Part shown: piece by piece, positions 1 through 55,084 of the stretch
Layout: every line of letters starts with the position of its first letter
How positions within the stretch are numbered: position 1 is the first letter of the stretch
NCBI GenBank assembly: GCA_903925205.1
Contig: CAIYEN010000141.1
Coordinates: 1 to 55,084 of the forward strand
Reading direction: 5' to 3'
Length of the DNA: 55,084 nucleotides
DNA from: an uncultured Opitutia bacterium
GTDB lineage: Bacteria; Verrucomicrobiota; Verrucomicrobiia; Opitutales; UBA953
Translations under genes and position numbers: made by a program
Notes under the pieces: model-generated
Database searches by the model: none
What the model was told of the DNA's origin: nothing
The model's input: only the letters and a program-made list of their open reading frames with translations

Positions 1-1
1 C

Positions 2-688
2 GTGGCCATCCGCATCGACCTACTCACCCTCTTCCCGGCCATGGCCGACGGCTTCCTCCAGGAGTCCGTCATCGGCCGTGCCATCGAAAAGGGCACTATC
101 GGCTTCAAGGCCCACGACCTCCGCCAGTACTCCAAGGATAAGCACCGCAAGGTCGACGACATCCCCTACGGAGGCGGCCCAGGCATGCTCATGACCTGCC
201 AGCCACTTTTTGACGCCGTGGATGACCTCGCCACCCCCGATTGCGAGGTCATCTACCTCTGCCCGGACGGCGAGCAGCTCACCAACCCCTTAGCCCGGGA
301 ATTAGCCCAAAAAAGCCACTTAATCCTCGTTTCTGGGCACTATGAGGGCATTGACCAACGCTTCCGGGATCGCAAGGTAACCCGCGAAATCTCCATCGGG
401 GACTATGTTTTGACCAATGGCACCCTGCCCGCCTGTGTCCTCGTGGATTGCATCGGTCGGCAGATCCCTGGGGTCCTCGGCGAGGAAAACTCCTTGACTG
501 GGGATAGCTACAACGGCAAGTTGCTCGCCTTTCCGCAGTACACCAGACCCGCTGTTTATGATGGTCTCGAGGTGCCCCCGGTCCTCCTAGGAGGACACCA
601 CGCCGAAATCGAAAAGTGGCGCCGGGTAAAGCAAATCGAGAAGACAAAGCAGCGCCGGCCCGACCTACTGGAAGACCAAGAACACTAG
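2..688 (+). CDS. trmD: tRNA (guanine-37-N1)-methyltransferase TrmD
   Basis: SAM-dependent methyltransferase that makes m1G37 in tRNAs and so prevents +1 frameshifting; cytosolic, SPOUT fold with a deep trefoil knot. The 228-residue product carries the family landmarks in order: the N-terminal RIDLLTLFP strand, the [10 protein letters not shown] loop, GHYEGIDQR, and the knot segment [10 protein letters not shown] followed by PGVLG, then [20 protein letters not shown]. It starts with GTG at the very edge of the window and looks N-terminally complete. E. coli TrmD is somewhat longer (about 255) and the difference is at the C-terminus. rplS follows 2 nt after the stop, so the two are cotranscribed. 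rimM would be expected upstream, outside the window. Identity is very secure. Confidence 0.96.
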
Positions 689-690
689 CC

Positions 691-1080
691 ATGAGCAACC
701 ATCCCCTCCTCCAATACGCTACCCAATCGCAGCTGAAGACCGGCCGCGGCCACGACACTTTCAAGGTCGGTGATGGCGTCCGCGTCTCCACCAAGGTCCG
801 CGAAGGCGACAAAGAGCGCACCCAGCTGTTCTCCGGCATCGTGATCTCCCGCAAGGGTGGTAACGTCCAGGAAACCTTCACCGTTCGCCGCATCTCCTTT
901 GGCGAAGGTGTCGAACGTACTTTCCCGGTCCACTCCCCGAACATCGAGAAGATCGAAGTCGAGCGCGTGTCCCAGGTCATGAAGGCTCGTCTCTTCTACC
1001 TCCGCGACCGCCACGGCAAGTCCGCCACCAAGGTTAAGGAAAAGCGCTACGACCCTTCGGCTGCCGCCGAGGCCAAGTAA
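691..1080 (+). CDS. rplS: 50S ribosomal protein L19
   Basis: Large-subunit protein at the 30S-50S interface. The 129-residue product matches L19 throughout: [16 protein letters not shown] near residues 25-40, then [11 protein letters not shown], the [20 protein letters not shown] core, [13 protein letters not shown] and the C-terminal [12 protein letters not shown]. The ATG at 691 lies 2 nt past the trmD stop and gives a normal L19 length; the same frame stays open further upstream inside trmD but that part has no L19 similarity. No Shine-Dalgarno sequence precedes the ATG, so translational coupling to trmD is likely. The C-terminus has a short Ala-rich tail. It is followed by a strong intrinsic terminator. 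Confidence 0.97.
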
Positions 1081-1100
1081 GCGCTCTTGGGCGCCAACAA

Positions 1101-1126
1101 AAAGCCCCGCTTGCGGGGCTTTTTTA
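1101..1126 (+). terminator. Intrinsic terminator of trmD-rplS
   Basis: AAAGCCCCGC, a two-base loop (TT), then GCGGGGCTTTTTT: a GC-rich hairpin followed by a run of T, 20 nt after the rplS stop. It separates trmD-rplS from rpsP, which in many bacteria is the first gene of the same operon. Confidence 0.9.
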
Positions 1127-1268
1127 TACCCTAGGACGAAGCGCCCACGCCACAAACGACTGCAATCGGGCAAATCAAACCCCTGCCAATAAGTTACTTA
1201 GCCTGCATACCGTCATTCTAGGACTTCTGTAGGGTCTTAAGTTTTTTCCTAAAACGACGCCTGCAGGC

Positions 1269-1297
1269 TTGACTCCCCCTTCCCCGCCTGCGTCTTT
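1269..1297 (+). promoter_or_regulatory. Candidate rpsP promoter
   Basis: A TTGACT hexamer at 1269-1274 matches the -35 consensus, with a poorly conserved -10 position 17 nt downstream (GTCTTT). Similar TTGACY hexamers precede rpsT (4775) and tig (26399). The 1127-1356 gap holds no gene; its second half is pyrimidine-rich and there is no Shine-Dalgarno before the rpsP ATG. The assignment rests on the -35 match only. Confidence 0.3.
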
Positions 1298-1356
1298 CCA
1301 CATCCCTCGTTTGGCTCGTCCCGACGTCCGGAATCTCCCTCCCACTTCCTACCACT

Positions 1357-1623
1357 ATGCTACGCATCCGCCTCCAACGTTTCGGTACCAAGAACGAGCC
1401 GACCTATCGCCTCGTCGTTGCTGAACAGAGCATCCGCCGTGACGGTCGCTTCGTCGAAGTCCTCGGCCACTACAACCCTGCCGCCCGCGGCAAGGCCATC
1501 CCTCTCGTGATCAACGTCGAGCGCGTCGACCATTGGGTCAAGCTCGGCGCCCAGCCGTCCGACACCGCGAAGTCGCTCGTGAAGCGTGCGCGCGCGGCCG
1601 CTGCTGCCGCTCCGAAGGCCTAA
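1357..1623 (+). CDS. rpsP: 30S ribosomal protein S16
   Basis: Small-subunit assembly protein. The 88-residue product begins MLRIRLQRFGTKNEPTYRLV and continues with RRDGRFVEVLGHYNP, the S16 signature, then RVDHWVKLGAQPSDTAKSLVKRA before an Ala-rich tail. Length is normal for S16. It stands alone between two terminators and is preceded by about 230 nt of non-coding DNA, so it has its own promoter. The usual order rpsP-rimM-trmD-rplS is therefore rearranged: here rpsP lies downstream of rplS. Confidence 0.97.
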   Translation: MLRIRLQRFGTKNEPTYRLVVAEQSIRRDGRFVEVLGHYNPAARGKAIPLVINVERVDHWVKLGAQPSDTAKSLVKRARAAAAAAPKA

Positions 1624-1663
1624 GTCCCCTCTACACGGCGGAAACGCCCACCCTGACGACGTC

Positions 1664-1690
1664 ACACCCTGCCCAACGGCAGGGTGTTTC
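1664..1690 (+). terminator. Terminator between rpsP and the convergent reverse operon
   Basis: Perfect 10-bp stem ACACCCTGCC / GGCAGGGTGT with a 4-nt loop (1674-1677), followed by only a short T run (TTTCGTTTG). It sits 40 nt after the rpsP stop and 26 nt from the end of the convergent reverse-strand gene, so it may act in both directions. Confidence 0.75.
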
Positions 1691-1715
1691 GTTTGGTGGG
1701 GTCGCAGCGAGCGGC

Positions 1716-1979
1716 TCAGTTAACCTTGGTCCAGCCGCCGTCGCCGTTCTTCTCCAACTTCTGAAAGCCCGCTTGTGCCAGGCGCTTTTCGGAAACGGCC
1801 TGCTTCATGTCCCCCTCGCCGTAACGAATCGTCAGGCTGGGCGTGGTGAGCACCCGCCGGCAGGCCTCCTGGGTCGCCGGATGATGGGTGAAGTCTGGGG
1901 CCTCGGCGGGTAGGTCGACTTCGAATTCGTCGCCTTCCGTTCCGTCGGCCTTGAGCACGATGTAGCGGCGAAGCGGCAT
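1716..1979 (-). CDS. FmdB-like small protein lacking the zinc-ribbon cysteines
   Basis: An 87-residue protein starting MPLRRYIVLKADG. The arrangement resembles FmdB-type regulatory zinc-ribbon proteins: a short N-terminal strand ending in FEVDLP, then HHPATQEACRRVLTTPSL, then a C-terminal part (SEKRLAQAGFQKLEKNGDGGW) like that seen in FmdB proteins of this phylum. The CxxC pairs that bind zinc in canonical FmdB are absent; the single Cys (in EACRR) cannot make a site. The frame is open 11 codons further upstream inside oppC, but the ATG at 1979 lies directly after the oppC stop and gives the typical FmdB N-terminus. It is the last gene of the reverse operon with oppBC. Function unknown. Confidence 0.65.
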   Translation of the reverse strand: MPLRRYIVLKADGTEGDEFEVDLPAEAPDFTHHPATQEACRRVLTTPSLTIRYGEGDMKQAVSEKRLAQAGFQKLEKNGDGGWTKVN

Positions 1980-1980
1980 C

Positions 1981-2859
1981 TTATTTCTTAGCGGTGCGGG
2001 GATCGAAGGCATCGCGCAACCCGTCGCCGAGGTAGCTCAGCGAGAGCAAAGTGCCGGCGAAGACGATCGAGGGGATAATCAAGAGCCACGGGCACTGCTC
2101 CATGACGTCCGACCCTTCCTTAATCATCATCCCCCAGGAGGTCATCGGCGACTTCACGCCGAGGCCGAGGAAGCTGACAAAGGCCTCGAGCAGCATAACG
2201 CCCGGAACGGTAAGGGTCGCATAGACCGCAATCGTGCCGGAGAGGTTCGGCAGGTAATGGCGCAAGACGATACCAGGGCGAGATTGCCCGAGGGAAACGG
2301 CCGCCTCCACAAATTGCCGGTTCTTCAGCGAACGGGTCTTCGTGCAAACGATCCGGGCCATGGTCAGCCAGGAGACGCCGCCCACCGCCAAGAAGATCAT
2401 CCAGATGTTCTGACCAAAGACCACGGTGCAGAGGATGACAATCAGCGTCAGCGGGAGTGTGCTCACGATATCGACCACGCGCATGGCGAGGTCCTCGAAA
2501 CGACCCCCAATCTCGGCGGCGACCACGCCGTAGATGACGCCCACGAACAGCGCGACCGTCGTCGCGATCAAGCCTACGGAGATGGAGATCATCCCCCCTT
2601 GCAGCAGGCGCGCGAGCAGGTCGCGACCCAAGAGATCCGTCCCCAACCAATGGGCCGCACACGGGGCCACGGGGCCGAGGACCAAGTCCTGCGCCTTGTA
2701 GTCGGGCAGAAAATGCAGGGCCGTCAACAAGGGTGAACTAAAGCAAAGGGCGGCGATACCGACCAAGAACCACAAGGCGATGACCGGCGTGCGGTCGCGC
2801 TGGAAGCGTTGCCAACCCGTTTCGGTGGGGGCGGAAGCGTTCGTCATAGGGGTGCTCAT
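1981..2859 (-). CDS. ABC transporter permease, OppC/DppC type
   Basis: Inner-membrane permease of a peptide/nickel-class ABC importer. The 292-residue product has an N-terminal cytosolic stretch, a first membrane helix around residues 28-48, a periplasmic loop with the OppC signature HWLGTDLLGRDLLARLL, and five further hydrophobic segments. The EAA loop that docks the ATPase is visible as EAAVSLGQSRPGIVLRHYLP, and the protein ends in the typical SYLGDGLRDAFDPR. It overlaps the oppB-like gene by 4 nt (ATGA), indicating translational coupling. No substrate-binding protein or ATPase gene is nearby, so substrate cannot be assigned. Confidence 0.93.
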   Translation of the reverse strand: MSTPMTNASAPTETGWQRFQRDRTPVIALWFLVGIAALCFSSPLLTALHFLPDYKAQDLVLGPVAPCAAHWLGTDLLGRDLLARLLQGGMISISVGLIATTVALFVGVIYGVVAAEIGGRFEDLAMRVVDIVSTLPLTLIVILCTVVFGQNIWMIFLAVGGVSWLTMARIVCTKTRSLKNRQFVEAAVSLGQSRPGIVLRHYLPNLSGTIAVYATLTVPGVMLLEAFVSFLGLGVKSPMTSWGMMIKEGSDVMEQCPWLLIIPSIVFAGTLLSLSYLGDGLRDAFDPRTAKK

Positions 2860-3779
2860 CGGCGGTCGCGCGCGGTGCGCGGGTCAAGGGCCGCCTTCGC
2901 AAGGTCAGCCACCAGGTTAAGACAAAGGAGGGCGACGGCGTAGAGCAGCGTCGTGCCGAGAATCACTGGGACGTCGCGATTGATAATCGCCGTGACGAAG
3001 AGGCGGCCGACGCCGGGGACGTCGAAGAGAGACTCGACGACAAAGGAGCCAGAGACCAGGGCCGCGGCGGCGGGGCCCAAGTAGGTGACGACCGGCAAGA
3101 TACCATTACGCAGGGCATGCACAAAACGCACCCGCGTGGGGGAGACGCCCTTAGCGCGCGCGGTGCGCACGTAATCCAAGGTGTACACTTCCATCAGCTC
3201 ACCCCGCGTCAACCGGGCCAGCGGGGCGGCCGTGATTAAACCCAAGGCCAAGGACGGGAGCACGAGGTGCGTCACCGAGCCCCAACCACACGGCGGGAAC
3301 CAACCGAGCTGCAGGGAGAAGACTAAAGCGAGCAACGGGCCGAACACAAAGGACGGCACGCAGATGCCAAGCAACGCCAACCCCATGGGCACGCGGTCCA
3401 TCCAAGTATTCGGGCGCGAGGCCGCGATCACCCCGATGGGGATGCCAACGAGGATGGCGATGAGCAAGGAAACCGACCCCAGGATGACGGAGACGGGAAT
3501 CCGCTCGCCGATGATTTGGTTCACCGTCCAGCCCGGGTACTTCATCGAGGGCCCCAAGGAGCCGTGGGCGAGGTTACCGATATAATTGCCGAGCTGAACG
3601 TAGAGCGGCTGATCCAGGCCGTAGTAGGCTTCGACCTGCTTCTTAACCTCCGCAGGCATCGGCCGTTCCTTATCAAACGGACCGCCTGGCACCGCATGCG
3701 CCAAAAAGAAGGTGGCGATGACCACGACCAGCAGGACGGGGATCATTTCGGCCAGCCGCTTGAGGACGTAGAGGAACAT
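2856..3779 (-). CDS. ABC transporter permease, OppB/DppB type
   Basis: Partner permease of the OppC-type protein. The 307-residue product starts with the classical OppB N-terminus (MFLYVLKRLAEMIPVLLVV), then AVPGGPF and the LGLDQPLYVQ-like segment (YYGLDQPLYVQLGNY). Six membrane segments can be seen. The EAA-loop region reads YTLDYVRTARAKGVSPTRV, followed by LRNGILPVVTYLG, and the C-terminus has FDVPGVGRLFVTAIINRDVPVI. It lies 50 nt downstream of a small lipoprotein gene and overlaps oppC by 4 nt. The ATG at 3779 gives a full-length OppB. Confidence 0.93.
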   Translation of the reverse strand: MFLYVLKRLAEMIPVLLVVVIATFFLAHAVPGGPFDKERPMPAEVKKQVEAYYGLDQPLYVQLGNYIGNLAHGSLGPSMKYPGWTVNQIIGERIPVSVILGSVSLLIAILVGIPIGVIAASRPNTWMDRVPMGLALLGICVPSFVFGPLLALVFSLQLGWFPPCGWGSVTHLVLPSLALGLITAAPLARLTRGELMEVYTLDYVRTARAKGVSPTRVRFVHALRNGILPVVTYLGPAAAALVSGSFVVESLFDVPGVGRLFVTAIINRDVPVILGTTLLYAVALLCLNLVADLAKAALDPRTARDRR

Positions 3780-3829
3780 CGGGGCAAAGCGAGCGTGGGA
3801 CGGAGGAGCCGGGTTGCAAGCCTGCGGGA

Positions 3830-4105
3830 CTAAGGCTTCTTGGCCTCGGCCGCCTTCGCGCGGCGCTCCATTTCCTCAACCGTCAGGGCATTCGGGAGGC
3901 CATTCGCATCGGTCCGCACCCAGCGCATGCGGGCGGACAAGACTTCTAATTCTTTGTCGTTCAGTTTACCCTCCGCTTTTAGGCGGGCCTGGCGCTCGGC
4001 GCTATCGCGCTCCATCTGCGCCTGCGCATCGTTCTGGACGTAGGACTTGAAGATCGTACAGCCGGTAAGCAGCAGCGCGGCGAGCAGGGTTAGCAGGGCC
4101 TTCAT
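3830..4105 (-). CDS. Small putative lipoprotein
   Basis: A 91-residue protein with a short signal peptide and lipobox: MKALLTLLAALLLTGC, so Cys16 should be lipidated after LspA cleavage. The mature part is hydrophilic and highly charged (QAQMERDSAERQARLKAEG and EEMERRAKAAEAKKP), likely helical, with no domain I recognise. It lies between the DCC-family gene (10 nt upstream) and oppB (50 nt downstream) on the same strand, so it is probably cotranscribed. GGAGGT sits immediately against the ATG with no spacing, which is unlikely to work as a normal ribosome-binding site. Function unknown. Confidence 0.75.
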   Translation of the reverse strand: MKALLTLLAALLLTGCTIFKSYVQNDAQAQMERDSAERQARLKAEGKLNDKELEVLSARMRWVRTDANGLPNALTVEEMERRAKAAEAKKP

Positions 4106-4115
4106 ACCTCCGAAG

Positions 4116-4502
4116 TTAGTCCGCGAGGTGCTCAGGGCTCAAGAGCGTACAGGCGGGCGGCCGGCCGAACCAGTGCCGACGGCACGCAATGAAGTCGTAG
4201 ATACCGTCGGCCCAAAAGGCTGGCACCCAGCCGACCGTCCAGGCCAAGAAGCCCCAGCCGCCCCCCAGCAACTGCAGCATTCGTAAAACAGCCGCCGACC
4301 GGACTAAACGCTGCGAACCGACCCATACCACGACCGTCCGATTATCCCCGCCGGGCGGCTCACCGAGGATTCGGGCTGACTCCCCCGTGTTCGTGGCGAA
4401 AACCATGGCCCCCTGGGAATCACGGGCCGAGAACCACTGGGCCGTCCGATTGCATAAAGCACAGTCTCCATCGATCAAGACGATGACTGGGACGGCTTCC
4501 AT
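4116..4502 (-). CDS. DCC-family (DUF393) thiol-disulfide oxidoreductase-like protein
   Basis: A 128-residue protein of the DUF393/DCC family, named after its conserved Asp and two Cys. The motif is seen as LIDGDCALCNR at residues 9-19, with Cys14 and Cys17 forming a CxxC pair, followed by WFSARD and the hydrophobic stretch VLRMLQLLGGGWGFLAWTV typical of the family. The C-terminus has YDFIACRRHWFGR, also family-typical. I chose the ATG at 4502; an in-frame TTG six codons upstream is less likely. It is the first gene of the reverse cluster ending with oppBC and the FmdB-like gene. Family proteins are predicted redox proteins; the actual partner is unknown. Confidence 0.85.
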   Translation of the reverse strand: MEAVPVIVLIDGDCALCNRTAQWFSARDSQGAMVFATNTGESARILGEPPGGDNRTVVVWVGSQRLVRSAAVLRMLQLLGGGWGFLAWTVGWVPAFWADGIYDFIACRRHWFGRPPACTLLSPEHLAD

Positions 4503-4632
4503 GCACCCTGAATGAGCCAAAAACCGAGCGGAGTGAAGGCCTTTCGCTGTTTCCAGCCCCGAACCTCTAAAAGCGAGGGAAAGCGCTTGTCACGGGAGCC
4601 TCCGACTGCCAAATAAGCCCTTCCTACTGGCC

Positions 4633-4719
4633 GGAAGGGTATCCAAGTGGCTAAAGGTCGCGGACTGTAAATCCGTTCAGCTTCGCTGTTCGTGGGTTCG
4701 AATCCCACCCCTTCCACCA
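4633..4719 (+). tRNA. tRNA-Tyr (anticodon GTA)
   Basis: An 87-nt class II tRNA. The acceptor stem GGAAGGG (4633-4639) pairs with CCCTTCC (4709-4715), followed by discriminator A and an encoded CCA (4717-4719). The anticodon GTA is at 4667-4669 in the loop CTGTAAA. There is a long variable arm (about 4677-4690, TCAGCTTCGCTGTT) as expected for tRNA-Tyr. The T arm is GTGGG/CCCAC around TTCGAAT. It lies upstream of rpsT on the same strand. A weak promoter-like TTGTCA is present at 4587-4592. Confidence 0.97.
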
Positions 4720-4729
4720 GCAGGACAAC

Positions 4730-4768
4730 TTTAACGACGCCCCCGACTCCGGGGGCGAAATCGTTAAA
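4730..4768 (+). other. Long hairpin between tRNA-Tyr and rpsT
   Basis: A two-part inverted repeat: outer stem TTTAACGA (4730-4737) with TCGTTAAA (4761-4768), inner stem GCCCCC (4739-4744) with GGGGGC (4751-4756). The separating bases are a single C on one side and GAAA on the other. It starts 10 nt after the tRNA CCA and has no T run, so it is not a standard terminator. It could stop or process the tRNA transcript, or act in the rpsT leader. A TTGACT hexamer at 4775-4780, just downstream, may be the -35 of rpsT. Confidence 0.7.
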
Positions 4769-4814
4769 TCCGCGTTGACTCCGAGGGCTGCCCACGGCTT
4801 CCCTACTGACACAC

Positions 4815-5060
4815 ATGGCCAACATCAAAGCTAACAAGAAGAGCATCCGTCAGACCGCTACGCGCGCCGCTCGCAATAAGATCGTCCGCACCCGCCTCAA
4901 GAGCCTCGTCAAGGGCTTCGTCGCTGGCGCCGCTTCCGCCAACCCTGCCGCCGTGGCTTCGGCCGCCGACAAGGCTGCCAAGTCGGGCGTGATCCATCGC
5001 AATAAGGCGAACCGCATCAAGGCTCGCCTCGCCAAGAAGCTGGCTGCGTCCAAGAAGTAA
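4815..5060 (+). CDS. rpsT: 30S ribosomal protein S20
   Basis: Primary binding protein of 16S rRNA in the small subunit. The 81-residue product is almost entirely basic and alpha-helical: MANIKANKKSIRQTATRAAR at the start, then RLKSLVKGFV, and the S20 hallmark AAKSGVIHRNKANRIKARLAKKL at the C-terminus (residues 54-76). It is a few residues shorter than E. coli S20. The ATG has no Shine-Dalgarno; the leader contains a long hairpin after tRNA-Tyr. In E. coli S20 regulates its own translation; whether that applies here is unknown. A strong terminator follows. Confidence 0.96.
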   Translation: MANIKANKKSIRQTATRAARNKIVRTRLKSLVKGFVAGAASANPAAVASAADKAAKSGVIHRNKANRIKARLAKKLAASKK

Positions 5061-5084
5061 GAGATGCCTTTCGGGCCTCTCCAC

Positions 5085-5120
5085 AACCCCGCCGTCTGAG
5101 ACGCCGGGGTTTTTTGTTTT
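5085..5120 (+). terminator. Intrinsic terminator after rpsT
   Basis: Stem AACCCCG + CGTC with GACG + CGGGGTT, separated by one C/C mismatch and closed by loop TGA, then TTTTTGTTTT. It ends only 4 nt before the ATG of the next gene, so that gene must use readthrough or a promoter inside rpsT or the terminator. Confidence 0.88.
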
Positions 5121-5123
5121 AGG

Positions 5124-5924
5124 ATGAGCCATTTCCCTGCCTCGATCGGTTTTCCCTCTGGCGTTTTCGGCGAGGCCCCGTTGCGGCTCGACGTCCTCAC
5201 GCACGGCCCAGGCTGGGTCGCGCTGAATAAGCCGGTCAATCTACCCAGCGACGACCACCCTTGGCAGGAAAACGCCCCCCACTTAGTCGGCGCGCTCCGC
5301 CTCCAACTGCAGCTCGAGAAACCCGAGATGGTAAAACTCGGCCTCAAAGAACCGGCGGTAGCTTTTGGTCCAGAGCCGCAGGTATCGGGCCTGCTCATCC
5401 TCGCCGACCGCACCAGCGCGCTGGCCGCTTGGCGTGATGCCATCGGATCCTTCCAATTGAATTTCACCTACGAGTTCATCGCCCGCACCGAAGAGGCGCC
5501 GGCGGAAGGTGGCCTCTGTGACCTGCCCCTCGGGATGGACGACACCCGTGGGCGCGCCTTCGTCTCCCACCGCCTCGGCAAACAGGCGGAGACCACCTTC
5601 CAGGGCGGTGAGATTTTTAACCGCTGGCGCCGCTGGACGGCGACCACGCGCTTTCCGCGGCGCGACCAAATTCGCGCCCATGCCAACGAGTGCGGCCTGC
5701 GCATCGCCGGCGAGCTGGAATACGCCCGCTCTGGCCGCGTGACCCTCACCGACACGACCCGCCGCGGCCGCCTCAACAAAGGCGAAGATAAGCCCTTGCA
5801 CCGTTGCCTCCTCCTGCACCTTGGCCGAATCCAAGGCCTCGTGGCCGGCGTGCCGATCGACTTGACCGCCCCGCTGCCGGACGATTTTGCGACGGTGGTG
5901 AAGCGCCTCGGTAAAGCGGTTTAG
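5124..5924 (+). CDS. RluA-family pseudouridine synthase-like protein without the catalytic Asp
   Basis: The 266-residue product follows the RluA-type pseudouridine synthase fold: an entry strand GWVALNKPVNLPS (30-42), the active-site region FGPEPQVSGLLILAD (81-95), then IRAHANECGLRIAGELEY and the C-terminal LHRCLLLHLGRI. In active enzymes the second region reads HRLDxxTSG with the nucleophilic Asp; here that position is Glu84 and the His-Arg-Leu before it is Phe-Gly-Pro. The downstream SGLL and IRAH parts are kept. No frameshift is present, so this looks like a maintained protein rather than a decayed gene. It may bind RNA without modifying it. It overlaps the convergent flavin reductase gene by 4 nt. 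Confidence 0.8.
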   Translation: MSHFPASIGFPSGVFGEAPLRLDVLTHGPGWVALNKPVNLPSDDHPWQENAPHLVGALRLQLQLEKPEMVKLGLKEPAVAFGPEPQVSGLLILADRTSALAAWRDAIGSFQLNFTYEFIARTEEAPAEGGLCDLPLGMDDTRGRAFVSHRLGKQAETTFQGGEIFNRWRRWTATTRFPRRDQIRAHANECGLRIAGELEYARSGRVTLTDTTRRGRLNKGEDKPLHRCLLLHLGRIQGLVAGVPIDLTAPLPDDFATVVKRLGKAV

Positions 5925-6535
5925 CCGCGCGGTAACTCCTTGCGGAAGATGTCCTGCGTCCGGACGTAGCCGTCAGGACTGTTCATCCGACCGATCGGGG
6001 CATAATGCTTATAGTCCACCCGCCACGTCACTGGGTCGGCAATACCCGCCCGGACATGGGCCAAGAGAATCTCGACGACGACGATGCGGTTGTCGCCATA
6101 CTTCCGGACATCGAGGACGCGGCACTCTAGGGCGACCGGACACTCCGTTAAAATAGGCGGGCGGACGCGCTCGGCGGGACGCGTCGCCAAACGCTCGCGG
6201 GCGACCTCACTCTCCCCCGCAGGCAGGGGACGGGCGCAGGCGACCATGCGGTCGGCCATCGGCTCGTCACAGAGGTGAATCACGCACTCACCGTTAGCCA
6301 GCAGGTTGGCCGCCGTGTCTTTCGGCGTCCCATCATCGCGATCGCCTGGCGCTAACACCGCCAGCGGGGGCTCCGTGCCCATGACGTTGAAGAAGGAGAA
6401 CGGGGCCGCGTTGACGATGCCGTGGGCGTCGACGGTGGTCACCAGTGCGATCGGCCGCGGGACCACGAGGCCCGCCAGTAGCTTGTAGGCTTGGGCGCCA
6501 GGGTGCGCCGCCACATCGAAGCGGACGGCCTCCAT
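5921..6535 (-). CDS. Flavin reductase family (FMN-binding split barrel) protein
   Basis: A 204-residue protein with the flavin-reductase-like split-barrel pattern: LVVPRPIALVTTVDAHGIVNAAPFS in two adjoining strands near the N-terminus, SFFNVMGTEPPLAVLAPG, the DTAANLLANGECVIHL segment, and a C-terminal YKHYAPIGRMNSPDGYV. Relatives bind FMN and reduce flavin with NAD(P)H or act as small oxidoreductases; no partner oxygenase is nearby. The ATG at 6535 lies 1 nt after the lspA stop, so the gene is the last of an ileS/DksA-like/lspA operon. An earlier in-frame start would overlap lspA and add unrelated residues. Confidence 0.88.
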   Translation of the reverse strand: MEAVRFDVAAHPGAQAYKLLAGLVVPRPIALVTTVDAHGIVNAAPFSFFNVMGTEPPLAVLAPGDRDDGTPKDTAANLLANGECVIHLCDEPMADRMVACARPLPAGESEVARERLATRPAERVRPPILTECPVALECRVLDVRKYGDNRIVVVEILLAHVRAGIADPVTWRVDYKHYAPIGRMNSPDGYVRTQDIFRKELPRG

Positions 6536-6536
6536 G

Positions 6537-7106
6537 CTACGCCCTTGGCTGATCTTCGCCCGCGTGCGAAGTAATGGCCTCACGCCGCAGGTAATCCTGC
6601 CGATAGGACATGAAGAGATAAATCACGACACCCACGCAGATGCAGGAGTCGGCGACGTTAAAGGCCGGAAAACGATAGCCTGGGAAATGGACGTCGAGGA
6701 AGTCGACGACGTGGTCGCCGAAGAGACGGTCACGCACATTGCCGAGCGTGCCACCCACAAAGAGGCCGAAGGCCAACTGCCCGCCCGCCAACTCGCGCAT
6801 CAGCGGGTGCCGCCAGCGCCAAACCAAGGCCAAGACCGCCAAGGCCAAGAACACGAGGAACGGCCGGACGTCGTACTGCGCCCCCAAGCCCCAGGCGGCG
6901 CCTTTATTGCCGACATGAACAATCCAGAGCCATGGAAAGACTACGACCGGCGAGCGCTCGGGGTCTTCTAAGAAATAAGCCCCAAACGGGATTTGCCGGA
7001 CGAGGATGAGCTTGGTCAGGACGTCGGCGACCAACGCCACGACCGCCACCCCCCAGAAGGTGAGGTACGGTCGCAGACGGGAGGGACTGAAAGACCCAGC
7101 GCTCAA
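6537..7106 (-). CDS. lspA: Lipoprotein signal peptidase (signal peptidase II)
   Basis: Inner-membrane aspartyl protease that removes signal peptides from prolipoproteins after lipidation. The 189-residue product has four hydrophobic segments and the family motifs: Asp28 in VADVLTK, GNKGAAWGL (66-74), GGTLGNVRDRLFGDHVVDF with catalytic Asp135, and FPAFNVADS with catalytic Asp153. The start codon is TTG at 7106, overlapping the stop of the upstream DksA-like gene as TTGA; no internal Met would give a complete protein. It has a longer insert between the first helix and the NKGAAW motif than E. coli LspA. Several lipoproteins in this window are likely substrates. Confidence 0.95.
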   Translation of the reverse strand: MSAGSFSPSRLRPYLTFWGVAVVALVADVLTKLILVRQIPFGAYFLEDPERSPVVVFPWLWIVHVGNKGAAWGLGAQYDVRPFLVFLALAVLALVWRWRHPLMRELAGGQLAFGLFVGGTLGNVRDRLFGDHVVDFLDVHFPGYRFPAFNVADSCICVGVVIYLFMSYRQDYLRREAITSHAGEDQPRA

Positions 7107-8200
7107 GACTCAGGCTGGTCTTCTTCGCCGCCCCCACCACCGGTGCCGAAACCGACTTCATCGCCGATTTCACCCAAGGGATTATTGCCGCGGCGACGAT
7201 GGGCGCGCCGGGTACGTTCGAGTTCTTTTTGACCCTCCAGCGAGTAGCGCGTGAACGGTACAGCCATCAGACGGGCATGCGGAATCGCCTTATTAGTGAT
7301 TTCGCAGATGCCGTACTTGCCCGACTTAAGGCGCTCGATGGCGTCCGCGATTTCCTTGAGGGCTTCCTGCTCGTTCGAAATCAGCGAGAGCGCGAAATCG
7401 CGGTCCGCGGTGTCCGTGCCCGCGTCGGCCAAGTGCTGGGAGTAACCCGAGAGGTCCCCCGCATCGTCTTTACCGTTTTTCTTAAGGGCTTCTTCGGAGT
7501 GGAAAGCCAAGCCCTTCTGGATGGCTTCGCGCATCGCGGTCAGCAGGTGGTAATAGCGGCGGAGTTTTTCGGGAATTTGCTTGGACTCATCAATCATGCC
7601 ACCGCCCTTGCGGAACGGGTTCACGCCGCCCAAGAGGTCCGCAATCGAAGCGGCCGCGATGTTATGCGACTTATGGCCTTTTTCGCGCGCCGCGGTGGCG
7701 GCTTTCTCGCGGGCCTTCCGTTCTTCTTCTGGCACCCAAAGGTTCAACTTGGAGCCCTCACGCTTGCGGTTCTTGAGATGATCTAAAATATCAGCGAAGG
7801 TGAAGAACTGCAGCTTCGGGCGTACCGGTGCGTCGGGGGTGCCGAGTTGATCATGGCTGACCCGGTGCTTATCGAGGAGCAGCTTCTGCTTCTCGTGTTC
7901 GGCCTTAGTGTCCTTCTTACCGCCCTTAGCAGGCTTGGAGGACTTAGGGGCCACGACCGGTGTCTTCGTCCCCTTGGTAGGGATCACAACCGGCACGGGC
8001 TTGCCCGTGGCTTTGCCAGCCTTCCCGGGCACGGGCTTGACGGGAACCGCCGCCTTAGCCGCCGGCTTGGCCGACGGCGCTGGCTTCTTGGCGACAGGCG
8101 GAGCGACTTTAGCGACGACCTTCTTGACTGGCTTGGGGGCGGTCTTGGGCTTCGCCGTAGGCTTAGCCGCAGGCTTCTTAGGGGCGGGTTTCTTAGACAT
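7103..8200 (-). CDS. DksA/TraR-like protein with long basic N-terminus and degenerate zinc finger
   Basis: A 365-residue protein. Residues 1-100 are a Lys/Ala/Pro-rich low-complexity stretch, probably disordered and able to bind nucleic acid. The middle contains a conserved-looking LQFFTFADILDHLKNRKREG. The C-terminal third resembles DksA: a coiled-coil pair (SNEQEALKEIADAIERL) followed by SGKYGICEITNKAIPHARL. In canonical DksA this last part is a C4 zinc finger; only Cys299 remains and the other three ligands are replaced. DksA binds the RNA polymerase secondary channel with ppGpp; a similar role is plausible but not shown. It lies 12 nt downstream of ileS and overlaps lspA by 4 nt, so all are cotranscribed. 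Confidence 0.82.
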   Translation of the reverse strand: MSKKPAPKKPAAKPTAKPKTAPKPVKKVVAKVAPPVAKKPAPSAKPAAKAAVPVKPVPGKAGKATGKPVPVVIPTKGTKTPVVAPKSSKPAKGGKKDTKAEHEKQKLLLDKHRVSHDQLGTPDAPVRPKLQFFTFADILDHLKNRKREGSKLNLWVPEEERKAREKAATAAREKGHKSHNIAAASIADLLGGVNPFRKGGGMIDESKQIPEKLRRYYHLLTAMREAIQKGLAFHSEEALKKNGKDDAGDLSGYSQHLADAGTDTADRDFALSLISNEQEALKEIADAIERLKSGKYGICEITNKAIPHARLMAVPFTRYSLEGQKELERTRRAHRRRGNNPLGEIGDEVGFGTGGGGGEEDQPES

Positions 8201-8212
8201 GAAGAGTGGTGA

Positions 8213-11041
8213 TTAGGTTTGCGGGTACTTGGCGGCAAGGGCGTCGCGGCACCGTGGAGATACCATACCGTATTTCCCGGAGTCCACAAGCGTAGGCACC
8301 CAGCGCCAAGACCTCGGGCATTTCACCCCAGAGGCATGGTCGACGGCAAACGCCAGCGGGGCCGCGGGTTGCGGCTGCAAGGTGACGGCCGAGACGATCC
8401 AAAGCTCGGTTAAAAGGCCCGCATGCTGGGCAAGGAGGGCGAAATCGGGGTCGGCCGGGTCACCCGTGACCACGACGGCCGCCTCCATGGACTGGCCGAT
8501 TTTCTTCTCTTGGCGAAGGCGCTCCATGGGAACGTTGACTTGGGCGGCCAAGGCCTGGATGGCGGCGACGGCGCCATGGGCAGCCAAACCGGCGGCATCC
8601 TCCCAAGCCGCATCGACCACCGGCCAATCCTGGAGGTGGATGCAGGTGGCATCGACGTACTCGCTGCGGGCGTGTAAGTGCGACCACGCTTCGTCGGCGG
8701 TGAACGGCACGAAGGGGGCGATGAGTTTCAGGTAAGCGCGCAGGACGAGGTCCAGCGCCGTCTGGGTCGAACGACGGAGCGGGTCGTTCGGGGCGGTCGT
8801 GTAGAGGCGGTCCTTAACGACATTGTGATAGGTCGCCGAGAGCGTGCCAGTCGTGAAGCCCGCCAAGGCGGCGGCGGCGCGGTGAAACTCATTGCGTTCG
8901 CAGGCGTCGGTGACTTCGCGGATGAGTTTGGCGGTCTCGACGAGAACCCAGCGGTCAATCGGCGTCAACTGCGCGACCGGGAGGGCATCCTTGGCCGCGT
9001 CGAAGTCATAAAGGTTACCGAGCTGATAGCGCAGCGAGTTGCGCATGCCGCGATACTGATTCGAGATGGTCTCGAAGATGGCGTCGGAAATCGGGATGTC
9101 GCTTTGGTAATTCTCTGAGGCGACCCAGAGGCGAACGATGTCGGCGCCGTACTTCTTGACGTAATCATCGGCGGTCTGTGGCTTGCCGCTCGGGTTGTCG
9201 GACTTCGAGATCTTCTGGCGCTTCTCGTTCACGACGAAGCCGTGGGTGAGGACGGCGCGGTACGGGGCCGACCCCTTGACTGCGATAGCGGTCCAGAGCG
9301 AAGACTGGAACCAACCGCGGTGCTGGTCGGAACCTTCCAGGTAAAGGTCAGCGGGCCAATGGAGCTCCGGGTGACGGGCACACACGGCCAAGTGACTGGA
9401 GCCGGAATCAATCCACACATCGAGCGTGTCGGTGCCCTTCCGGAGATCCTGGGGCCAAGCGGCCGGCACGGGAGCACCGGCAAGCACTTCCTCGACAGAA
9501 GAGGCCCACCACCAATCTCCCCCGTGGGTCGCGACCTGCGCGGCGACATGGCGGACAATGCCGGCATCGAGGTAGGACTCACCGGTCGAAGGCGAGTAGA
9601 ACGAAGGGATCGGCACCCCCCAGGCGCGCTGACGCGAGATGCACCAATCCGGGCGGCCTTCGAGGGCGGCACGGATGCGGTTCTCACCGCTGGCAGGAAT
9701 CCACTTCACCTGGCCCACGGCGGCGAGGGCTTTGGCGCGTAGGCCACCGCGGTCGAGGCCGACGAACCACTGGTCGAGGGCGCGGAAGACGACCGGCGAC
9801 TTCGAGCGCCAGCAGTGCGGGTATTGGTGCTCGAAACTCTGCGACTTCAAGAGCGCGCCCTTTTCCTTGAGCAAGCCAAGGACGGCGATGTTCGCGGGGT
9901 TCTTGCCGTCGGTCTCGAGGACCGTCACGCCCACGAGCGCGGCCGGCACGCGGCCATCGTCAGCGTAGGTACCGTCGTCGCGCACGGGGCAGTAGGGCTC
10001 GAGGCCGTACTTATTCCCAGTCTGAAAGTCTTCGAGGCCGTGGCCCGGAGCGGTGTGCACGCAGCCCGAACCGGCGTCGGTGGTGACGTAGTCGGCGAGG
10101 ACGACGGGCGCGGGGCGGTCGATGAAGGGATGGTGTGGCTGCAGGCCTTCAAGGGCGCGGCCCTTAATGCGGAAACCATCGGTTGCCCCTTCCAGCCCAC
10201 ATTCAGCGACAAAGGCCGCGCGGCGGGCAGCGGCGACGAGGAACGAGCGGTCGCCATGGCAGACCTCCACGTATTCGAGTTCTGGATGCACCGCGATGGC
10301 GAGGTTCGCAGGCAACGTCCAGGGGGTGGTCGTCCATATCACCACAGAGAGCGGATGCGCCGGCGTCAGGCCCTTGGCGCCCGGGTTGGCGACGGGGAAG
10401 GCGACCCAGATAGAGTGGGAGCGCTTGGTGAGGTACTCGATCTCGGCCTCCGCTAAGGCCGTCTGGCAGGGGATTGACCAATAGACGGGCTTCTTGGAGC
10501 GATAGACCAAACCTTGTTCAACGAAACTGCTGAAGCCCTTCAGGATCTCCGCCTCGTAGGCTGGATCCATGGTGCGGTATTCAGATTTCCAATCGGCAAG
10601 GATACCGAGGCGGCGGAACTGCCCGCGCTGCTTTTCGATGTAGGCGGCGGAAAATTCGGCGCAAGCCTTGCGCACGCCCAAGGCGTCGAGCGACTGCTTC
10701 TTCGCCTGGAGTTCCTTCATCACCTTATGCTCGATGGGTAAACCATGGCAGTCCCAGCCGGGCACATAGGGCGTCCGGAAGCCGCGCATGGACTTAAAGC
10801 GCAGGATGGCGTCCTTCAGGAGCTTGTTCAGCGCGGTGCCGATGTGGACGTCGCCGTTGGTGAAAGGCGGGCCGTCATGCAACACGAAGGCCGGCTTCCC
10901 AGCGGCACGCTTTTGGATGGCGGCGTAGAGCCCATTCTTCTCCCAGTGGGCGATGCGCAGTGGCTCGCGTTCAGCCAGGCCGGCCCGCATGGGGAAATCG
11001 GTGACGGGCAGGTTAAGGGTATCCTTGAGCTCTTCGGCCAT
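8213..11041 (-). CDS. ileS: Isoleucyl-tRNA synthetase
   Basis: Class I aminoacyl-tRNA synthetase charging tRNA-Ile. The 942-residue product has the HIGH motif as HIGT (66-69) after HDGPPFTNGDV, PYVPGWDCHGLPIEHKV, the CP1 editing domain (WTTTPWTLPANLA and the TAPGHGLEDF region), the DVWIDSGSSH segment, and the KMSKS loop as KISKS near residue 609. The C-terminal zinc module is degenerate: CPRS (908-911) and SPRC (928-931) replace the two CxxC pairs. I chose the ATG at 11041 (MAEELKDTLNLPVTDFPMRAG); 35 upstream in-frame codons do not resemble the family. First gene of the operon with the DksA-like gene and lspA. Confidence 0.96.
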   Translation of the reverse strand: MAEELKDTLNLPVTDFPMRAGLAEREPLRIAHWEKNGLYAAIQKRAAGKPAFVLHDGPPFTNGDVHIGTALNKLLKDAILRFKSMRGFRTPYVPGWDCHGLPIEHKVMKELQAKKQSLDALGVRKACAEFSAAYIEKQRGQFRRLGILADWKSEYRTMDPAYEAEILKGFSSFVEQGLVYRSKKPVYWSIPCQTALAEAEIEYLTKRSHSIWVAFPVANPGAKGLTPAHPLSVVIWTTTPWTLPANLAIAVHPELEYVEVCHGDRSFLVAAARRAAFVAECGLEGATDGFRIKGRALEGLQPHHPFIDRPAPVVLADYVTTDAGSGCVHTAPGHGLEDFQTGNKYGLEPYCPVRDDGTYADDGRVPAALVGVTVLETDGKNPANIAVLGLLKEKGALLKSQSFEHQYPHCWRSKSPVVFRALDQWFVGLDRGGLRAKALAAVGQVKWIPASGENRIRAALEGRPDWCISRQRAWGVPIPSFYSPSTGESYLDAGIVRHVAAQVATHGGDWWWASSVEEVLAGAPVPAAWPQDLRKGTDTLDVWIDSGSSHLAVCARHPELHWPADLYLEGSDQHRGWFQSSLWTAIAVKGSAPYRAVLTHGFVVNEKRQKISKSDNPSGKPQTADDYVKKYGADIVRLWVASENYQSDIPISDAIFETISNQYRGMRNSLRYQLGNLYDFDAAKDALPVAQLTPIDRWVLVETAKLIREVTDACERNEFHRAAAALAGFTTGTLSATYHNVVKDRLYTTAPNDPLRRSTQTALDLVLRAYLKLIAPFVPFTADEAWSHLHARSEYVDATCIHLQDWPVVDAAWEDAAGLAAHGAVAAIQALAAQVNVPMERLRQEKKIGQSMEAAVVVTGDPADPDFALLAQHAGLLTELWIVSAVTLQPQPAAPLAFAVDHASGVKCPRSWRWVPTLVDSGKYGMVSPRCRDALAAKYPQT

Positions 11042-11081
11042 ATTGACGATAAAATGAGGGAGATTGACCCGGTTAGGCAAT

Positions 11082-11103
11082 ACCCTGCCGGGGCGGGCAG
11101 GGT
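11082..11103 (-). other. Hairpin in the ileS leader
   Basis: ACCCTGCC (11082-11089) and GGCAGGGT (11096-11103) form an 8-bp stem with a 6-nt loop, 41-62 nt upstream of the ileS ATG on the reverse strand. It has the same stem sequence as the rpsP terminator at 1664. There is no T run after it in the ileS direction and no T-box motif is recognisable in 11042-11217. It could be an attenuator or unrelated. Confidence 0.5.
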
Positions 11104-11180
11104 GAACGGCCTGACGAGCGTGGCAAGGGCGGAGATATCCGCCCAAGAAACGCCAAAAATCGGGGGCGGGCGGGGCGAGA

Positions 11181-11209
11181 TTGACAGGCGGGGCGAGAAA
11201 GGCACGAAT
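11181..11209 (+). promoter_or_regulatory. Candidate promoter of the small membrane protein gene
   Basis: A perfect -35 hexamer TTGACA at 11181-11186 is followed after 17 nt by ACGAAT at 11204-11209, a partial -10 match. Transcription would start within a few bases of the ATG at 11218, giving a leaderless or nearly leaderless mRNA. Confidence 0.4.
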
Positions 11210-11217
11210 GAGTCCCC

Positions 11218-11484
11218 ATGGACAACAACATGAAGCCTAAGCTGGTCACCAAGTGGGGGGTCATCGTCGACCTCACCCTGACGGTGATTTTCTACTTCTG
11301 GATGGCCACGATTCTGAAGAAGCACGTGCCTTGGGTCGAAGCAGGCGAAAGCGCCGTCTGGGCCGGTGCCCTCCTCGCCTCCGCCTGCCTCTCGGGCGTA
11401 GTCTGGATGGCCCTCAGCCTGTTCCGCGTCACCCTGGCGGACCAGATGCTTCCGAAGGACGCCGCGGATAAGCAGGGTCGCTAA
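11218..11484 (+). CDS. Small two-helix membrane protein of unknown function
   Basis: An 88-residue protein with two predicted membrane helices: about residues 14-34 (GVIVDLTLTVIFYFWMATIL) and 46-68 (AVWAGALLASACLSGVVWMAL), with a short charged loop between and a hydrophilic C-terminus. I do not recognise the family. The ATG at 11218 has a second Met four codons later as an alternative. The gene diverges from ileS and is followed by a clear terminator, so it is a single-gene unit. It has no Shine-Dalgarno sequence. Confidence 0.8.
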   Translation: MDNNMKPKLVTKWGVIVDLTLTVIFYFWMATILKKHVPWVEAGESAVWAGALLASACLSGVVWMALSLFRVTLADQMLPKDAADKQGR

Positions 11485-11503
11485 GCCCTAGCGCTCTCCC
11501 CGC

Positions 11504-11534
11504 AAGGCCAGCCAGTGCTGGCCTTTTTATTTTA
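11504..11534 (+). terminator. Intrinsic terminator, probably bidirectional
   Basis: AAGGCCAGC (11504-11512), loop CAGT, GCTGGCCTT (11517-11525), followed by TTTATTTTA. It lies 19 nt after the small membrane protein gene. The stop codon of the convergent reverse gene falls within its T run, so it may also serve that operon. Confidence 0.9.
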
Positions 11535-12627
11535 AGGTCGGTTCCGCCAAGACGCCTTGAATTTCCTTCCGCATCGCCTCGGCCTCGCGGACCTCTTTCT
11601 GGAAATCTGCCCAGATGGCATCGAGCTCTTCGGGCGAAGACTTCGGGAAACGCTCCAGCCAGGCTCCCAGCGTTCGCCAAGCGTTATGGTAGACCGGATT
11701 CTGCCGGAGGATCTCCCGGCGCAGAGTCAAGAGCCGTGCCTCCATCGCCTTTTGCACGCCGACGGCCGAGCGTTGCCGAACCACCTGCGGTCCGGTCAAG
11801 ACGACATCGCCCGCCCCGAGGTCGAAGACAAACCGAGCGGCATCCTCTAAAGCTTCCGCCGATTCCCGCATGCCCAAGCTGACGGGGCTCCGGGTGAGCA
11901 GCAGGTTCGCCCGGGCCGCCAACCACCACTCTTCCTCGGACTTGGCCAAGGTGGCCAAAAGCTTCCGCGTGTCTCGGCCCTGCGCTGCGGCGATGAGCAC
12001 GCGGGTCTGCTCGGGAGAAGTCCCAACGTCATGGCGGAGCGCCCGCCAAAACAGGAAGGCTTCCCGCTCCGGCGCTTGGCCTTGGAGGATATCCGCTAAC
12101 CGCGCGGGGGCGGCGCGGCGGCCTTCGCGATACCAGAAATCAACCAACGCCGGACGTAAGAGCGCACGGGTCTCGCTCGCTAAAGCTTGAGCCACCCACG
12201 GTTCGCTGGCCGTCACGGGCTGGCCCGCCGCAAACGCCACCCGGCCCACCCAAGTGCGGGCCGCAGCCTCCGAAGCACGCTGGGGCGCCGCCTCCGGAGC
12301 AGCGAGCCGGAGCGAGACAATGACTTGGCCGGCTTGCGCCCGCACACTGACATCGGGCTGCCCAGGTAGATCGATAATTTCCAAGCGCCCCTTCGCTTGG
12401 GGGACGCCATTGACGACCCCTGGGATGGCCGGAATCGCCAAAACTTGCTGCGTGTAGCGCTCCAGCGCCGAGCAATGCACGGCGACAAAACTTACCTCGG
12501 CGAGATCATAGCCAAGCACAACCGCCAGGCTGCCCTCATTGGCAAAAACGCGCGGCGCCTCGGGCCCGGGGGCCGCCACGGGCTCGCCCGCCGCAAGGAA
12601 AACCCACGTCGCCAAGAGGCTCAGCAT
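11527..12627 (-). CDS. Secreted protein of unknown function
   Basis: A 366-residue protein beginning MLSLLATWVFLAAGEPVAA, a likely signal peptide cleaved near residue 14-20. A beta-rich N-terminal half (VFANEGSLAVVLGYDLAEV, GRLEIIDLPGQPDVSV) precedes a mostly helical C-terminal half (LADILQGQAPEREAFLFWRAL and the charged tail WADFQKEVREAEAMRKEIQG). I recognise no domain. The ATG at 12627 is 4 nt after the stop of the upstream coiled-coil gene; longer in-frame starts would overlap that gene. It is the third gene of the reverse trpS operon. The pairing with the coiled-coil membrane protein suggests a shared envelope role, but no function can be given. Confidence 0.75.
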   Translation of the reverse strand: MLSLLATWVFLAAGEPVAAPGPEAPRVFANEGSLAVVLGYDLAEVSFVAVHCSALERYTQQVLAIPAIPGVVNGVPQAKGRLEIIDLPGQPDVSVRAQAGQVIVSLRLAAPEAAPQRASEAAARTWVGRVAFAAGQPVTASEPWVAQALASETRALLRPALVDFWYREGRRAAPARLADILQGQAPEREAFLFWRALRHDVGTSPEQTRVLIAAAQGRDTRKLLATLAKSEEEWWLAARANLLLTRSPVSLGMRESAEALEDAARFVFDLGAGDVVLTGPQVVRQRSAVGVQKAMEARLLTLRREILRQNPVYHNAWRTLGAWLERFPKSSPEELDAIWADFQKEVREAEAMRKEIQGVLAEPTLK

Positions 12628-12631
12628 CGTA

Positions 12632-13828
12632 TCACGAACCCGTGAAGTGGCTCTCGTCGACCTCGACCGGCTCGCCGCCCGAAAGATGGAGCGGTTCACC
12701 TAATGGCGTCTGGTCGTTCTTCCAGACTTCCACCGTCGCGGGGGCATCGGGCTCCGGCGAAACCCACTGCCAGCGACCGATACCAAGGAAAGTCATGAGC
12801 TGACCTTTATCCGGGCTCAGGCCTGGGCCGGTGCCGCGGACATACGGCTTGTTGCCGATGCCAATCATCAAGTTAATCGTCAACACCGTGCCGCCCCCCG
12901 CCGGCGCAGGGGCGACTTCGGCGGACTCCACGTCCTCGGTGAACGCTGCTTCAAGCGAAGCCGCTTCCTCCTCTTCGGCCGCCGCCGCGATGGTCGACTC
13001 AATCGGGGCCTTCACGTCTTCGATAACAATCTCCGCTTGAGTGGCCTCCGGCGCTTCAGCGGCCACCGCCGACGGGCGCGGAGCGGAAGCGACCGGAGCA
13101 TTTTCCTGCCATGCTTTCACCTCAGCCTGCACGGACTCGAGGGCTTCGCTCAGCTTGTCCGTCGCCACCGCCGCCTTCTGGCCGGACTTCTTTAAATCTT
13201 CGCGGAGTTTCTTTAGGTCATCCGCCACCGACGTCTGCTGAGCCGTGACGTCACTACGTAAGGCCTTCACGGCTTCGGCTGTTTCTTCGACATCCGCGAC
13301 AGATCCGCGGACGGACACCGCCAAGGCTTCGATCTGCGTTGTTAATTCCTCAACGGCTTCCTGCTTAGCGGAACTACCGCTGGCGGCGACGGCCGCCTCC
13401 AGCACCTTGGCCTTCGCTTCCAACGCCGTCAGCGCGGCCTTGAGGGCATTCAATTCGGCGGAAGCACGTTGGGCGACGGCCGCCGCGGCGGCCTCGCCGG
13501 CCTGGCGGGCGGTGACTTCGATTTCGCCCACGCGGCGGGAAACGGCTTCGGTACCCGCACGGAAATCATCGCGTAACCCATCGATCTCGGCGGCCAACGC
13601 CGTCCGCAGGCGAGCCTGTTCGGCCAGACGCTCCTTCTTATCGCCGCCATCCATCAACACGGGAATGACCACGATCAGCGAAGCGCCCAAGATACCGAGG
13701 ACGGCCAAAAAGGCCTCCAGGCCATCGTGGGGGTTCAGGTCGAGGCAAAGGATGGCGATGACGGCGATGAAGTCGGCCGCCACCAAGTACCATTTTTCTT
13801 TGAGGATTTTTTCGAGGTCGCGGTGCAT
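12632..13828 (-). CDS. Membrane-anchored coiled-coil protein of unknown function
   Basis: A 398-residue protein. Two hydrophobic segments near the N-terminus (about residues 14-31 and 37-59, LEAFLAVLGILGASLIVVIPVLM) anchor it. Residues 65-240 are a long Ala/Glu/Lys-rich coiled coil (for example LKKLREDLKKSGQKAAVATD). An acidic Pro/Ala linker follows, then a compact C-terminal domain of about 85 residues containing NLMIGIGNKPYVRG and FLGIGRWQWVSPEPDAPATV, which looks like a beta-sandwich. I do not recognise that domain. Its ATG is 21 nt after the trpS stop, so it is cotranscribed with trpS and the secreted protein that follows. Confidence 0.8.
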   Translation of the reverse strand: MHRDLEKILKEKWYLVAADFIAVIAILCLDLNPHDGLEAFLAVLGILGASLIVVIPVLMDGGDKKERLAEQARLRTALAAEIDGLRDDFRAGTEAVSRRVGEIEVTARQAGEAAAAAVAQRASAELNALKAALTALEAKAKVLEAAVAASGSSAKQEAVEELTTQIEALAVSVRGSVADVEETAEAVKALRSDVTAQQTSVADDLKKLREDLKKSGQKAAVATDKLSEALESVQAEVKAWQENAPVASAPRPSAVAAEAPEATQAEIVIEDVKAPIESTIAAAAEEEEAASLEAAFTEDVESAEVAPAPAGGGTVLTINLMIGIGNKPYVRGTGPGLSPDKGQLMTFLGIGRWQWVSPEPDAPATVEVWKNDQTPLGEPLHLSGGEPVEVDESHFTGS

Positions 13829-13849
13829 GGGGTTGGGGTAAGGGGAAAC

Positions 13850-14869
13850 TCAGCGCGGGCGTTCGACGAAGCCCACCTTGCGGTTGACCTTGGACATCGT
13901 GCGGAAGGCCGTGGCTTGGGCCTTTTCGGCGCCGGACTTAAAGATGACATTGAGCGCTTCGCGGTCCTTGATGAGCTCGTCGTAGCGCAGGCGGACGGGA
14001 TCGAGGGTCGCGACCACGGCATCGGCCACCGCCTTCTTGAAATCGCCATAACCCTTGCCCGCGAACTCCGCCGTGAGCGTCGGAACGTCACGGCCTGTAC
14101 ACGCCGAAAGAATGGTCAGCAAGTTCGTGACGCCGGGCTTATCGTCCCCGGGGCGCACTTCGGCGCCCGAGTCGGTGACGGCCGACATGAGTTTCTTGCG
14201 AATCTCTTCGGGTCGATCGGTCACGTAGACCGTGGCAGCCTGGTTGGGATCCGACTTCGACATCTTCGCGGTCGGGTCCTGCAGGGACATGATACGCGAA
14301 CCGACCTTGGAGATGAACGGGGACGGCACCTTAAAGGTCTCGGAATAGCGGTGATTGAACTTCTCAGCGAGGTCACGGGCCAACTCGAGGTGCTGCTTCT
14401 GGTCATCCCCCACCGGCACCAACTCGGCATTATAAAGCAGGATATCCGCCGCCATCAGGACGGGGTAGAAGAGGAGGCCCGCATCGACCGACTGCTGTTT
14501 CTTGGCCTTATCCTTGTACTGGGTCATCCGCTCCAACTGCCCAAGCGGACAGAGGCAGCCTAAGATCCAGGCTAACTCGGTATGACCGATGACGTGGGAC
14601 TGGGCGAAAAGGTGACTCCGGGCGGGGTCGAGGCCGCAGGCCACATACTGAGCCAAGCAGGAGTAAGTATTATCGCGGAGCTGGGCCGGGACATGGGGGA
14701 CGGTGATGGCGTGCTGGTCGACGATGCCGAAGTAGCACTCATAGTCGTCCTGCATCCGGCCCCAGTTCAGGACCGCCCCAAGGTAATTCCCCAGATGGAG
14801 GCGACCCGTCGGCTGGGCGCAGGTCAGGACCACCGGCTTGGCGGGCTTTTTTTCGGCTATTTCGCTCAT
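13850..14869 (-). CDS. trpS: Tryptophanyl-tRNA synthetase
   Basis: Class I synthetase charging tRNA-Trp, a homodimer in the cytosol. The 339-residue product shows the HIGH motif as HLGN (25-28) inside QPTGRLHLGNYLGA, then DQHAITV, the VPVGDDQKQHLELARDLAEKFN segment (151-172), and a perfect KMSKS (202-206). Length is normal for bacterial TrpRS. The ATG at 14869 fits the family N-terminus; an in-frame upstream extension (14 codons) is not conserved in TrpRS. It is the first gene of a three-gene reverse operon with two unknown envelope proteins and diverges from the MscS gene. Confidence 0.96.
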   Translation of the reverse strand: MSEIAEKKPAKPVVLTCAQPTGRLHLGNYLGAVLNWGRMQDDYECYFGIVDQHAITVPHVPAQLRDNTYSCLAQYVACGLDPARSHLFAQSHVIGHTELAWILGCLCPLGQLERMTQYKDKAKKQQSVDAGLLFYPVLMAADILLYNAELVPVGDDQKQHLELARDLAEKFNHRYSETFKVPSPFISKVGSRIMSLQDPTAKMSKSDPNQAATVYVTDRPEEIRKKLMSAVTDSGAEVRPGDDKPGVTNLLTILSACTGRDVPTLTAEFAGKGYGDFKKAVADAVVATLDPVRLRYDELIKDREALNVIFKSGAEKAQATAFRTMSKVNRKVGFVERPR

Positions 14870-14934
14870 TCCTCTGGTGCCCAGCGTGGCAAGGCACAGG
14901 CTGGGCATCAAGCGGATAGGGATATCAGTGACGC

Positions 14935-14963
14935 TTGAAATAGCGGATTCTTCCGCCTAGATA
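14935..14963 (+). promoter_or_regulatory. Candidate promoter of the MscS gene
   Basis: TTGAAA at 14935-14940 and TAGATA at 14958-14963 are spaced by 17 nt, in the divergent region between trpS and the MscS gene. A small inverted repeat GCGGA/TCCGC (14943-14956) fills most of the spacer and could be an operator. The remaining leader is about 20 nt and pyrimidine-rich. Confidence 0.45.
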
Positions 14964-14988
14964 AAACAACGCACCTCCCCCCTCTCCT

Positions 14989-16122
14989 ATGTTCCTCGCT
15001 CAAGTCGCCCCCGTGGCCGCTCCGGCCGCCGCCAGCTCGGTCAATAAATTCTACATCATCGGCGACCTCGACGCCGTGAAACCCGACGTCCCCCCCAGCT
15101 GGACGGACGTCATCCTGCATAACCTAGGGTACATTGCCCTCGCCTTCGTCATCGGCTGGCTCGCCAAGAAGGCTCTCGGGTGGGTCGCCACGAAATTCGG
15201 CAACAGCCCCATCGCCGAAGCCGCGGTGGCCGCGGTCGGCAAAGCCCTGCCCGCCCTCCTCCCCGCCTACGCCCTCCTTTTCATCATCAAGGAGAACGCT
15301 CCCTACCTCGCTCACTCCGGCTCGCTCCACTTCGCGGCCCTAAGCACGACCTTCCTGGCCTCGCTCGCCCATACGACCGCCATCTTCTACCTCGTCGAAA
15401 TCCCCATCGCCTGGGCCAAGAAGATTGCCGATCAAACCGATAATAAATTGGACGATATCCTCGTCCCGATGATCTCCACCGTCATCAAGATTTCGGTCAT
15501 CCTCGTCGGCGGCTTCAAGGCCATCTCCATCGTCGACCCGAAGTCCTCGGAAGCGATTCTCGGCCTGCTTGCGGGCGCGGTCGTCGGTCTGGCCTTCGCC
15601 TCACAGGACACCATCAAGAACGTCTTTGGTGCGGTCATGCTCATCGTCGACCAGCCCTTCACGCTGGGCGATTTTATCAACATCGGCACCCATGAAGGCA
15701 AGGTCGAGGCCTTGGGCTTGCGCTCCACGACCATCGTGCTCGTCGACGGCCAGCGCCTCGCCATCCCGAACGGCGACCTCGCCAACCGTGCGATCGTCAA
15801 TATCACCCGCCGCGACTTCATCCGTGCCCAAGACCTTGTGCACCTCGAGACTAACACGCCCGCGGAGCAGATTCAGCAGGCCGTGACCATTGTCCGCGAA
15901 CTGCTAGCGAACCATGAAGGCTTCGACCCGCGGCACCCGCCACTCGTGCATGTCACCGAGTTCAGCGACTGGGCCGTGAATGTCCGTTACATGTACTGGT
16001 TCTACCCGGCCAGCGCTGCCAAGCAACTGGAGTTCAACCAGAAGCTCGTCCTCCGCATCACCGAAAAATTCCAAGCTGCAGGCATCCGCCTTGCGGCCCA
16101 AGGCACCCCGCAGCCCCGCTAA
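14989..16122 (+). CDS. Small-conductance mechanosensitive channel (MscS family)
   Basis: A 377-residue inner-membrane channel that opens under membrane tension during osmotic downshock. There are about four to five hydrophobic segments: residues 42-62, 80-101, 113-140, 160-180 and the pore helix (SSEAILGLLAGAVVGLAFASQDTIKNVFGAV). The pore helix runs into the conserved VDQPFTLGDFINIG of the beta domain, then LRSTTIVLVDGQRLAIPNGDLANRAIVN, and a C-terminal alpha/beta cage. Compared with E. coli MscS (286) it carries additional N-terminal helices. It starts without a Shine-Dalgarno in a C-rich leader. The ABC ATPase gene begins 7 nt after its stop, so readthrough into that operon is possible. Confidence 0.92.
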   Translation: MFLAQVAPVAAPAAASSVNKFYIIGDLDAVKPDVPPSWTDVILHNLGYIALAFVIGWLAKKALGWVATKFGNSPIAEAAVAAVGKALPALLPAYALLFIIKENAPYLAHSGSLHFAALSTTFLASLAHTTAIFYLVEIPIAWAKKIADQTDNKLDDILVPMISTVIKISVILVGGFKAISIVDPKSSEAILGLLAGAVVGLAFASQDTIKNVFGAVMLIVDQPFTLGDFINIGTHEGKVEALGLRSTTIVLVDGQRLAIPNGDLANRAIVNITRRDFIRAQDLVHLETNTPAEQIQQAVTIVRELLANHEGFDPRHPPLVHVTEFSDWAVNVRYMYWFYPASAAKQLEFNQKLVLRITEKFQAAGIRLAAQGTPQPR

Positions 16123-16129
16123 TTTCCCC

Positions 16130-16834
16130 ATGGCCCTCATCGAAGTCTCTAAACTGCAAAAGTCTTACGGCGCCATTCGGGCCGTCCAAAGCGTCTCGTT
16201 CTCCGTCGACCGCGGCGAAGTCGTTGGCTTCCTCGGACCGAACGGCGCCGGCAAATCCACGACCATGAAGTTGCTGACGGGCTACCTACGCCCCGACGCT
16301 GGTACCGCCGTCGTCGCCGGCTTTGATGTCGTCGAGAACCCCGTGGCCGCGAAAGCCCACCTCGGGTACTCGCCCGAAGGCGCGCCCGCCTACGGCGAGA
16401 TGACCGTTCGCGAGTTCCTGCGGTTCGCCGCTGAACTGCGCGGCCTCACCGACCCCGCCCAACGCGTGGCCGACACACTCAAGCTCTGCCGCTTGGAAGA
16501 AGTCGCGGGCCAAGCCGTAGACACGCTCTCGAAGGGTTACCGCATGCGCGTCGGCTTCGCCCAGGCCGTAATCCACGACCCTGCAGTGCTCATCCTCGAC
16601 GAACCCACCGACGGCCTCGACCCGAACCAGAAGTTCGAAGTGCGCCGTATCCTCAAGGACATGGCGGCCCGCAAAGCGGTCATCGTGTCGACGCACATCC
16701 TCGAAGAAATCGATGAGCTCTGCACGCGCGTGATCGTCATCGCCCAAGGCGAGGTCCGCTGCGACGAGTCCAAAGAACGCTTCCTCCAACGCGGCGACGA
16801 CCTCAATCAGGTCTTCCGCAAACTCACCGCCTAA
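16130..16834 (+). CDS. ABC transporter ATP-binding protein, GldA type
   Basis: A 234-residue ATPase of an ABC-2 exporter. Walker A is GPNGAGKST (36-44), the Q-loop lies near GYSPEGAPAY, the signature is LSKGY (133-137) rather than LSGGQ, Walker B is LILDEP (154-159), and the H-loop is VSTHILEE. The LSKGYRxRVGxAQA form is typical of GldA- and NodI-like exporters. The ATG at 16130 gives a normal N-terminus; the frame extends upstream into the MscS gene but that part is not homologous. It is followed by a membrane subunit, a GldG-like protein and a DUF4340 protein, so it powers that complex. Confidence 0.94.
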   Translation: MALIEVSKLQKSYGAIRAVQSVSFSVDRGEVVGFLGPNGAGKSTTMKLLTGYLRPDAGTAVVAGFDVVENPVAAKAHLGYSPEGAPAYGEMTVREFLRFAAELRGLTDPAQRVADTLKLCRLEEVAGQAVDTLSKGYRMRVGFAQAVIHDPAVLILDEPTDGLDPNQKFEVRRILKDMAARKAVIVSTHILEEIDELCTRVIVIAQGEVRCDESKERFLQRGDDLNQVFRKLTA

Positions 16835-16847
16835 TCCACTGCCGACC

Positions 16848-17609
16848 ATGTCCGACACCCCTGCCTCCCCTACCCCGCGCGCCGGTGCTGCCTTCTGGGC
16901 CGTGCTGCGCCGCGAATTCGCGGGCTACTTCCGTACGCCGCTCGCGTACGTCTTCCTCGCAGTCTTCAACGCCTTCGCCATCTCCTTGGCTTTCTTCGTG
17001 GGTAACATCTACGAAGCCGGCGTCGCCAGCCTCGACCGCTTCTTCCTCTACCATCCGTGGCTCTGGGCCTTCCTCGCCCCCGCCGCCGGCGCGCGCCTCT
17101 GGGCCGAAGAACGCCGACAAGGGACGCTAGAATTGCTCCTCACCTGGCCAGTCACGGTCTGGCAGGCTGCCCTCGGCAAGTTCTTTGCGGCCTGGCTTTT
17201 CTTGGGCTGCGCGCTGCTCATCACCTTACCGATGGCTTTCACGGTCTGTTACCTCGGCGACCCCGACGTCGGTGTGATCGTCTCGGGCTACGTGGGCTCG
17301 TTCCTCTGTGCCGGCGCCTGCCTGGGCATCGCCGCCATCGCTTCCGCGCTCACCCGCAGTCAGGTCATCGCCTTCGTCACCGGCTTCCTGGCCTGCTTCG
17401 TACTAGTACTCGTCGGCTACGGGGTCTTCGACGAACTCCTCTCTGGGGCCTTTGCGTCCGGCACGGTCGACGAAATTCGCCGCCTCGGCCTGTGGCGCAA
17501 CCTTGAGCCGTTCACGCTGGGTCTCATCGACCTGCGCCCCACCGCCTACTTCTTGACCGTGGCCTTCGCAGGCCTCGGCCTCAGCACCCTCATCGTCGAA
17601 CGCCGCTAA
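16848..17609 (+). CDS. ABC-2 type permease, GldF-like
   Basis: A 253-residue integral membrane protein with six hydrophobic segments and the ABC-2 layout: N-terminal RREFAGYFRTPLAYVFLAVF, a re-entrant PAAGARLWAEERRQGTLELL between helices 2 and 3, and VWQAALGKFFAAWLFLG. The EERRQGTLELLLTWPVT segment is the usual motif of this class. It is followed 15 nt later by the GldG-like gene. Together with the upstream ATPase it forms a Gld-type exporter; in Bacteroidota the system is tied to gliding, but in other phyla its substrate is unknown. Confidence 0.92.
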   Translation: MSDTPASPTPRAGAAFWAVLRREFAGYFRTPLAYVFLAVFNAFAISLAFFVGNIYEAGVASLDRFFLYHPWLWAFLAPAAGARLWAEERRQGTLELLLTWPVTVWQAALGKFFAAWLFLGCALLITLPMAFTVCYLGDPDVGVIVSGYVGSFLCAGACLGIAAIASALTRSQVIAFVTGFLACFVLVLVGYGVFDELLSGAFASGTVDEIRRLGLWRNLEPFTLGLIDLRPTAYFLTVAFAGLGLSTLIVERR

Positions 17610-17624
17610 TCGGAGAACCCCGCC

Positions 17625-19511
17625 ATGTCTCGCTCCCAAGCCTTCTTCGCCGCGCTCGCCATTCTGGCCGCGGCCTTCTTCGTCAGCCTCATCATTGGTG
17701 TCGTCGGCGACCGCTTCGGCGGCACGCGCGTCGACCTGACCGAGGACCACACGTTCACGTTATCCCCGGGCTCACGACACATCGTCGGCAAGCTCGATGA
17801 GCCCGTCACGCTGGAGTTCTTCGTCAGCCGGTCCGACGTCAAACTCCGCCCCTACCTCGAAAGCTATTCCCGCCGGGTCGAAACGTTGCTGCGCGAATAC
17901 GCCGCCGCCTCCAAGGGGAAGGTGAAACTCGTCATCACCGACCCCAAGCCCGACACGAAAGAAGAGCAGCGGGCGCAGCGCCAGAATTTGGGGGCGATGA
18001 ACACGCCGAGCGGGGCAGCCTACCTCGGCCTCACGGCCCAGCAGGCCGATACGGTCAAGGCCATCGCCTTCCTCGACCCCACGCGCGAGAAATTCCTCGA
18101 GTACGACTTGTCCAAGTTGATCGCGTCCGTTGCCCGCCTCGAACGCCCCAAACTTGCGATCGTCAGCACGCTCGCGATTACCAACACCGCACCCCAAGGC
18201 GGCGACCAACAACCTGGGGCCGCCGACGTGCTCCTGGCTGAACTGGGTCAAACGTTCGAAGTCATCACGGTCAACAACCAGGCGACGGAGCTCCCGAAGG
18301 GCACGGCCGTGGTTGCGCTCATTCACCCACATCACCTGTCCGACAAGCTCGCCTACGCCATCGACCAATTCCTGTTGAATGGCGGCGCGGTCTTCGCCGC
18401 CGTCGACCCGCTCTCGCGCTACCAGAAGTTCCAGCAAGGCGGCATGCCCTTCATGGTCGCCCCGATGGCGCTCGGCGCTTCGTCTGACCCCGCCCTGCTC
18501 CGCGGTTGGGGGGTGAACGTCGAGATGGATGCCGTCTCCGGCGACAGCCAGCGCTCCGTGCCCATCCGCGGCTCGCGCAACCAGCCCGTGCAATACCCGC
18601 CCGCCTTCTCGGTGGGCGCCGAGTCCTTATCCAAGGAATCGCCACTGACCTCTGACCTGCGTGAAATGGCCTTCATGGAGGCCAGCGAAATCACGCTGAT
18701 CTCGGGTGCCGAAAAGCGCCTAAAAATGGATGTCCTGATTGCGCTCAAGGGCGCGACCACCGGGGCCGCCGCCACGACGCTCGCCAACGCAGGACCGTTC
18801 GAGAAAGTCGCGTTGGGCTTCAAGGCCGATGGCCGTCCCCGTATCCTCGCCGCTTCTTTCACCGGCACATTCACCTCCGCCTTCCCCAACGGCGTCGCCG
18901 CGGACGAGAAGGATAAGACCCCGAAAGCCGGCCCCGACCACCTCAAGGAATCCAAGAAGCCCGGCCGCCTCTTCGTTGTCGCAGACTCCGACTTCATGCT
19001 CGACCCCTTCACGGTCCGCCAGCGTCAGCTCAATGGCCAGTCGGTCATGGAAGAGCTGAACGACAACCTGAAGTTCGTGCTGAGCTCCCTCGAGACCCTC
19101 GGCGGCTCCGACGAACTCGTGACGCTGCGCTCCAAGGGCACGTCCATCCGCCCGTTCAAGCGCGTCGTCGCCCTCGAACGCAACGCGCAGGCCCTCTACC
19201 AAGCCAAGCTCGACGAAATCGAGAAGCGCCTCGAAGAGGCCAATAACAAGGTGAACGAAATCTCCCGGCGCAGTGGCGGCGACCTCTCGAAGGGCCTCGT
19301 GATCACGCCCGAGATGCAGCGTGAAATCGATAAGTTCCAGAAGGAAGCCACCGAACTCTCCGAGCAGCGCCGCCAGATTCGCCGGGGCCTCAGCGAAGAC
19401 GTGAACGCCCTCGGCCGCAAACTCGCTATCCTCAACCTCTTCATGGGGCCGATGCTCGCTGGCCTCTTCGGCCTGCTCTACTTCCTCTCCCGCCGCCGCA
19501 AAGCCGCCTAA
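17625..19511 (+). CDS. GldG-family ABC transporter auxiliary protein
   Basis: A 628-residue membrane-anchored protein. It has an N-terminal membrane helix (FFAALAILAAAFFVSLIIGVVG), then the GldG-type extracytoplasmic domain: DLTEDHTFTLSPGSRHIVGKLDEPVTLEFF, SRRVETLLREYAAASKGKVKL, and ALIHPHHLSDKLAYAIDQFLLNGG. Near the C-terminus is a coiled coil (LDEIEKRLEEANNKVNEI) and a final membrane helix (LAILNLFMGPMLAGLFGLLYFLSRRRK). The two-helix topology with a large outer domain is typical. GGAG sits 9 nt before the ATG, one of the few good Shine-Dalgarno candidates here. It lies between the GldF-like permease and the DUF4340 gene. Confidence 0.92.
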   Translation: MSRSQAFFAALAILAAAFFVSLIIGVVGDRFGGTRVDLTEDHTFTLSPGSRHIVGKLDEPVTLEFFVSRSDVKLRPYLESYSRRVETLLREYAAASKGKVKLVITDPKPDTKEEQRAQRQNLGAMNTPSGAAYLGLTAQQADTVKAIAFLDPTREKFLEYDLSKLIASVARLERPKLAIVSTLAITNTAPQGGDQQPGAADVLLAELGQTFEVITVNNQATELPKGTAVVALIHPHHLSDKLAYAIDQFLLNGGAVFAAVDPLSRYQKFQQGGMPFMVAPMALGASSDPALLRGWGVNVEMDAVSGDSQRSVPIRGSRNQPVQYPPAFSVGAESLSKESPLTSDLREMAFMEASEITLISGAEKRLKMDVLIALKGATTGAAATTLANAGPFEKVALGFKADGRPRILAASFTGTFTSAFPNGVAADEKDKTPKAGPDHLKESKKPGRLFVVADSDFMLDPFTVRQRQLNGQSVMEELNDNLKFVLSSLETLGGSDELVTLRSKGTSIRPFKRVVALERNAQALYQAKLDEIEKRLEEANNKVNEISRRSGGDLSKGLVITPEMQREIDKFQKEATELSEQRRQIRRGLSEDVNALGRKLAILNLFMGPMLAGLFGLLYFLSRRRKAA

Positions 19512-19514
19512 GCC

Positions 19515-20573
19515 ATGCGTAAATACTCCTACCTCATCGTCACCCTGGTCCTGGGCCTCGGCGCCCTCGCCTTGCTTAACCTTAAGCCGCAGGATGCCGC
19601 CGACGGCTCGGCCAAGAGCCCGCTGGTCGCCACGGAAATCCTCGCCCAGCCGAAGAGCTTCACGCTGAAGGCCAACGGTAAAGCGACCACCATCGAGAAA
19701 GCGGGCGACGGCTCCTGGGTCGTGAAAGATAAGTTTAACTTGCCCGTGGATGTCGAAAATCGCCTCCGCCCACTGGTGGTCGCCTTACAGAAAGCCGAAA
19801 ACCTCGGCGTGCTGACGAGTAACCCCAAGCGTCTGGAAAAGCTCGGCCTGGCCGACAGCTCCATCCGCGTGACGGGTGAGGACGGCAAGGTCTTCGCCGC
19901 GGACATCGGTAAGCCCACCGACGACGGCGCTGGGCTGTCCATGCGCCTGCAGGGCGAAACCTCAGCCATCCGTACGAACTTCAATGGCTACCTCGAAGCC
20001 GACCCCACCAACTGGATGGATTCGGTGCTCTTCAACGGGAAGCCCGAAGACATCAAGGCCATCGCGTTCACGTGGGCCGACGGCCAGCAGTCCTTCGCTC
20101 GCCCCGAAAAGGGGAAGCCTTTCGGGGGCAAGGAAGGCCCGACGGTCGAAGACATTGTTAACGCCCTCGCGATCATGCGCGCCTCCGACGCCGCCGCCAA
20201 GGGCGACCCAGAAGCCGCCACCGCATTCGCCAAGTCCTGGACGGTGAAGCTCGAGCTCTTCGATGGTTCGACGGTGACCGCAGTCTTCGCGAAGGGTGCC
20301 GCGGGCGCCCCCAACGAGCCACCGAAGCTCTTCACGCGCGTCAGCCACTCCGACCCGAAGCATGTCGCCAACGTGATGGGCGCGAAGGCCGAGTTCCTCT
20401 CGCAGCCTTGGTTGTCCGAGCAGCTCCCAGCGTCCCTCGCCGACTTCAAAAAGCGCGTCTCCCCGCCCGCGGAGAACCCAGGCCAACCGAACGCCCCGCA
20501 ACTGGGCAACTTCCAGGGACTCAGCCTGCCGGGCGGAAACGCCCCTGTTTTGACCCCGCCACCGGGCAAATAA
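19515..20573 (+). CDS. DUF4340 domain protein of the Gld-type export operon
   Basis: A 352-residue protein with one N-terminal membrane helix (YSYLIVTLVLGLGALALLNL) and a periplasmic DUF4340 region. Visible landmarks are the FTLKANGKATTIEKAGDGSWVVKDKFNLPVD segment (two beta repeats), NLGVLTSNPKRLEKLGLAD, and WMDSVLFNGKPEDIKAI. The last 40 residues are Pro/Gly-rich. DUF4340 proteins regularly follow GldG-type genes and are thought to be part of the same complex; the biochemical role is not known. It starts 3 nt after the GldG stop and ends at a strong terminator. Confidence 0.9.
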   Translation: MRKYSYLIVTLVLGLGALALLNLKPQDAADGSAKSPLVATEILAQPKSFTLKANGKATTIEKAGDGSWVVKDKFNLPVDVENRLRPLVVALQKAENLGVLTSNPKRLEKLGLADSSIRVTGEDGKVFAADIGKPTDDGAGLSMRLQGETSAIRTNFNGYLEADPTNWMDSVLFNGKPEDIKAIAFTWADGQQSFARPEKGKPFGGKEGPTVEDIVNALAIMRASDAAAKGDPEAATAFAKSWTVKLELFDGSTVTAVFAKGAAGAPNEPPKLFTRVSHSDPKHVANVMGAKAEFLSQPWLSEQLPASLADFKKRVSPPAENPGQPNAPQLGNFQGLSLPGGNAPVLTPPPGK

Positions 20574-20586
20574 GCCTGCTCTGAGC

Positions 20587-20619
20587 AAAAGCCCTTGCCT
20601 CCCTCGGCAAGGGCTTTTT
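20587..20619 (+). terminator. Intrinsic terminator of the Gld-type operon
   Basis: AAAAGCCCTTGCC (20587-20599), loop TCCCTC, GGCAAGGGCTTTTT (20606-20619). It lies 13 nt after the DUF4340 stop and only 14 nt before the nuoA ATG, leaving almost no room for a separate nuoA promoter. Confidence 0.92.
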
Positions 20620-20633
20620 CGTGTCTGCTTCCG

Positions 20634-21026
20634 ATGGTCCTCGCCGAAGCCCAGTCCCTCGCCACTTACCTGCCAGTCCTGATTCAGGCCGCCATGGGCT
20701 TAGCCCTGCCGATTGGCATCTTGGCGGCCAGCCACCTCTTTGGGCAGCGCGCCAAGGGCAACTACATCAAGGACAAGGCCTACGAGTGTGGCCTCCCGAT
20801 GGAAGGTAAACCGCACCCGCGCTTCGCCGTGAAGTTCTACGTCACCGCGATGTTGTTCATCCTGTTCGACATCGAAGTCGTGTTCCTCGTGCCCTGGGCA
20901 CTCGTTTACCGGGAATTCCTCGCCGCGGGCATCGCCATCACGGCGGCTACGGCGGTCTTCCTCGGCACCCTCGTCCTCGGCCTCGCTTACGAAGTGAAGC
21001 GGGGCGCGCTCGAGTGGGATAAGTAA
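20634..21026 (+). CDS. nuoA: NADH-quinone oxidoreductase subunit A
   Basis: Membrane subunit of respiratory complex I, located at the junction with the peripheral arm. The 130-residue product has three membrane helices and the invariant NuoA segments YECGLPMEG (Cys in the quinone-site loop) and RFAVKFYVTAMLFILFDIEV followed by FLVPWALVYRE. The ATG at 20634 was chosen; an in-frame TTG further upstream lies inside the terminator hairpin. No other nuo gene is in the window, and terminators lie directly before and after nuoA. The main complex I operon must be elsewhere. Confidence 0.94.
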   Translation: MVLAEAQSLATYLPVLIQAAMGLALPIGILAASHLFGQRAKGNYIKDKAYECGLPMEGKPHPRFAVKFYVTAMLFILFDIEVVFLVPWALVYREFLAAGIAITAATAVFLGTLVLGLAYEVKRGALEWDK

Positions 21027-21047
21027 GCCAAGTTTACGACCGCTACC

Positions 21048-21075
21048 AAAAGGGCGCCCGCTGGGCGCCCTTTTT
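21048..21075 (+). terminator. Intrinsic terminator after nuoA, probably bidirectional
   Basis: AAAAGGGCGCCC, loop GCT, GGGCGCCCTTTTT. It starts 22 nt after the nuoA stop and ends 3 nt before the stop codon of the convergent esterase gene; the AAAA on the left gives a T run in the reverse direction too. Confidence 0.93.
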
Positions 21076-21077
21076 AT

Positions 21078-22064
21078 TTACTTGGCGGCCGGGGCGGCGG
21101 CGGCCGGTGCTTTCAGGTGCTGATCAAAGAAGGCCGTCACCAGCGGACGCAGGTCGCGCTGCTTGGGCTGCAGGTCGAAGGTGTGTGGCGCGCCGGGAAT
21201 GACCTCCAACGCGCACGGGGCGCCCTTCTCTTTGGCGACCTTTAAGTAGGTCTCACTTTGGCTGAGCGGCACCGTGACGTCCGCCGTGCCGTGCACGAGC
21301 AGCATCGGCGCGTCCTTCGCATCGAGGTACGTCAGGGGCGAGCCCTGCTTATAGAGTTCCGGCGCTTCTTCACGGGTCTTTGCGAACATCTTCATGTCGT
21401 GGTAATTAATCAGGTCGACGGCCCCGTAGAAACCCACGGCACAAGTAACGCGCGCGGAGACGTCCTGATAAGGCTCACCCTTGACGGCATCAAAGCCGTC
21501 TGCGGAACCCGTGGTCGCCAACATCATCGCCAAGTTGCAGCCGGCCGAACAGCCGATGACGCCGATGCGTTCGGGGTCCACGCCCAAGGCCGCGGCTTCC
21601 TTACGCAGGTAACGGACGGCGGCCTTCGCATCATACACGCTCTGCGGCCACGTGACCTGCCCCTGCGTCCGCCGCAGCTTGTAGTTGATACTCATGCAAA
21701 CGTACCCCTTCAGGGTCAGGTTCTCGGCGATGTTCAATTCACGATTACGCGCCTTGTCCCCGTCGTTAAAGCCGCCACCATGGATGACGATGATGCCCGG
21801 CAGGGGCTTGGCCTTATCATGAGTGAGCGGGAAATAGAGATCCGCCTTCTCTTTGCGGGTGGCACCCAAATAGGCGACGTCGGCCTTCACTTGGACAGTC
21901 TTCGGATACACTGGGACTTTCTTGAGTTCGGCGGGCGTGTCCTCCGAGGGGGGCTCGCTGGCCTTCTTCGTTGCGACCGCGGGCTTAGCGACTTCCGTGG
22001 CGGGAGTAGTCGACGTCACGGGGTCGGCCATAAGGACCGCCCAAAAGCAGAGAAACGGGGTCAT
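21078..22064 (-). CDS. Secreted alpha/beta hydrolase (HSL/BD-FAE-like esterase)
   Basis: A 328-residue alpha/beta-hydrolase. It begins with a short hydrophobic signal-like stretch (MTPFLCFWAVLMA) and a Pro/Ala/Thr-rich linker to about residue 55. The fold then shows the oxyanion-hole HGGG (95-98), YVCMSINYKLR, the Asp-containing DAKAAVRYLRKEA, the nucleophile elbow GCSAG with Ser173, HGTADVTVPLSQSE with the likely catalytic Asp, and GAPHTFD with the catalytic His. This order is typical of carboxylesterases that remove acetyl or feruloyl groups from polysaccharides, though the substrate is not known. It is a single reverse gene between nuoA and fumarase. Confidence 0.87.
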   Translation of the reverse strand: MTPFLCFWAVLMADPVTSTTPATEVAKPAVATKKASEPPSEDTPAELKKVPVYPKTVQVKADVAYLGATRKEKADLYFPLTHDKAKPLPGIIVIHGGGFNDGDKARNRELNIAENLTLKGYVCMSINYKLRRTQGQVTWPQSVYDAKAAVRYLRKEAAALGVDPERIGVIGCSAGCNLAMMLATTGSADGFDAVKGEPYQDVSARVTCAVGFYGAVDLINYHDMKMFAKTREEAPELYKQGSPLTYLDAKDAPMLLVHGTADVTVPLSQSETYLKVAKEKGAPCALEVIPGAPHTFDLQPKQRDLRPLVTAFFDQHLKAPAAAAPAAK

Positions 22065-22155
22065 GGCTTAACCGATACACCAGCCCGACGGTTCGTCAAC
22101 GGCCCGCATAACTAGCCTCCAACCGACGGGAGGAGTTTAGTGCCCTACCCGCGAC

Positions 22156-23799
22156 TTAGGTCGCACAGACGCCGCAACCCGCCGGGAGGTTCAAGAAGAA
22201 GTCATTGCCCTTGTCGTCCACGAGGATGAACGCGGGGAAATCAACGACTTCAATCTTCCAGACGGATTCCATGCCGAGCTCGGGATAATCGATGACTTCG
22301 ACCTTACGGATGTTTTCCTGGGCCAAGATTGCCGCCGGGCCGCCGATAGAACCGAGGTAAAAACCGCCGTGCTTCTTACAGGCATCGGTGACGGCCTGAC
22401 CGCGGTTGCCCTTGGCAATCATGACGAGCGAGCCGCCGTTGGCCTGAAAGAGTTCAACGTAACTATCCATGCGCCCAGCGGTGGTTGGGCCAAACGAGCC
22501 CGAGGCCATGCCGACCGGGGTCTTCGCGGGACCAGCGTAATAGACGGGGTGCTGCTTGAAATATTCCGGTAGGCCTTCGCCGCGCTGGAGGCGCTCCTGC
22601 AGTTTAGCGTGGGCGATATCGCGGGCGACGACCAAGGTACCAGTCAACGCCAGGCGCGTGGTGACGGGGTGCTTGGATAGCTCGGCGCGAATCTCCGCCA
22701 TCGGACGGTTCAGGTCGATTTTGACGACCTTGGTGGCGTCGGCGTGCTTACGCGCCTCGGCCGGGATGAACTGGCCTGGGTTGGTCTCAAGCTGCTCAAT
22801 CCAGATACCGTCCTTATCAATCTTGGCCTTGGCGTTGCGGTCCGCCGAGCAAGAGACCGCCATGCCGATCGGGCATGAAGCCCCGTGACGCGGGAGCCGG
22901 ACGACGCGGACGTCGAGGGCGAACCATTTGCCGCCAAACTGCGCGCCGATGCCGAGGTTGTGCGCAGCCTTGAGGAGTTCGGCCTCCAAGGCGAGGTCAC
23001 GGAAGGCTTGGCCGTGCTCGTTGCCCTTGGTGGGCAAGGCGTCGTAGTAATGCGTGGAGGCCAGTTTGACGGCCTTCATCGTGGCCTCTGCGGAGGTACC
23101 GCCGACGACGATCGCCAAGTGGTACGGCGGACAAGCCGCGGTCCCGAGGCTCTTCATCTTTTCGGTCAGGAAAGCGACGAGTGACTTCGGATTCAGGACG
23201 GCCTTGGTTTCCTGATACAAGTAGCACTTATTCGCCGAGCCACCGCCCTTGGCGACGAAGAGGAACTCAAACTTCATCCCGCCCGTGGCGGCGATGTCGA
23301 CCTGCGCCGGCAGGTTGGTACCCGTGTTTTTTTCCGTATACAGGTCGAGCGGCGCGAGCTGGGAATAGCGGAGGTTGTTCTGCGCGTAGGCTTGGTAGAC
23401 ACCGAACGACAAGGCCTCGGCATCATCGCCGCCGGTCCAGACCTGCTGGCCCTTCTTAGCCGTAATGGCCGCCGTACCAGTATCCTGACAGAATGGCAGC
23501 ACGCCCTTCGCGGCGACTTCCGCATTGCGGAGCATGGCTAAAGCGACGGCGCGATCATTGTCGCTGGCTTCCGCGTCGGCAAGAATGGCGGCAACCTGCT
23601 GCAGGTGCTCCGAGCGGAGGTAAAAGTTAATATCGTGGAACGCTTGGTTCGCCAAGAGCGTGAGCCCTGCGGGGGCGACCTTGAGTACCGGCTTACCTTC
23701 GAACTCGACGACGGAGACGTGGTCCTTGGTGACCAAGCGATACTTCGTCGTATCTGGTCCCAGCGGGAAAGGTTCCTGATAATGGAATTGCGAGGCCAT
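22156..23799 (-). CDS. Class I (iron-sulfur) fumarate hydratase
   Basis: Homodimeric [4Fe-4S] hydratase interconverting fumarate and malate in the TCA cycle; oxygen-sensitive. The 547-residue product matches E. coli FumA/FumB across its length: FCQDTGTA with Cys104, [11 protein letters not shown], the cluster Cys in [24 protein letters not shown], and [22 protein letters not shown] with the third ligand. The C-terminal domain has [20 protein letters not shown] and the [13 protein letters not shown] motif. It is reverse-strand, 65 nt downstream of ygfZ. YgfZ is needed for some iron-sulfur enzymes, so the neighbourhood makes sense. Confidence 0.96.
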
Positions 23800-23864
23800 C
23801 GGCTTCTAATGAAGCACCCCATCGCTTGGTCGCAAACGGAAACCGAACGGAAGCGCTGAACCGC

Positions 23865-24683
23865 TTAAGGATTGGCAAAGGGCACCGCCGCGGGCGCACC
23901 CAGCACCACCCCGCCGGTGACCGCGGCACAAACCGTCCCGACCGGCAGGTCGAGACCGACCAAAGCCAACCCGTGCGGGCCCGCGGCGGAGCGCACCTTA
24001 CCGATGACCTTACCCGCCGACGTCAGTTCGGTGCCGGCGGACAGGGACGATCCATCGGTCGACTCGACACGGCGGAGAATCCGACGTAACGAACCCATGG
24101 ACTGGATGCGTGCCATCACTTCCTGTCCGAGGTAGCAGCCCTTGGTATAACTGACCCAAGGCTCGAGTCCGCATTCCTGCGGAAACTCGTTGGACCCGCA
24201 ATCGTCGGGGACGGAAGGCACCCCCGCCAAAATCCGGTCAGCCTCGAGCGCTTCATACGTGGCGAGTTCCCAAGGGAGCGACTGAGCGGGCGGAGCCAAG
24301 ACCTCCCAAGAGGGCCCGCCCGCGCGGGCCGCCGGAATCAAGCGCACGCCCGCGATTTCGGCCGGGACGCCCGTACCCCAAAGCACGCCCCGCTGCCAGT
24401 GATCGGAAACATCCGCCGCGGCCACGTCGTCCGCGATGACGTTGGCCGTGACGACGGCGATCAGTTCTGCGGGTGGGCAGTGCGGGCTGAGCAGCAAAAA
24501 CGCGCCGTCGGCCGCCTTCACCACCAACGTGTGCGCGAGCACCCGGCCCTTGCGGTTCAACCACAAGGCGGGCTGCCCATCACCCCGACGTAGGTCGGCG
24601 GCGCACTGCCCCTGCAGGAACGTCGCGGCGTCGTCGCCCGTCACGCGCACGACCGTCGTCGAAGTTGGCGTGAAGCGGAGCAT
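23865..24683 (-). CDS. ygfZ: YgfZ/GcvT-like folate-binding iron-sulfur protein
   Basis: A 272-residue member of the YgfZ family (COG0354), which binds tetrahydrofolate and helps maintain or repair Fe-S clusters. The family signature K-G-C-Y-x-G-Q-E is present as KGCYLGQE (181-188) with its essential Cys183, followed by VMARIQSMGSLRRIL. The N-terminus has VVRVTGDDAATFLQGQCAADL, which is also typical. Length is shorter than E. coli YgfZ (326) but normal for the family. It starts 8 nt after the pgpA stop on the reverse strand and precedes class I fumarase. Confidence 0.9.
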   Translation of the reverse strand: MLRFTPTSTTVVRVTGDDAATFLQGQCAADLRRGDGQPALWLNRKGRVLAHTLVVKAADGAFLLLSPHCPPAELIAVVTANVIADDVAAADVSDHWQRGVLWGTGVPAEIAGVRLIPAARAGGPSWEVLAPPAQSLPWELATYEALEADRILAGVPSVPDDCGSNEFPQECGLEPWVSYTKGCYLGQEVMARIQSMGSLRRILRRVESTDGSSLSAGTELTSAGKVIGKVRSAAGPHGLALVGLDLPVGTVCAAVTGGVVLGAPAAVPFANP

Positions 24684-24691
24684 GGCGGCGC

Positions 24692-25165
24692 TCAGGCGGC
24701 CAGGAAGGCGATGCCTTGCAGGACCAAGTTGGCGTAGAAGGCGGCCATCACATCATCGAGCACGATACCGAAACCGCCCGGCAGTTTCTCGAGCGCCTTG
24801 ATGCCGAAAGGCTTGGTGATGTCGAAGAGCCGAAACAGCAGGAAGCCGACGATGACCAAGAGGAAGCCCTTGGCCGAACCGAGCGCGAGGTGCTTGTTGA
24901 AGAGGAACACCAGCGGCATGGCCACGAACTCATCCAGGATGACTTCGGAAGGGTCCTTCTTCTTCAGCAAGAACGCCGCGACACCGCAGAAGAAAATCGC
25001 CGCCAGCACGACGAGCGCGTCAAAGACCAATTCATGGTACCACGCATGGCCCCGGGCCAAGTTGCGCACTACCAAGGCCCACCATAGCAACCCCGCGGCG
25101 GAACCCCAAGTACCTGGCGCGCGCAACCGACCCAGCGGCCCCAGCGTGGCAATACCGACCATCAT
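24692..25165 (-). CDS. pgpA: Phosphatidylglycerophosphatase A
   Basis: Membrane phosphatase converting phosphatidylglycerophosphate to phosphatidylglycerol. The 157-residue product has the PgpA pattern: LRAPGTWGSAAGLLWW near the N-terminus, the acidic motif KKKDPSEVILDEFVAMPLVF, FLLFRLFDITKPFGIKALE and GGFGIVLDDVMAAFYANL near the end, all of which carry the Mg2+-binding acidic residues. Four hydrophobic segments are seen. Its ATG overlaps the pgsA stop by 4 nt, so synthesis of the two sequential enzymes is coupled. Confidence 0.94.
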   Translation of the reverse strand: MMVGIATLGPLGRLRAPGTWGSAAGLLWWALVVRNLARGHAWYHELVFDALVVLAAIFFCGVAAFLLKKKDPSEVILDEFVAMPLVFLFNKHLALGSAKGFLLVIVGFLLFRLFDITKPFGIKALEKLPGGFGIVLDDVMAAFYANLVLQGIAFLAA

Positions 25166-25827
25166 TCAGACAAGCCCGGCAAGTGCCGGCGATGGCGGAT
25201 GAGGTAACTGGCGCCCGAGATCACCGTCAGCGCAACGGAGAGCCAGAAGAGCCCCATGATGATCACTTCCCAACGCTCGTGCCAAAGGGCGGAAAGCTTC
25301 CAATGCGTTTCATAGGCACGCAGGCCGATGAGATGGCCGATGGCCAAGATTTGCAGGAAGGTCTTGATTTTGCCGAGCCCTTCAGCCTCGAGCACCTGAC
25401 CCGAGGCGGCCGCGACGAGACGCAGGCCAGTAATCAGGAACTCACGACACAGGATCAGCACCACGCCGAAAGCGGCCAACAGGCGCTCGCCATCTGAAGG
25501 GTTCAGGTAGCCAGCGGCGGGCAAGTCTCCCAGCACGGGGCCGAGCACATGACGACCTGGCAGGCAATCGGCCGCCAGCAAAGCCACGAGCAGCCCGAGG
25601 ATGAAGATTTTGTCGACCAAGGCGTCCATCAGCCGGCCGAAGTCCGAGACCGCCCCCAGCTTGCGGGCAATCCAGCCATCAAAGATGTCGGTCAAGGCGG
25701 CTAGGATGAACAAAGCCAAGGCCGCGCTGGCCCAGACCCCCGCCCAAGAGGTCCAGAGCGCGATCAAGAAGACCGCCGGCAGCCGGGCCGCGGTCAGAAG
25801 ATTAGGGATGTGCCGAAGAAAACGCAT
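25162..25827 (-). CDS. pgsA: CDP-diacylglycerol-glycerol-3-phosphate 3-phosphatidyltransferase
   Basis: Membrane CDP-alcohol phosphotransferase making phosphatidylglycerophosphate, the committed step to anionic phospholipids. The 221-residue product begins RFLRHIPNLLTAARLPAVF and carries the complete motif D-x2-D-G-x2-A-R-x8-G-x3-D-x3-D, from Asp47 to Asp72 (DIFDGWIAR ... GRLMDALVD). About five hydrophobic segments follow. The ATG at 25827 was chosen from homology; the frame is open for another 39 codons upstream, which would overlap coaD. Directly followed by pgpA. The 54 nt between it and coaD must hold both divergent promoters. Confidence 0.94.
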   Translation of the reverse strand: MRFLRHIPNLLTAARLPAVFLIALWTSWAGVWASAALALFILAALTDIFDGWIARKLGAVSDFGRLMDALVDKIFILGLLVALLAADCLPGRHVLGPVLGDLPAAGYLNPSDGERLLAAFGVVLILCREFLITGLRLVAAASGQVLEAEGLGKIKTFLQILAIGHLIGLRAYETHWKLSALWHERWEVIIMGLFWLSVALTVISGASYLIRHRRHLPGLSE

Positions 25828-25881
25828 GCGGGCTTGCGGGGACAATGTTCTGGGGCGAGAGTCGGTCGCAACAGGAAAACA

Positions 25882-26373
25882 ATGGCCCTCAAACCGCGCA
25901 TCGCCGTCTACCCCGGCACCTTCGACCCGATCACGCTCGGCCACCTCGACGTGCTCCGTCGGGCTTCGCGTCTCTTCGACCGCGTCATCGTCGCCGTGGC
26001 GCCGAGCGACTCCAAGAATCCTTTATTCCCCTTAGACGAACGCTTGGTCATGGCGCGCGAAGCCTGTAAGGGCATGGGCAAGATCCGGGTCCTGTCGCTG
26101 GATGGCCTCACCGTGGAGTTCGCCCGTAAGCACAAGGCCGTGGCCATTATCCGCGGCCTCCGCAAGTTCAGTGACTTTGAGTTCGAGTTCGACCTAGCCC
26201 ATGCCAACCGCCTCATGGCCCCCGAAATCGAGACCGTCGTCCTCATGCCTAGCCAGGACCAGTTTGTGACCTCTTCGACCTTCGTGAAGGACATTGCCCG
26301 CCATAAACTGTCCCAAGCAGCCGCTTTTGTGCCCCGTTGCGTGCTGCCGCGCCTCAAAAAACGCCTTGGTTGA
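25882..26373 (+). CDS. coaD: Phosphopantetheine adenylyltransferase
   Basis: Penultimate enzyme of coenzyme A synthesis, transferring AMP from ATP to 4-phosphopantetheine; a homohexamer. The 163-residue product shows the nucleotidyltransferase N-terminus AVYPGTFDPITLGHLDVL with TLGH at 18-21, then AIIRGLRKFSDFEFEFDLAHANRLM, ETVVLMPSQDQFVTSSTFVKDIA. AGGA lies 6 nt before the ATG, giving a rare clear ribosome-binding site in this window, which supports the 25882 start over in-frame upstream codons. It diverges from pgsA. Confidence 0.96.
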   Translation: MALKPRIAVYPGTFDPITLGHLDVLRRASRLFDRVIVAVAPSDSKNPLFPLDERLVMAREACKGMGKIRVLSLDGLTVEFARKHKAVAIIRGLRKFSDFEFEFDLAHANRLMAPEIETVVLMPSQDQFVTSSTFVKDIARHKLSQAAAFVPRCVLPRLKKRLG

Positions 26374-26486
26374 GCCTAAAAAGGCCCTTCCTCCGCTGTT
26401 GACCGTGGGGAAATGTTCCGTTTGCTCCCCCTTTCCCCCCTTGCGAGCCCGCTAGGGCGGCTCCCAACCTTCCTTTCTATACATCC

Positions 26487-27797
26487 ATGGACATCAAAAT
26501 CCAAGTTACCAATCCGACCCGCCGCTCCGTCACCGTGACGATTCCTGCGGCCACCGTCGCCGCTTCCGAAAAGGAAGTGATCAAGGGCTTCACCCGCGAA
26601 GCCGCCCTGCCTGGCTACCGTCCGGGCAAGGCGCCCGAAGCGCGCGTCCGCCAGAAGTACGCTAAGAACATCGCCGACGAAATCAGCCAGCGCCTCCTCG
26701 CGCAGGGCTACGATCGCGTCAAAGAAGAGAAGGGCTTCACCGTCTACACCCTCGCCGACGTCCAGAAGGAAGAAACCGCCCAGGGCGCCGATGTCGTCAT
26801 CCGCTACGAAGTCGACGTCCTCCCCGAGTTTAAGACCCCCGACTGGCAGAGCATCAAGATCGCCAAGGAAGCCGTCACGGTGACCGACGCCGACCTCGAA
26901 GAACACCTCCAGAAGTTGCTCCAGCAGCGCGCCCGCTACGAGAAGACCGAAGCCGCTGCCGCCAAGGGCGACTACGTCCGTCTCAGCTACACCGGCACCG
27001 TGGACGGCAAGGCCGTCAAGGAAGTCGACGCCGAAGCCGGCCCGCTAGGCTCGTCCGAATCCACTTGGGAAGAAGCGGGCTCGGAAAGCGAAGTCGTCGC
27101 CGTCCCCGCGATCGCTCAGGCCATCATCGGCCTGAAGGCTGGCGACACCGCCAAGGCCGAGCAGGCCTACGGTGCCGACGCCACCCGCGAAGCCCTGCGC
27201 GGCAAGACCGTGCAGTACGCCCTCACCATCGCCGAAGTTCGCCGCAAGGAAATCCCCACCGTGGACGAGGCCTTCTGCAAGTCCGTCGGCGTCAAGGATG
27301 AAGCCGACCTCCGTGACCAGCTCCGCAAGGGCATCACCGGCACCAAGGAACAGGCCGCGGAAACCGCCCGCCGCGAAAAGGCCCTCGACGCCCTCATCAC
27401 TGGCCTCGACCTCCCCCTCCCCCAGTCCGCCGTGGATTCCGTCGCCAATGGCCTCTTCAATGAGTACCTGCAGCTCCGCCTCCGTAACGGCACCCTGAAG
27501 CCCGACCAGTTCGAAGCCCAGCGCGAGGAAATCATCACCGAGTCCCGCAAGGCCGCTGAAACCAAGGTCCGCGCCCAGGTCGTCCTGGTCCGAATCGCTG
27601 AGGAAAACGGCATCGACCTCACCCAAGAGGAATTCACCCAGGCCATCCTCCGCGAGGCCTACCGCACCAACGTTCAGCCCGAAAAGCTGGCCAAGGACCG
27701 TAATCAACTCCAGGTCATCCGCCGCGACGCGGTCCTGAATAAGGCCCTCGACCTCGTCCTCGACGGGAAAGCCCCAGAAGCGGTTGAGAAAGCCTAA
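26487..27797 (+). CDS. tig: Trigger factor
   Basis: Ribosome-bound chaperone at the peptide exit tunnel. The 436-residue product has an N-terminal ribosome-binding domain with the signature GYRPGKAP (43-50), a central FKBP-type prolyl isomerase domain (about 150-245, starting at KGDYVRLSYTG), and a C-terminal helical chaperone domain that begins at EIPTVDEAFCKSVG. Length is normal. The leader holds a TTGACC hexamer at 26399 and a pyrimidine-rich stretch, with no Shine-Dalgarno. It is followed by clpP and clpX, the common tig-clpP-clpX order that links folding and proteolysis. Confidence 0.97.
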   Translation: MDIKIQVTNPTRRSVTVTIPAATVAASEKEVIKGFTREAALPGYRPGKAPEARVRQKYAKNIADEISQRLLAQGYDRVKEEKGFTVYTLADVQKEETAQGADVVIRYEVDVLPEFKTPDWQSIKIAKEAVTVTDADLEEHLQKLLQQRARYEKTEAAAAKGDYVRLSYTGTVDGKAVKEVDAEAGPLGSSESTWEEAGSESEVVAVPAIAQAIIGLKAGDTAKAEQAYGADATREALRGKTVQYALTIAEVRRKEIPTVDEAFCKSVGVKDEADLRDQLRKGITGTKEQAAETARREKALDALITGLDLPLPQSAVDSVANGLFNEYLQLRLRNGTLKPDQFEAQREEIITESRKAAETKVRAQVVLVRIAEENGIDLTQEEFTQAILREAYRTNVQPEKLAKDRNQLQVIRRDAVLNKALDLVLDGKAPEAVEKA

Positions 27798-27802
27798 GGT
27801 CC

Positions 27803-27815
27803 GGGTATAGTACCC
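27803..27815 (+). other. Small hairpin between tig and clpP
   Basis: GGGTA-TAG-TACCC, a 5-bp stem starting 5 nt after the tig stop. No T run follows, so it is at most an RNA processing or stability element in the tig-clpP-clpX transcript. Confidence 0.4.
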
Positions 27816-27832
27816 CCTAACTCCTCCAAACT

Positions 27833-28429
27833 ATGTCCTATATCATCCCCAACGTTGTTGAAAGAGATGCGCGCGGCGAACGGGCCTGGGACATCTACAG
27901 CCGTCTGCTCAAGGACCGCATCATCTTCCTGGGCTCGCCCATCTACGACGACGTCGCCAACGCCGTCATTGCCCAGATGTTGTTCCTGCAGATGGAAGAC
28001 CCGAAGAAGGACATCTCGCTCTACATCAACTCCCCGGGCGGCTCGATCACCGCAGGGATGGCGATCTACGACACGATGAACTTCCTCACGTGCGAGGTGA
28101 ACACCTATTGCATCGGTATGGCCGCCTCGATGGCGACTGTCCTGCTCGCCGCCGGCACCAAGGGCAAGCGCCACGCGCTGCCGAATTGCCGCGTCATGAT
28201 CCACCAGCCGAGCGGCGGGGCGACGGGCCAAACGTCCGATATTTCTATCGCCGCCAAGGAAATCCTCCGCTGGCGCGATACGCTGAACCATGTCCTCGCG
28301 AAGCACAGCGGGCGCACGGCGGCCGAGCTGCAGCGCGACTCCGACCGCGATAATTACATGACGGCCGATGAGGCCAAGGCCTACGGCCTCGTCGACCACG
28401 TCGTCCTGCCTAAGGCAGGCCGCGCCTAA
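27833..28429 (+). CDS. clpP: ATP-dependent Clp protease proteolytic subunit
   Basis: Serine protease forming a double heptameric chamber. The 198-residue product starts [20 protein letters not shown] and carries the catalytic triad Ser99 in GMAASMA, His124 in MIHQPSGG, and Asp173 in DRDNYM. The [20 protein letters not shown] segment (62-81) is fully conserved. Residues before the catalytic core are short, as in mature ClpP. No Shine-Dalgarno: the leader reads CCCCCTAACTCCTCCAAACT before the ATG. It lies 35 nt after tig and 5 nt before clpX. Confidence 0.97.
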
Positions 28430-28434
28430 TCCTC

Positions 28435-29766
28435 ATGGCCGGCGACCAGGCGGAGTGTTGCTCCTTCTGCGGCAAGCCGGCCGCGCAGGCGGGGAAACTC
28501 ATCGCGGGGCCCAAGGGCATCGGCATCTGCGATGTCTGCGTGTCCACTTGCGGTCGGCTCATCGACCGTGAACGCGCCCGCGAGGGCAAAGGCAGCCCGA
28601 CTCCCTCCGCCGGCCCGACCATGCAGGCGGGCCCGGCCAAGTACGTGCCGACTCCCGTCAAGCTCGTCGCCCCGTCGGCCCTCCGCGCGGAACTCGACAT
28701 TCACGTCATCGGCCAGGACCACGCCAAGAAGGTCCTCTCCGTTGCCGTCCATAATCACTACAAGCGCCTCAACGATCGGCTCACGCAAGCCGCGGGCGGC
28801 GATAAGAGTAACGCCCTCGGCGAAGTCGAATTAGACAAGAGCAACGTCCTGCTGATTGGCCCGACGGGCACCGGCAAGACGCTCCTCGCGAAGACCCTCG
28901 CGCGCATGCTCGATGTGCCGTTCGCCATCGCGGACGCCACCACGCTCACCGAAGCCGGCTACGTCGGCGACGACGTCGAAACCGTCGTCCTCCGCCTGCT
29001 GCAGGCCGCCGACATGAACGTCGAACGTGCCCAGCGCGGCATCATCTTCATCGACGAAATCGACAAAATCGGCCGTAAGTCCGACTCCGCTTCCATCACG
29101 CGCGATGTTTCCGGCGAAGGCGTGCAACAGGCTTTGCTCAAGCTCCTCGAGGGCACGGTTTGCAACGTCCCGCCCGCGGGCGGTCGCAAACACCCCGAGC
29201 AGCAGTGCATTCAGATTGATACGGGCGACATCCTTTTCATCGCCGGTGGTGCCTTCGTTGGCCTCGACCGCCTCATCGCCCGCCGCTCGGGCACCAAGGC
29301 CCTCGGCTTCATCCAAGGCGGCGACATCCCGCCGACGCTGACGGCTGAACAGGTCCTCGCTGGCCTCCAGCCCGAAGACTTATTCTCGTTCGGGATGATT
29401 CCCGAGTTCGTCGGCCGGCTCCCGGTCATCTCCGTCCTCGAGCCACTCAGCAAAGATGCGCTCATCCGCATCCTGACCGAACCGAAGAACGCGCCGACGA
29501 AGCAGTACCGTAAGCTGTTCGGTCTTTCGGGGATGAATCTCGAATTCACCCCCGAAGCCCTGGACGCCCTCGCCGAACGCGCCCTGGCCCTCGGCACTGG
29601 TGCCCGCGGCCTGCGCTCCGTCCTCGAAGGCGTGTTACTCGAGACTATGTACGCCCTGCCGGAACACGCGACGGGCTCGAAGTTCACGGTCACGGCCGAA
29701 GCCATCCGCGGCGAGAAGCCCGTGTCGGTGACGGCCGCCAGCACGAAGCCCCGCAAGGGCGCCTAA
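28435..29766 (+). CDS. clpX: ATP-dependent Clp protease ATP-binding subunit ClpX
   Basis: Hexameric AAA+ unfoldase feeding ClpP. The 443-residue product has an intact N-terminal zinc finger (CSFC at 9-12 and CDVC at 32-35), Walker A GPTGTGKT (142-149), the pore loop GYVG (175-178), Walker B IIFIDEID (203-210), and the C-terminal small domain with sensor 2 in [13 protein letters not shown]. The zinc site is complete here, unlike the degenerate zinc motifs seen in other proteins of this window. hisA begins 4 nt after its stop, so a biosynthetic gene is attached to the protease operon. Confidence 0.97.
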
Positions 29767-29770
29767 TTTC

Positions 29771-30499
29771 ATGATCGTCTATCCCGCCATCGACATCCGC
29801 GGCGGTCGCTGCGTACGCCTCAGCCAAGGCCGCGACGACGCGCGCACGAACTACTACGAAGACCCCGTCGAACCAGCCGTCCAGTTCACGCAAGCCGGGG
29901 CGGAATGGATCCACGTCGTCGACCTCGATGGCGCCTTCGGCGGCGCACCGCTCAACCTGGCGACGCTCGCACGGATTGCTCAGCTCGGCCCCAAAATCCA
30001 GTTCGGCGGGGGTATGCGTGACCGCGCCCTCGCGGAATCCGCCTACGCCGCCGGCGCCAGCCGCGTCGTCATCGGCACGCGCGCCGCGACCGATCCCGCT
30101 TTCCTGCGCGAGATGGCCAAAGCCCACGGGCCCCGCCTCGCCGTCGGCATCGACGCCAAAGACGGCCTCGTCGCTGTGAAGGGCTGGACGGCCGTGACGG
30201 CCCTCCAGGCCACGGACTTCGCCAAGGAAGCGGGCGAGCTCGGCGTCTCGACGGTGATCTATACCGATATTGCGACGGACGGCATGCTCACTGGCCCAAA
30301 TTGGAAATCGCTCGAAGCGGTGCTCAAGGCCTGCCCTTGCGGCGTCATTGCCTCCGGCGGCGTCGCTGGCGCCGAAGATGTGCAGCGCCTAGCGCAACTT
30401 TCCAAGGCCTACCCTAACTTGGTCGGCGCCATCGTTGGTAAAGCCCTCTACGAAGGCCGCTGCGATGTCGCGGGCCTCTTGGTCGCCGCCCGCGGTTAA
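29771..30499 (+). CDS. hisA: ProFAR isomerase (histidine biosynthesis HisA)
   Basis: TIM-barrel isomerase converting ProFAR to PRFAR, the fourth step of histidine synthesis. The 242-residue product starts MIVYPAIDIRGGRCVRL with catalytic Asp8, continues with GAEWIHVVDLDGAFGG, IQFGGGMRD, the second catalytic Asp128 in GIDAKDG, VIYTDIATDGMLTGPN and CGVIASGGVAG. The phosphate-binding glycine loops are present. It sits 4 nt after clpX. hisD and a HisN-type phosphatase lie 1-3 kb downstream, a partial his cluster; the rest of the pathway is elsewhere. Confidence 0.95.
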   Translation: MIVYPAIDIRGGRCVRLSQGRDDARTNYYEDPVEPAVQFTQAGAEWIHVVDLDGAFGGAPLNLATLARIAQLGPKIQFGGGMRDRALAESAYAAGASRVVIGTRAATDPAFLREMAKAHGPRLAVGIDAKDGLVAVKGWTAVTALQATDFAKEAGELGVSTVIYTDIATDGMLTGPNWKSLEAVLKACPCGVIASGGVAGAEDVQRLAQLSKAYPNLVGAIVGKALYEGRCDVAGLLVAARG

Positions 30500-30502
30500 G
30501 CC

Positions 30503-30868
30503 TCAGCGCGCCGGCACCAAAGCCGGGCCATAGCCGCTCACAATCCCATTGAGTAGGCGCACCTCATGGGTGACCGGTGGAACGGCACGTTTTTCGGCGG
30601 CGTTCTTCCAGCCACCCAAGGCCTTGTTCGCCGCGGCATACTCAAGCTCCGCCGTCGTCGGGAGCATCCGGTAATAAAGCGACTCCATCGTGCCATCAGC
30701 GGAGGCATCGCTCGGCACGCCGAGGAGTTCAATCACTTGCGCCCGGGTGTCACCAACCTTGATGAGGTGCAGCTTGGTGGCGGTGTGGTTCCGCCATTCA
30801 TCCTCGGGCTGGGCGTTCTGGCAGGCCGTGAAGGTCAGGGTCAATAGCAGCAGCGCAAGGATTCGCAT
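30503..30868 (-). CDS. Small lipoprotein with BamE/SmpA-like domain
   Basis: A 121-residue protein. MRILALLLLTLTFTAC is a signal peptide with lipobox FTAC, lipidated Cys16. The mature part contains HLIKVGDTRAQVIELLGVPSD, matching the (I-x-x-G-x-T-x-x-x-V-x-x-x-L-G-x-P) core of the SmpA/BamE superfamily, then YYRMLPTTAELEYA. BamE is an accessory subunit of the outer-membrane beta-barrel assembly machine, but many small lipoproteins share this fold, so the function is not assigned. The ATG at 30868 gives a proper signal peptide; upstream in-frame starts do not. Convergent with hisA, 3 nt between stops. Confidence 0.8.
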   Translation of the reverse strand: MRILALLLLTLTFTACQNAQPEDEWRNHTATKLHLIKVGDTRAQVIELLGVPSDASADGTMESLYYRMLPTTAELEYAAANKALGGWKNAAEKRAVPPVTHEVRLLNGIVSGYGPALVPAR

Positions 30869-30971
30869 GGCTCGAAACCTAGGCGGTTCGCCCGAAAGGG
30901 TCAATGCCGAGCCCGCCCGGCAGGGCGGAGGCTTGCCAAGGCCTGCCGCCAAAGCCATACCCAGAAGCCTT

Positions 30972-31697
30972 ATGGCATCTTTCCGGACCATGCTCGCTTG
31001 GCTAGCCTGCGCGACCTGCGCCTGCGCCGCCGACCTCACCCCCGCCGAGGTCATCGCCAAGGCTCGGGCCGCCCTGACGGCGGATGCCGCGGCCTTCGCT
31101 AAGGTCCGTAGCCTGCAGTTTGAACTGACGTCCGTCGACGCCGAGGGAAAGCCGGCCGGCTTCACCTTGCTCGAGGTGAATGCCCCCGACCAACGCTACC
31201 AGCTCAGCCTCAACGCCAATCGCTCCGTCGAGGAAATCCTCGCGACCAACGGCAACGAAGGCTGGCGCAAGTCCACCCAGACGACCCAAATTGGCGTGCT
31301 GCGCTCCGAGTTCGTCAGCGTGCTCCGCGACATGGCGACGAGTGACCTGACTTTCTTCGCCGCGCCCGCCGAACGGCACGGCGTCGTGAAGGCGGCCCCC
31401 GCGAGCGAAATCAATGGGCGCAAGCAGGTGGCGTTGGAATACGCCTACAAGAGCGGGTTCCGCATCATTCGCCATTTTGACGCTGAAACCTTCCGCCTCA
31501 CCGCCACCGATCAGCCGATGCCCGACGGGAAGACGCAGCGTCAGTTGGTAATCGCAACGGTGGTCGTCGAAGGCATTTTATTCACGCAAAAGGAGACCAT
31601 CCTCATCGACGGTAAGAAGGTCGCCGAGGCCACCTACGAAAAGGTCACCGTCAACCCCACGCTCACGCCGGGTCACTTCATTTTCCCGACCCGCTAA
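30972..31697 (+). CDS. Secreted LolA-like/DUF2092-type protein
   Basis: A 241-residue exported protein with a signal peptide (MASFRTMLAWLACATCACAA, cleavage around ACA-AD). The mature protein looks like the LolA/LolB superfamily of half-barrel proteins: VRSLQFELTSVDAEGKPAG, TNGNEGWRKSTQTTQIGVL, GRKQVALEYAYKSGFRIIRH, and a C-terminal TPGHFIFPTR. Such proteins bind lipids or lipoproteins in the periplasm, but the exact role here is unknown. The ATG at 30972 is preferred; Met7 is a possible alternative. It diverges from the BamE-like lipoprotein and is followed by hisD after 4 nt. Confidence 0.75.
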   Translation: MASFRTMLAWLACATCACAADLTPAEVIAKARAALTADAAAFAKVRSLQFELTSVDAEGKPAGFTLLEVNAPDQRYQLSLNANRSVEEILATNGNEGWRKSTQTTQIGVLRSEFVSVLRDMATSDLTFFAAPAERHGVVKAAPASEINGRKQVALEYAYKSGFRIIRHFDAETFRLTATDQPMPDGKTQRQLVIATVVVEGILFTQKETILIDGKKVAEATYEKVTVNPTLTPGHFIFPTR

Positions 31698-31701
31698 GAC
31701 C

Positions 31702-33006
31702 ATGCCCGTCCTCCAGGCCCACGCCCCAGACTTCCTTCCTCGCCTCCGCGCCTTCGTCGGCAATGGCGAAGCCTCGGCCGACGTCCGCGCAACGGTCGCT
31801 GGCATCATCGCCGACGTCCGTGACCGCGGCGACGCCGCCGTGCTGGCTTACACCAAGAAGTTCGACCACGCGCAGCTGACCGCCCAGCAGCTCCGCATCC
31901 CCGAGGCCCGTCTTAAGGAAGCGGCCAAGCAACTGGCCCCCGCCAAGCGCAAAGCCTTCAACGAAGCCGCCCGTTGCGTGACGGACTTCCACCGCCGCAC
32001 GTTGCCCAAGGGCTGGTCCGCGAAGAACCCGCATGGCGCTACGGTCGGTGAGCGCCACCATGCGATCCGTCGCTGTGGCCTTTACATTCCCGGCGGCCAA
32101 GTCCCGCTCGTCTCGACGGTCCTCATGACCGCGCTCCCCGCTAAGGTCGCCGGGGTGCCCGAACTCTGTGCCTGCACGCCCCCCGGCCCCGACGGGAAGA
32201 TCAACCCTGATATCCTCGCCGCACTCTACCTCTGCGGCATCAAGGAAGTCTACGCCGTCGGCGGCGTCCAAGCCATCGCCGCCCTCGCGCTCGGAACGAA
32301 ATGCATCCCGGCCGTCGATAAGGTCTTTGGCCCCGGCAATGCCTTCGTCACCGAAGCCAAGCGTCAGCTCTTCGGCGTCGTGGGTGTCGACTTACTGCCC
32401 GGCCCCAGCGAAGTGATGATCATCGCCGACCGCACCGCCAACCCGGTCTACGTTGGCGCTGACCTCTGCGCGCAGGCCGAACACGGCAGCGGTAAGGAGA
32501 AGCTCTACCTCGTCTGCGACTCAGCGGCCTTCGCCGACCGTTGCCTCGCTTCCGCCCACGCCCAAGCGCTGACGCTTTCGCATGGCGCCAAGATCACCCA
32601 GGCCCTCGAGAAGATGACCTGCGTGATCCTCGTTCGCAAAATCTCCGAAGCGGCGCGCGTGGCCAACCTGGTTGCGCCCGAACACCTCGAACTCATGGTC
32701 GCAAAGCGCGAAGAAGCCAAGCTCTCCGCCGCCATCACGACCGCGGGCGCCCTACTCCTCGGCCATGAGACCCCGACGGTCCTCGGTGACTTCACCGCTG
32801 GCCCGAGCCACACCTTGCCGACCGGCGGGACCGGACGTTTCTTCAGTGGCCTCCGCGTCGCCGACTTCCTCCGCCGCACCAGTTTCGTGCGCTATGATCA
32901 ACGCTCGCTCGCCAAGGCCGCCAGCGTCGTTGCCGCTTTCGCGGGCATGGAAAGCCTCGACGCGCACGGGCGCTCGCTGCAAGTCCGCCTCGCGAAGAAG
33001 CGTTAG
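31702..33006 (+). CDS. hisD: Histidinol dehydrogenase
   Basis: Zn-dependent, NAD+-linked enzyme oxidising histidinol to histidine (last two steps). The 434-residue product has GLYIPGGQVPLVSTVLM, KVFGPGNAFVTEAKRQ, LPGPSEVMIIADRTAN, DLCAQAEHGS (a zinc-ligand region), VAPEHLELM and the active-site HTLPTGGTGRFFSGL, plus the C-terminal His in LDAHGRSLQVRL. Length is standard. It overlaps the convergent hisN-type gene by 4 nt. It lies 4 nt after the secreted LolA-like gene. Confidence 0.96.
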   Translation: MPVLQAHAPDFLPRLRAFVGNGEASADVRATVAGIIADVRDRGDAAVLAYTKKFDHAQLTAQQLRIPEARLKEAAKQLAPAKRKAFNEAARCVTDFHRRTLPKGWSAKNPHGATVGERHHAIRRCGLYIPGGQVPLVSTVLMTALPAKVAGVPELCACTPPGPDGKINPDILAALYLCGIKEVYAVGGVQAIAALALGTKCIPAVDKVFGPGNAFVTEAKRQLFGVVGVDLLPGPSEVMIIADRTANPVYVGADLCAQAEHGSGKEKLYLVCDSAAFADRCLASAHAQALTLSHGAKITQALEKMTCVILVRKISEAARVANLVAPEHLELMVAKREEAKLSAAITTAGALLLGHETPTVLGDFTAGPSHTLPTGGTGRFFSGLRVADFLRRTSFVRYDQRSLAKAASVVAAFAGMESLDAHGRSLQVRLAKKR

Positions 33007-33776
33007 TCGTTCAAGGCGGCGAGCACCTGCGCGTGCAACTTGGGCGCCGCGGCGATGATGTTGCCGCTGGCGACGGCGTTGCCGCCTTGCCAATCCGTGA
33101 CGGTCGCACCGGCCCCCTTGAGCACGGGAATCACGGGTACGAGATCCCATGGGTTCATGACGGGGTCAGCGACGACGTGCGCGCGCCCACTGGCGACGAG
33201 GAGATGGCCATAGCCGTCGCCCCACGTGCGGGTATGCGCCACCGAGTCGGCGAGGCGGTTCCAGCGGGCCCGCTTATGCAGGCGACGGACATTATCGAAA
33301 TCGGTCGAGACCACGACGGCATCCTTTAACGAGACTTCGGCGGCGCGCACGGGCTGGCCGTTCAGGCGGGCGGTCCGGCCATCCCCGACGATACGCTCGT
33401 CCAAGATCGGCTGATCAATTAAGCCCAAGAGCGGCTGGCCTTCGTAACGCAGGCCGATGAGCGTGACGTAGAGCGGCACGCGCGAAAGGAAGGACTTCGT
33501 ACCGTCAATCGGATCAAGCACCCAACAGAACTCGGCGTCGACGTTCTGCGGGCCAAACTCTTCGCCCAAAATCCCGTGGGAGGGGTAAGCCTTACTGATG
33601 AGCTGGCGCATGAGGCGCTCGGCCTCCTTATCAGCCCACGTCACGGGGGTGCCGTCGGGCTTAATCTCGAGCCGCGTTTCCGGGTCGGCGTGCGCCGGGA
33701 TGAGGACCGAGCGGGCAACGTCCGCCAGGGCTTCGGCAAACTTCAGCAACTCGGCTTGGCGCGCATCGGAGAGCAT
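33003..33776 (-). CDS. hisN: Histidinol-phosphatase, inositol monophosphatase family (HisN type)
   Basis: A 257-residue Mg2+-dependent phosphatase of the IMPase fold. The metal-binding residues appear as GILGEEFGP with Glu72/Glu73, WVLDPIDGTKSF with Asp88 and Asp91, and the C-terminal motif MNPWDLVPVIPVLKGAGATVTD. The DPIDGTKSF(L) form and the adjacency to hisD favour histidinol-phosphatase over inositol phosphatase. It would perform the step just before HisD. It is transcribed convergently with hisD and overlaps it by 4 nt, so the two are not cotranscribed. Confidence 0.88.
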   Translation of the reverse strand: MLSDARQAELLKFAEALADVARSVLIPAHADPETRLEIKPDGTPVTWADKEAERLMRQLISKAYPSHGILGEEFGPQNVDAEFCWVLDPIDGTKSFLSRVPLYVTLIGLRYEGQPLLGLIDQPILDERIVGDGRTARLNGQPVRAAEVSLKDAVVVSTDFDNVRRLHKRARWNRLADSVAHTRTWGDGYGHLLVASGRAHVVADPVMNPWDLVPVIPVLKGAGATVTDWQGGNAVASGNIIAAAPKLHAQVLAALND

Positions 33777-33867
33777 GGGAGAGGGTTAAGCCTGTTCACG
33801 GACCGCTCCAAGCGAAAAGCCACCAGCCTACGCTTGAAGCCCCTGAGAAACCGCAAAGAGTCGGCCC

Positions 33868-35229
33868 ATGCGCTCGATCCTCGCCTTGCTAGTCTGCTGG
33901 CTGCTGAGCCCGGGGCTATTAGCGCTCGAACCCTGCCGCCTTGAAGTCATCGAGCAAGGCTCCGGCTGGCCGGTGCCCGGCGTCGAGCTCCGCACGGTGC
34001 ATGGCGTTCGCTTCGTCTCGGATAACGCGGGGCTGATCGCTTTCGACCTACCCGAACTCATGGGCCAAGAGACCTGGTTCACGGTGAGCGGACACGGCTA
34101 CGGCGTGAAAGCGGATGGCTTTGGCTACAAAGGCGTGCGCTTGCGGCCGGAGCCAGGGAAGAAACTCACCGTCACGGTAGAACGCCGCAGCTTAGCCCAA
34201 CGGCTCGGCCGGCTGACGGGGACGGGCCTCTTTGCCGAAAGCCACAAGGTGGGCGAACACCTCGACTGGCGTGATGGCCCGGTGCTAGGCTGCGACAGCA
34301 TCGTCAACGCACGCTTCAATGGGAAGCAGTTCTGGTTCTGGGGTGACACGAACCTCGCCAATTATCCGTTGGGGATTTTTAATGTATCGGCCGCCACGAC
34401 GACGGACTTCGTGCCGCCCGCTCACCCGCCACTCAAAGTGCGCTTCGACTACTTCCTCAAGCCGAGCGGCACGGCCCGGGGTGTGGCGGCTGTGCCCGGT
34501 GATGGGCCGACTTGGGTTTGGGGCGCCGCGACACTCAAAGACGCCCAAGGCCACGAGCACCTCGTCGCCTCGGCCGTCAAGGTCCGCGGCAACATGGAAG
34601 CCTACCGCTGGGACCTCGTGGAATGGGATACCGCCGCACTCCAGTTTAAGCCACTCCTGACCTTCTGGACGAAATCCGCCGAGCAACCTAAGGCCCCCAA
34701 GGTCCCTGATGGCCATGCGCTCCCATGGACCGACGAAGCGGGCCAAGCTTGGCTACTCTACTGTAATCCTTTTCCGACACTGCGTTGCCCGGCCACCTAC
34801 GAGGCTTGGCAGAACCCGCAGACGTGGGAGAACCTTACCCCCGACCGCACTATCCTCACCCCCGAAGGCAAGAAAGTCGAAGCGCATGGCGGCGACTTGG
34901 CCTGGCATCCTTGGAGTAAACGCTGGCTCCTACTCTTCACGCAAAAAGGCGGCGACACGTCCTTCCTCGGAGAGATCTGGTTAGCAACCGCGCCGAGCCC
35001 GACGGGCCCCTGGACGGGCGCCCGCAAGGTAGCGACACACGATAATTACACATTCTACAATCCCGTCCTGCATCCCGAAGCCTTCCGCGCGGACTCGCCC
35101 GTGATTCATTTCGAGGGCACCTATGTAACAACTTTCACGAATAACCAGCAACCGACCCCGCGCTGGGATTACAATCAGGTGCTCTACCAGGTCGACCTAT
35201 CGCAGCCGGCTTTTAAGGCCGCAAAATAA
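33868..35229 (+). CDS. Secreted propeller-like protein (DUF4185-like)
   Basis: A 453-residue exported protein with signal peptide MRSILALLVCWLLSPGLLAL. An N-terminal carboxypeptidase-regulatory-like beta-sandwich (residues 22-100: PCRLEVIEQGSGWPVPGVEL, then SDNAGLIAFDLPEL) precedes a large beta-propeller-like part: FNGKQFWFWGDTNLAN, GDGPTWVWGAATLKDAQGHE, SKRWLLLFTQKGGDTSFLGE, YTFYNPVLHPE. This pattern is seen in DUF4185 and five-bladed-propeller glycosidase-like proteins. It may bind or cleave sugars, but no catalytic set can be assigned. It begins about 90 nt downstream of the divergent hisN gene. Confidence 0.78.
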   Translation: MRSILALLVCWLLSPGLLALEPCRLEVIEQGSGWPVPGVELRTVHGVRFVSDNAGLIAFDLPELMGQETWFTVSGHGYGVKADGFGYKGVRLRPEPGKKLTVTVERRSLAQRLGRLTGTGLFAESHKVGEHLDWRDGPVLGCDSIVNARFNGKQFWFWGDTNLANYPLGIFNVSAATTTDFVPPAHPPLKVRFDYFLKPSGTARGVAAVPGDGPTWVWGAATLKDAQGHEHLVASAVKVRGNMEAYRWDLVEWDTAALQFKPLLTFWTKSAEQPKAPKVPDGHALPWTDEAGQAWLLYCNPFPTLRCPATYEAWQNPQTWENLTPDRTILTPEGKKVEAHGGDLAWHPWSKRWLLLFTQKGGDTSFLGEIWLATAPSPTGPWTGARKVATHDNYTFYNPVLHPEAFRADSPVIHFEGTYVTTFTNNQQPTPRWDYNQVLYQVDLSQPAFKAAK

Positions 35230-35272
35230 GGGGCTCGCTTGACCGCCCCACGAAAGCGGGCGAAAGTGCGGC

Positions 35273-36013
35273 GTGGATCCCGCCACACAACGACTCCTCG
35301 CCGCCCGCCAGCACCCGGGCCGACGTACGGTCATGCACCAGCGCTGGGATGATCTCTTTTTCTTCCACTGGCGCGTCGACCCTGCCGAAGTCCAGCGACG
35401 TTTGCCGCGCGGGCTGACGGTGGACTGCTTTGCGGGCACGACCTACCTCGGCATCGTCGGTTTCAAGATGAATGCGGTTCGCCCGGCCGGCTTGCCGCCG
35501 CTGCCGTGGCTCTCCTTTTTCAACGAGCTCAACGTGCGCGTCTACGTGCGCGATGCGGCCGGCGAGCCCGGGGTCTTCTTCCTCTCCCTCGACTGCGATC
35601 GCTGGCCCGCGGTGAAAATCGCCCGGGCGCAGTTTGCCCTCAACTACCAGCACGCGCGGATGCGCCACCGCTCCGACGGCCAAGGTTTCACCCTCGACTG
35701 CCGCCGGCAGGGCGAAACCGCCACTGCCCGTTACGCCTGGCAGCCCGTCGGCACTCCGACCGTTGCCGTGCCCGGCACGCTCGCATTCTTCCTCGCTGAG
35801 CGCTATAACTTCTTCACCGTAAAGAACGGGCAACTCCTGCGGGGCCAAGTCCACCATGCCCCCTACCCCCTCCAAACGGCCGAGGTCTTAGCATGGAGCG
35901 AAGACCCGGTGGCCTGGGATGGCTTCCCCACCTCGCACCGCCCACCGGACCTGGCTCAGGCCAGCCCCGGCGTCGCCATCGCAGCCTTCGGACTCGTCCC
36001 CGCCCATGCGTAA
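35273..36013 (+). CDS. DUF2071 (YqjF-type) protein
   Basis: A 246-residue cytosolic protein of the DUF2071 family, related to acetoacetate decarboxylase folds. The family motif M-x-Q-x-W-x-x-L-x-F-x-H-W is seen as MHQRWDDLFFFHWRVD (21-36), followed by RLPRGLTVDCFAGTTYLGIVGF, NELNVRVYVRD, FFLAERYNFFT and GQVHHAPYPLQ. Function is unknown. I use the GTG at 35273 because homologues carry about 20 residues before MxQxW; the ATG at 35333 is the alternative. It overlaps the next gene by 8 nt. Confidence 0.82.
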   Translation: MDPATQRLLAARQHPGRRTVMHQRWDDLFFFHWRVDPAEVQRRLPRGLTVDCFAGTTYLGIVGFKMNAVRPAGLPPLPWLSFFNELNVRVYVRDAAGEPGVFFLSLDCDRWPAVKIARAQFALNYQHARMRHRSDGQGFTLDCRRQGETATARYAWQPVGTPTVAVPGTLAFFLAERYNFFTVKNGQLLRGQVHHAPYPLQTAEVLAWSEDPVAWDGFPTSHRPPDLAQASPGVAIAAFGLVPAHA

Positions 36014-36659
36014 GAAGATCGGCCAGTATCGCCATGCAGTCTGGGACTGGAACGGCACGCTCCTCGACGACACTTGGCTCTGCTGTGAATCGCTGAACGA
36101 AATGCTGCGCGATGCCGGCCGCCCATTGGTCGACCCCGTGCGCTATCGGCAAATCTTCGAATTCCCTGTCATCAATGTCTACCGCAAGGTCGGCTTTGAC
36201 GCGGACGCGGCAACCTTCCACACCATCTCCCATCAGTTCATGGCCGCCTACGAAGCGCGCAAGGCCGAGTGTCAACTCCACCCGCAAGCCCGCGAGCTCC
36301 TCACGGGGCTTTCTGGTGCGGGCCTGACGCACTCCGTGCTCTCGGCCTACGAGCGCAACTTGCTGCTTACCACCTTGCACGACTACGCGCTGTCGCACCA
36401 CTTCATCAAGACGTGCGGCGGCAGCGACATCCATGCGGGCAGCAAAGAAGAACGCGCGCGCGTCCACCTGCATGACCTCGGCATCGACCCGGAGCACGTG
36501 GTCTACGTCGGCGATACCGCGCATGACGCCGAAGCCGCCCAGGCCATGGGAGTGGACTGCGTCCTCGTTGCCCACGGCCATCAACACCGCGACCGACTGC
36601 AAGGCCTCGGCGTCCGCGTCGTGGACGGGTTCGCTGAGCTCTTGGCCGAAATCGGGTAA
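36006..36659 (+). CDS. HAD-superfamily hydrolase (phosphoglycolate phosphatase-like)
   Basis: A 217-residue HAD hydrolase. Motif I is VWDWNGTLLDD (12-22), the form in which the usual second Asp of DxD is Asn; motif II is around SVLSAYERN; motif III and IV are GSKEERARVHL and YVGDTAHDAEAAQAMG. The cap domain lies between motifs I and II. The DxN form is common in one HAD branch and may affect the acid-base step, so catalytic activity is uncertain. Its ATG at 36006 overlaps the end of the DUF2071 gene by 8 nt, so the two are coupled. Confidence 0.85.
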   Translation: MRKKIGQYRHAVWDWNGTLLDDTWLCCESLNEMLRDAGRPLVDPVRYRQIFEFPVINVYRKVGFDADAATFHTISHQFMAAYEARKAECQLHPQARELLTGLSGAGLTHSVLSAYERNLLLTTLHDYALSHHFIKTCGGSDIHAGSKEERARVHLHDLGIDPEHVVYVGDTAHDAEAAQAMGVDCVLVAHGHQHRDRLQGLGVRVVDGFAELLAEIG

Positions 36660-36677
36660 GCGGATTTGCAACATTTC

Positions 36678-36702
36678 GGGCTAAAGCAGGCTTTTTCAGC
36701 CC
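36678..36702 (+). terminator. Possible terminator before the acs gene
   Basis: GGGCT (36678-36682) and AGCCC (36698-36702) enclose an inner AAAG/CTTT pair; the stem is interrupted and no T run follows it. It lies 18 nt after the HAD stop and just upstream of the acs promoter candidate. Confidence 0.4.
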
Positions 36703-36719
36703 TCTGGGGTGCGTTTTGG

Positions 36720-36748
36720 TTGTCCTTTTGGGAGCGGCTAACTCAAAT
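36720..36748 (+). promoter_or_regulatory. Candidate acs promoter
   Basis: TTGTCC at 36720-36725 and TCAAAT at 36743-36748 with a 17-nt spacer. The predicted start would leave a leader of about 15 nt before the ATG at 36770, which supports translation of the membrane segment of the acs product. Confidence 0.5.
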
Positions 36749-36769
36749 AGCCCACCCCCTTCCCCGCCC

Positions 36770-38911
36770 ATGGCCTCACTCGCTGCTTTCGATCCCAACT
36801 TCTACGATAGCCCTTGGTTAGTGCTACTGCTCGCGATCCTCGTGGCCTTCGCCATCTACCTCATCCTGCGCCCAGGCCGCCAAGCCCAGACCGAGGTGAA
36901 CGAGGAAATCGCCGACGTCCAGCAGGCCGCCTCGGAGGGTTTCAGCGCCTCCGAGCAGGTCTTCCCGCCGTCCGCCGACTTTGTCTCCAAGGCCCGCGTG
37001 CAGGGGATGGATGGTTACAATAAACTCTACCGCCGTTCTATCGACGACCCGGAAGGCTTCTGGGCCGACGAAGCCAAGGAGCTCACGTGGTTCGAACCTT
37101 GGACCAAGGTCCTCGATGAATCGAAGAAGCCTTTCTTCAAGTGGTTTGTCGGCGGGAAGACCAACATCGCCTACAACTGTCTCGACGCGCAGATCGCCAA
37201 GGGCCTCGGCGAAAAGGTCGCCATCGTCTTTGAAGGGGAACCGACCAAGGATGGCCAAGCCACGGAAATCCGCCGGATCACCTACCGCGAACTGCACGCC
37301 GAAGTCTGCCGCTTCGCCAATGTCCTCAAGGGCCTCGGCCTCGTGAAGGGTGATACCGTCGCCGTCTATATGCCGATGGTCCCCGAGCTCGCCATCGCGG
37401 TGCTCGCCTGTGCCCGCCTCGGCATCGTCCACTCCGTGGTCTTTGGTGGCTTCTCCGCCGAATCCATCCGTGACCGCGTCAATGACGCGAAGTCCAAAGC
37501 CGTCATCACGATGGACGGTGGCTACCGCCGCGGGAAGTTCCTCCCACTCAAGCAAACGGTCGACGAAGGCGTGCAGGACTGCCCGTCCATCGAGAAGGTG
37601 CTCGTCGTCCAACGCCACCTCGGCCAGCCCGATGCGGGCTGCAGCATGCAGGCGGGCCGCGACGTGTGGTACCATGAAGCCGCCGCGCAAGTGACGACCG
37701 ACTGTCCCGCCGTCTGGCAGGAGTCCAATGACATGCTTTTCCTGCTCTACACTTCCGGCTCCACCGGCAAGCCCAAGGGTATCATCCACGGCACTGGCGG
37801 CTATATGCTGCAGGCCTACACGACGAATAAGTACGTCTTCGATCTCCGGAACGATGACCTCTTCTGGTGCACGGCCGACGTGGGCTGGGTGACCGGACAT
37901 ACGTACGTGGTCTACGGACCGCTGCTCAACGGTGCCTCGGTCCTCATGTACGAAGGCGCGCCCGACGCGCCCGACTTCGGTCGTTTCTGGAAGATTGTCC
38001 AAGACCACAAGGTCACGGTCTTCTACACCGCCCCGACCGCCATCCGTGCCTTCATGAAGTGGGGCGACGAGTGGGTCCAGAAGTACGACCTCTCCACGTT
38101 GCGCCTCCTCGGCTCCGTCGGCGAACCAATCAACCCCGAAGCTTGGCTCTGGTACCACCGCAACATTGGCGGCGAGCGTTGCCCCATCGTCGACACGTGG
38201 TGGCAGACCGAAACCGGTGGCCACATGATTACCCCGATTCCAGGCTGCACGCCGACGAAGCCAGGCTCAGCCACATTGCCTTTCTTTGGCGTCGACGCCG
38301 CGGTGCTCGACGAAAACGGCAACGAAACCGACACCGGCATCCTCGCCATCCGCAAGCCTTGGCCGGGCATCACGCAAGGCATCTACGGCGACGAGAAGCG
38401 CTACATCGAGGCCTACTGGAGCCGCTGGAATGGCGCCTACTACTTCCCGGGCGACGGCGCGATCCGCGACAAGGACGGGTACCTCTGGATCACCGGCCGC
38501 GTGGATGACGTGGTCAATGTCTCGGGCCACCGCATCGGCACCGCCGAACTCGAAGCCGTGTTCATTGAACACCCTGCCGTCGCCGAATCCGCCGTCATTG
38601 GCGTGAAGCATGACCTCAAGGGCCAAGGGCTTATGGCCTTCGTCATCCTCAAGACCGCGGCCGCCAAGAATATCAACGAGGCCGAACTGGCCAAGACACT
38701 CAATGGCATGGTCGACGCCAAGATTGGTAAGTTCGCCCGCCCCGAACGCATCGTCTTCGTCCCTGACCTCCCCAAGACGCGTTCGGGCAAAATCATGCGC
38801 CGCCTCCTGCGCGATGTCTCCGAGGGCCGCGAGCTCGGCAATATCGCCACGCTGGCCGATCCAGCGGTGGTCGAGGCCATCCGGAACAAGTTCAATGCCA
38901 AGTCGGTCTAA
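36770..38911 (+). CDS. acs: Acetyl-CoA synthetase with an N-terminal membrane anchor
   Basis: AMP-forming acetyl-CoA synthetase: acetate + ATP + CoA to acetyl-CoA. Residues from about 55 on match Acs: FVSKARVQGMDGYNKLYRRS, the GEPTKDGQ region, the P-loop YTSGSTGKPKG (about 326-336), WWQTETGG, the GDGAIRDKDGYLWITGRVDD hinge, and PKTRSGKIMRR with the acylatable Lys674. The 713-residue length exceeds the usual 650 because the N-terminus carries SPWLVLLLAILVAFAIYLIL (14-33), a clear membrane helix, plus a charged linker. An in-frame GTG at 36896 would give a soluble form. Trx gene 11 nt downstream. Confidence 0.93.
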   Translation: MASLAAFDPNFYDSPWLVLLLAILVAFAIYLILRPGRQAQTEVNEEIADVQQAASEGFSASEQVFPPSADFVSKARVQGMDGYNKLYRRSIDDPEGFWADEAKELTWFEPWTKVLDESKKPFFKWFVGGKTNIAYNCLDAQIAKGLGEKVAIVFEGEPTKDGQATEIRRITYRELHAEVCRFANVLKGLGLVKGDTVAVYMPMVPELAIAVLACARLGIVHSVVFGGFSAESIRDRVNDAKSKAVITMDGGYRRGKFLPLKQTVDEGVQDCPSIEKVLVVQRHLGQPDAGCSMQAGRDVWYHEAAAQVTTDCPAVWQESNDMLFLLYTSGSTGKPKGIIHGTGGYMLQAYTTNKYVFDLRNDDLFWCTADVGWVTGHTYVVYGPLLNGASVLMYEGAPDAPDFGRFWKIVQDHKVTVFYTAPTAIRAFMKWGDEWVQKYDLSTLRLLGSVGEPINPEAWLWYHRNIGGERCPIVDTWWQTETGGHMITPIPGCTPTKPGSATLPFFGVDAAVLDENGNETDTGILAIRKPWPGITQGIYGDEKRYIEAYWSRWNGAYYFPGDGAIRDKDGYLWITGRVDDVVNVSGHRIGTAELEAVFIEHPAVAESAVIGVKHDLKGQGLMAFVILKTAAAKNINEAELAKTLNGMVDAKIGKFARPERIVFVPDLPKTRSGKIMRRLLRDVSEGRELGNIATLADPAVVEAIRNKFNAKSV

Positions 38912-38922
38912 CCCCTTAACCA

Positions 38923-39471
38923 ATGAATCCCATGCGCTCCCTCCTTGCCCTCCTCCTCACGGTCGCCGCCGCCACCGCCGCGACCCTTAAGGTCGGCGAC
39001 CCTGCCCCGACCAAGTTGCCGACGGCTTTCATCAAGGGCACGAAGGTCAGTGCCTTCGACCCCAAGAAGGCCTACCTCGTCGAGTTCTGGGCCACCTGGT
39101 GTGGGCCCTGCAAGGAATCGATTCCGCACCTCACCGAGCTCCAGGCTAACCTTAAGGACAGCGGCCTCACGGTGATTGGCGTGCACGTACCCAAAGGCGT
39201 CACCGAGGCGGATGCCTTTGTAAAACAGATGGGCAAGAAGATGGATTACACTGTGGCGAAGGATACCACGGGCGCAGTCGAGAAGGCTTGGCTCGTCGCC
39301 GCTGAGCAGAACGGCATTCCCTGCTCATTCGTCGTTGTTGGCGGGAAGGTCGCTTTTATCGGCCACCCTGGTAACCTGACCGAAGCGAAGGTCAAAGAAC
39401 TCATCGCCGCGGGTGCGACTGCCAGTACCCCCGACCCCAAGGCCGCCCCGAAGGCTCCGGCCAAGAAGTAA
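38923..39471 (+). CDS. Secreted TlpA/ResA-type thioredoxin
   Basis: A 182-residue periplasmic thiol-disulfide protein. Signal peptide MNPMRSLLALLLTVAAATAA, then the TlpA-like fold: KVGDPAPTKL, YLVEFWATWCGPCKESIPHL with the active-site Cys60 and Cys63, GLTVIGVHVPKG, and NGIPCSFVVVGGKV with the conserved cis-Pro. Such proteins reduce or oxidise cytochrome c or other periplasmic thiols. The C-terminus is a Lys/Ala/Pro tail. It lies 11 nt after acs and is probably cotranscribed with it; a terminator follows. Confidence 0.88.
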   Translation: MNPMRSLLALLLTVAAATAATLKVGDPAPTKLPTAFIKGTKVSAFDPKKAYLVEFWATWCGPCKESIPHLTELQANLKDSGLTVIGVHVPKGVTEADAFVKQMGKKMDYTVAKDTTGAVEKAWLVAAEQNGIPCSFVVVGGKVAFIGHPGNLTEAKVKELIAAGATASTPDPKAAPKAPAKK

Positions 39472-39490
39472 GACCGTCACCAGCGACGAC

Positions 39491-39523
39491 AAACCCCCTC
39501 TCCCGGCGAGCAGGGGGTTTTTT
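39491..39523 (+). terminator. Intrinsic terminator after the acs-thioredoxin operon
   Basis: AAACCCCCT (39491-39499) and AGGGGGTTT (39512-39520) form a 9-bp stem with a 12-nt loop, followed by TTT and ATTACT. Confidence 0.85.
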
Positions 39524-39594
39524 ATTACTGGAATGATTCGGATAGGGCTTTTCCGGGTTGAGCGACCAGCGGAATCGGCAAGGATAGTCGCATC

Positions 39595-40677
39595 ATGCGC
39601 GCCTTCCTGCTGCTCCTGCTGACCGCTACCCTTTCCGCCGCTGGCCTCAAAGTGGGCGACGATGTCCCCGCCACTCGCCCCGCAACGCAGATTCAGGGCG
39701 AGGCGGTGAAAGATTTCGCCAAGGGCAAGGTCTACGTCTTCGAGTGCTGGGCGACGTGGTGCGGCCCCTGCATCAGCGCCATCCCCCACCTCAACGAGCT
39801 CCACCAGAAGCTCGGCCCCAAGGGCGTGGTCTTCACGGGCGTCAACGTCTGGGACGGCGAGAAAGACGCTAAGGCCGCCGACAAGGTAAAGGCTTTCGTG
39901 AAGCAACAGGGGGAGAAGATGTCCTACGCCGTCGCCATCGGTGGCGATGCTTTCATCAAAGACTGGCTCGAAGCCGCCCGCGTCAACGGCATCCCGCATG
40001 CGTTCGTGGTCAGCGAGGGCAAACTCGTCTGGGCCGGTCACCCGATGGAAATGAACGAAGAAATGCTGGGCGATATTTTGACCGGTACGTTCGACCCCAA
40101 AAAGAGTGGCCAGAAAGTCACCGCGGGGCCGCCCGTCGACCCCGAAGCTGAAAAGGCCCAAGCCAAACTGAATAAGCTGGGCGAAGCCATGGCCCGTAAG
40201 GATTGGAAGGCGGCCGAAGCCGCCCTCGCTGATGCGGCGTCCGTCCTCCCGCCCGAGGAACGCCAAGACCTCATCGACTCCGTCGGTGCAACCATTGCGA
40301 TGGCCAACGGCGATCCCTCCAAACTTTACAAGATGCTCGCGAAGGTCGCCGAAGCCGAGAACGACGATGCCGAGTCGCTGAACGAACTGGCCTGGGACCT
40401 CGTGACCAACCCGCAATACGAGAAGCACCTCAACCTACAACTCGCCGCTCAGTGTGCGGCACGGGCCGTGGAACTGACGAAGGGCGCAGAAGCCGACAAG
40501 CTCGACACGCTGGCCCGCGTTCGCTGGCTCCAAGGTAAGCGCGAGGAAGCGGTGCAGTTGCAGCAAAAGGCCGTTGCCAAGAGCGCCGACCCCGAGATGC
40601 GCGCGGCCACACAGAAGACCTTAGACTCCCTTCTCAAGGGCGTCCTGCCCAAGGCCGACCTGCCGGAAGAGCGCTAA
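39595..40677 (+). CDS. Secreted thioredoxin-TPR-like protein
   Basis: A 360-residue exported protein. Signal peptide MRAFLLLLLTATLSAA, then a TlpA/ResA thioredoxin domain (20-170) with ECWATWCGPCISAIPHLNEL (Cys56, Cys59) and VNGIPHAFVVSEG with the cis-Pro. Residues 190-360 are alpha-helical with repeat-like segments (KLNKLGEAMARKDWKAAEAAL, ESLNELAWDLVTNPQ, LDTLARVRWLQGKREEAVQLQ), resembling TPR helices. This fusion is common in secreted proteins of this phylum and likely mediates protein contacts. It precedes the Tat-type lipoprotein by 3 nt, so the two should work together. Confidence 0.88.
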   Translation: MRAFLLLLLTATLSAAGLKVGDDVPATRPATQIQGEAVKDFAKGKVYVFECWATWCGPCISAIPHLNELHQKLGPKGVVFTGVNVWDGEKDAKAADKVKAFVKQQGEKMSYAVAIGGDAFIKDWLEAARVNGIPHAFVVSEGKLVWAGHPMEMNEEMLGDILTGTFDPKKSGQKVTAGPPVDPEAEKAQAKLNKLGEAMARKDWKAAEAALADAASVLPPEERQDLIDSVGATIAMANGDPSKLYKMLAKVAEAENDDAESLNELAWDLVTNPQYEKHLNLQLAAQCAARAVELTKGAEADKLDTLARVRWLQGKREEAVQLQQKAVAKSADPEMRAATQKTLDSLLKGVLPKADLPEER

Positions 40678-40680
40678 GCC

Positions 40681-41946
40681 ATGGATCGGCGCGGCTTCTT
40701 AACCAGCGGCGTCGGTCTACTCGGCGCATCCCTCCTCGCTGGCTGTCGCACGCCTGAGCCCTCCGCTCCCTCCATCCGTGCCATTACGCGTGGACCCAAG
40801 TTCCACTGGCGCGGCTACTACGATAAACTGCTGTATTCGCCCGACGACCGCTTCGTGCTGGCCAACGAGGTCGACTTCGAGGGCCGCTCCCCGACGAAAG
40901 CCGACTCCATCCGGGTCGGGATGGTCGACACACAGGACAAGGACCGCTGGATCGATCTAGGAGGCTCGAACGCCTGGAACTGGCAGCAAGGCTGCATGCT
41001 TCAGTGGATTCCAGGATCGACCCAGGAGATCGCCTGGAACGACCGCGAAGACGGCCGCTTCGTGACCCGCCTACGCGACGTGAAGTCTGGCCGCACGCGT
41101 ACCTTGCCCCATCCGTTCTACACCTTCAGCCCCGACGGCCAGACCGCCTTTGCGCCCGACTTCGCGCGCCTCGACGTCACCCGCCCTGGCTACGGTTACG
41201 CCACGGGCGCTGAACGCGATATCTGGAAACTCAAGCCGGCACCCGATGATATCGGTATCTGGCGCATGGACGTCGCCACGGGCAAGCAGCACCTGCTCTT
41301 CTCGCTGGCCGAGGCGGCGAAGATTCCGTTCACGGGTCCGGCCGCCGCGGCCTTCATGCCCGGCTCGGTCCACTGGTTCAACCACCTGCTTTGCAACACG
41401 GACGGCACGCGCCTCTTCTTTCTGCACCGCTGGCGGAACCCTGGCGACAAGGCGGCCTTCCGTACGCGCGCGTTGACGATCGGAGTCAACGGTGGCCGCG
41501 TCCACGTGCTCGACCCCAACGGCGGGACCTCGCATTTCGTCTGGCGTGACCCGCAGCACATCTTCGCCTTCGCTTGGCATCCCTCGCACGGCGAACGGTT
41601 CTACTTGTTCAAGGACCTCTCCGCGGAGGTCAGCGTCGTCGGAAAAGACGCGATGCCCGTCAACGGGCACAACACCTATTTACCAAACACCAATAACGAG
41701 TGGGTGCTCAACGACACCTACCCGCAGGGGCCCGAGAAGCTGCAGCGTCCGTATCTCTACCATATCCCGACCAACCGCCGGATCGAGGTCGGGGCCTTCC
41801 CGACGGTCGCTGCTATTAACGGCAAGGAATGGCGCTGCGACACGCACCCTTCGGCCAGCCGCAGCGGCCGACAGTTCTGCTTTGATTCGGCCCATGCCGG
41901 CGGCCGCCAAGTCTATGTGGCGGACATAGCCAAGCTACTCAGTTAA
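40681..41946 (+). CDS. Tat-exported putative lipoprotein with beta-propeller features
   Basis: A 421-residue protein. The N-terminus MDRRGFLTSGVGLLGASLLAGC has both a twin-arginine motif (RRGFL) and a lipobox (LAGC, Cys22), indicating Tat export and lipidation. The body is rich in short beta repeats: YDKLLYSPDDRFVLANEVD, HPFYTFSPDGQTAFAPDF, NTDGTRLFFLHRWRNPG, DTHPSASRSGRQFCFDSAH. These resemble TolB- or oligogalacturonate-lyase-like propeller blades, but no catalytic residues can be pinned down. It lies 3 nt after the thioredoxin-TPR gene. Substrate and function unknown. Confidence 0.8.
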   Translation: MDRRGFLTSGVGLLGASLLAGCRTPEPSAPSIRAITRGPKFHWRGYYDKLLYSPDDRFVLANEVDFEGRSPTKADSIRVGMVDTQDKDRWIDLGGSNAWNWQQGCMLQWIPGSTQEIAWNDREDGRFVTRLRDVKSGRTRTLPHPFYTFSPDGQTAFAPDFARLDVTRPGYGYATGAERDIWKLKPAPDDIGIWRMDVATGKQHLLFSLAEAAKIPFTGPAAAAFMPGSVHWFNHLLCNTDGTRLFFLHRWRNPGDKAAFRTRALTIGVNGGRVHVLDPNGGTSHFVWRDPQHIFAFAWHPSHGERFYLFKDLSAEVSVVGKDAMPVNGHNTYLPNTNNEWVLNDTYPQGPEKLQRPYLYHIPTNRRIEVGAFPTVAAINGKEWRCDTHPSASRSGRQFCFDSAHAGGRQVYVADIAKLLS

Positions 41947-41993
41947 GCCGTCACCGAGCCGTCACGGAGTCCTCGCTTCCCTTCCAGTCCGAA

Positions 41994-42017
41994 GGGGGTA
42001 AGGTAAGGCCTTCCCCC
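41994..42017 (+). other. Hairpin abutting the PPK2 start codon
   Basis: GGGGG (41994-41998) plus AAGG (42000-42003) pair with CCTT (42009-42012) plus CCCCC (42013-42017), with a single bulged T and loop TAAGG. The stem ends one base before the ATG at 42019, so it would block ribosome access when folded. Confidence 0.6.
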
Positions 42018-42018
42018 G

Positions 42019-43446
42019 ATGGTCTCCCGCTCCGCCCTTGAACGCGCCCGCTCCGCGCTCCACCTCCGCCTCCTCGCTGCCCAACGCAGGCTCGAGACCA
42101 GCGGCCGCGGCGCGGTCATCCTGCTCGGTGGCAACGACCGGCTCGGCGCTTCGGAACTCGCCAACCAGCTAACCGAGTGGTTCGACTCCCGGCGCGTTCG
42201 CATCTGCGCTCCAGACGCGGCTTCCGCCGAACTCCGCGGCCGCCCCTTCCTCTGGCCGTATTGGCAAATGATGCCCGCCAAGGGCACTATCACCGTCGTC
42301 GTGGGCGATTGGGTGACGCGCACCGCGCAAGCTGCGGCACGCGGGGAACTTTCCGGCGAAAAACTTCGGCAACGCGTGCGGGCACTTAAGCAATTCGAAG
42401 AGATGCTGGCCGCCGACGGAAACTCCGTCGTGAAGGTCTGGATTGAGACGCCCGAAAAATCGCTGCGGAAGCGCTTACGCGAAGTCGAAGACACGGATGC
42501 TCAAGACTGGGTGGTCACGGAAGCGGACTGGCTACTCACCAAAAATGGGGGGCACACGCTCGCACGCGAGCTGCGCTCAACGGCCGCCGGTCGGAACCTC
42601 CCTTGGAAAGTGATTCTCGGCGGCGAAACCAAGGCCCGGGACCTCCACGCCGGGGTCGAGATCGTGCGCCAACTTGCCTTGGCCTCCCGGCGCCGCGCCG
42701 CCGTGAAGCACAAGAAGCCGAGTGGTCGACCGCGCGGCCTCCTCGAAAGCGTCGCCGCGCATCCGACACTCGATCGAAAAGACTACTCTGCCCAAATCGC
42801 TAAGTTGCAGGCCCGCCTCGGCCGACTCACCCGGCTCGCCGCGGCCAAGGGCCTCAGCACCGTCGTCGCCCTTGAGGGCCCCGACGCCGCGGGTAAGGGC
42901 GGCGCCATCCGCCGACTCTGCGGGATGATCGACGCCGCTCACTATCAAGTCTACCCGACACCCGCCCCGACGCCCGAAGAAAAAGCCCGTCACTACCTCT
43001 GGCGCTTCTGGAACAAGACGCCCGCCCCGGGGCATCTCGCGATTTTCGACCGCTCGTGGTACGGCCGTGTCATGGTCGAACGCGTGGAAGGCTTCGCCAC
43101 CGACGCCGAATGGGCCCGCGCTTATTCCGAAATTAACGACTACGAGGCCCGCTTGGCGGAAACTGGCATGATCGTGCTGAAGGTCTGGATTAATATTTCC
43201 AAGGAAGAGCAGATGCGGCGTTTCCAGGCCCGCGAAGACTCGCCGCACAAGCGTCATAAGATGACGTCCGAGGACTACCGCAACCGCAAGAAGTGGGACG
43301 ATAACCTCCGCGCGGCCGAAGATATGATTGCCCGCACGGACACGCCCCACGCCCCGTGGCACGTCATCCTCGGCGACGATAAGCGCCACGCCCGCGTCGC
43401 GGTCCTTAAAGCCGTTTGCCGCGCGCTGGCCGATCGCTTGGACTAA
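42019..43446 (+). CDS. Two-domain polyphosphate kinase 2 / polyphosphate:AMP phosphotransferase
   Basis: A 475-residue protein made of two PPK2-type domains. The C-terminal one (about 255-475) is intact: Walker A EGPDAAGKGG (286-295), DAAHYQVYPTPAPTPEEK, RHYLWRFWNKTP, the Walker B-like FDRSWYGRVMVERVEGF, and DNLRAAEDMIARTDT. The N-terminal domain (1-235) keeps the fold but its P-loop reads GGNDRLGAS without the GKG. Tandem enzymes of this type phosphorylate AMP to ADP with polyphosphate, only the C-terminal domain being catalytic. Its 3' end overlaps the convergent mutY by 41 nt. A hairpin sits at the start codon. Confidence 0.9.
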   Translation: MVSRSALERARSALHLRLLAAQRRLETSGRGAVILLGGNDRLGASELANQLTEWFDSRRVRICAPDAASAELRGRPFLWPYWQMMPAKGTITVVVGDWVTRTAQAAARGELSGEKLRQRVRALKQFEEMLAADGNSVVKVWIETPEKSLRKRLREVEDTDAQDWVVTEADWLLTKNGGHTLARELRSTAAGRNLPWKVILGGETKARDLHAGVEIVRQLALASRRRAAVKHKKPSGRPRGLLESVAAHPTLDRKDYSAQIAKLQARLGRLTRLAAAKGLSTVVALEGPDAAGKGGAIRRLCGMIDAAHYQVYPTPAPTPEEKARHYLWRFWNKTPAPGHLAIFDRSWYGRVMVERVEGFATDAEWARAYSEINDYEARLAETGMIVLKVWINISKEEQMRRFQAREDSPHKRHKMTSEDYRNRKKWDDNLRAAEDMIARTDTPHAPWHVILGDDKRHARVAVLKAVCRALADRLD

Positions 43447-44470
43447 GCCACTCGCGCACCCAGCGGAGGTGCGGACCAGTCAAAGCCACGGTATCTAACT
43501 CGGCCACGGCGACCCATTCCAGTTCGGCCGCTCGTGACCAAGCACGGATGGAGGCGGCCGTGGCGACGACTTCGATGAGCGTTTCTTGGTAGGTGACGCT
43601 ACCGATTATCCGGCGGCGGACCAGGGCCGGCCGCCCCGGAACCGCGCCCGCTAACGTCGCCAACTCCGGTAACTCCGCCATCCCCGCCAAGCGCCGGGCC
43701 GCCCGCGGATTCCGCCGCAAGAGCAGCTGGCCGCGGTGATGCACCAAGGCCCGCGTGACCTCCGCCGTCTTCCGCACCTTCGGCTCGAAGCGTGGTAAGG
43801 TCGCGGCTTCCTTGCGGCCACCCACCGCGCACCAGCGCGCGACCGGACATTGTGCGCAGGCAGGCGCGGCCTTGCGACAGACGGTCGCGCCGAGCTCCAT
43901 CATGGCCTGATTATGGTCACCTGGTCGCTGCGGATCAACGAGGGCATTCGCGAGTGGCGTGAATGATTTCGCCGCCGTCGTAGTCTCTTTGAAACGGGTG
44001 CGGACGCCGCCGAGGCGCGCGAGCACGCGGACGACGTTGCCATCGACGACCGCCACGGGTTCATGAAAGGCGATGCTGGCGATGGCCGTAGCGGTGTAGG
44101 GTCCGACGCCCTTAAAGGCCTGCCACTCGGCGGCTGTTCGCGGCTCTGGGCGGCCCGCGACTTGCTGGGCGAGAGCCAGGAGGTTCCGCGCTCGCGTATA
44201 ATAGCCGAGGCCTGCCCAAGCGGCGAGGACGTCCGCTTCCTGGGCCCGCGCCAAGGCGGGGAAGTCCGGCCAACGCGCCACCCAGCGATTGAAATACGGA
44301 AGCGCCGTCGCAATCTGCGTCTGCTGGCACATGAGCTCCGAAACGACCGTCCGGTAGGCCGAGACCTCGGTCCGCCACGGCAAAGGGCGCTGGTGGGCAG
44401 CAAACCACGCCAACAAGGCCTTCCGGAACGCCGCGGCGGCCGGAATCAGCTTTTGTTCGTGAGGCGTCAT
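43406..44470 (-). CDS. mutY: A/G-specific adenine DNA glycosylase
   Basis: DNA repair enzyme that removes adenine opposite 8-oxoguanine. The 354-residue product has the helix-hairpin-helix GVGPYTATAIASIAF, catalytic Asp in AVVDGNVVRVLARL, the four-Cys iron-sulfur loop C-x6-C-x2-C-x5-C (CRKAAPACAQCPVARWC), and a C-terminal NUDIX-like domain that reads the oxoG. The early part has WRTEVSAYRTVVSELMCQQTQI, typical of MutY. The ATG at 44470 was chosen by homology; upstream in-frame codons are not conserved. It diverges from rnhC with a 47-nt gap. Confidence 0.95.
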   Translation of the reverse strand: MTPHEQKLIPAAAAFRKALLAWFAAHQRPLPWRTEVSAYRTVVSELMCQQTQIATALPYFNRWVARWPDFPALARAQEADVLAAWAGLGYYTRARNLLALAQQVAGRPEPRTAAEWQAFKGVGPYTATAIASIAFHEPVAVVDGNVVRVLARLGGVRTRFKETTTAAKSFTPLANALVDPQRPGDHNQAMMELGATVCRKAAPACAQCPVARWCAVGGRKEAATLPRFEPKVRKTAEVTRALVHHRGQLLLRRNPRAARRLAGMAELPELATLAGAVPGRPALVRRRIIGSVTYQETLIEVVATAASIRAWSRAAELEWVAVAELDTVALTGPHLRWVREWLSPSDRPARGKRL

Positions 44471-44517
44471 GGGATGGGGCTGGATTTGAGGGCCAACTCG
44501 GCTAAACCTTGGTGCCC

Positions 44518-45528
44518 ATGGCAAGAAAGGCAAAGCAGGACTCCGACGACGCGCCCAAGAAGGTGGCAATGCACACCCTCAAGCTCGATGCGGCGCAGGC
44601 GGAGAAACTGCGCCAAATCATTGTCGGCAAGGGTTGGGTCTCCTTTCCCGTCGACCATTCGGCCTTCGCCTTCAAGGGCCCCGACGTCAATGTGGTCCAT
44701 TACAAGTCCGGCAAATGCGTCATCTCCGGCCGCGGCACCGAGGAATTCGTGAAATTCAGCGTGGAGCCCGACGTCACCGGGCAGGCGACCTTGGGTTACG
44801 AGGAAGAGTTAAATCCCGATTGGTTTGAAGAGCACGCGGGCCTCGATGAATCCGGCAAGGGCGACCTCTTCGGCCCCGTGGTCTCGGCCTGCGTCATCGC
44901 GACTGGCGAAATGACGCGCGAATGGATCAGCCTAGGAATCAAGGATTCCAAGAAACTGACGGATACAAAGATTGCCGAGCTCGACCGCATCATCCGCGCC
45001 ACCCCCGGGGTGTCCGTGAAGACGACCTTCGCGCGCATGGCGAAGTACAACGAACTGCACTCCCGCTTCGGCAAGAACCTCAACCGCCTCCTGGGCTGGA
45101 TGCACGCGACGTCGTGTGAAGAAGCCCTCAAGGACTTCGAACTGCAGCACCAGCGTCGCCCCCAGTGGGGCCTCCTCGACCAATTCTCGGAAGAGCCGCT
45201 GGTCCAGAAGGAGATCGCCCGTAAGGGTATCGAATTCGACCTACGCATGCGCACCAAGGCGGAATCAGACCCGGTCGTGGCCGCGGCCTCCATCGTCGCC
45301 CGCGCCTGCTTTGTCCGCGAGCTCGACCGCCTGTCGCAAGACTGCGGCGTGACGCTCCCCAAGGGCTCGGGCCGCGAAGCCAAGGAAGCGGGCATCGAAC
45401 TCGTCGGCCGTCTCGGCCCCGCCATCCTTGTGAATTTCGCGAAGCTCCACTTCCGCACGGCCTATGAGGTCCGTGGCCTCGAACCACCGGAAGCCAAGCC
45501 GTTCATCCGCCGCAAAAAAGCGGAGTAA
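44518..45528 (+). CDS. rnhC: Ribonuclease HIII
   Basis: Endonuclease cutting the RNA strand of RNA/DNA hybrids. The 336-residue product has the N-terminal TBP-like substrate-binding extension of RNase HIII (about 1-100: KLDAAQAEKLRQIIVGKGW, VVHYKSGKCVISGRG), then the catalytic domain with GLDESGKGDLFGPVVSAC (Asp110, Glu111), IKDSKKLTD, GLLDQFSEEPL, and AESDPVVAAASIVARA. The GxDExGKGDxFGP form separates it from RNase HII. ATG at 44518 chosen over an in-frame TTG three codons upstream. rnhB follows after 4 nt. Confidence 0.94.
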   Translation: MARKAKQDSDDAPKKVAMHTLKLDAAQAEKLRQIIVGKGWVSFPVDHSAFAFKGPDVNVVHYKSGKCVISGRGTEEFVKFSVEPDVTGQATLGYEEELNPDWFEEHAGLDESGKGDLFGPVVSACVIATGEMTREWISLGIKDSKKLTDTKIAELDRIIRATPGVSVKTTFARMAKYNELHSRFGKNLNRLLGWMHATSCEEALKDFELQHQRRPQWGLLDQFSEEPLVQKEIARKGIEFDLRMRTKAESDPVVAAASIVARACFVRELDRLSQDCGVTLPKGSGREAKEAGIELVGRLGPAILVNFAKLHFRTAYEVRGLEPPEAKPFIRRKKAE

Positions 45529-45532
45529 TCCG

Positions 45533-46282
45533 ATGGCGTCGCTGGCATCCTTCGACCGCAAGCGCGGCGCCGGACGTCCGGGCATCGCGGGGGTGGATGA
45601 AGCCGGCCGCGGGCCGCTCTGCGGGCCCGTCGTGGCAGGAGCCGTGCTGCTCGACGCGGGGTTTTATGGCGAAGCGGCTTGGGTCCGGAAGCTCGCGGGG
45701 GCCAATGACTCCAAAAAGCTCTCGCCGGAGAAACGCTCCGAACTCCGCGCCCGCATCGCCGAGATGCACGCCGAGGGAAAACTCCGCGCCGTCTGGGCGG
45801 AGGCCTCGGTCCTAGAGATCTCAGCCCATAATATTCTCGGGGCGACGCGGATGGCGATGGCCCGCTGCATCGCGCAATTGGCCCAAGGGCCGCTGGCGGC
45901 CCTCTTCCCAGCCGCTGGCACGGAAGGCGAACTCTTTGGTCGCACGGAAGAACGTAACATCCTCGTGCTCGTCGACGGGCTGCCGTTGCGACCCTTCGCC
46001 TGGGCGCACGAATCGGTCAAGGGCGGCGACGGCAAGAGCCTGGCGATCGCGCTCGCCTCGATTGTCGCAAAGGTCGAACGCGACCGCATGCTCGTCGAGC
46101 TCGACGCGCGTTATCCAGCATACGGCTTTGCACGACATAAAGGCTACGGCACCCCTGATCATATCGAAGCACTCCGTCGCCTCGGCCCCTGCCCTGAACA
46201 CCGCGAACTTTTCGTGCGCGGTATCCTCGCCGGCGATGACCCGCCGCCGGAGTCGTTGGACAGCGAGTTTAGTTTTGAGTGA
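45533..46282 (+). CDS. rnhB: Ribonuclease HII
   Basis: Removes ribonucleotides misincorporated in DNA and cuts RNA/DNA hybrids. The 249-residue product has GVDEAGRGPLCGPVVAGAV with Asp22 and Glu23, NDSKKLSPEKR, VLVDGLPLRPF with the third acidic residue, and the GGDGKSLAIALASIVAKVERDRM segment with the fourth, then FARHKGYGTPDHIEAL. There is an insertion around LFPAAGTEGELFGRTEER not seen in E. coli RNase HII. ATG at 45533 lies 4 nt after the rnhC stop, so both are cotranscribed. Confidence 0.95.
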   Translation: MASLASFDRKRGAGRPGIAGVDEAGRGPLCGPVVAGAVLLDAGFYGEAAWVRKLAGANDSKKLSPEKRSELRARIAEMHAEGKLRAVWAEASVLEISAHNILGATRMAMARCIAQLAQGPLAALFPAAGTEGELFGRTEERNILVLVDGLPLRPFAWAHESVKGGDGKSLAIALASIVAKVERDRMLVELDARYPAYGFARHKGYGTPDHIEALRRLGPCPEHRELFVRGILAGDDPPPESLDSEFSFE

Positions 46283-46309
46283 TTGATAGCGAGGGAGGGG
46301 ACGAGGGGG

Positions 46310-46557
46310 CATGGTGACACGGGGACAAGGGGTTCTGCGGCTCTGCCGCGCCCACTTTCCGGCCCCCCTTTTCGCTCCCCTTTCACTCTGCCTTGGGTAG
46401 GGGCACGATTCATCGTGCACTCCCTTCATGGAGGGCGCGGCGAAGCCACGCCCCTACCCACTTCCGACACGCCTAGGTTGGCACGCAGTGCCAACCCTAC
46501 CTTCCCCCTGGCCAACCATACTCTTTTCCACCAGTCCCCTCGCGGCCTACGGCCGCG
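46310..46557 (+). repeat. Composite palindromic repeat A
   Basis: The 276-nt convergent gap between rnhB and the reverse cytochrome gene is filled by palindromic modules. In order: a CATGGTGACA / GGGACAAGGGGTT entry sequence (46311-46333), GCGGC-TCT-GCCGC (46337-46349), a three-hairpin unit with outer stem GGGTAGGGGC/GCCCCTACCC (46395-46404 and 46450-46459), a perfect 9-bp stem GGTTGGCAC with loop GCA (46476-46496), and CGCGGCC-TAC-GGCCGCG (46541-46557) abutting the next stop codon. Related copies lie at 50758 and 54721. Confidence 0.9.
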
Positions 46558-46558
46558 C

Positions 46559-49123
46559 TCACTTCTTCGCGGGCGCGGGTGGGCGGAGTTCGTCGGCGGA
46601 CCAAGAAGCGTGCGTGGCGTATTGATCGCGCAGGCCTTTCACGAATTTGGCGTCCACTGGCGCAGCGGTGTGCTCCCATTCGCGCCGGACATAGGTCACG
46701 ACGGCCGCGAGGTCTTCGTCATTCAACTGCGCCATCGGCGGCATGCTCAGGTCCCACGTCCGACCGCCGACCTTCACGGGGCCACCGAGGCCGTTCATGA
46801 CAATGCGGGCGAGGACGTCTGGCTTGCCGAGCACCCACTCGCTATCGACCAACGGCGGCGCCAAGCCATCGAGGCCATAGCCATGCGGCTGGTGGCAGGC
46901 GGCACAGAGTCCGTTAAAGATAGTTTTGCCACGCTCAAAGGAGGCCGCTTGGGCCGCGGTCAACGGCGTGACGACCGGTGGCTTGGGCGCCCCAGCCTTC
47001 CCGGCCCACATCACGCGTTCATTGACCCCCGCCAAGGCAGCAGCACCCGCCTTGTCCGTGAGAGCGGCCGTGAGCTTTGCCATCGCGGCGGGCTCGGCAG
47101 GCAACCAGAGGAGTTTAGCGACTTTACCGGCCGCGGCCGTGCCTTTGGTGGCCTTAGCCTTCGGGTCACGGCCGCCACGGTCGAGGCCGCGGACGAGCGC
47201 CATTTGCATGGCCTTATTATCCAAGGTGACGGCGAGGTTAAGCATGTCCTCCATCGGACCGGCCTTACCCGATTGCGAGACCAACGTGGCGAGGGCTTCC
47301 ACGACAAAGCCGGCGCCTTCGACGTTGGCGGCGGTGGCTTGGGCGGCCACGAGTTTAGCAATGGTGGTCTCCTTGCCGCGCATGCCCGTCAAGGCACCTT
47401 CACGGACCAACGTATTTTGACCATGGGCTACGAGCAACTTGGCCAACGCCACATCAGCGTCCGGTGAACCCGTCGCCCCGAGGCGAATCGCGAGGTGCGC
47501 GAGCACGATGACTTCCTTCTCGCCCGTCAGGGCGATAAGGTCTGGCAAGAGATCCGGCGTCGCGAGCCGCACCCCGGCAGCGCGCACCTGTGGGTCCGCA
47601 TCCTTGAGGGCGGTGCGTAACGCCTCGGCGTCGAGGGCGTTCAAGCCTTCGAGCGTCCAAAGCGCATGGAGACGCGAGAAGGCATTGCCCGCACCCTCGG
47701 CCTTAAGCAATTGACGCAAGGCGGGCACGGCCGCCGCGTCCGCCGACTCGACGAGCAGACGTTGCGCCGTGTCGCGCACCCAACCGGAAGGATGGCGGAG
47801 CAGCTCCACGCGCGCGGCGGTAGCCGCGGGCACCTTAACGGCGGCCACCTGGGTCGCCTTCTCCGGGACGATGCGCCAGATACGACCGCGGTTCACGGGC
47901 TGCTCGAGTTTACGGTCCTTGATGTTGGCTACGAGGTAGTGCGTCAGGAAGCCCTGGTGCTGAATGATCCCGCGATACATATCGACGATGTAAATCGCCC
48001 CGTCGGGTCCGTTGACGACTTGCACCGGACGGAACCGCTCGTCGGTCGAAGCCAAGAATTCTTGGCCCGCGTGGGCAGCGGTGCCCTTGACCACGCCGTC
48101 CTTCTCCGTGAGCACCATCCGCTTCACGAGGTTCGCGGAGGGCTCGGGGATGAAGGCGTTGCCGTGGAACTCGGGCCCGAAGAGATGCCCGCGATAAACG
48201 ACCGCACCACACGTCGCCGTGGCCTTGGCGAGCGTCCCGTCGGCCCGCAAGGTGCTGGCATCGTAACCGCGGTTCACGCCGGGGGTCGGGTGGATCGGGT
48301 AGACCGATTGGTCGAGGACGACTGGGCTATTGACGCTGGTCACATTGCGCAGGAGCGGGTTGCGCGCGAACGCCGCCGCGGGGAGGAGGTCCGCGCGCAG
48401 GAGGTCGGAGTTATAGTTGTAATACAGACGACCGGCATCGTCCTGACAGAGGCCATACTGCCCACGGCCCAGGCCAGCGCCGCGTTGCCAGGTGCCTGCG
48501 TTGAGACGGAAGCTCGTGCCGTAGCCCGCGCTCCAAATACGATTATCCATCGCCCAGGTCGGCGTGTTCGCCATGTGTTCGGGCTGACCGCCGCGGGTAC
48601 CGTAGTCGGTCGCAACGACCGTGCGCACATCGGCAACGCCGGTGCCCTTGGTATCCTTACAGAAAAAAAGGTTCGGGGATTCGCCGATGAGGGCACCGCC
48701 GTTCACCGCGAGGACGGACCGAGGCATGACGAGCCCGTCGACAAAAGCCGTCGCTTTATCCATGCGGCCACTTCCCTTCGTGTCCTCCAGGAGCGAGACC
48801 CGGCCCGAGGGGTCTTTCTCGCCGGCGCCATCGACGTCGTTCATGTAGCCACGCATTTCGACCACGAACAGGCGGCCCTGATCATCGAAACTAATCGCGA
48901 TCGGCGACTGGATCATCGGCTCAGCGGCGACGAGTTCGATACGGAAGCCCTTTTCGATTTTAAAGGTTTTCAATTCCTCTTCGGGCGAAAGCACGGGCGC
49001 CGGGGGCAGCTTGAACTTCAAGGTGACTTCCTCCGGGCCAGCGTTGCCCTTATTGAGGGCCCAAGCGGCCTGGGCGACGAGCAAGCAGCCAGCGGTGAAC
49101 CAAAGGGAAACGGGAGCCTTCAT
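46559..49123 (-). CDS. PVC-type propeller/HEAT/cytochrome c protein (membrane-bound dehydrogenase-like)
   Basis: An 854-residue exported protein. Signal peptide MKAPVSLWFTAGCLLVAQAAWA. Residues about 55-420 form a beta-propeller like soluble glucose/sorbosone dehydrogenases (FRIELVAAEPMIQSPIAIS, DDQGRLFVVEMRGY, GPDGAIYIVDMYRG). Residues about 440-690 are HEAT-like helical repeats. The C-terminal cytochrome c domain has the heme motif CAACH (740-744) and a probable axial Met in SMPPM (793-797). Proteins of this architecture are typical of Planctomycetota and Verrucomicrobiota and are thought to oxidise sugars at the cell surface; the substrate is unknown. A sulfatase gene lies directly upstream on the same strand. 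Confidence 0.93.
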   Translation of the reverse strand: MKAPVSLWFTAGCLLVAQAAWALNKGNAGPEEVTLKFKLPPAPVLSPEEELKTFKIEKGFRIELVAAEPMIQSPIAISFDDQGRLFVVEMRGYMNDVDGAGEKDPSGRVSLLEDTKGSGRMDKATAFVDGLVMPRSVLAVNGGALIGESPNLFFCKDTKGTGVADVRTVVATDYGTRGGQPEHMANTPTWAMDNRIWSAGYGTSFRLNAGTWQRGAGLGRGQYGLCQDDAGRLYYNYNSDLLRADLLPAAAFARNPLLRNVTSVNSPVVLDQSVYPIHPTPGVNRGYDASTLRADGTLAKATATCGAVVYRGHLFGPEFHGNAFIPEPSANLVKRMVLTEKDGVVKGTAAHAGQEFLASTDERFRPVQVVNGPDGAIYIVDMYRGIIQHQGFLTHYLVANIKDRKLEQPVNRGRIWRIVPEKATQVAAVKVPAATAARVELLRHPSGWVRDTAQRLLVESADAAAVPALRQLLKAEGAGNAFSRLHALWTLEGLNALDAEALRTALKDADPQVRAAGVRLATPDLLPDLIALTGEKEVIVLAHLAIRLGATGSPDADVALAKLLVAHGQNTLVREGALTGMRGKETTIAKLVAAQATAANVEGAGFVVEALATLVSQSGKAGPMEDMLNLAVTLDNKAMQMALVRGLDRGGRDPKAKATKGTAAAGKVAKLLWLPAEPAAMAKLTAALTDKAGAAALAGVNERVMWAGKAGAPKPPVVTPLTAAQAASFERGKTIFNGLCAACHQPHGYGLDGLAPPLVDSEWVLGKPDVLARIVMNGLGGPVKVGGRTWDLSMPPMAQLNDEDLAAVVTYVRREWEHTAAPVDAKFVKGLRDQYATHASWSADELRPPAPAKK

Positions 49124-49178
49124 GGGGTACGGGGTCTACTAGAACCTGTCCCCGCCCGGGGGCAAATGTTCCCGTTAC

Positions 49179-50720
49179 TTACTTATCCTGCTGCTTCTTA
49201 TTGCCGGTTTTCTTGACCAAAACCACGGGGACATCGTTGGTGAGGTCCGGACCCGGGGTACTCCGGCCACGGGCGACCAAGGCTTGGAGGGCGGCCTTCA
49301 TGCTCGTGACCCGTTCGGGGTGCTGGGCCGCGAGGTTGGTTTTTTCGCCGGGATCCGCGGCTAAATCGTAGAGCTGGAACTCCGGCAGGCCCTTCTCTTC
49401 CTTGGAACCGGGCTTGGGATTGCTCCAACCACCAGAGCCCGCGCAGAGCGCCAACTTCCACTGACCATCGCGGATCGCAAAACTGCCGTTGATGGATTGG
49501 CTCACGATGGACTGACGGAGGGGGCCCTCGCGGCCAAGCAAGGCGGGCAAAAAGGACACGCTATCTTCGCCGGCCCCCGCGGGCACGGGCACGCCGAGCG
49601 CATCGGCGAACGTGGCGAGGAAATCAATCTGGCCAATGAGTTGCGGGTTCACGCTCCCCGGCTTCACCTTGCCAGGCCAACGGACAATGAACGGCACGCG
49701 GTGGCCGCCCTCAAAGATATCCGCCTTATGTCCGCGGTACAGATAGCTGGGCTCGTGGCCCTTCGCTTGCAGTTCATCGATTTTAGCCGCGGGGGAACAA
49801 CCATTATCTGCCGTGAAGACGATCAGCGTATTCTCACGTAAACCTAACTGCTCGAGTTTGGCCAAGAGCCGACCGACATCCGCGTCGACCTGCCGCACGA
49901 AATCGGCGTAGGGATTAAGGCCGCTGGAACCCTTGAATTCATTGGTCGGAACGATGGGCGTGTGCGGGGCATTCAGCGGTAGATAAAGAAAGAAGGGCTT
50001 CGGCGAGTCGGCCTGCTTCTGTGCCGTGACGTAGGCGATGGCTTGGTCAATCACTCCCGGTAGGACGTCAATGGCCTCGAACTTCGGGCCCGCCGGACCA
50101 GTCCGAAGCCACGTCTTGGTCGCCGAGGGAATCTCCGTCGTCCGCCGATCTTTAATCCAAACAAACGGCGGCATGTCGAGTGAAGCACTGATGCCATAGA
50201 ATTGGTCAAAGCCGTGGTCGAGTGGGCCGTCCTTGATATCGGCGGCGTAGTTGACTTCCTGGCCGACCTTAGCGCCAGCGCCATCAAAGACTCCTTTATC
50301 GTCGGCGACACCGCCGGCCTTGAGTGCGAACGACATCCCCAAGTGCCACTTACCGAAGCAAGCCGTGCCGTAGCCTTGCTGCTTAAGGAACCCTGCGACG
50401 GTCAGGCGATCTTTCGCAATCAGCGGAGCGGAATAGCCACCCAGCACACCACTCTGCAGGCGGGTGCGCCAGTGGTACCGTCCGGTTAACAAGCTATAGC
50501 GGGAAGGCGTACAGACCCCCGACGTGGTATGCCCATCGGTGAAACGCATTCCCTCCGCGGCCAAACGGTCGAGGTGCGGGGTCGGGATCTTCCCCTTCGG
50601 GTTATAAGCGGAGACATCGCCGATGCCTTGGTCATCGGCTAAAATCACAATGATATTAGGTCGTTCGGCGGCCGACAGTGCCCAGGTGGCGAACAGGGCA
50701 AGGAGCGTGGGGAAGCGCAT
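49179..50720 (-). CDS. Secreted arylsulfatase-family sulfatase
   Basis: A 513-residue sulfatase (alkaline phosphatase superfamily). Signal peptide [18 protein letters not shown], then [16 protein letters not shown] with metal-binding Asp29/Asp30, and the formylglycine motif CTPSR with Cys70 inside [15 protein letters not shown]. Later parts are [22 protein letters not shown], and [20 protein letters not shown], all family motifs. Such enzymes remove sulfate esters from algal or host polysaccharides in the periplasm. Cys70 must be converted to formylglycine by a maturase that is not in the window. ATG at 50720 gives the signal peptide; longer frames do not. The cytochrome-like gene follows 55 nt downstream. 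Confidence 0.94.
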
Positions 50721-50757
50721 GGAGAGAAGTAAAACGATGGGAAGTGAAGATGCAAGG

Positions 50758-50957
50758 CGCGGCCTACGGCCGCGAGGGGACTGGCACTCTGTATCGGGTA
50801 GGGTTGGCACTGCGTGCCAACCTGGCCTGCCTCTCTTCCGACTCGTCCGCCCCCTAGGTCAGCACGCAGTGCTAACCCTACCTCGAGGCGGGCGGCGCAG
50901 CCACGCCCCTACCTGTTTTGGCATTTACCTTTGCACAGGCCGTAGGCCGATTTGCAC
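50758..50957 (+). repeat. Composite palindromic repeat B
   Basis: Fills the first two thirds of the 337-nt divergent gap between the sulfatase and kdgD. Modules: CGCGGCC-TAC-GGCCGCG (50758-50774) followed by AGGGGACTGG, the inverse of the arrangement in copy A; a perfect stem GGTTGGCAC with loop TGC (50802-50822); a one-mismatch relative GGTCAGCAC/GTGCTAACC with loop GCA (50857-50877); and a 65-nt segment (50893-50957) that recurs at 54948-55012 with two differences. Being upstream of kdgD it may affect expression of the glucarate operon. Confidence 0.9.
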
Positions 50958-51057
50958 CTTTTCACTTTTCCACCCCTGCCCTCCGTCCTCCGTACTCTTC
51001 CTATTGCCTCCCCTCTCCCGCCCGACTACTCCTCCCCTTCTCCTCTCGCCCGTCGCC
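50958..51057 (+). promoter_or_regulatory. Long pyrimidine-rich leader of the glucarate operon
   Basis: About 100 nt consisting almost entirely of C and T on the coding strand, running up to the kdgD ATG with no Shine-Dalgarno sequence and no clear -10 box. It looks like an untranslated leader suited to ribosomal protein S1-assisted initiation. The promoter must lie within or before it, possibly inside repeat B. Confidence 0.5.
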
Positions 51058-51969
51058 ATGTCCCCCCAAGAGCTAAAGAAAGTCCTGTCCTCCGGCCTCC
51101 TGTCTTTTCCGATCACCGATTTCTTGGCGAACGGAGATTTTGACGCCGCTGGCTATGCCAAGCGCCTCCAATGGCTCGCCCCTTACGGCGCCACGGCTCT
51201 CTTCGCGGCTGGCGGCACGGGTGAGTTCTTCTCCCTCGAACCCAAGGAATACTCCTCCGTAATCAAGACCGCCGTCGATACGTGCGACGGGCTCGTCCCC
51301 ATCCTCGCTGGCGCCGGTGGCCCGACCCGCGTCGCCATCCAATACGCCCAAGAGGCCGAACGCCTCGGCGCCAAGGGCATCCTCCTCCTCCCCCACTACC
51401 TCACCGAGACCAATCAAGATGGGGTCGCCGCGCACGTCGCCCAGGTCTGTAAGTCGGTCAAAATCGGGGTCGTCGTCTATAATCGCAACGTCTGCCGTCT
51501 GCAGCCGCACCACCTCGAGAAGCTCGCCGCCAACCACCCGAATCTCATCGGTTATAAAGACGGCTTCGGTGACATCGAACTCATGGTTTCAATCCGCCGC
51601 CGGATGGGCGATCGCTTCAGCTACCTCGGCGGCCTGCCGACCGCGGAAGTCTATGCCGCCGCCTACAAGGCCATGGGCGTCCCCGTTTACTCATCGGCGG
51701 TCTTCAACTTCATCCCGCAAACGGCGATGGACTTCTACCACGCCATCGCGGCAGACGATGTTGCCACCCAGAATCGCCTGCTCGACACCTTCTTCCTGCC
51801 CTACTTGGAGATTCGTAATAAGAGCGCAGGCTACGCGGTCAGCATCATCAAGGCTGGGGCGACCATTGTCGGCCATAGCGCCGGCCCCGTGCGCGCGCCC
51901 TTGACCGACCTCAAGCCGGCGGAAGTCGAGCAACTCGCCGCCCTCATCGCCCAAGCGGGCGTCAAGTAA
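51058..51969 (+). CDS. kdgD: 5-dehydro-4-deoxyglucarate dehydratase
   Basis: DapA-family lyase converting 5-dehydro-4-deoxy-D-glucarate to 2,5-dioxopentanoate, CO2 and water. The 303-residue product matches KdgD along its full length: [57 protein letters not shown] with the catalytic Tyr, and [18 protein letters not shown] with the Schiff-base Lys167, then [18 protein letters not shown]. The decarboxylating type rather than DapA itself is shown by these specific segments. ATG at 51058; the frame stays open upstream through the leader but has no homology. First gene of the glucarate operon. Confidence 0.95.
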
Positions 51970-51977
51970 GCCGTCCC

Positions 51978-53264
51978 TTGCAGGAGTTCGCGCCCAGTTC
52001 ACCGGACAACCTCCGCACCGCCGTCACCAAGGTGATGTGGCGCGTGCTGCCGTTGTTCGTGGTGATGTTCATCGTGAACTACGTGGACCGGGTGAACATC
52101 AGTTTCATCAAGGAGCACCTCCACCAAGACCTTGGCCTAAACGACGAAGCCTTCGGCCTAGGGGCTGGCCTGTTCTTCATCGGCTACGCCGTCTTTGAAG
52201 TTCCCTCCAACCTGATCCTCCAGCGCCTCGGGGCCCGCCGCTGGCTGGCCAGCATCGCGCTCCTCTGGGGCGCCATGGCCGCGTGCATGGCTTTCGTCCA
52301 GACCGCCCAGCAGTTCTACTGGATGCGCTTCCTCCTCGGCGCGGCCGAAGCCGGCTTCTTCCCTGGGGTCATCTATTATCTGACCCGTTGGCTCCCCGCC
52401 GCCCACCGCGGCAAGGCCATTGCCGTCTTCCTGAGCGGCTCCGCCATCGCTTCGGTCCTCTCTGGGCCGCTCTCCGGCTACCTGCTCCAATTCCAGCCTT
52501 ATGGACTCAAGGGCTGGCAATTCATGATCGTCACCGAAGGGGCCTTCTCCGTGGGGCTCGCGGTCTTTACTTGGCTCTGGCTCGACTCGTTGCCGCAGGA
52601 CGCCCGCTGGCTCTCTGACGCGGAACGCCAAGCCCTGACCACAACCCTGGAGACCGAAGCCACGGCCGCGAGCCAAGCCGACCGACCGAGCTTCTGGGCG
52701 CTCCTCGGCGACGTGCAGATTCTGCTCTTCTGCGGCATCTACTTCGCCATTCAACTGACGATTTACGCGGCGACCTTCTGGCTCCCGACCATCATCCGTT
52801 CGATGGGGGTATTGAGTGAGATGCAGGTCGGTTGCCTCAACTCCCTGCCCTGGCTCATCTCCATCGTCGGCATGGTGGCCGCCGCCCACGGAGCCGCGCG
52901 CTGGAAGCACCCGCAAGCCTGGGTCTCCGGGGCGCTGCTCGTCGCTGGGCTGGGCATGTTCCTCGCCACGACCGGCGGGCCTATCTTTGCCTTTGTGGCG
53001 ATTTGCTTTGCCGCCTTGGGCTTCAAGTCGGCCGCATCCCTCTTCTGGCCAATCCCCCAAGGCTACCTCGACGCACGCATCGCCGCCGCCGTCATCGCAC
53101 TCATCAACTCACTCGGCAACCTTGGGGGCTTCGTCGCCCCCTACACCTTCGGGTGGCTCAAAGAACATACGGGTTCGATTCAAGGCGGCCTCTATGCCCT
53201 CGCCCTGAGTTCCCTCCTCGCCGCGGGCGTCGTCTTCCTCGTCCGGACTAAACCCAAGGCTTAA
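51978..53264 (+). CDS. MFS transporter, probable aldarate (glucarate/galactarate) importer
   Basis: A 428-residue major-facilitator protein of the anion:cation symporter type with 12 hydrophobic segments. The first helix has VVMFIVNYVDRVNISF, the next GLFFIGYAVFEVPSNLILQRLGARRW (the family A motif region), and RFLLGAAEAGFFPGVIYYLTRWLPAAHRGKA, which is typical of the sugar-acid and tartrate branch. Specificity for glucarate is inferred from position between kdgD and gudD. The start is TTG at 51978, 8 nt after kdgD; an ATG at 52035 would drop 19 residues ahead of helix 1. Confidence 0.9.
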   Translation: MQEFAPSSPDNLRTAVTKVMWRVLPLFVVMFIVNYVDRVNISFIKEHLHQDLGLNDEAFGLGAGLFFIGYAVFEVPSNLILQRLGARRWLASIALLWGAMAACMAFVQTAQQFYWMRFLLGAAEAGFFPGVIYYLTRWLPAAHRGKAIAVFLSGSAIASVLSGPLSGYLLQFQPYGLKGWQFMIVTEGAFSVGLAVFTWLWLDSLPQDARWLSDAERQALTTTLETEATAASQADRPSFWALLGDVQILLFCGIYFAIQLTIYAATFWLPTIIRSMGVLSEMQVGCLNSLPWLISIVGMVAAAHGAARWKHPQAWVSGALLVAGLGMFLATTGGPIFAFVAICFAALGFKSAASLFWPIPQGYLDARIAAAVIALINSLGNLGGFVAPYTFGWLKEHTGSIQGGLYALALSSLLAAGVVFLVRTKPKA

Positions 53265-53285
53265 ACCCTCATCCCCCTTTCTTCG

Positions 53286-54611
53286 ATGTCCTCACCTCTG
53301 ATTCAATCCGTCCGAGTCGTCCCGGTCGCCGGCCACGACAGCATGCTGCTCAACCTGAGCGGCGCGCACGGCCCGTTCTTCACGCGCAACATCGTCCTCA
53401 TCACCGACAACTCCGGCCACACCGGCCTCGGCGAAGTCCCCGGCGGTGAGAAAATTCGGCAGACGGTCGAGGACGCGACGGCGTTACTCCTTGGACAACC
53501 CATCGCCGACTACGCGTCGTTGTTAGCCAAGGTCAGCGCCGCGTTCTCCGATCGTGATGCGGGGGGCCGCGGCCTGCAGACCTTCGACCTGCGCGTGACC
53601 ATCCACGCCGTGACGGCGATTGAATCCGCCCTCCTCGACTTACTCGGCCAGTTCCAGCAAAAGCCGGTGGCCGCCCTGCTGGGTAAAGGCCAACAGCGCT
53701 CCGAGGTCGAGATGCTCGGCTACCTCTTCTTCATCGGTGACCGCCGCCAGACGACCCTCGGTTATCGCGATGAGTCCACGTCCCCGCATGCGTGGCATCG
53801 TCTCCGCAATGAAGAGGCCTTAACGCCCGCGAGCATCGTCCAGCAGGCCGAGGCCGCCCAGGAGCGTTTCGGCTTCCAAGACTTCAAACTTAAGGGCGGC
53901 GTCCTGAGTGCAGCCCGCGAGGTCGAAGCCGTCCGTGCCCTGGCTGCCCGCTTCCCGCAGGCCCGCATCACCCTCGACCCGAATGGCGCGTGGCTCCTCA
54001 AGGACGCGGTCGCTGCCTGCCAGAATCTCCAAGGCGTCCTCGCCTACGCCGAAGACCCTTGCGGTGCCGAAGGTGGCTTCTCTGGGCGCGAGATTATGGC
54101 GGAATTCAAAAAGGCCACGGGCCTGCGCACCGCGACCAACATGGTGGCCACCGATTGGCGCCAACTGGAGCACGCCCTGAAACTCGAAGCCGTGGACATC
54201 CCTCTCGCGGACCCGCACTTCTGGACCATGCAGGGCTCGGTCCAGGTTGCCCAGGTTTGCTCGGAACGCGGGCTCACCTGGGGCTCGCACTCCAATAACC
54301 ACTTCGACATCTCACTGGCGATGTTCACGCATGTCGGCGCCGCCGCCCCAGGCGACGTCACCGCGATGGATACGCATTGGATCTGGCAAGAAGGCCAGCG
54401 ACTCACCCAGGAGCCGTTACTGATTAAGGGCGGGAAGATTAAGGTACCGCAACAACCCGGCCTCGGCGTCGCTATCGACCCCGGGCAACTCGAAGCCGCC
54501 CACCAACTCTACCTTAAGCTCCCCTCTGGTTCCCGCGACGACGCCGTTGCCATGCAATTCCTCGTCCCTGGCTGGAAGTTTGATCCGAAGCGCCCAGCGC
54601 TGGTTAGGTAG
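53286..54611 (+). CDS. gudD: Glucarate dehydratase
   Basis: Enolase-superfamily enzyme that dehydrates D-glucarate (and L-idarate) to 5-dehydro-4-deoxyglucarate. The 441-residue product has the KxK catalytic motif FKLKGG (Lys201, Lys203), the Mg2+ ligands Asp231 in TLDPNGAW and Glu256 in YAEDPCG, the [12 protein letters not shown] segment with the third ligand, and [13 protein letters not shown] with the catalytic His. The N-terminal capping domain contains [22 protein letters not shown]. This is GudD rather than mandelate racemase or galactarate dehydratase by these motifs. It feeds KdgD and closes the operon; a semialdehyde dehydrogenase is needed elsewhere. Confidence 0.96.
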
Positions 54612-54720
54612 GGCGAACCTCTTTGTGCGGTCCTATCTACCGCGAAGAGAGACTATGAAAAAGGGGACCGGGGACCGGAAGGATGGCAGGGGGAGAACCT
54701 GTATCTGTTTAATAGGGGGC

Positions 54721-55068
54721 ACGTGGGCATGGTGACAGGGTGACAAGGGGTTGGGCCGAAGAAGATTACAGAATACGGAGTACAGATTACGGAGCTGGTG
54801 AGGGGATAAATTGATAAGGGGTTGGGCGGCGGCTCTGCCGCGCCCACTTTCCGCCCCCTTTCGCTCCCCTTTCACCCTGCCTTGGGTAACGTCGGCCTGC
54901 ATCGAGGTAGGGGCACGATTTATCGTGCACTCCCCACTAGGAGGGCGCGGCGCAGCCACGCCCCTACCTGTTTTGGTATTTACCTTTGCACAGGCAGTAG
55001 GCCGATTTGCACTTTTGCACCCCCTGGCCATCCAGTCCCATTGTCCCCTCGCGGCCTAATGGGCCGCG
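54721..55068 (+). repeat. Composite palindromic repeat C
   Basis: The last 473 nt after gudD contain no gene. Modules: a CATGGTGACA / GACAAGGGGTT entry sequence (54729-54752), short tandem-like TTACAGAATACGGAG and TACAGATTACGGAG units (54766-54794), GCGGC-TCT-GCCGC (54830-54842), a three-hairpin unit with outer stem GGTAGGGGC/GCCCCTACC (54906-54914 and 54960-54968), the 65-nt segment shared with copy B (54948-55012), and CGCGGCC-TAATG-GGCCGCG (55050-55068). The window ends in AAAAAAGCCCC, possibly half of another terminator. Confidence 0.9.
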
Positions 55069-55084
55069 CCCACAAAAAAGCCCC

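Follow-up and report, generated by a model that had tools for sequence, protein, structure and literature searches.

The hairpin-rich unit that recurs in this window (the whole analysed stretch, 55,084 nucleotides from an uncultured Opitutia bacterium) is almost certainly a REP doublet, an arrangement also called BIME or REPIN and, in the classification of GTAG repeats, an "HH dimer", most likely copied around by a RAYT encoded in the same genome. Direct support comes from the anatomy of the unit, its copy number, its GTAG foot, the pairing within each REP, a cognate RAYT flanked by members of the family, co-variation between RAYT and REP, and an orthologous intergenic region that is altered in near relatives. 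We regard these doublets as a family that is new but belongs to a well-known kind of element (REP/BIME/REPIN with RAYT), so that a pattern that was striking in the raw sequence would be accounted for by a known mobile-hairpin system.

Anatomy of the repeat unit

The two copies reported in the first-pass annotation were confirmed, with copy A at 46395–46459 and copy C at 54906–54968, both intergenic and alignable without gaps at 90% identity over 63 nt. It had also been claimed that the loops change while the paired bases are kept, and this held: the copies differ at 6 of the 63 positions (unit positions 16, 30, 31, 33, 34 and 48), every one of them unpaired and in a loop as originally drawn. 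The chance that all six would fall in loops, calculated post hoc, is 7e-6 when 11 loop bases are counted or 2e-4 when 17 unpaired bases are counted. The copies are partly non-independent: over about 135–160 nt, their upstream flanks are 77% identical. Folded as single-stranded DNA, A and C were both more stable than all 200 dinucleotide shuffles (z = −3.9 and −3.2); the MFE fold of copy A departs from the three-hairpin shape of the annotation, and that of copy C is near it.

Each unit is laid out as GTAG, a 9-bp hairpin with a 2–3 nt loop, a spacer of 9–15 nt, and a second GTAG hairpin on the opposite strand. For copy A, the left REP (46397..46420, + strand) is GTAG followed by GGGCACGAT-TC-ATCGTGCAC with one G.A mismatch at pair 2, the 12-nt spacer (46421..46432) is TCCCTTCATGGA, with a variable middle and TCC/GGA ends, and the right REP (46433..46457, − strand) is GTAG followed by GGGCGTGGC-TTC-GCCGCGCCC with a T.G wobble at pair 6. 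The corresponding parts of copy C are GTAG plus GGGCACGAT-TT-ATCGTGCAC (54907..54930, + strand), the 12-nt spacer TCCCCACTAGGA (54931..54942) and GTAG plus GGGCGTGGC-TGC-GCCGCGCCC (54943..54967, − strand). The inner stems proposed earlier are present, with two flaws: the left stem, GGGCACGAT/ATCGTGCAC, has the G.A mismatch near its base, and the right stem shows a C.A mismatch on the + strand, which is what the T.G wobble of the − strand becomes when read on the annotated strand.

Further REPs lie in the window. A right-REP remnant of the same family, its left partner lost, is found at 50892..50912 (− strand), where 74 nt match the right half of copy C and its downstream flank at 95%. A second GTAG family is represented by a REP at 50798..50822 (+ strand, GTAGGGTTGGCAC-TGC-GTGCCAACC), which forms a GTAG-outside doublet across a 34-nt gap with its partner at 50857..50881 (− strand), and by a single REP just past copy A (46476..46500, − strand).

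The source genome (G000) carries 14 units with intact arms, and all 14 consist of two inverted REPs with GTAG outside and a right end of CTAC; in each, an AAGGC-, ACGAT-, AGGAT- or GCGAT-type half is joined to a GTGG-type half. Among neighbouring REPs, the inverted "+−" orientation was the most frequent (37/77). In the protein-chosen loci, with each hairpin counted on two strands, perfect hairpins of at least 9 bp have GTAG directly 5' of them in 78 of about 86 and in 43 of about 48 cases, and in no case do they have the reversed foot, GATG. Two features of the GTAG superfamily of REPs were found, namely a GTAG that, on one strand, immediately precedes a palindrome and, for the left REP, a palindrome that is kept although its sequence changes.

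Several other sequences accompany the REPs. A recurrent intergenic sequence, ACCTTTGCACAGGC.GTAGGCCGATTTGCACC, adjoins REPs at 50914–50965 and 54969–55020 of the window and also at loci L132 and L133. The palindromic sequence CTCGCGGCCTACGGCCGCGC, which has no GTAG tag, occurs as two inverted copies, at 46531–46558 and 50757–50784. Of 28 doublets of the family, 8 have an extra hairpin, GTTCG..CGAAC, no more than 40 nt from the left-REP end, and 1 has it that close to the other end (L173, about 1470–1490 and 2085–2105; L052, 112–130; other REPINs); in the RNase HII loci, GAAC ranks second in frequency among hairpin feet. Separately, the gene at 49179–50810 (− strand) encodes a sulfatase, and as a query it matched 37–71 places in most of the related genomes searched (about 2 Mb each), a large sulfatase expansion.

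Pairing within and across the two halves

Pairing was first considered in 71 doublets of the genus, which are among the matches listed for the arm pattern in the source and related genomes and for which the arms were required for selection. Compensatory pairing, which the first-pass annotation had proposed as a check, is present inside the left REP: across 30 distinct REPs, 247 of 270 cells were paired, compared with 203 on average and 223 at most in 1000 re-dealt sets, a control that leaves relatedness in, such that the count is supportive and carries no probability. The right REP varies too little to carry much weight, its observed pairing being reached in 8 of 1000 re-dealt sets. Of the 71 doublets, 37 have the G.A mismatch at pair 2 of the left REP and 63 have the T.G wobble at pair 6 of the right one; the first loop base is almost always T. 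Stem positions changing without compensation at a loop-like rate were not what we found.

As the arms were required when these 71 doublets were picked, they are unable to test the outer stem, and the protein-chosen loci were used instead, giving 31 distinct GTAG-outside doublets of many families from RAYT or RNase HII loci and from the window. Pairing across the halves, that is, in the outer stem, was 0.55–0.68 at six of nine positions, versus 0.87–1.0 at all nine positions within the REPs; the REP finder requires near-complete internal pairing, so the within-REP values are partly set by selection and the across-half values are not. The halves differ at 81 outer-stem positions, of which 72 on the left and 70 on the right are still paired in their own REP. 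The three-hairpin unit enclosed by an outer stem, as originally annotated, is thus not the conserved structure. An outer-stem cruciform was likewise rejected as the selected unit, with pairing kept within REPs and broken across the halves. Since within-REP pairing is kept and across-half pairing is lost, the REP hairpin is the unit; an outer stem is seen in the doublet because both REPs start GTAGGGGC, and it arises only when two REPs begin alike. The CTCC/GGAG middle stem does pair in most spacers (20–25 of 26 at its three positions), but it covaries only weakly, and combinations such as C.A and C.C go uncompensated.

A RAYT-like protein and the turnover of doublets

A single protein of the source genome matches Y1_Tnp (Y1/IS200-type transposase), a 150-aa protein encoded at C127:143-592. 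It matches NCBIfam NF047646 (REP-associated tyrosine transposase) with E=2e-20 and 73.1 bits, short of the curated cut-off of 80, and Pfam PF01797 with 22.3 bits, under the curated cut-off of 23, and it aligns with PDB 4er8 (titled TnpArep; E=5e-4). An HVH motif (PDHVH), Y123 and NPxR are aligned and conserved with its relatives, giving it the HUH motif and the catalytic Tyr. Considering the significant E-values, the motifs and the flanking REPs, together with the sub-cut-off scores, we class it as RAYT-like rather than as a member of the curated family.

The gene is flanked by inverted REPs of the copy A/C family, as expected for a cognate RAYT, with doublets or single REPs 34 bp downstream and, on the upstream side, at distances of 72 and 118 bp. 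Its nearest relative, a RAYT from a sister species (G041, 52% identical), is bordered on each side by full doublets of this family, and 32 of 37 RAYTs of related genomes are flanked on both sides by REPs no more than 500 bp away. RAYT identity is correlated with REP arm identity (r = 0.62, matched by 0 of 2000 permutations, with species relatedness still in the comparison). At this locus (L052, G000:C127), segments that contain the flanking doublets are duplicated on each side of the RAYT gene at 93–95% (1–74/793–867 and 46–132/708–795).

The 14 units, with arms GTAGGGG...CCCCTAC, are accompanied by partial copies and by single REPs in a fragmented MAG of 2.47 Mb and 282 contigs, in which the reversed arm pattern had 0 matches. 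REPs usually number more than 100 per genome, and 14 full doublets is below that; numerous copies are at contig ends (C192:1, C178:1, C258:1 and the ends of C75, C98 and C248), which probably makes the count an underestimate. The arm pattern is carried by 44 of 55 genomes of the genus. Four of these (G006, G038, G040 and G043) have 17–23 arm-pattern doublets each, and no close RAYT was detected in them, so the REPs are not invariably accompanied by a RAYT; this is either true loss or the result of assembly gaps, which REP-flanked genes would favour. It is conceivable, if doubtful, that the doublet is built from two fixed REPs that are not equivalent, the left tolerating a mismatch and the right having the T.G wobble, that one RAYT handles them as different ends, left and right, and that the doublet outlasts the loss of this RAYT in sister species.

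The orthologous site 3' of RNase HII differs between genomes: G050 has no doublet, G006 has remnants only, G043 has a doublet in the opposite orientation with other flanks, and G013 has a diverged doublet. These changes are compatible with a mobile or fast-changing element, and some of these genomes differ in gene order beyond the site. In the window, the unit lies between convergent genes (RNase HII on the + strand and a cytochrome c/DUF7133 gene on the − strand), a setting that would suit a structured regulatory RNA or terminator, that is, a three-hairpin transcript element acting on the adjacent genes, as would the tolerance of the right REP for T.G wobbles. We nevertheless consider this highly improbable, as no Rfam family reached its gathering score (only weak matches to unrelated eukaryotic and viral families), a promoter/terminator scan found no such site, conservation does not follow the three-hairpin fold, and doublets flank RAYT genes and turn over at one locus.

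A conventional MITE of a DDE transposase, with the outer arms GGTAGGGG/CCCCTACC as terminal inverted repeats, would also be short, dispersed, palindromic at its ends and, in the window, intergenic. Such an origin is extremely unlikely, however, because the arms run on as hairpins inside each half rather than pairing across as TIRs, the GTAG foot is common to many unrelated hairpin families in the genus, REPs exist singly, and the adjoining transposase is of the HUH type. That the copies only belong to larger duplicated intergenic stretches, and that their stems agree by chance between two copies, would fit the upstream flank common to A and C and the 74 nt shared by copy C and the 50892 remnant, but is scarcely credible given 14 occurrences in the source genome and a genus-wide set that contradicts it, with 30 distinct left REPs from many genomes and covariation above all 1000 re-dealt sets.

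Proposed mechanism and known systems

In the REP/RAYT explanation, the RAYT (TnpA_REP, an HUH tyrosine nuclease) most likely recognises GTAG plus the hairpin in single-stranded DNA. It would then presumably cut beside the hairpin and move or copy the doublet, perhaps by transposition and perhaps by gene-conversion-like spread. A change in one arm would survive when the opposite arm changes too, and loop and spacer bases would drift. The original suggestion of copying that relies on the secondary structure of single-stranded DNA was largely right, as it agrees with this explanation and with the left-REP covariation. The system, with many coexisting REP families that each have their own RAYT, is hereby extended to a genus of uncultured Opitutae with 55 or more species, which should be a good natural data set on RAYT–REP co-evolution.

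Earlier work has described REP doublets that show compensatory changes and have cognate RAYTs (PMC3116915, Bertels and Rainey, 2011; PMC2817692), and also RAYT recognition of GTAG and a single-strand hairpin (PMC8266576). Like the REPIN/BIME (PMC3116915), the present unit is an inverted REP pair with a short variable spacer, hairpins in single-stranded DNA, compensatory changes and a family-specific RAYT nearby; unlike it, the spacer is shorter (9–15 nt), the two REPs are dissimilar and the copies are fewer. GTAG-tagged palindromic repeats, including GTAG-outside dimers, are described from Verrucomicrobia among others (Opitutus terrae; PMC3733652), and the HH dimers of that description share with our doublets the GTAG foot, a 6–9 bp stem, a 2–3 nt loop (TY-type), GTAG outside and a verrucomicrobial host; the comparison covers the families as described in words (24 listed, including GTAG families of Opitutus terrae). 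The C127 protein, putative in its activity, is distant in sequence from the known RAYT/TnpA_REP proteins and just under the curated cut-offs, but as with those (PMC2817692, PMC8266576; PDB 4er8) its small HUH-Tyr gene lies between inverted cognate REPs, and RAYT and REP co-vary.
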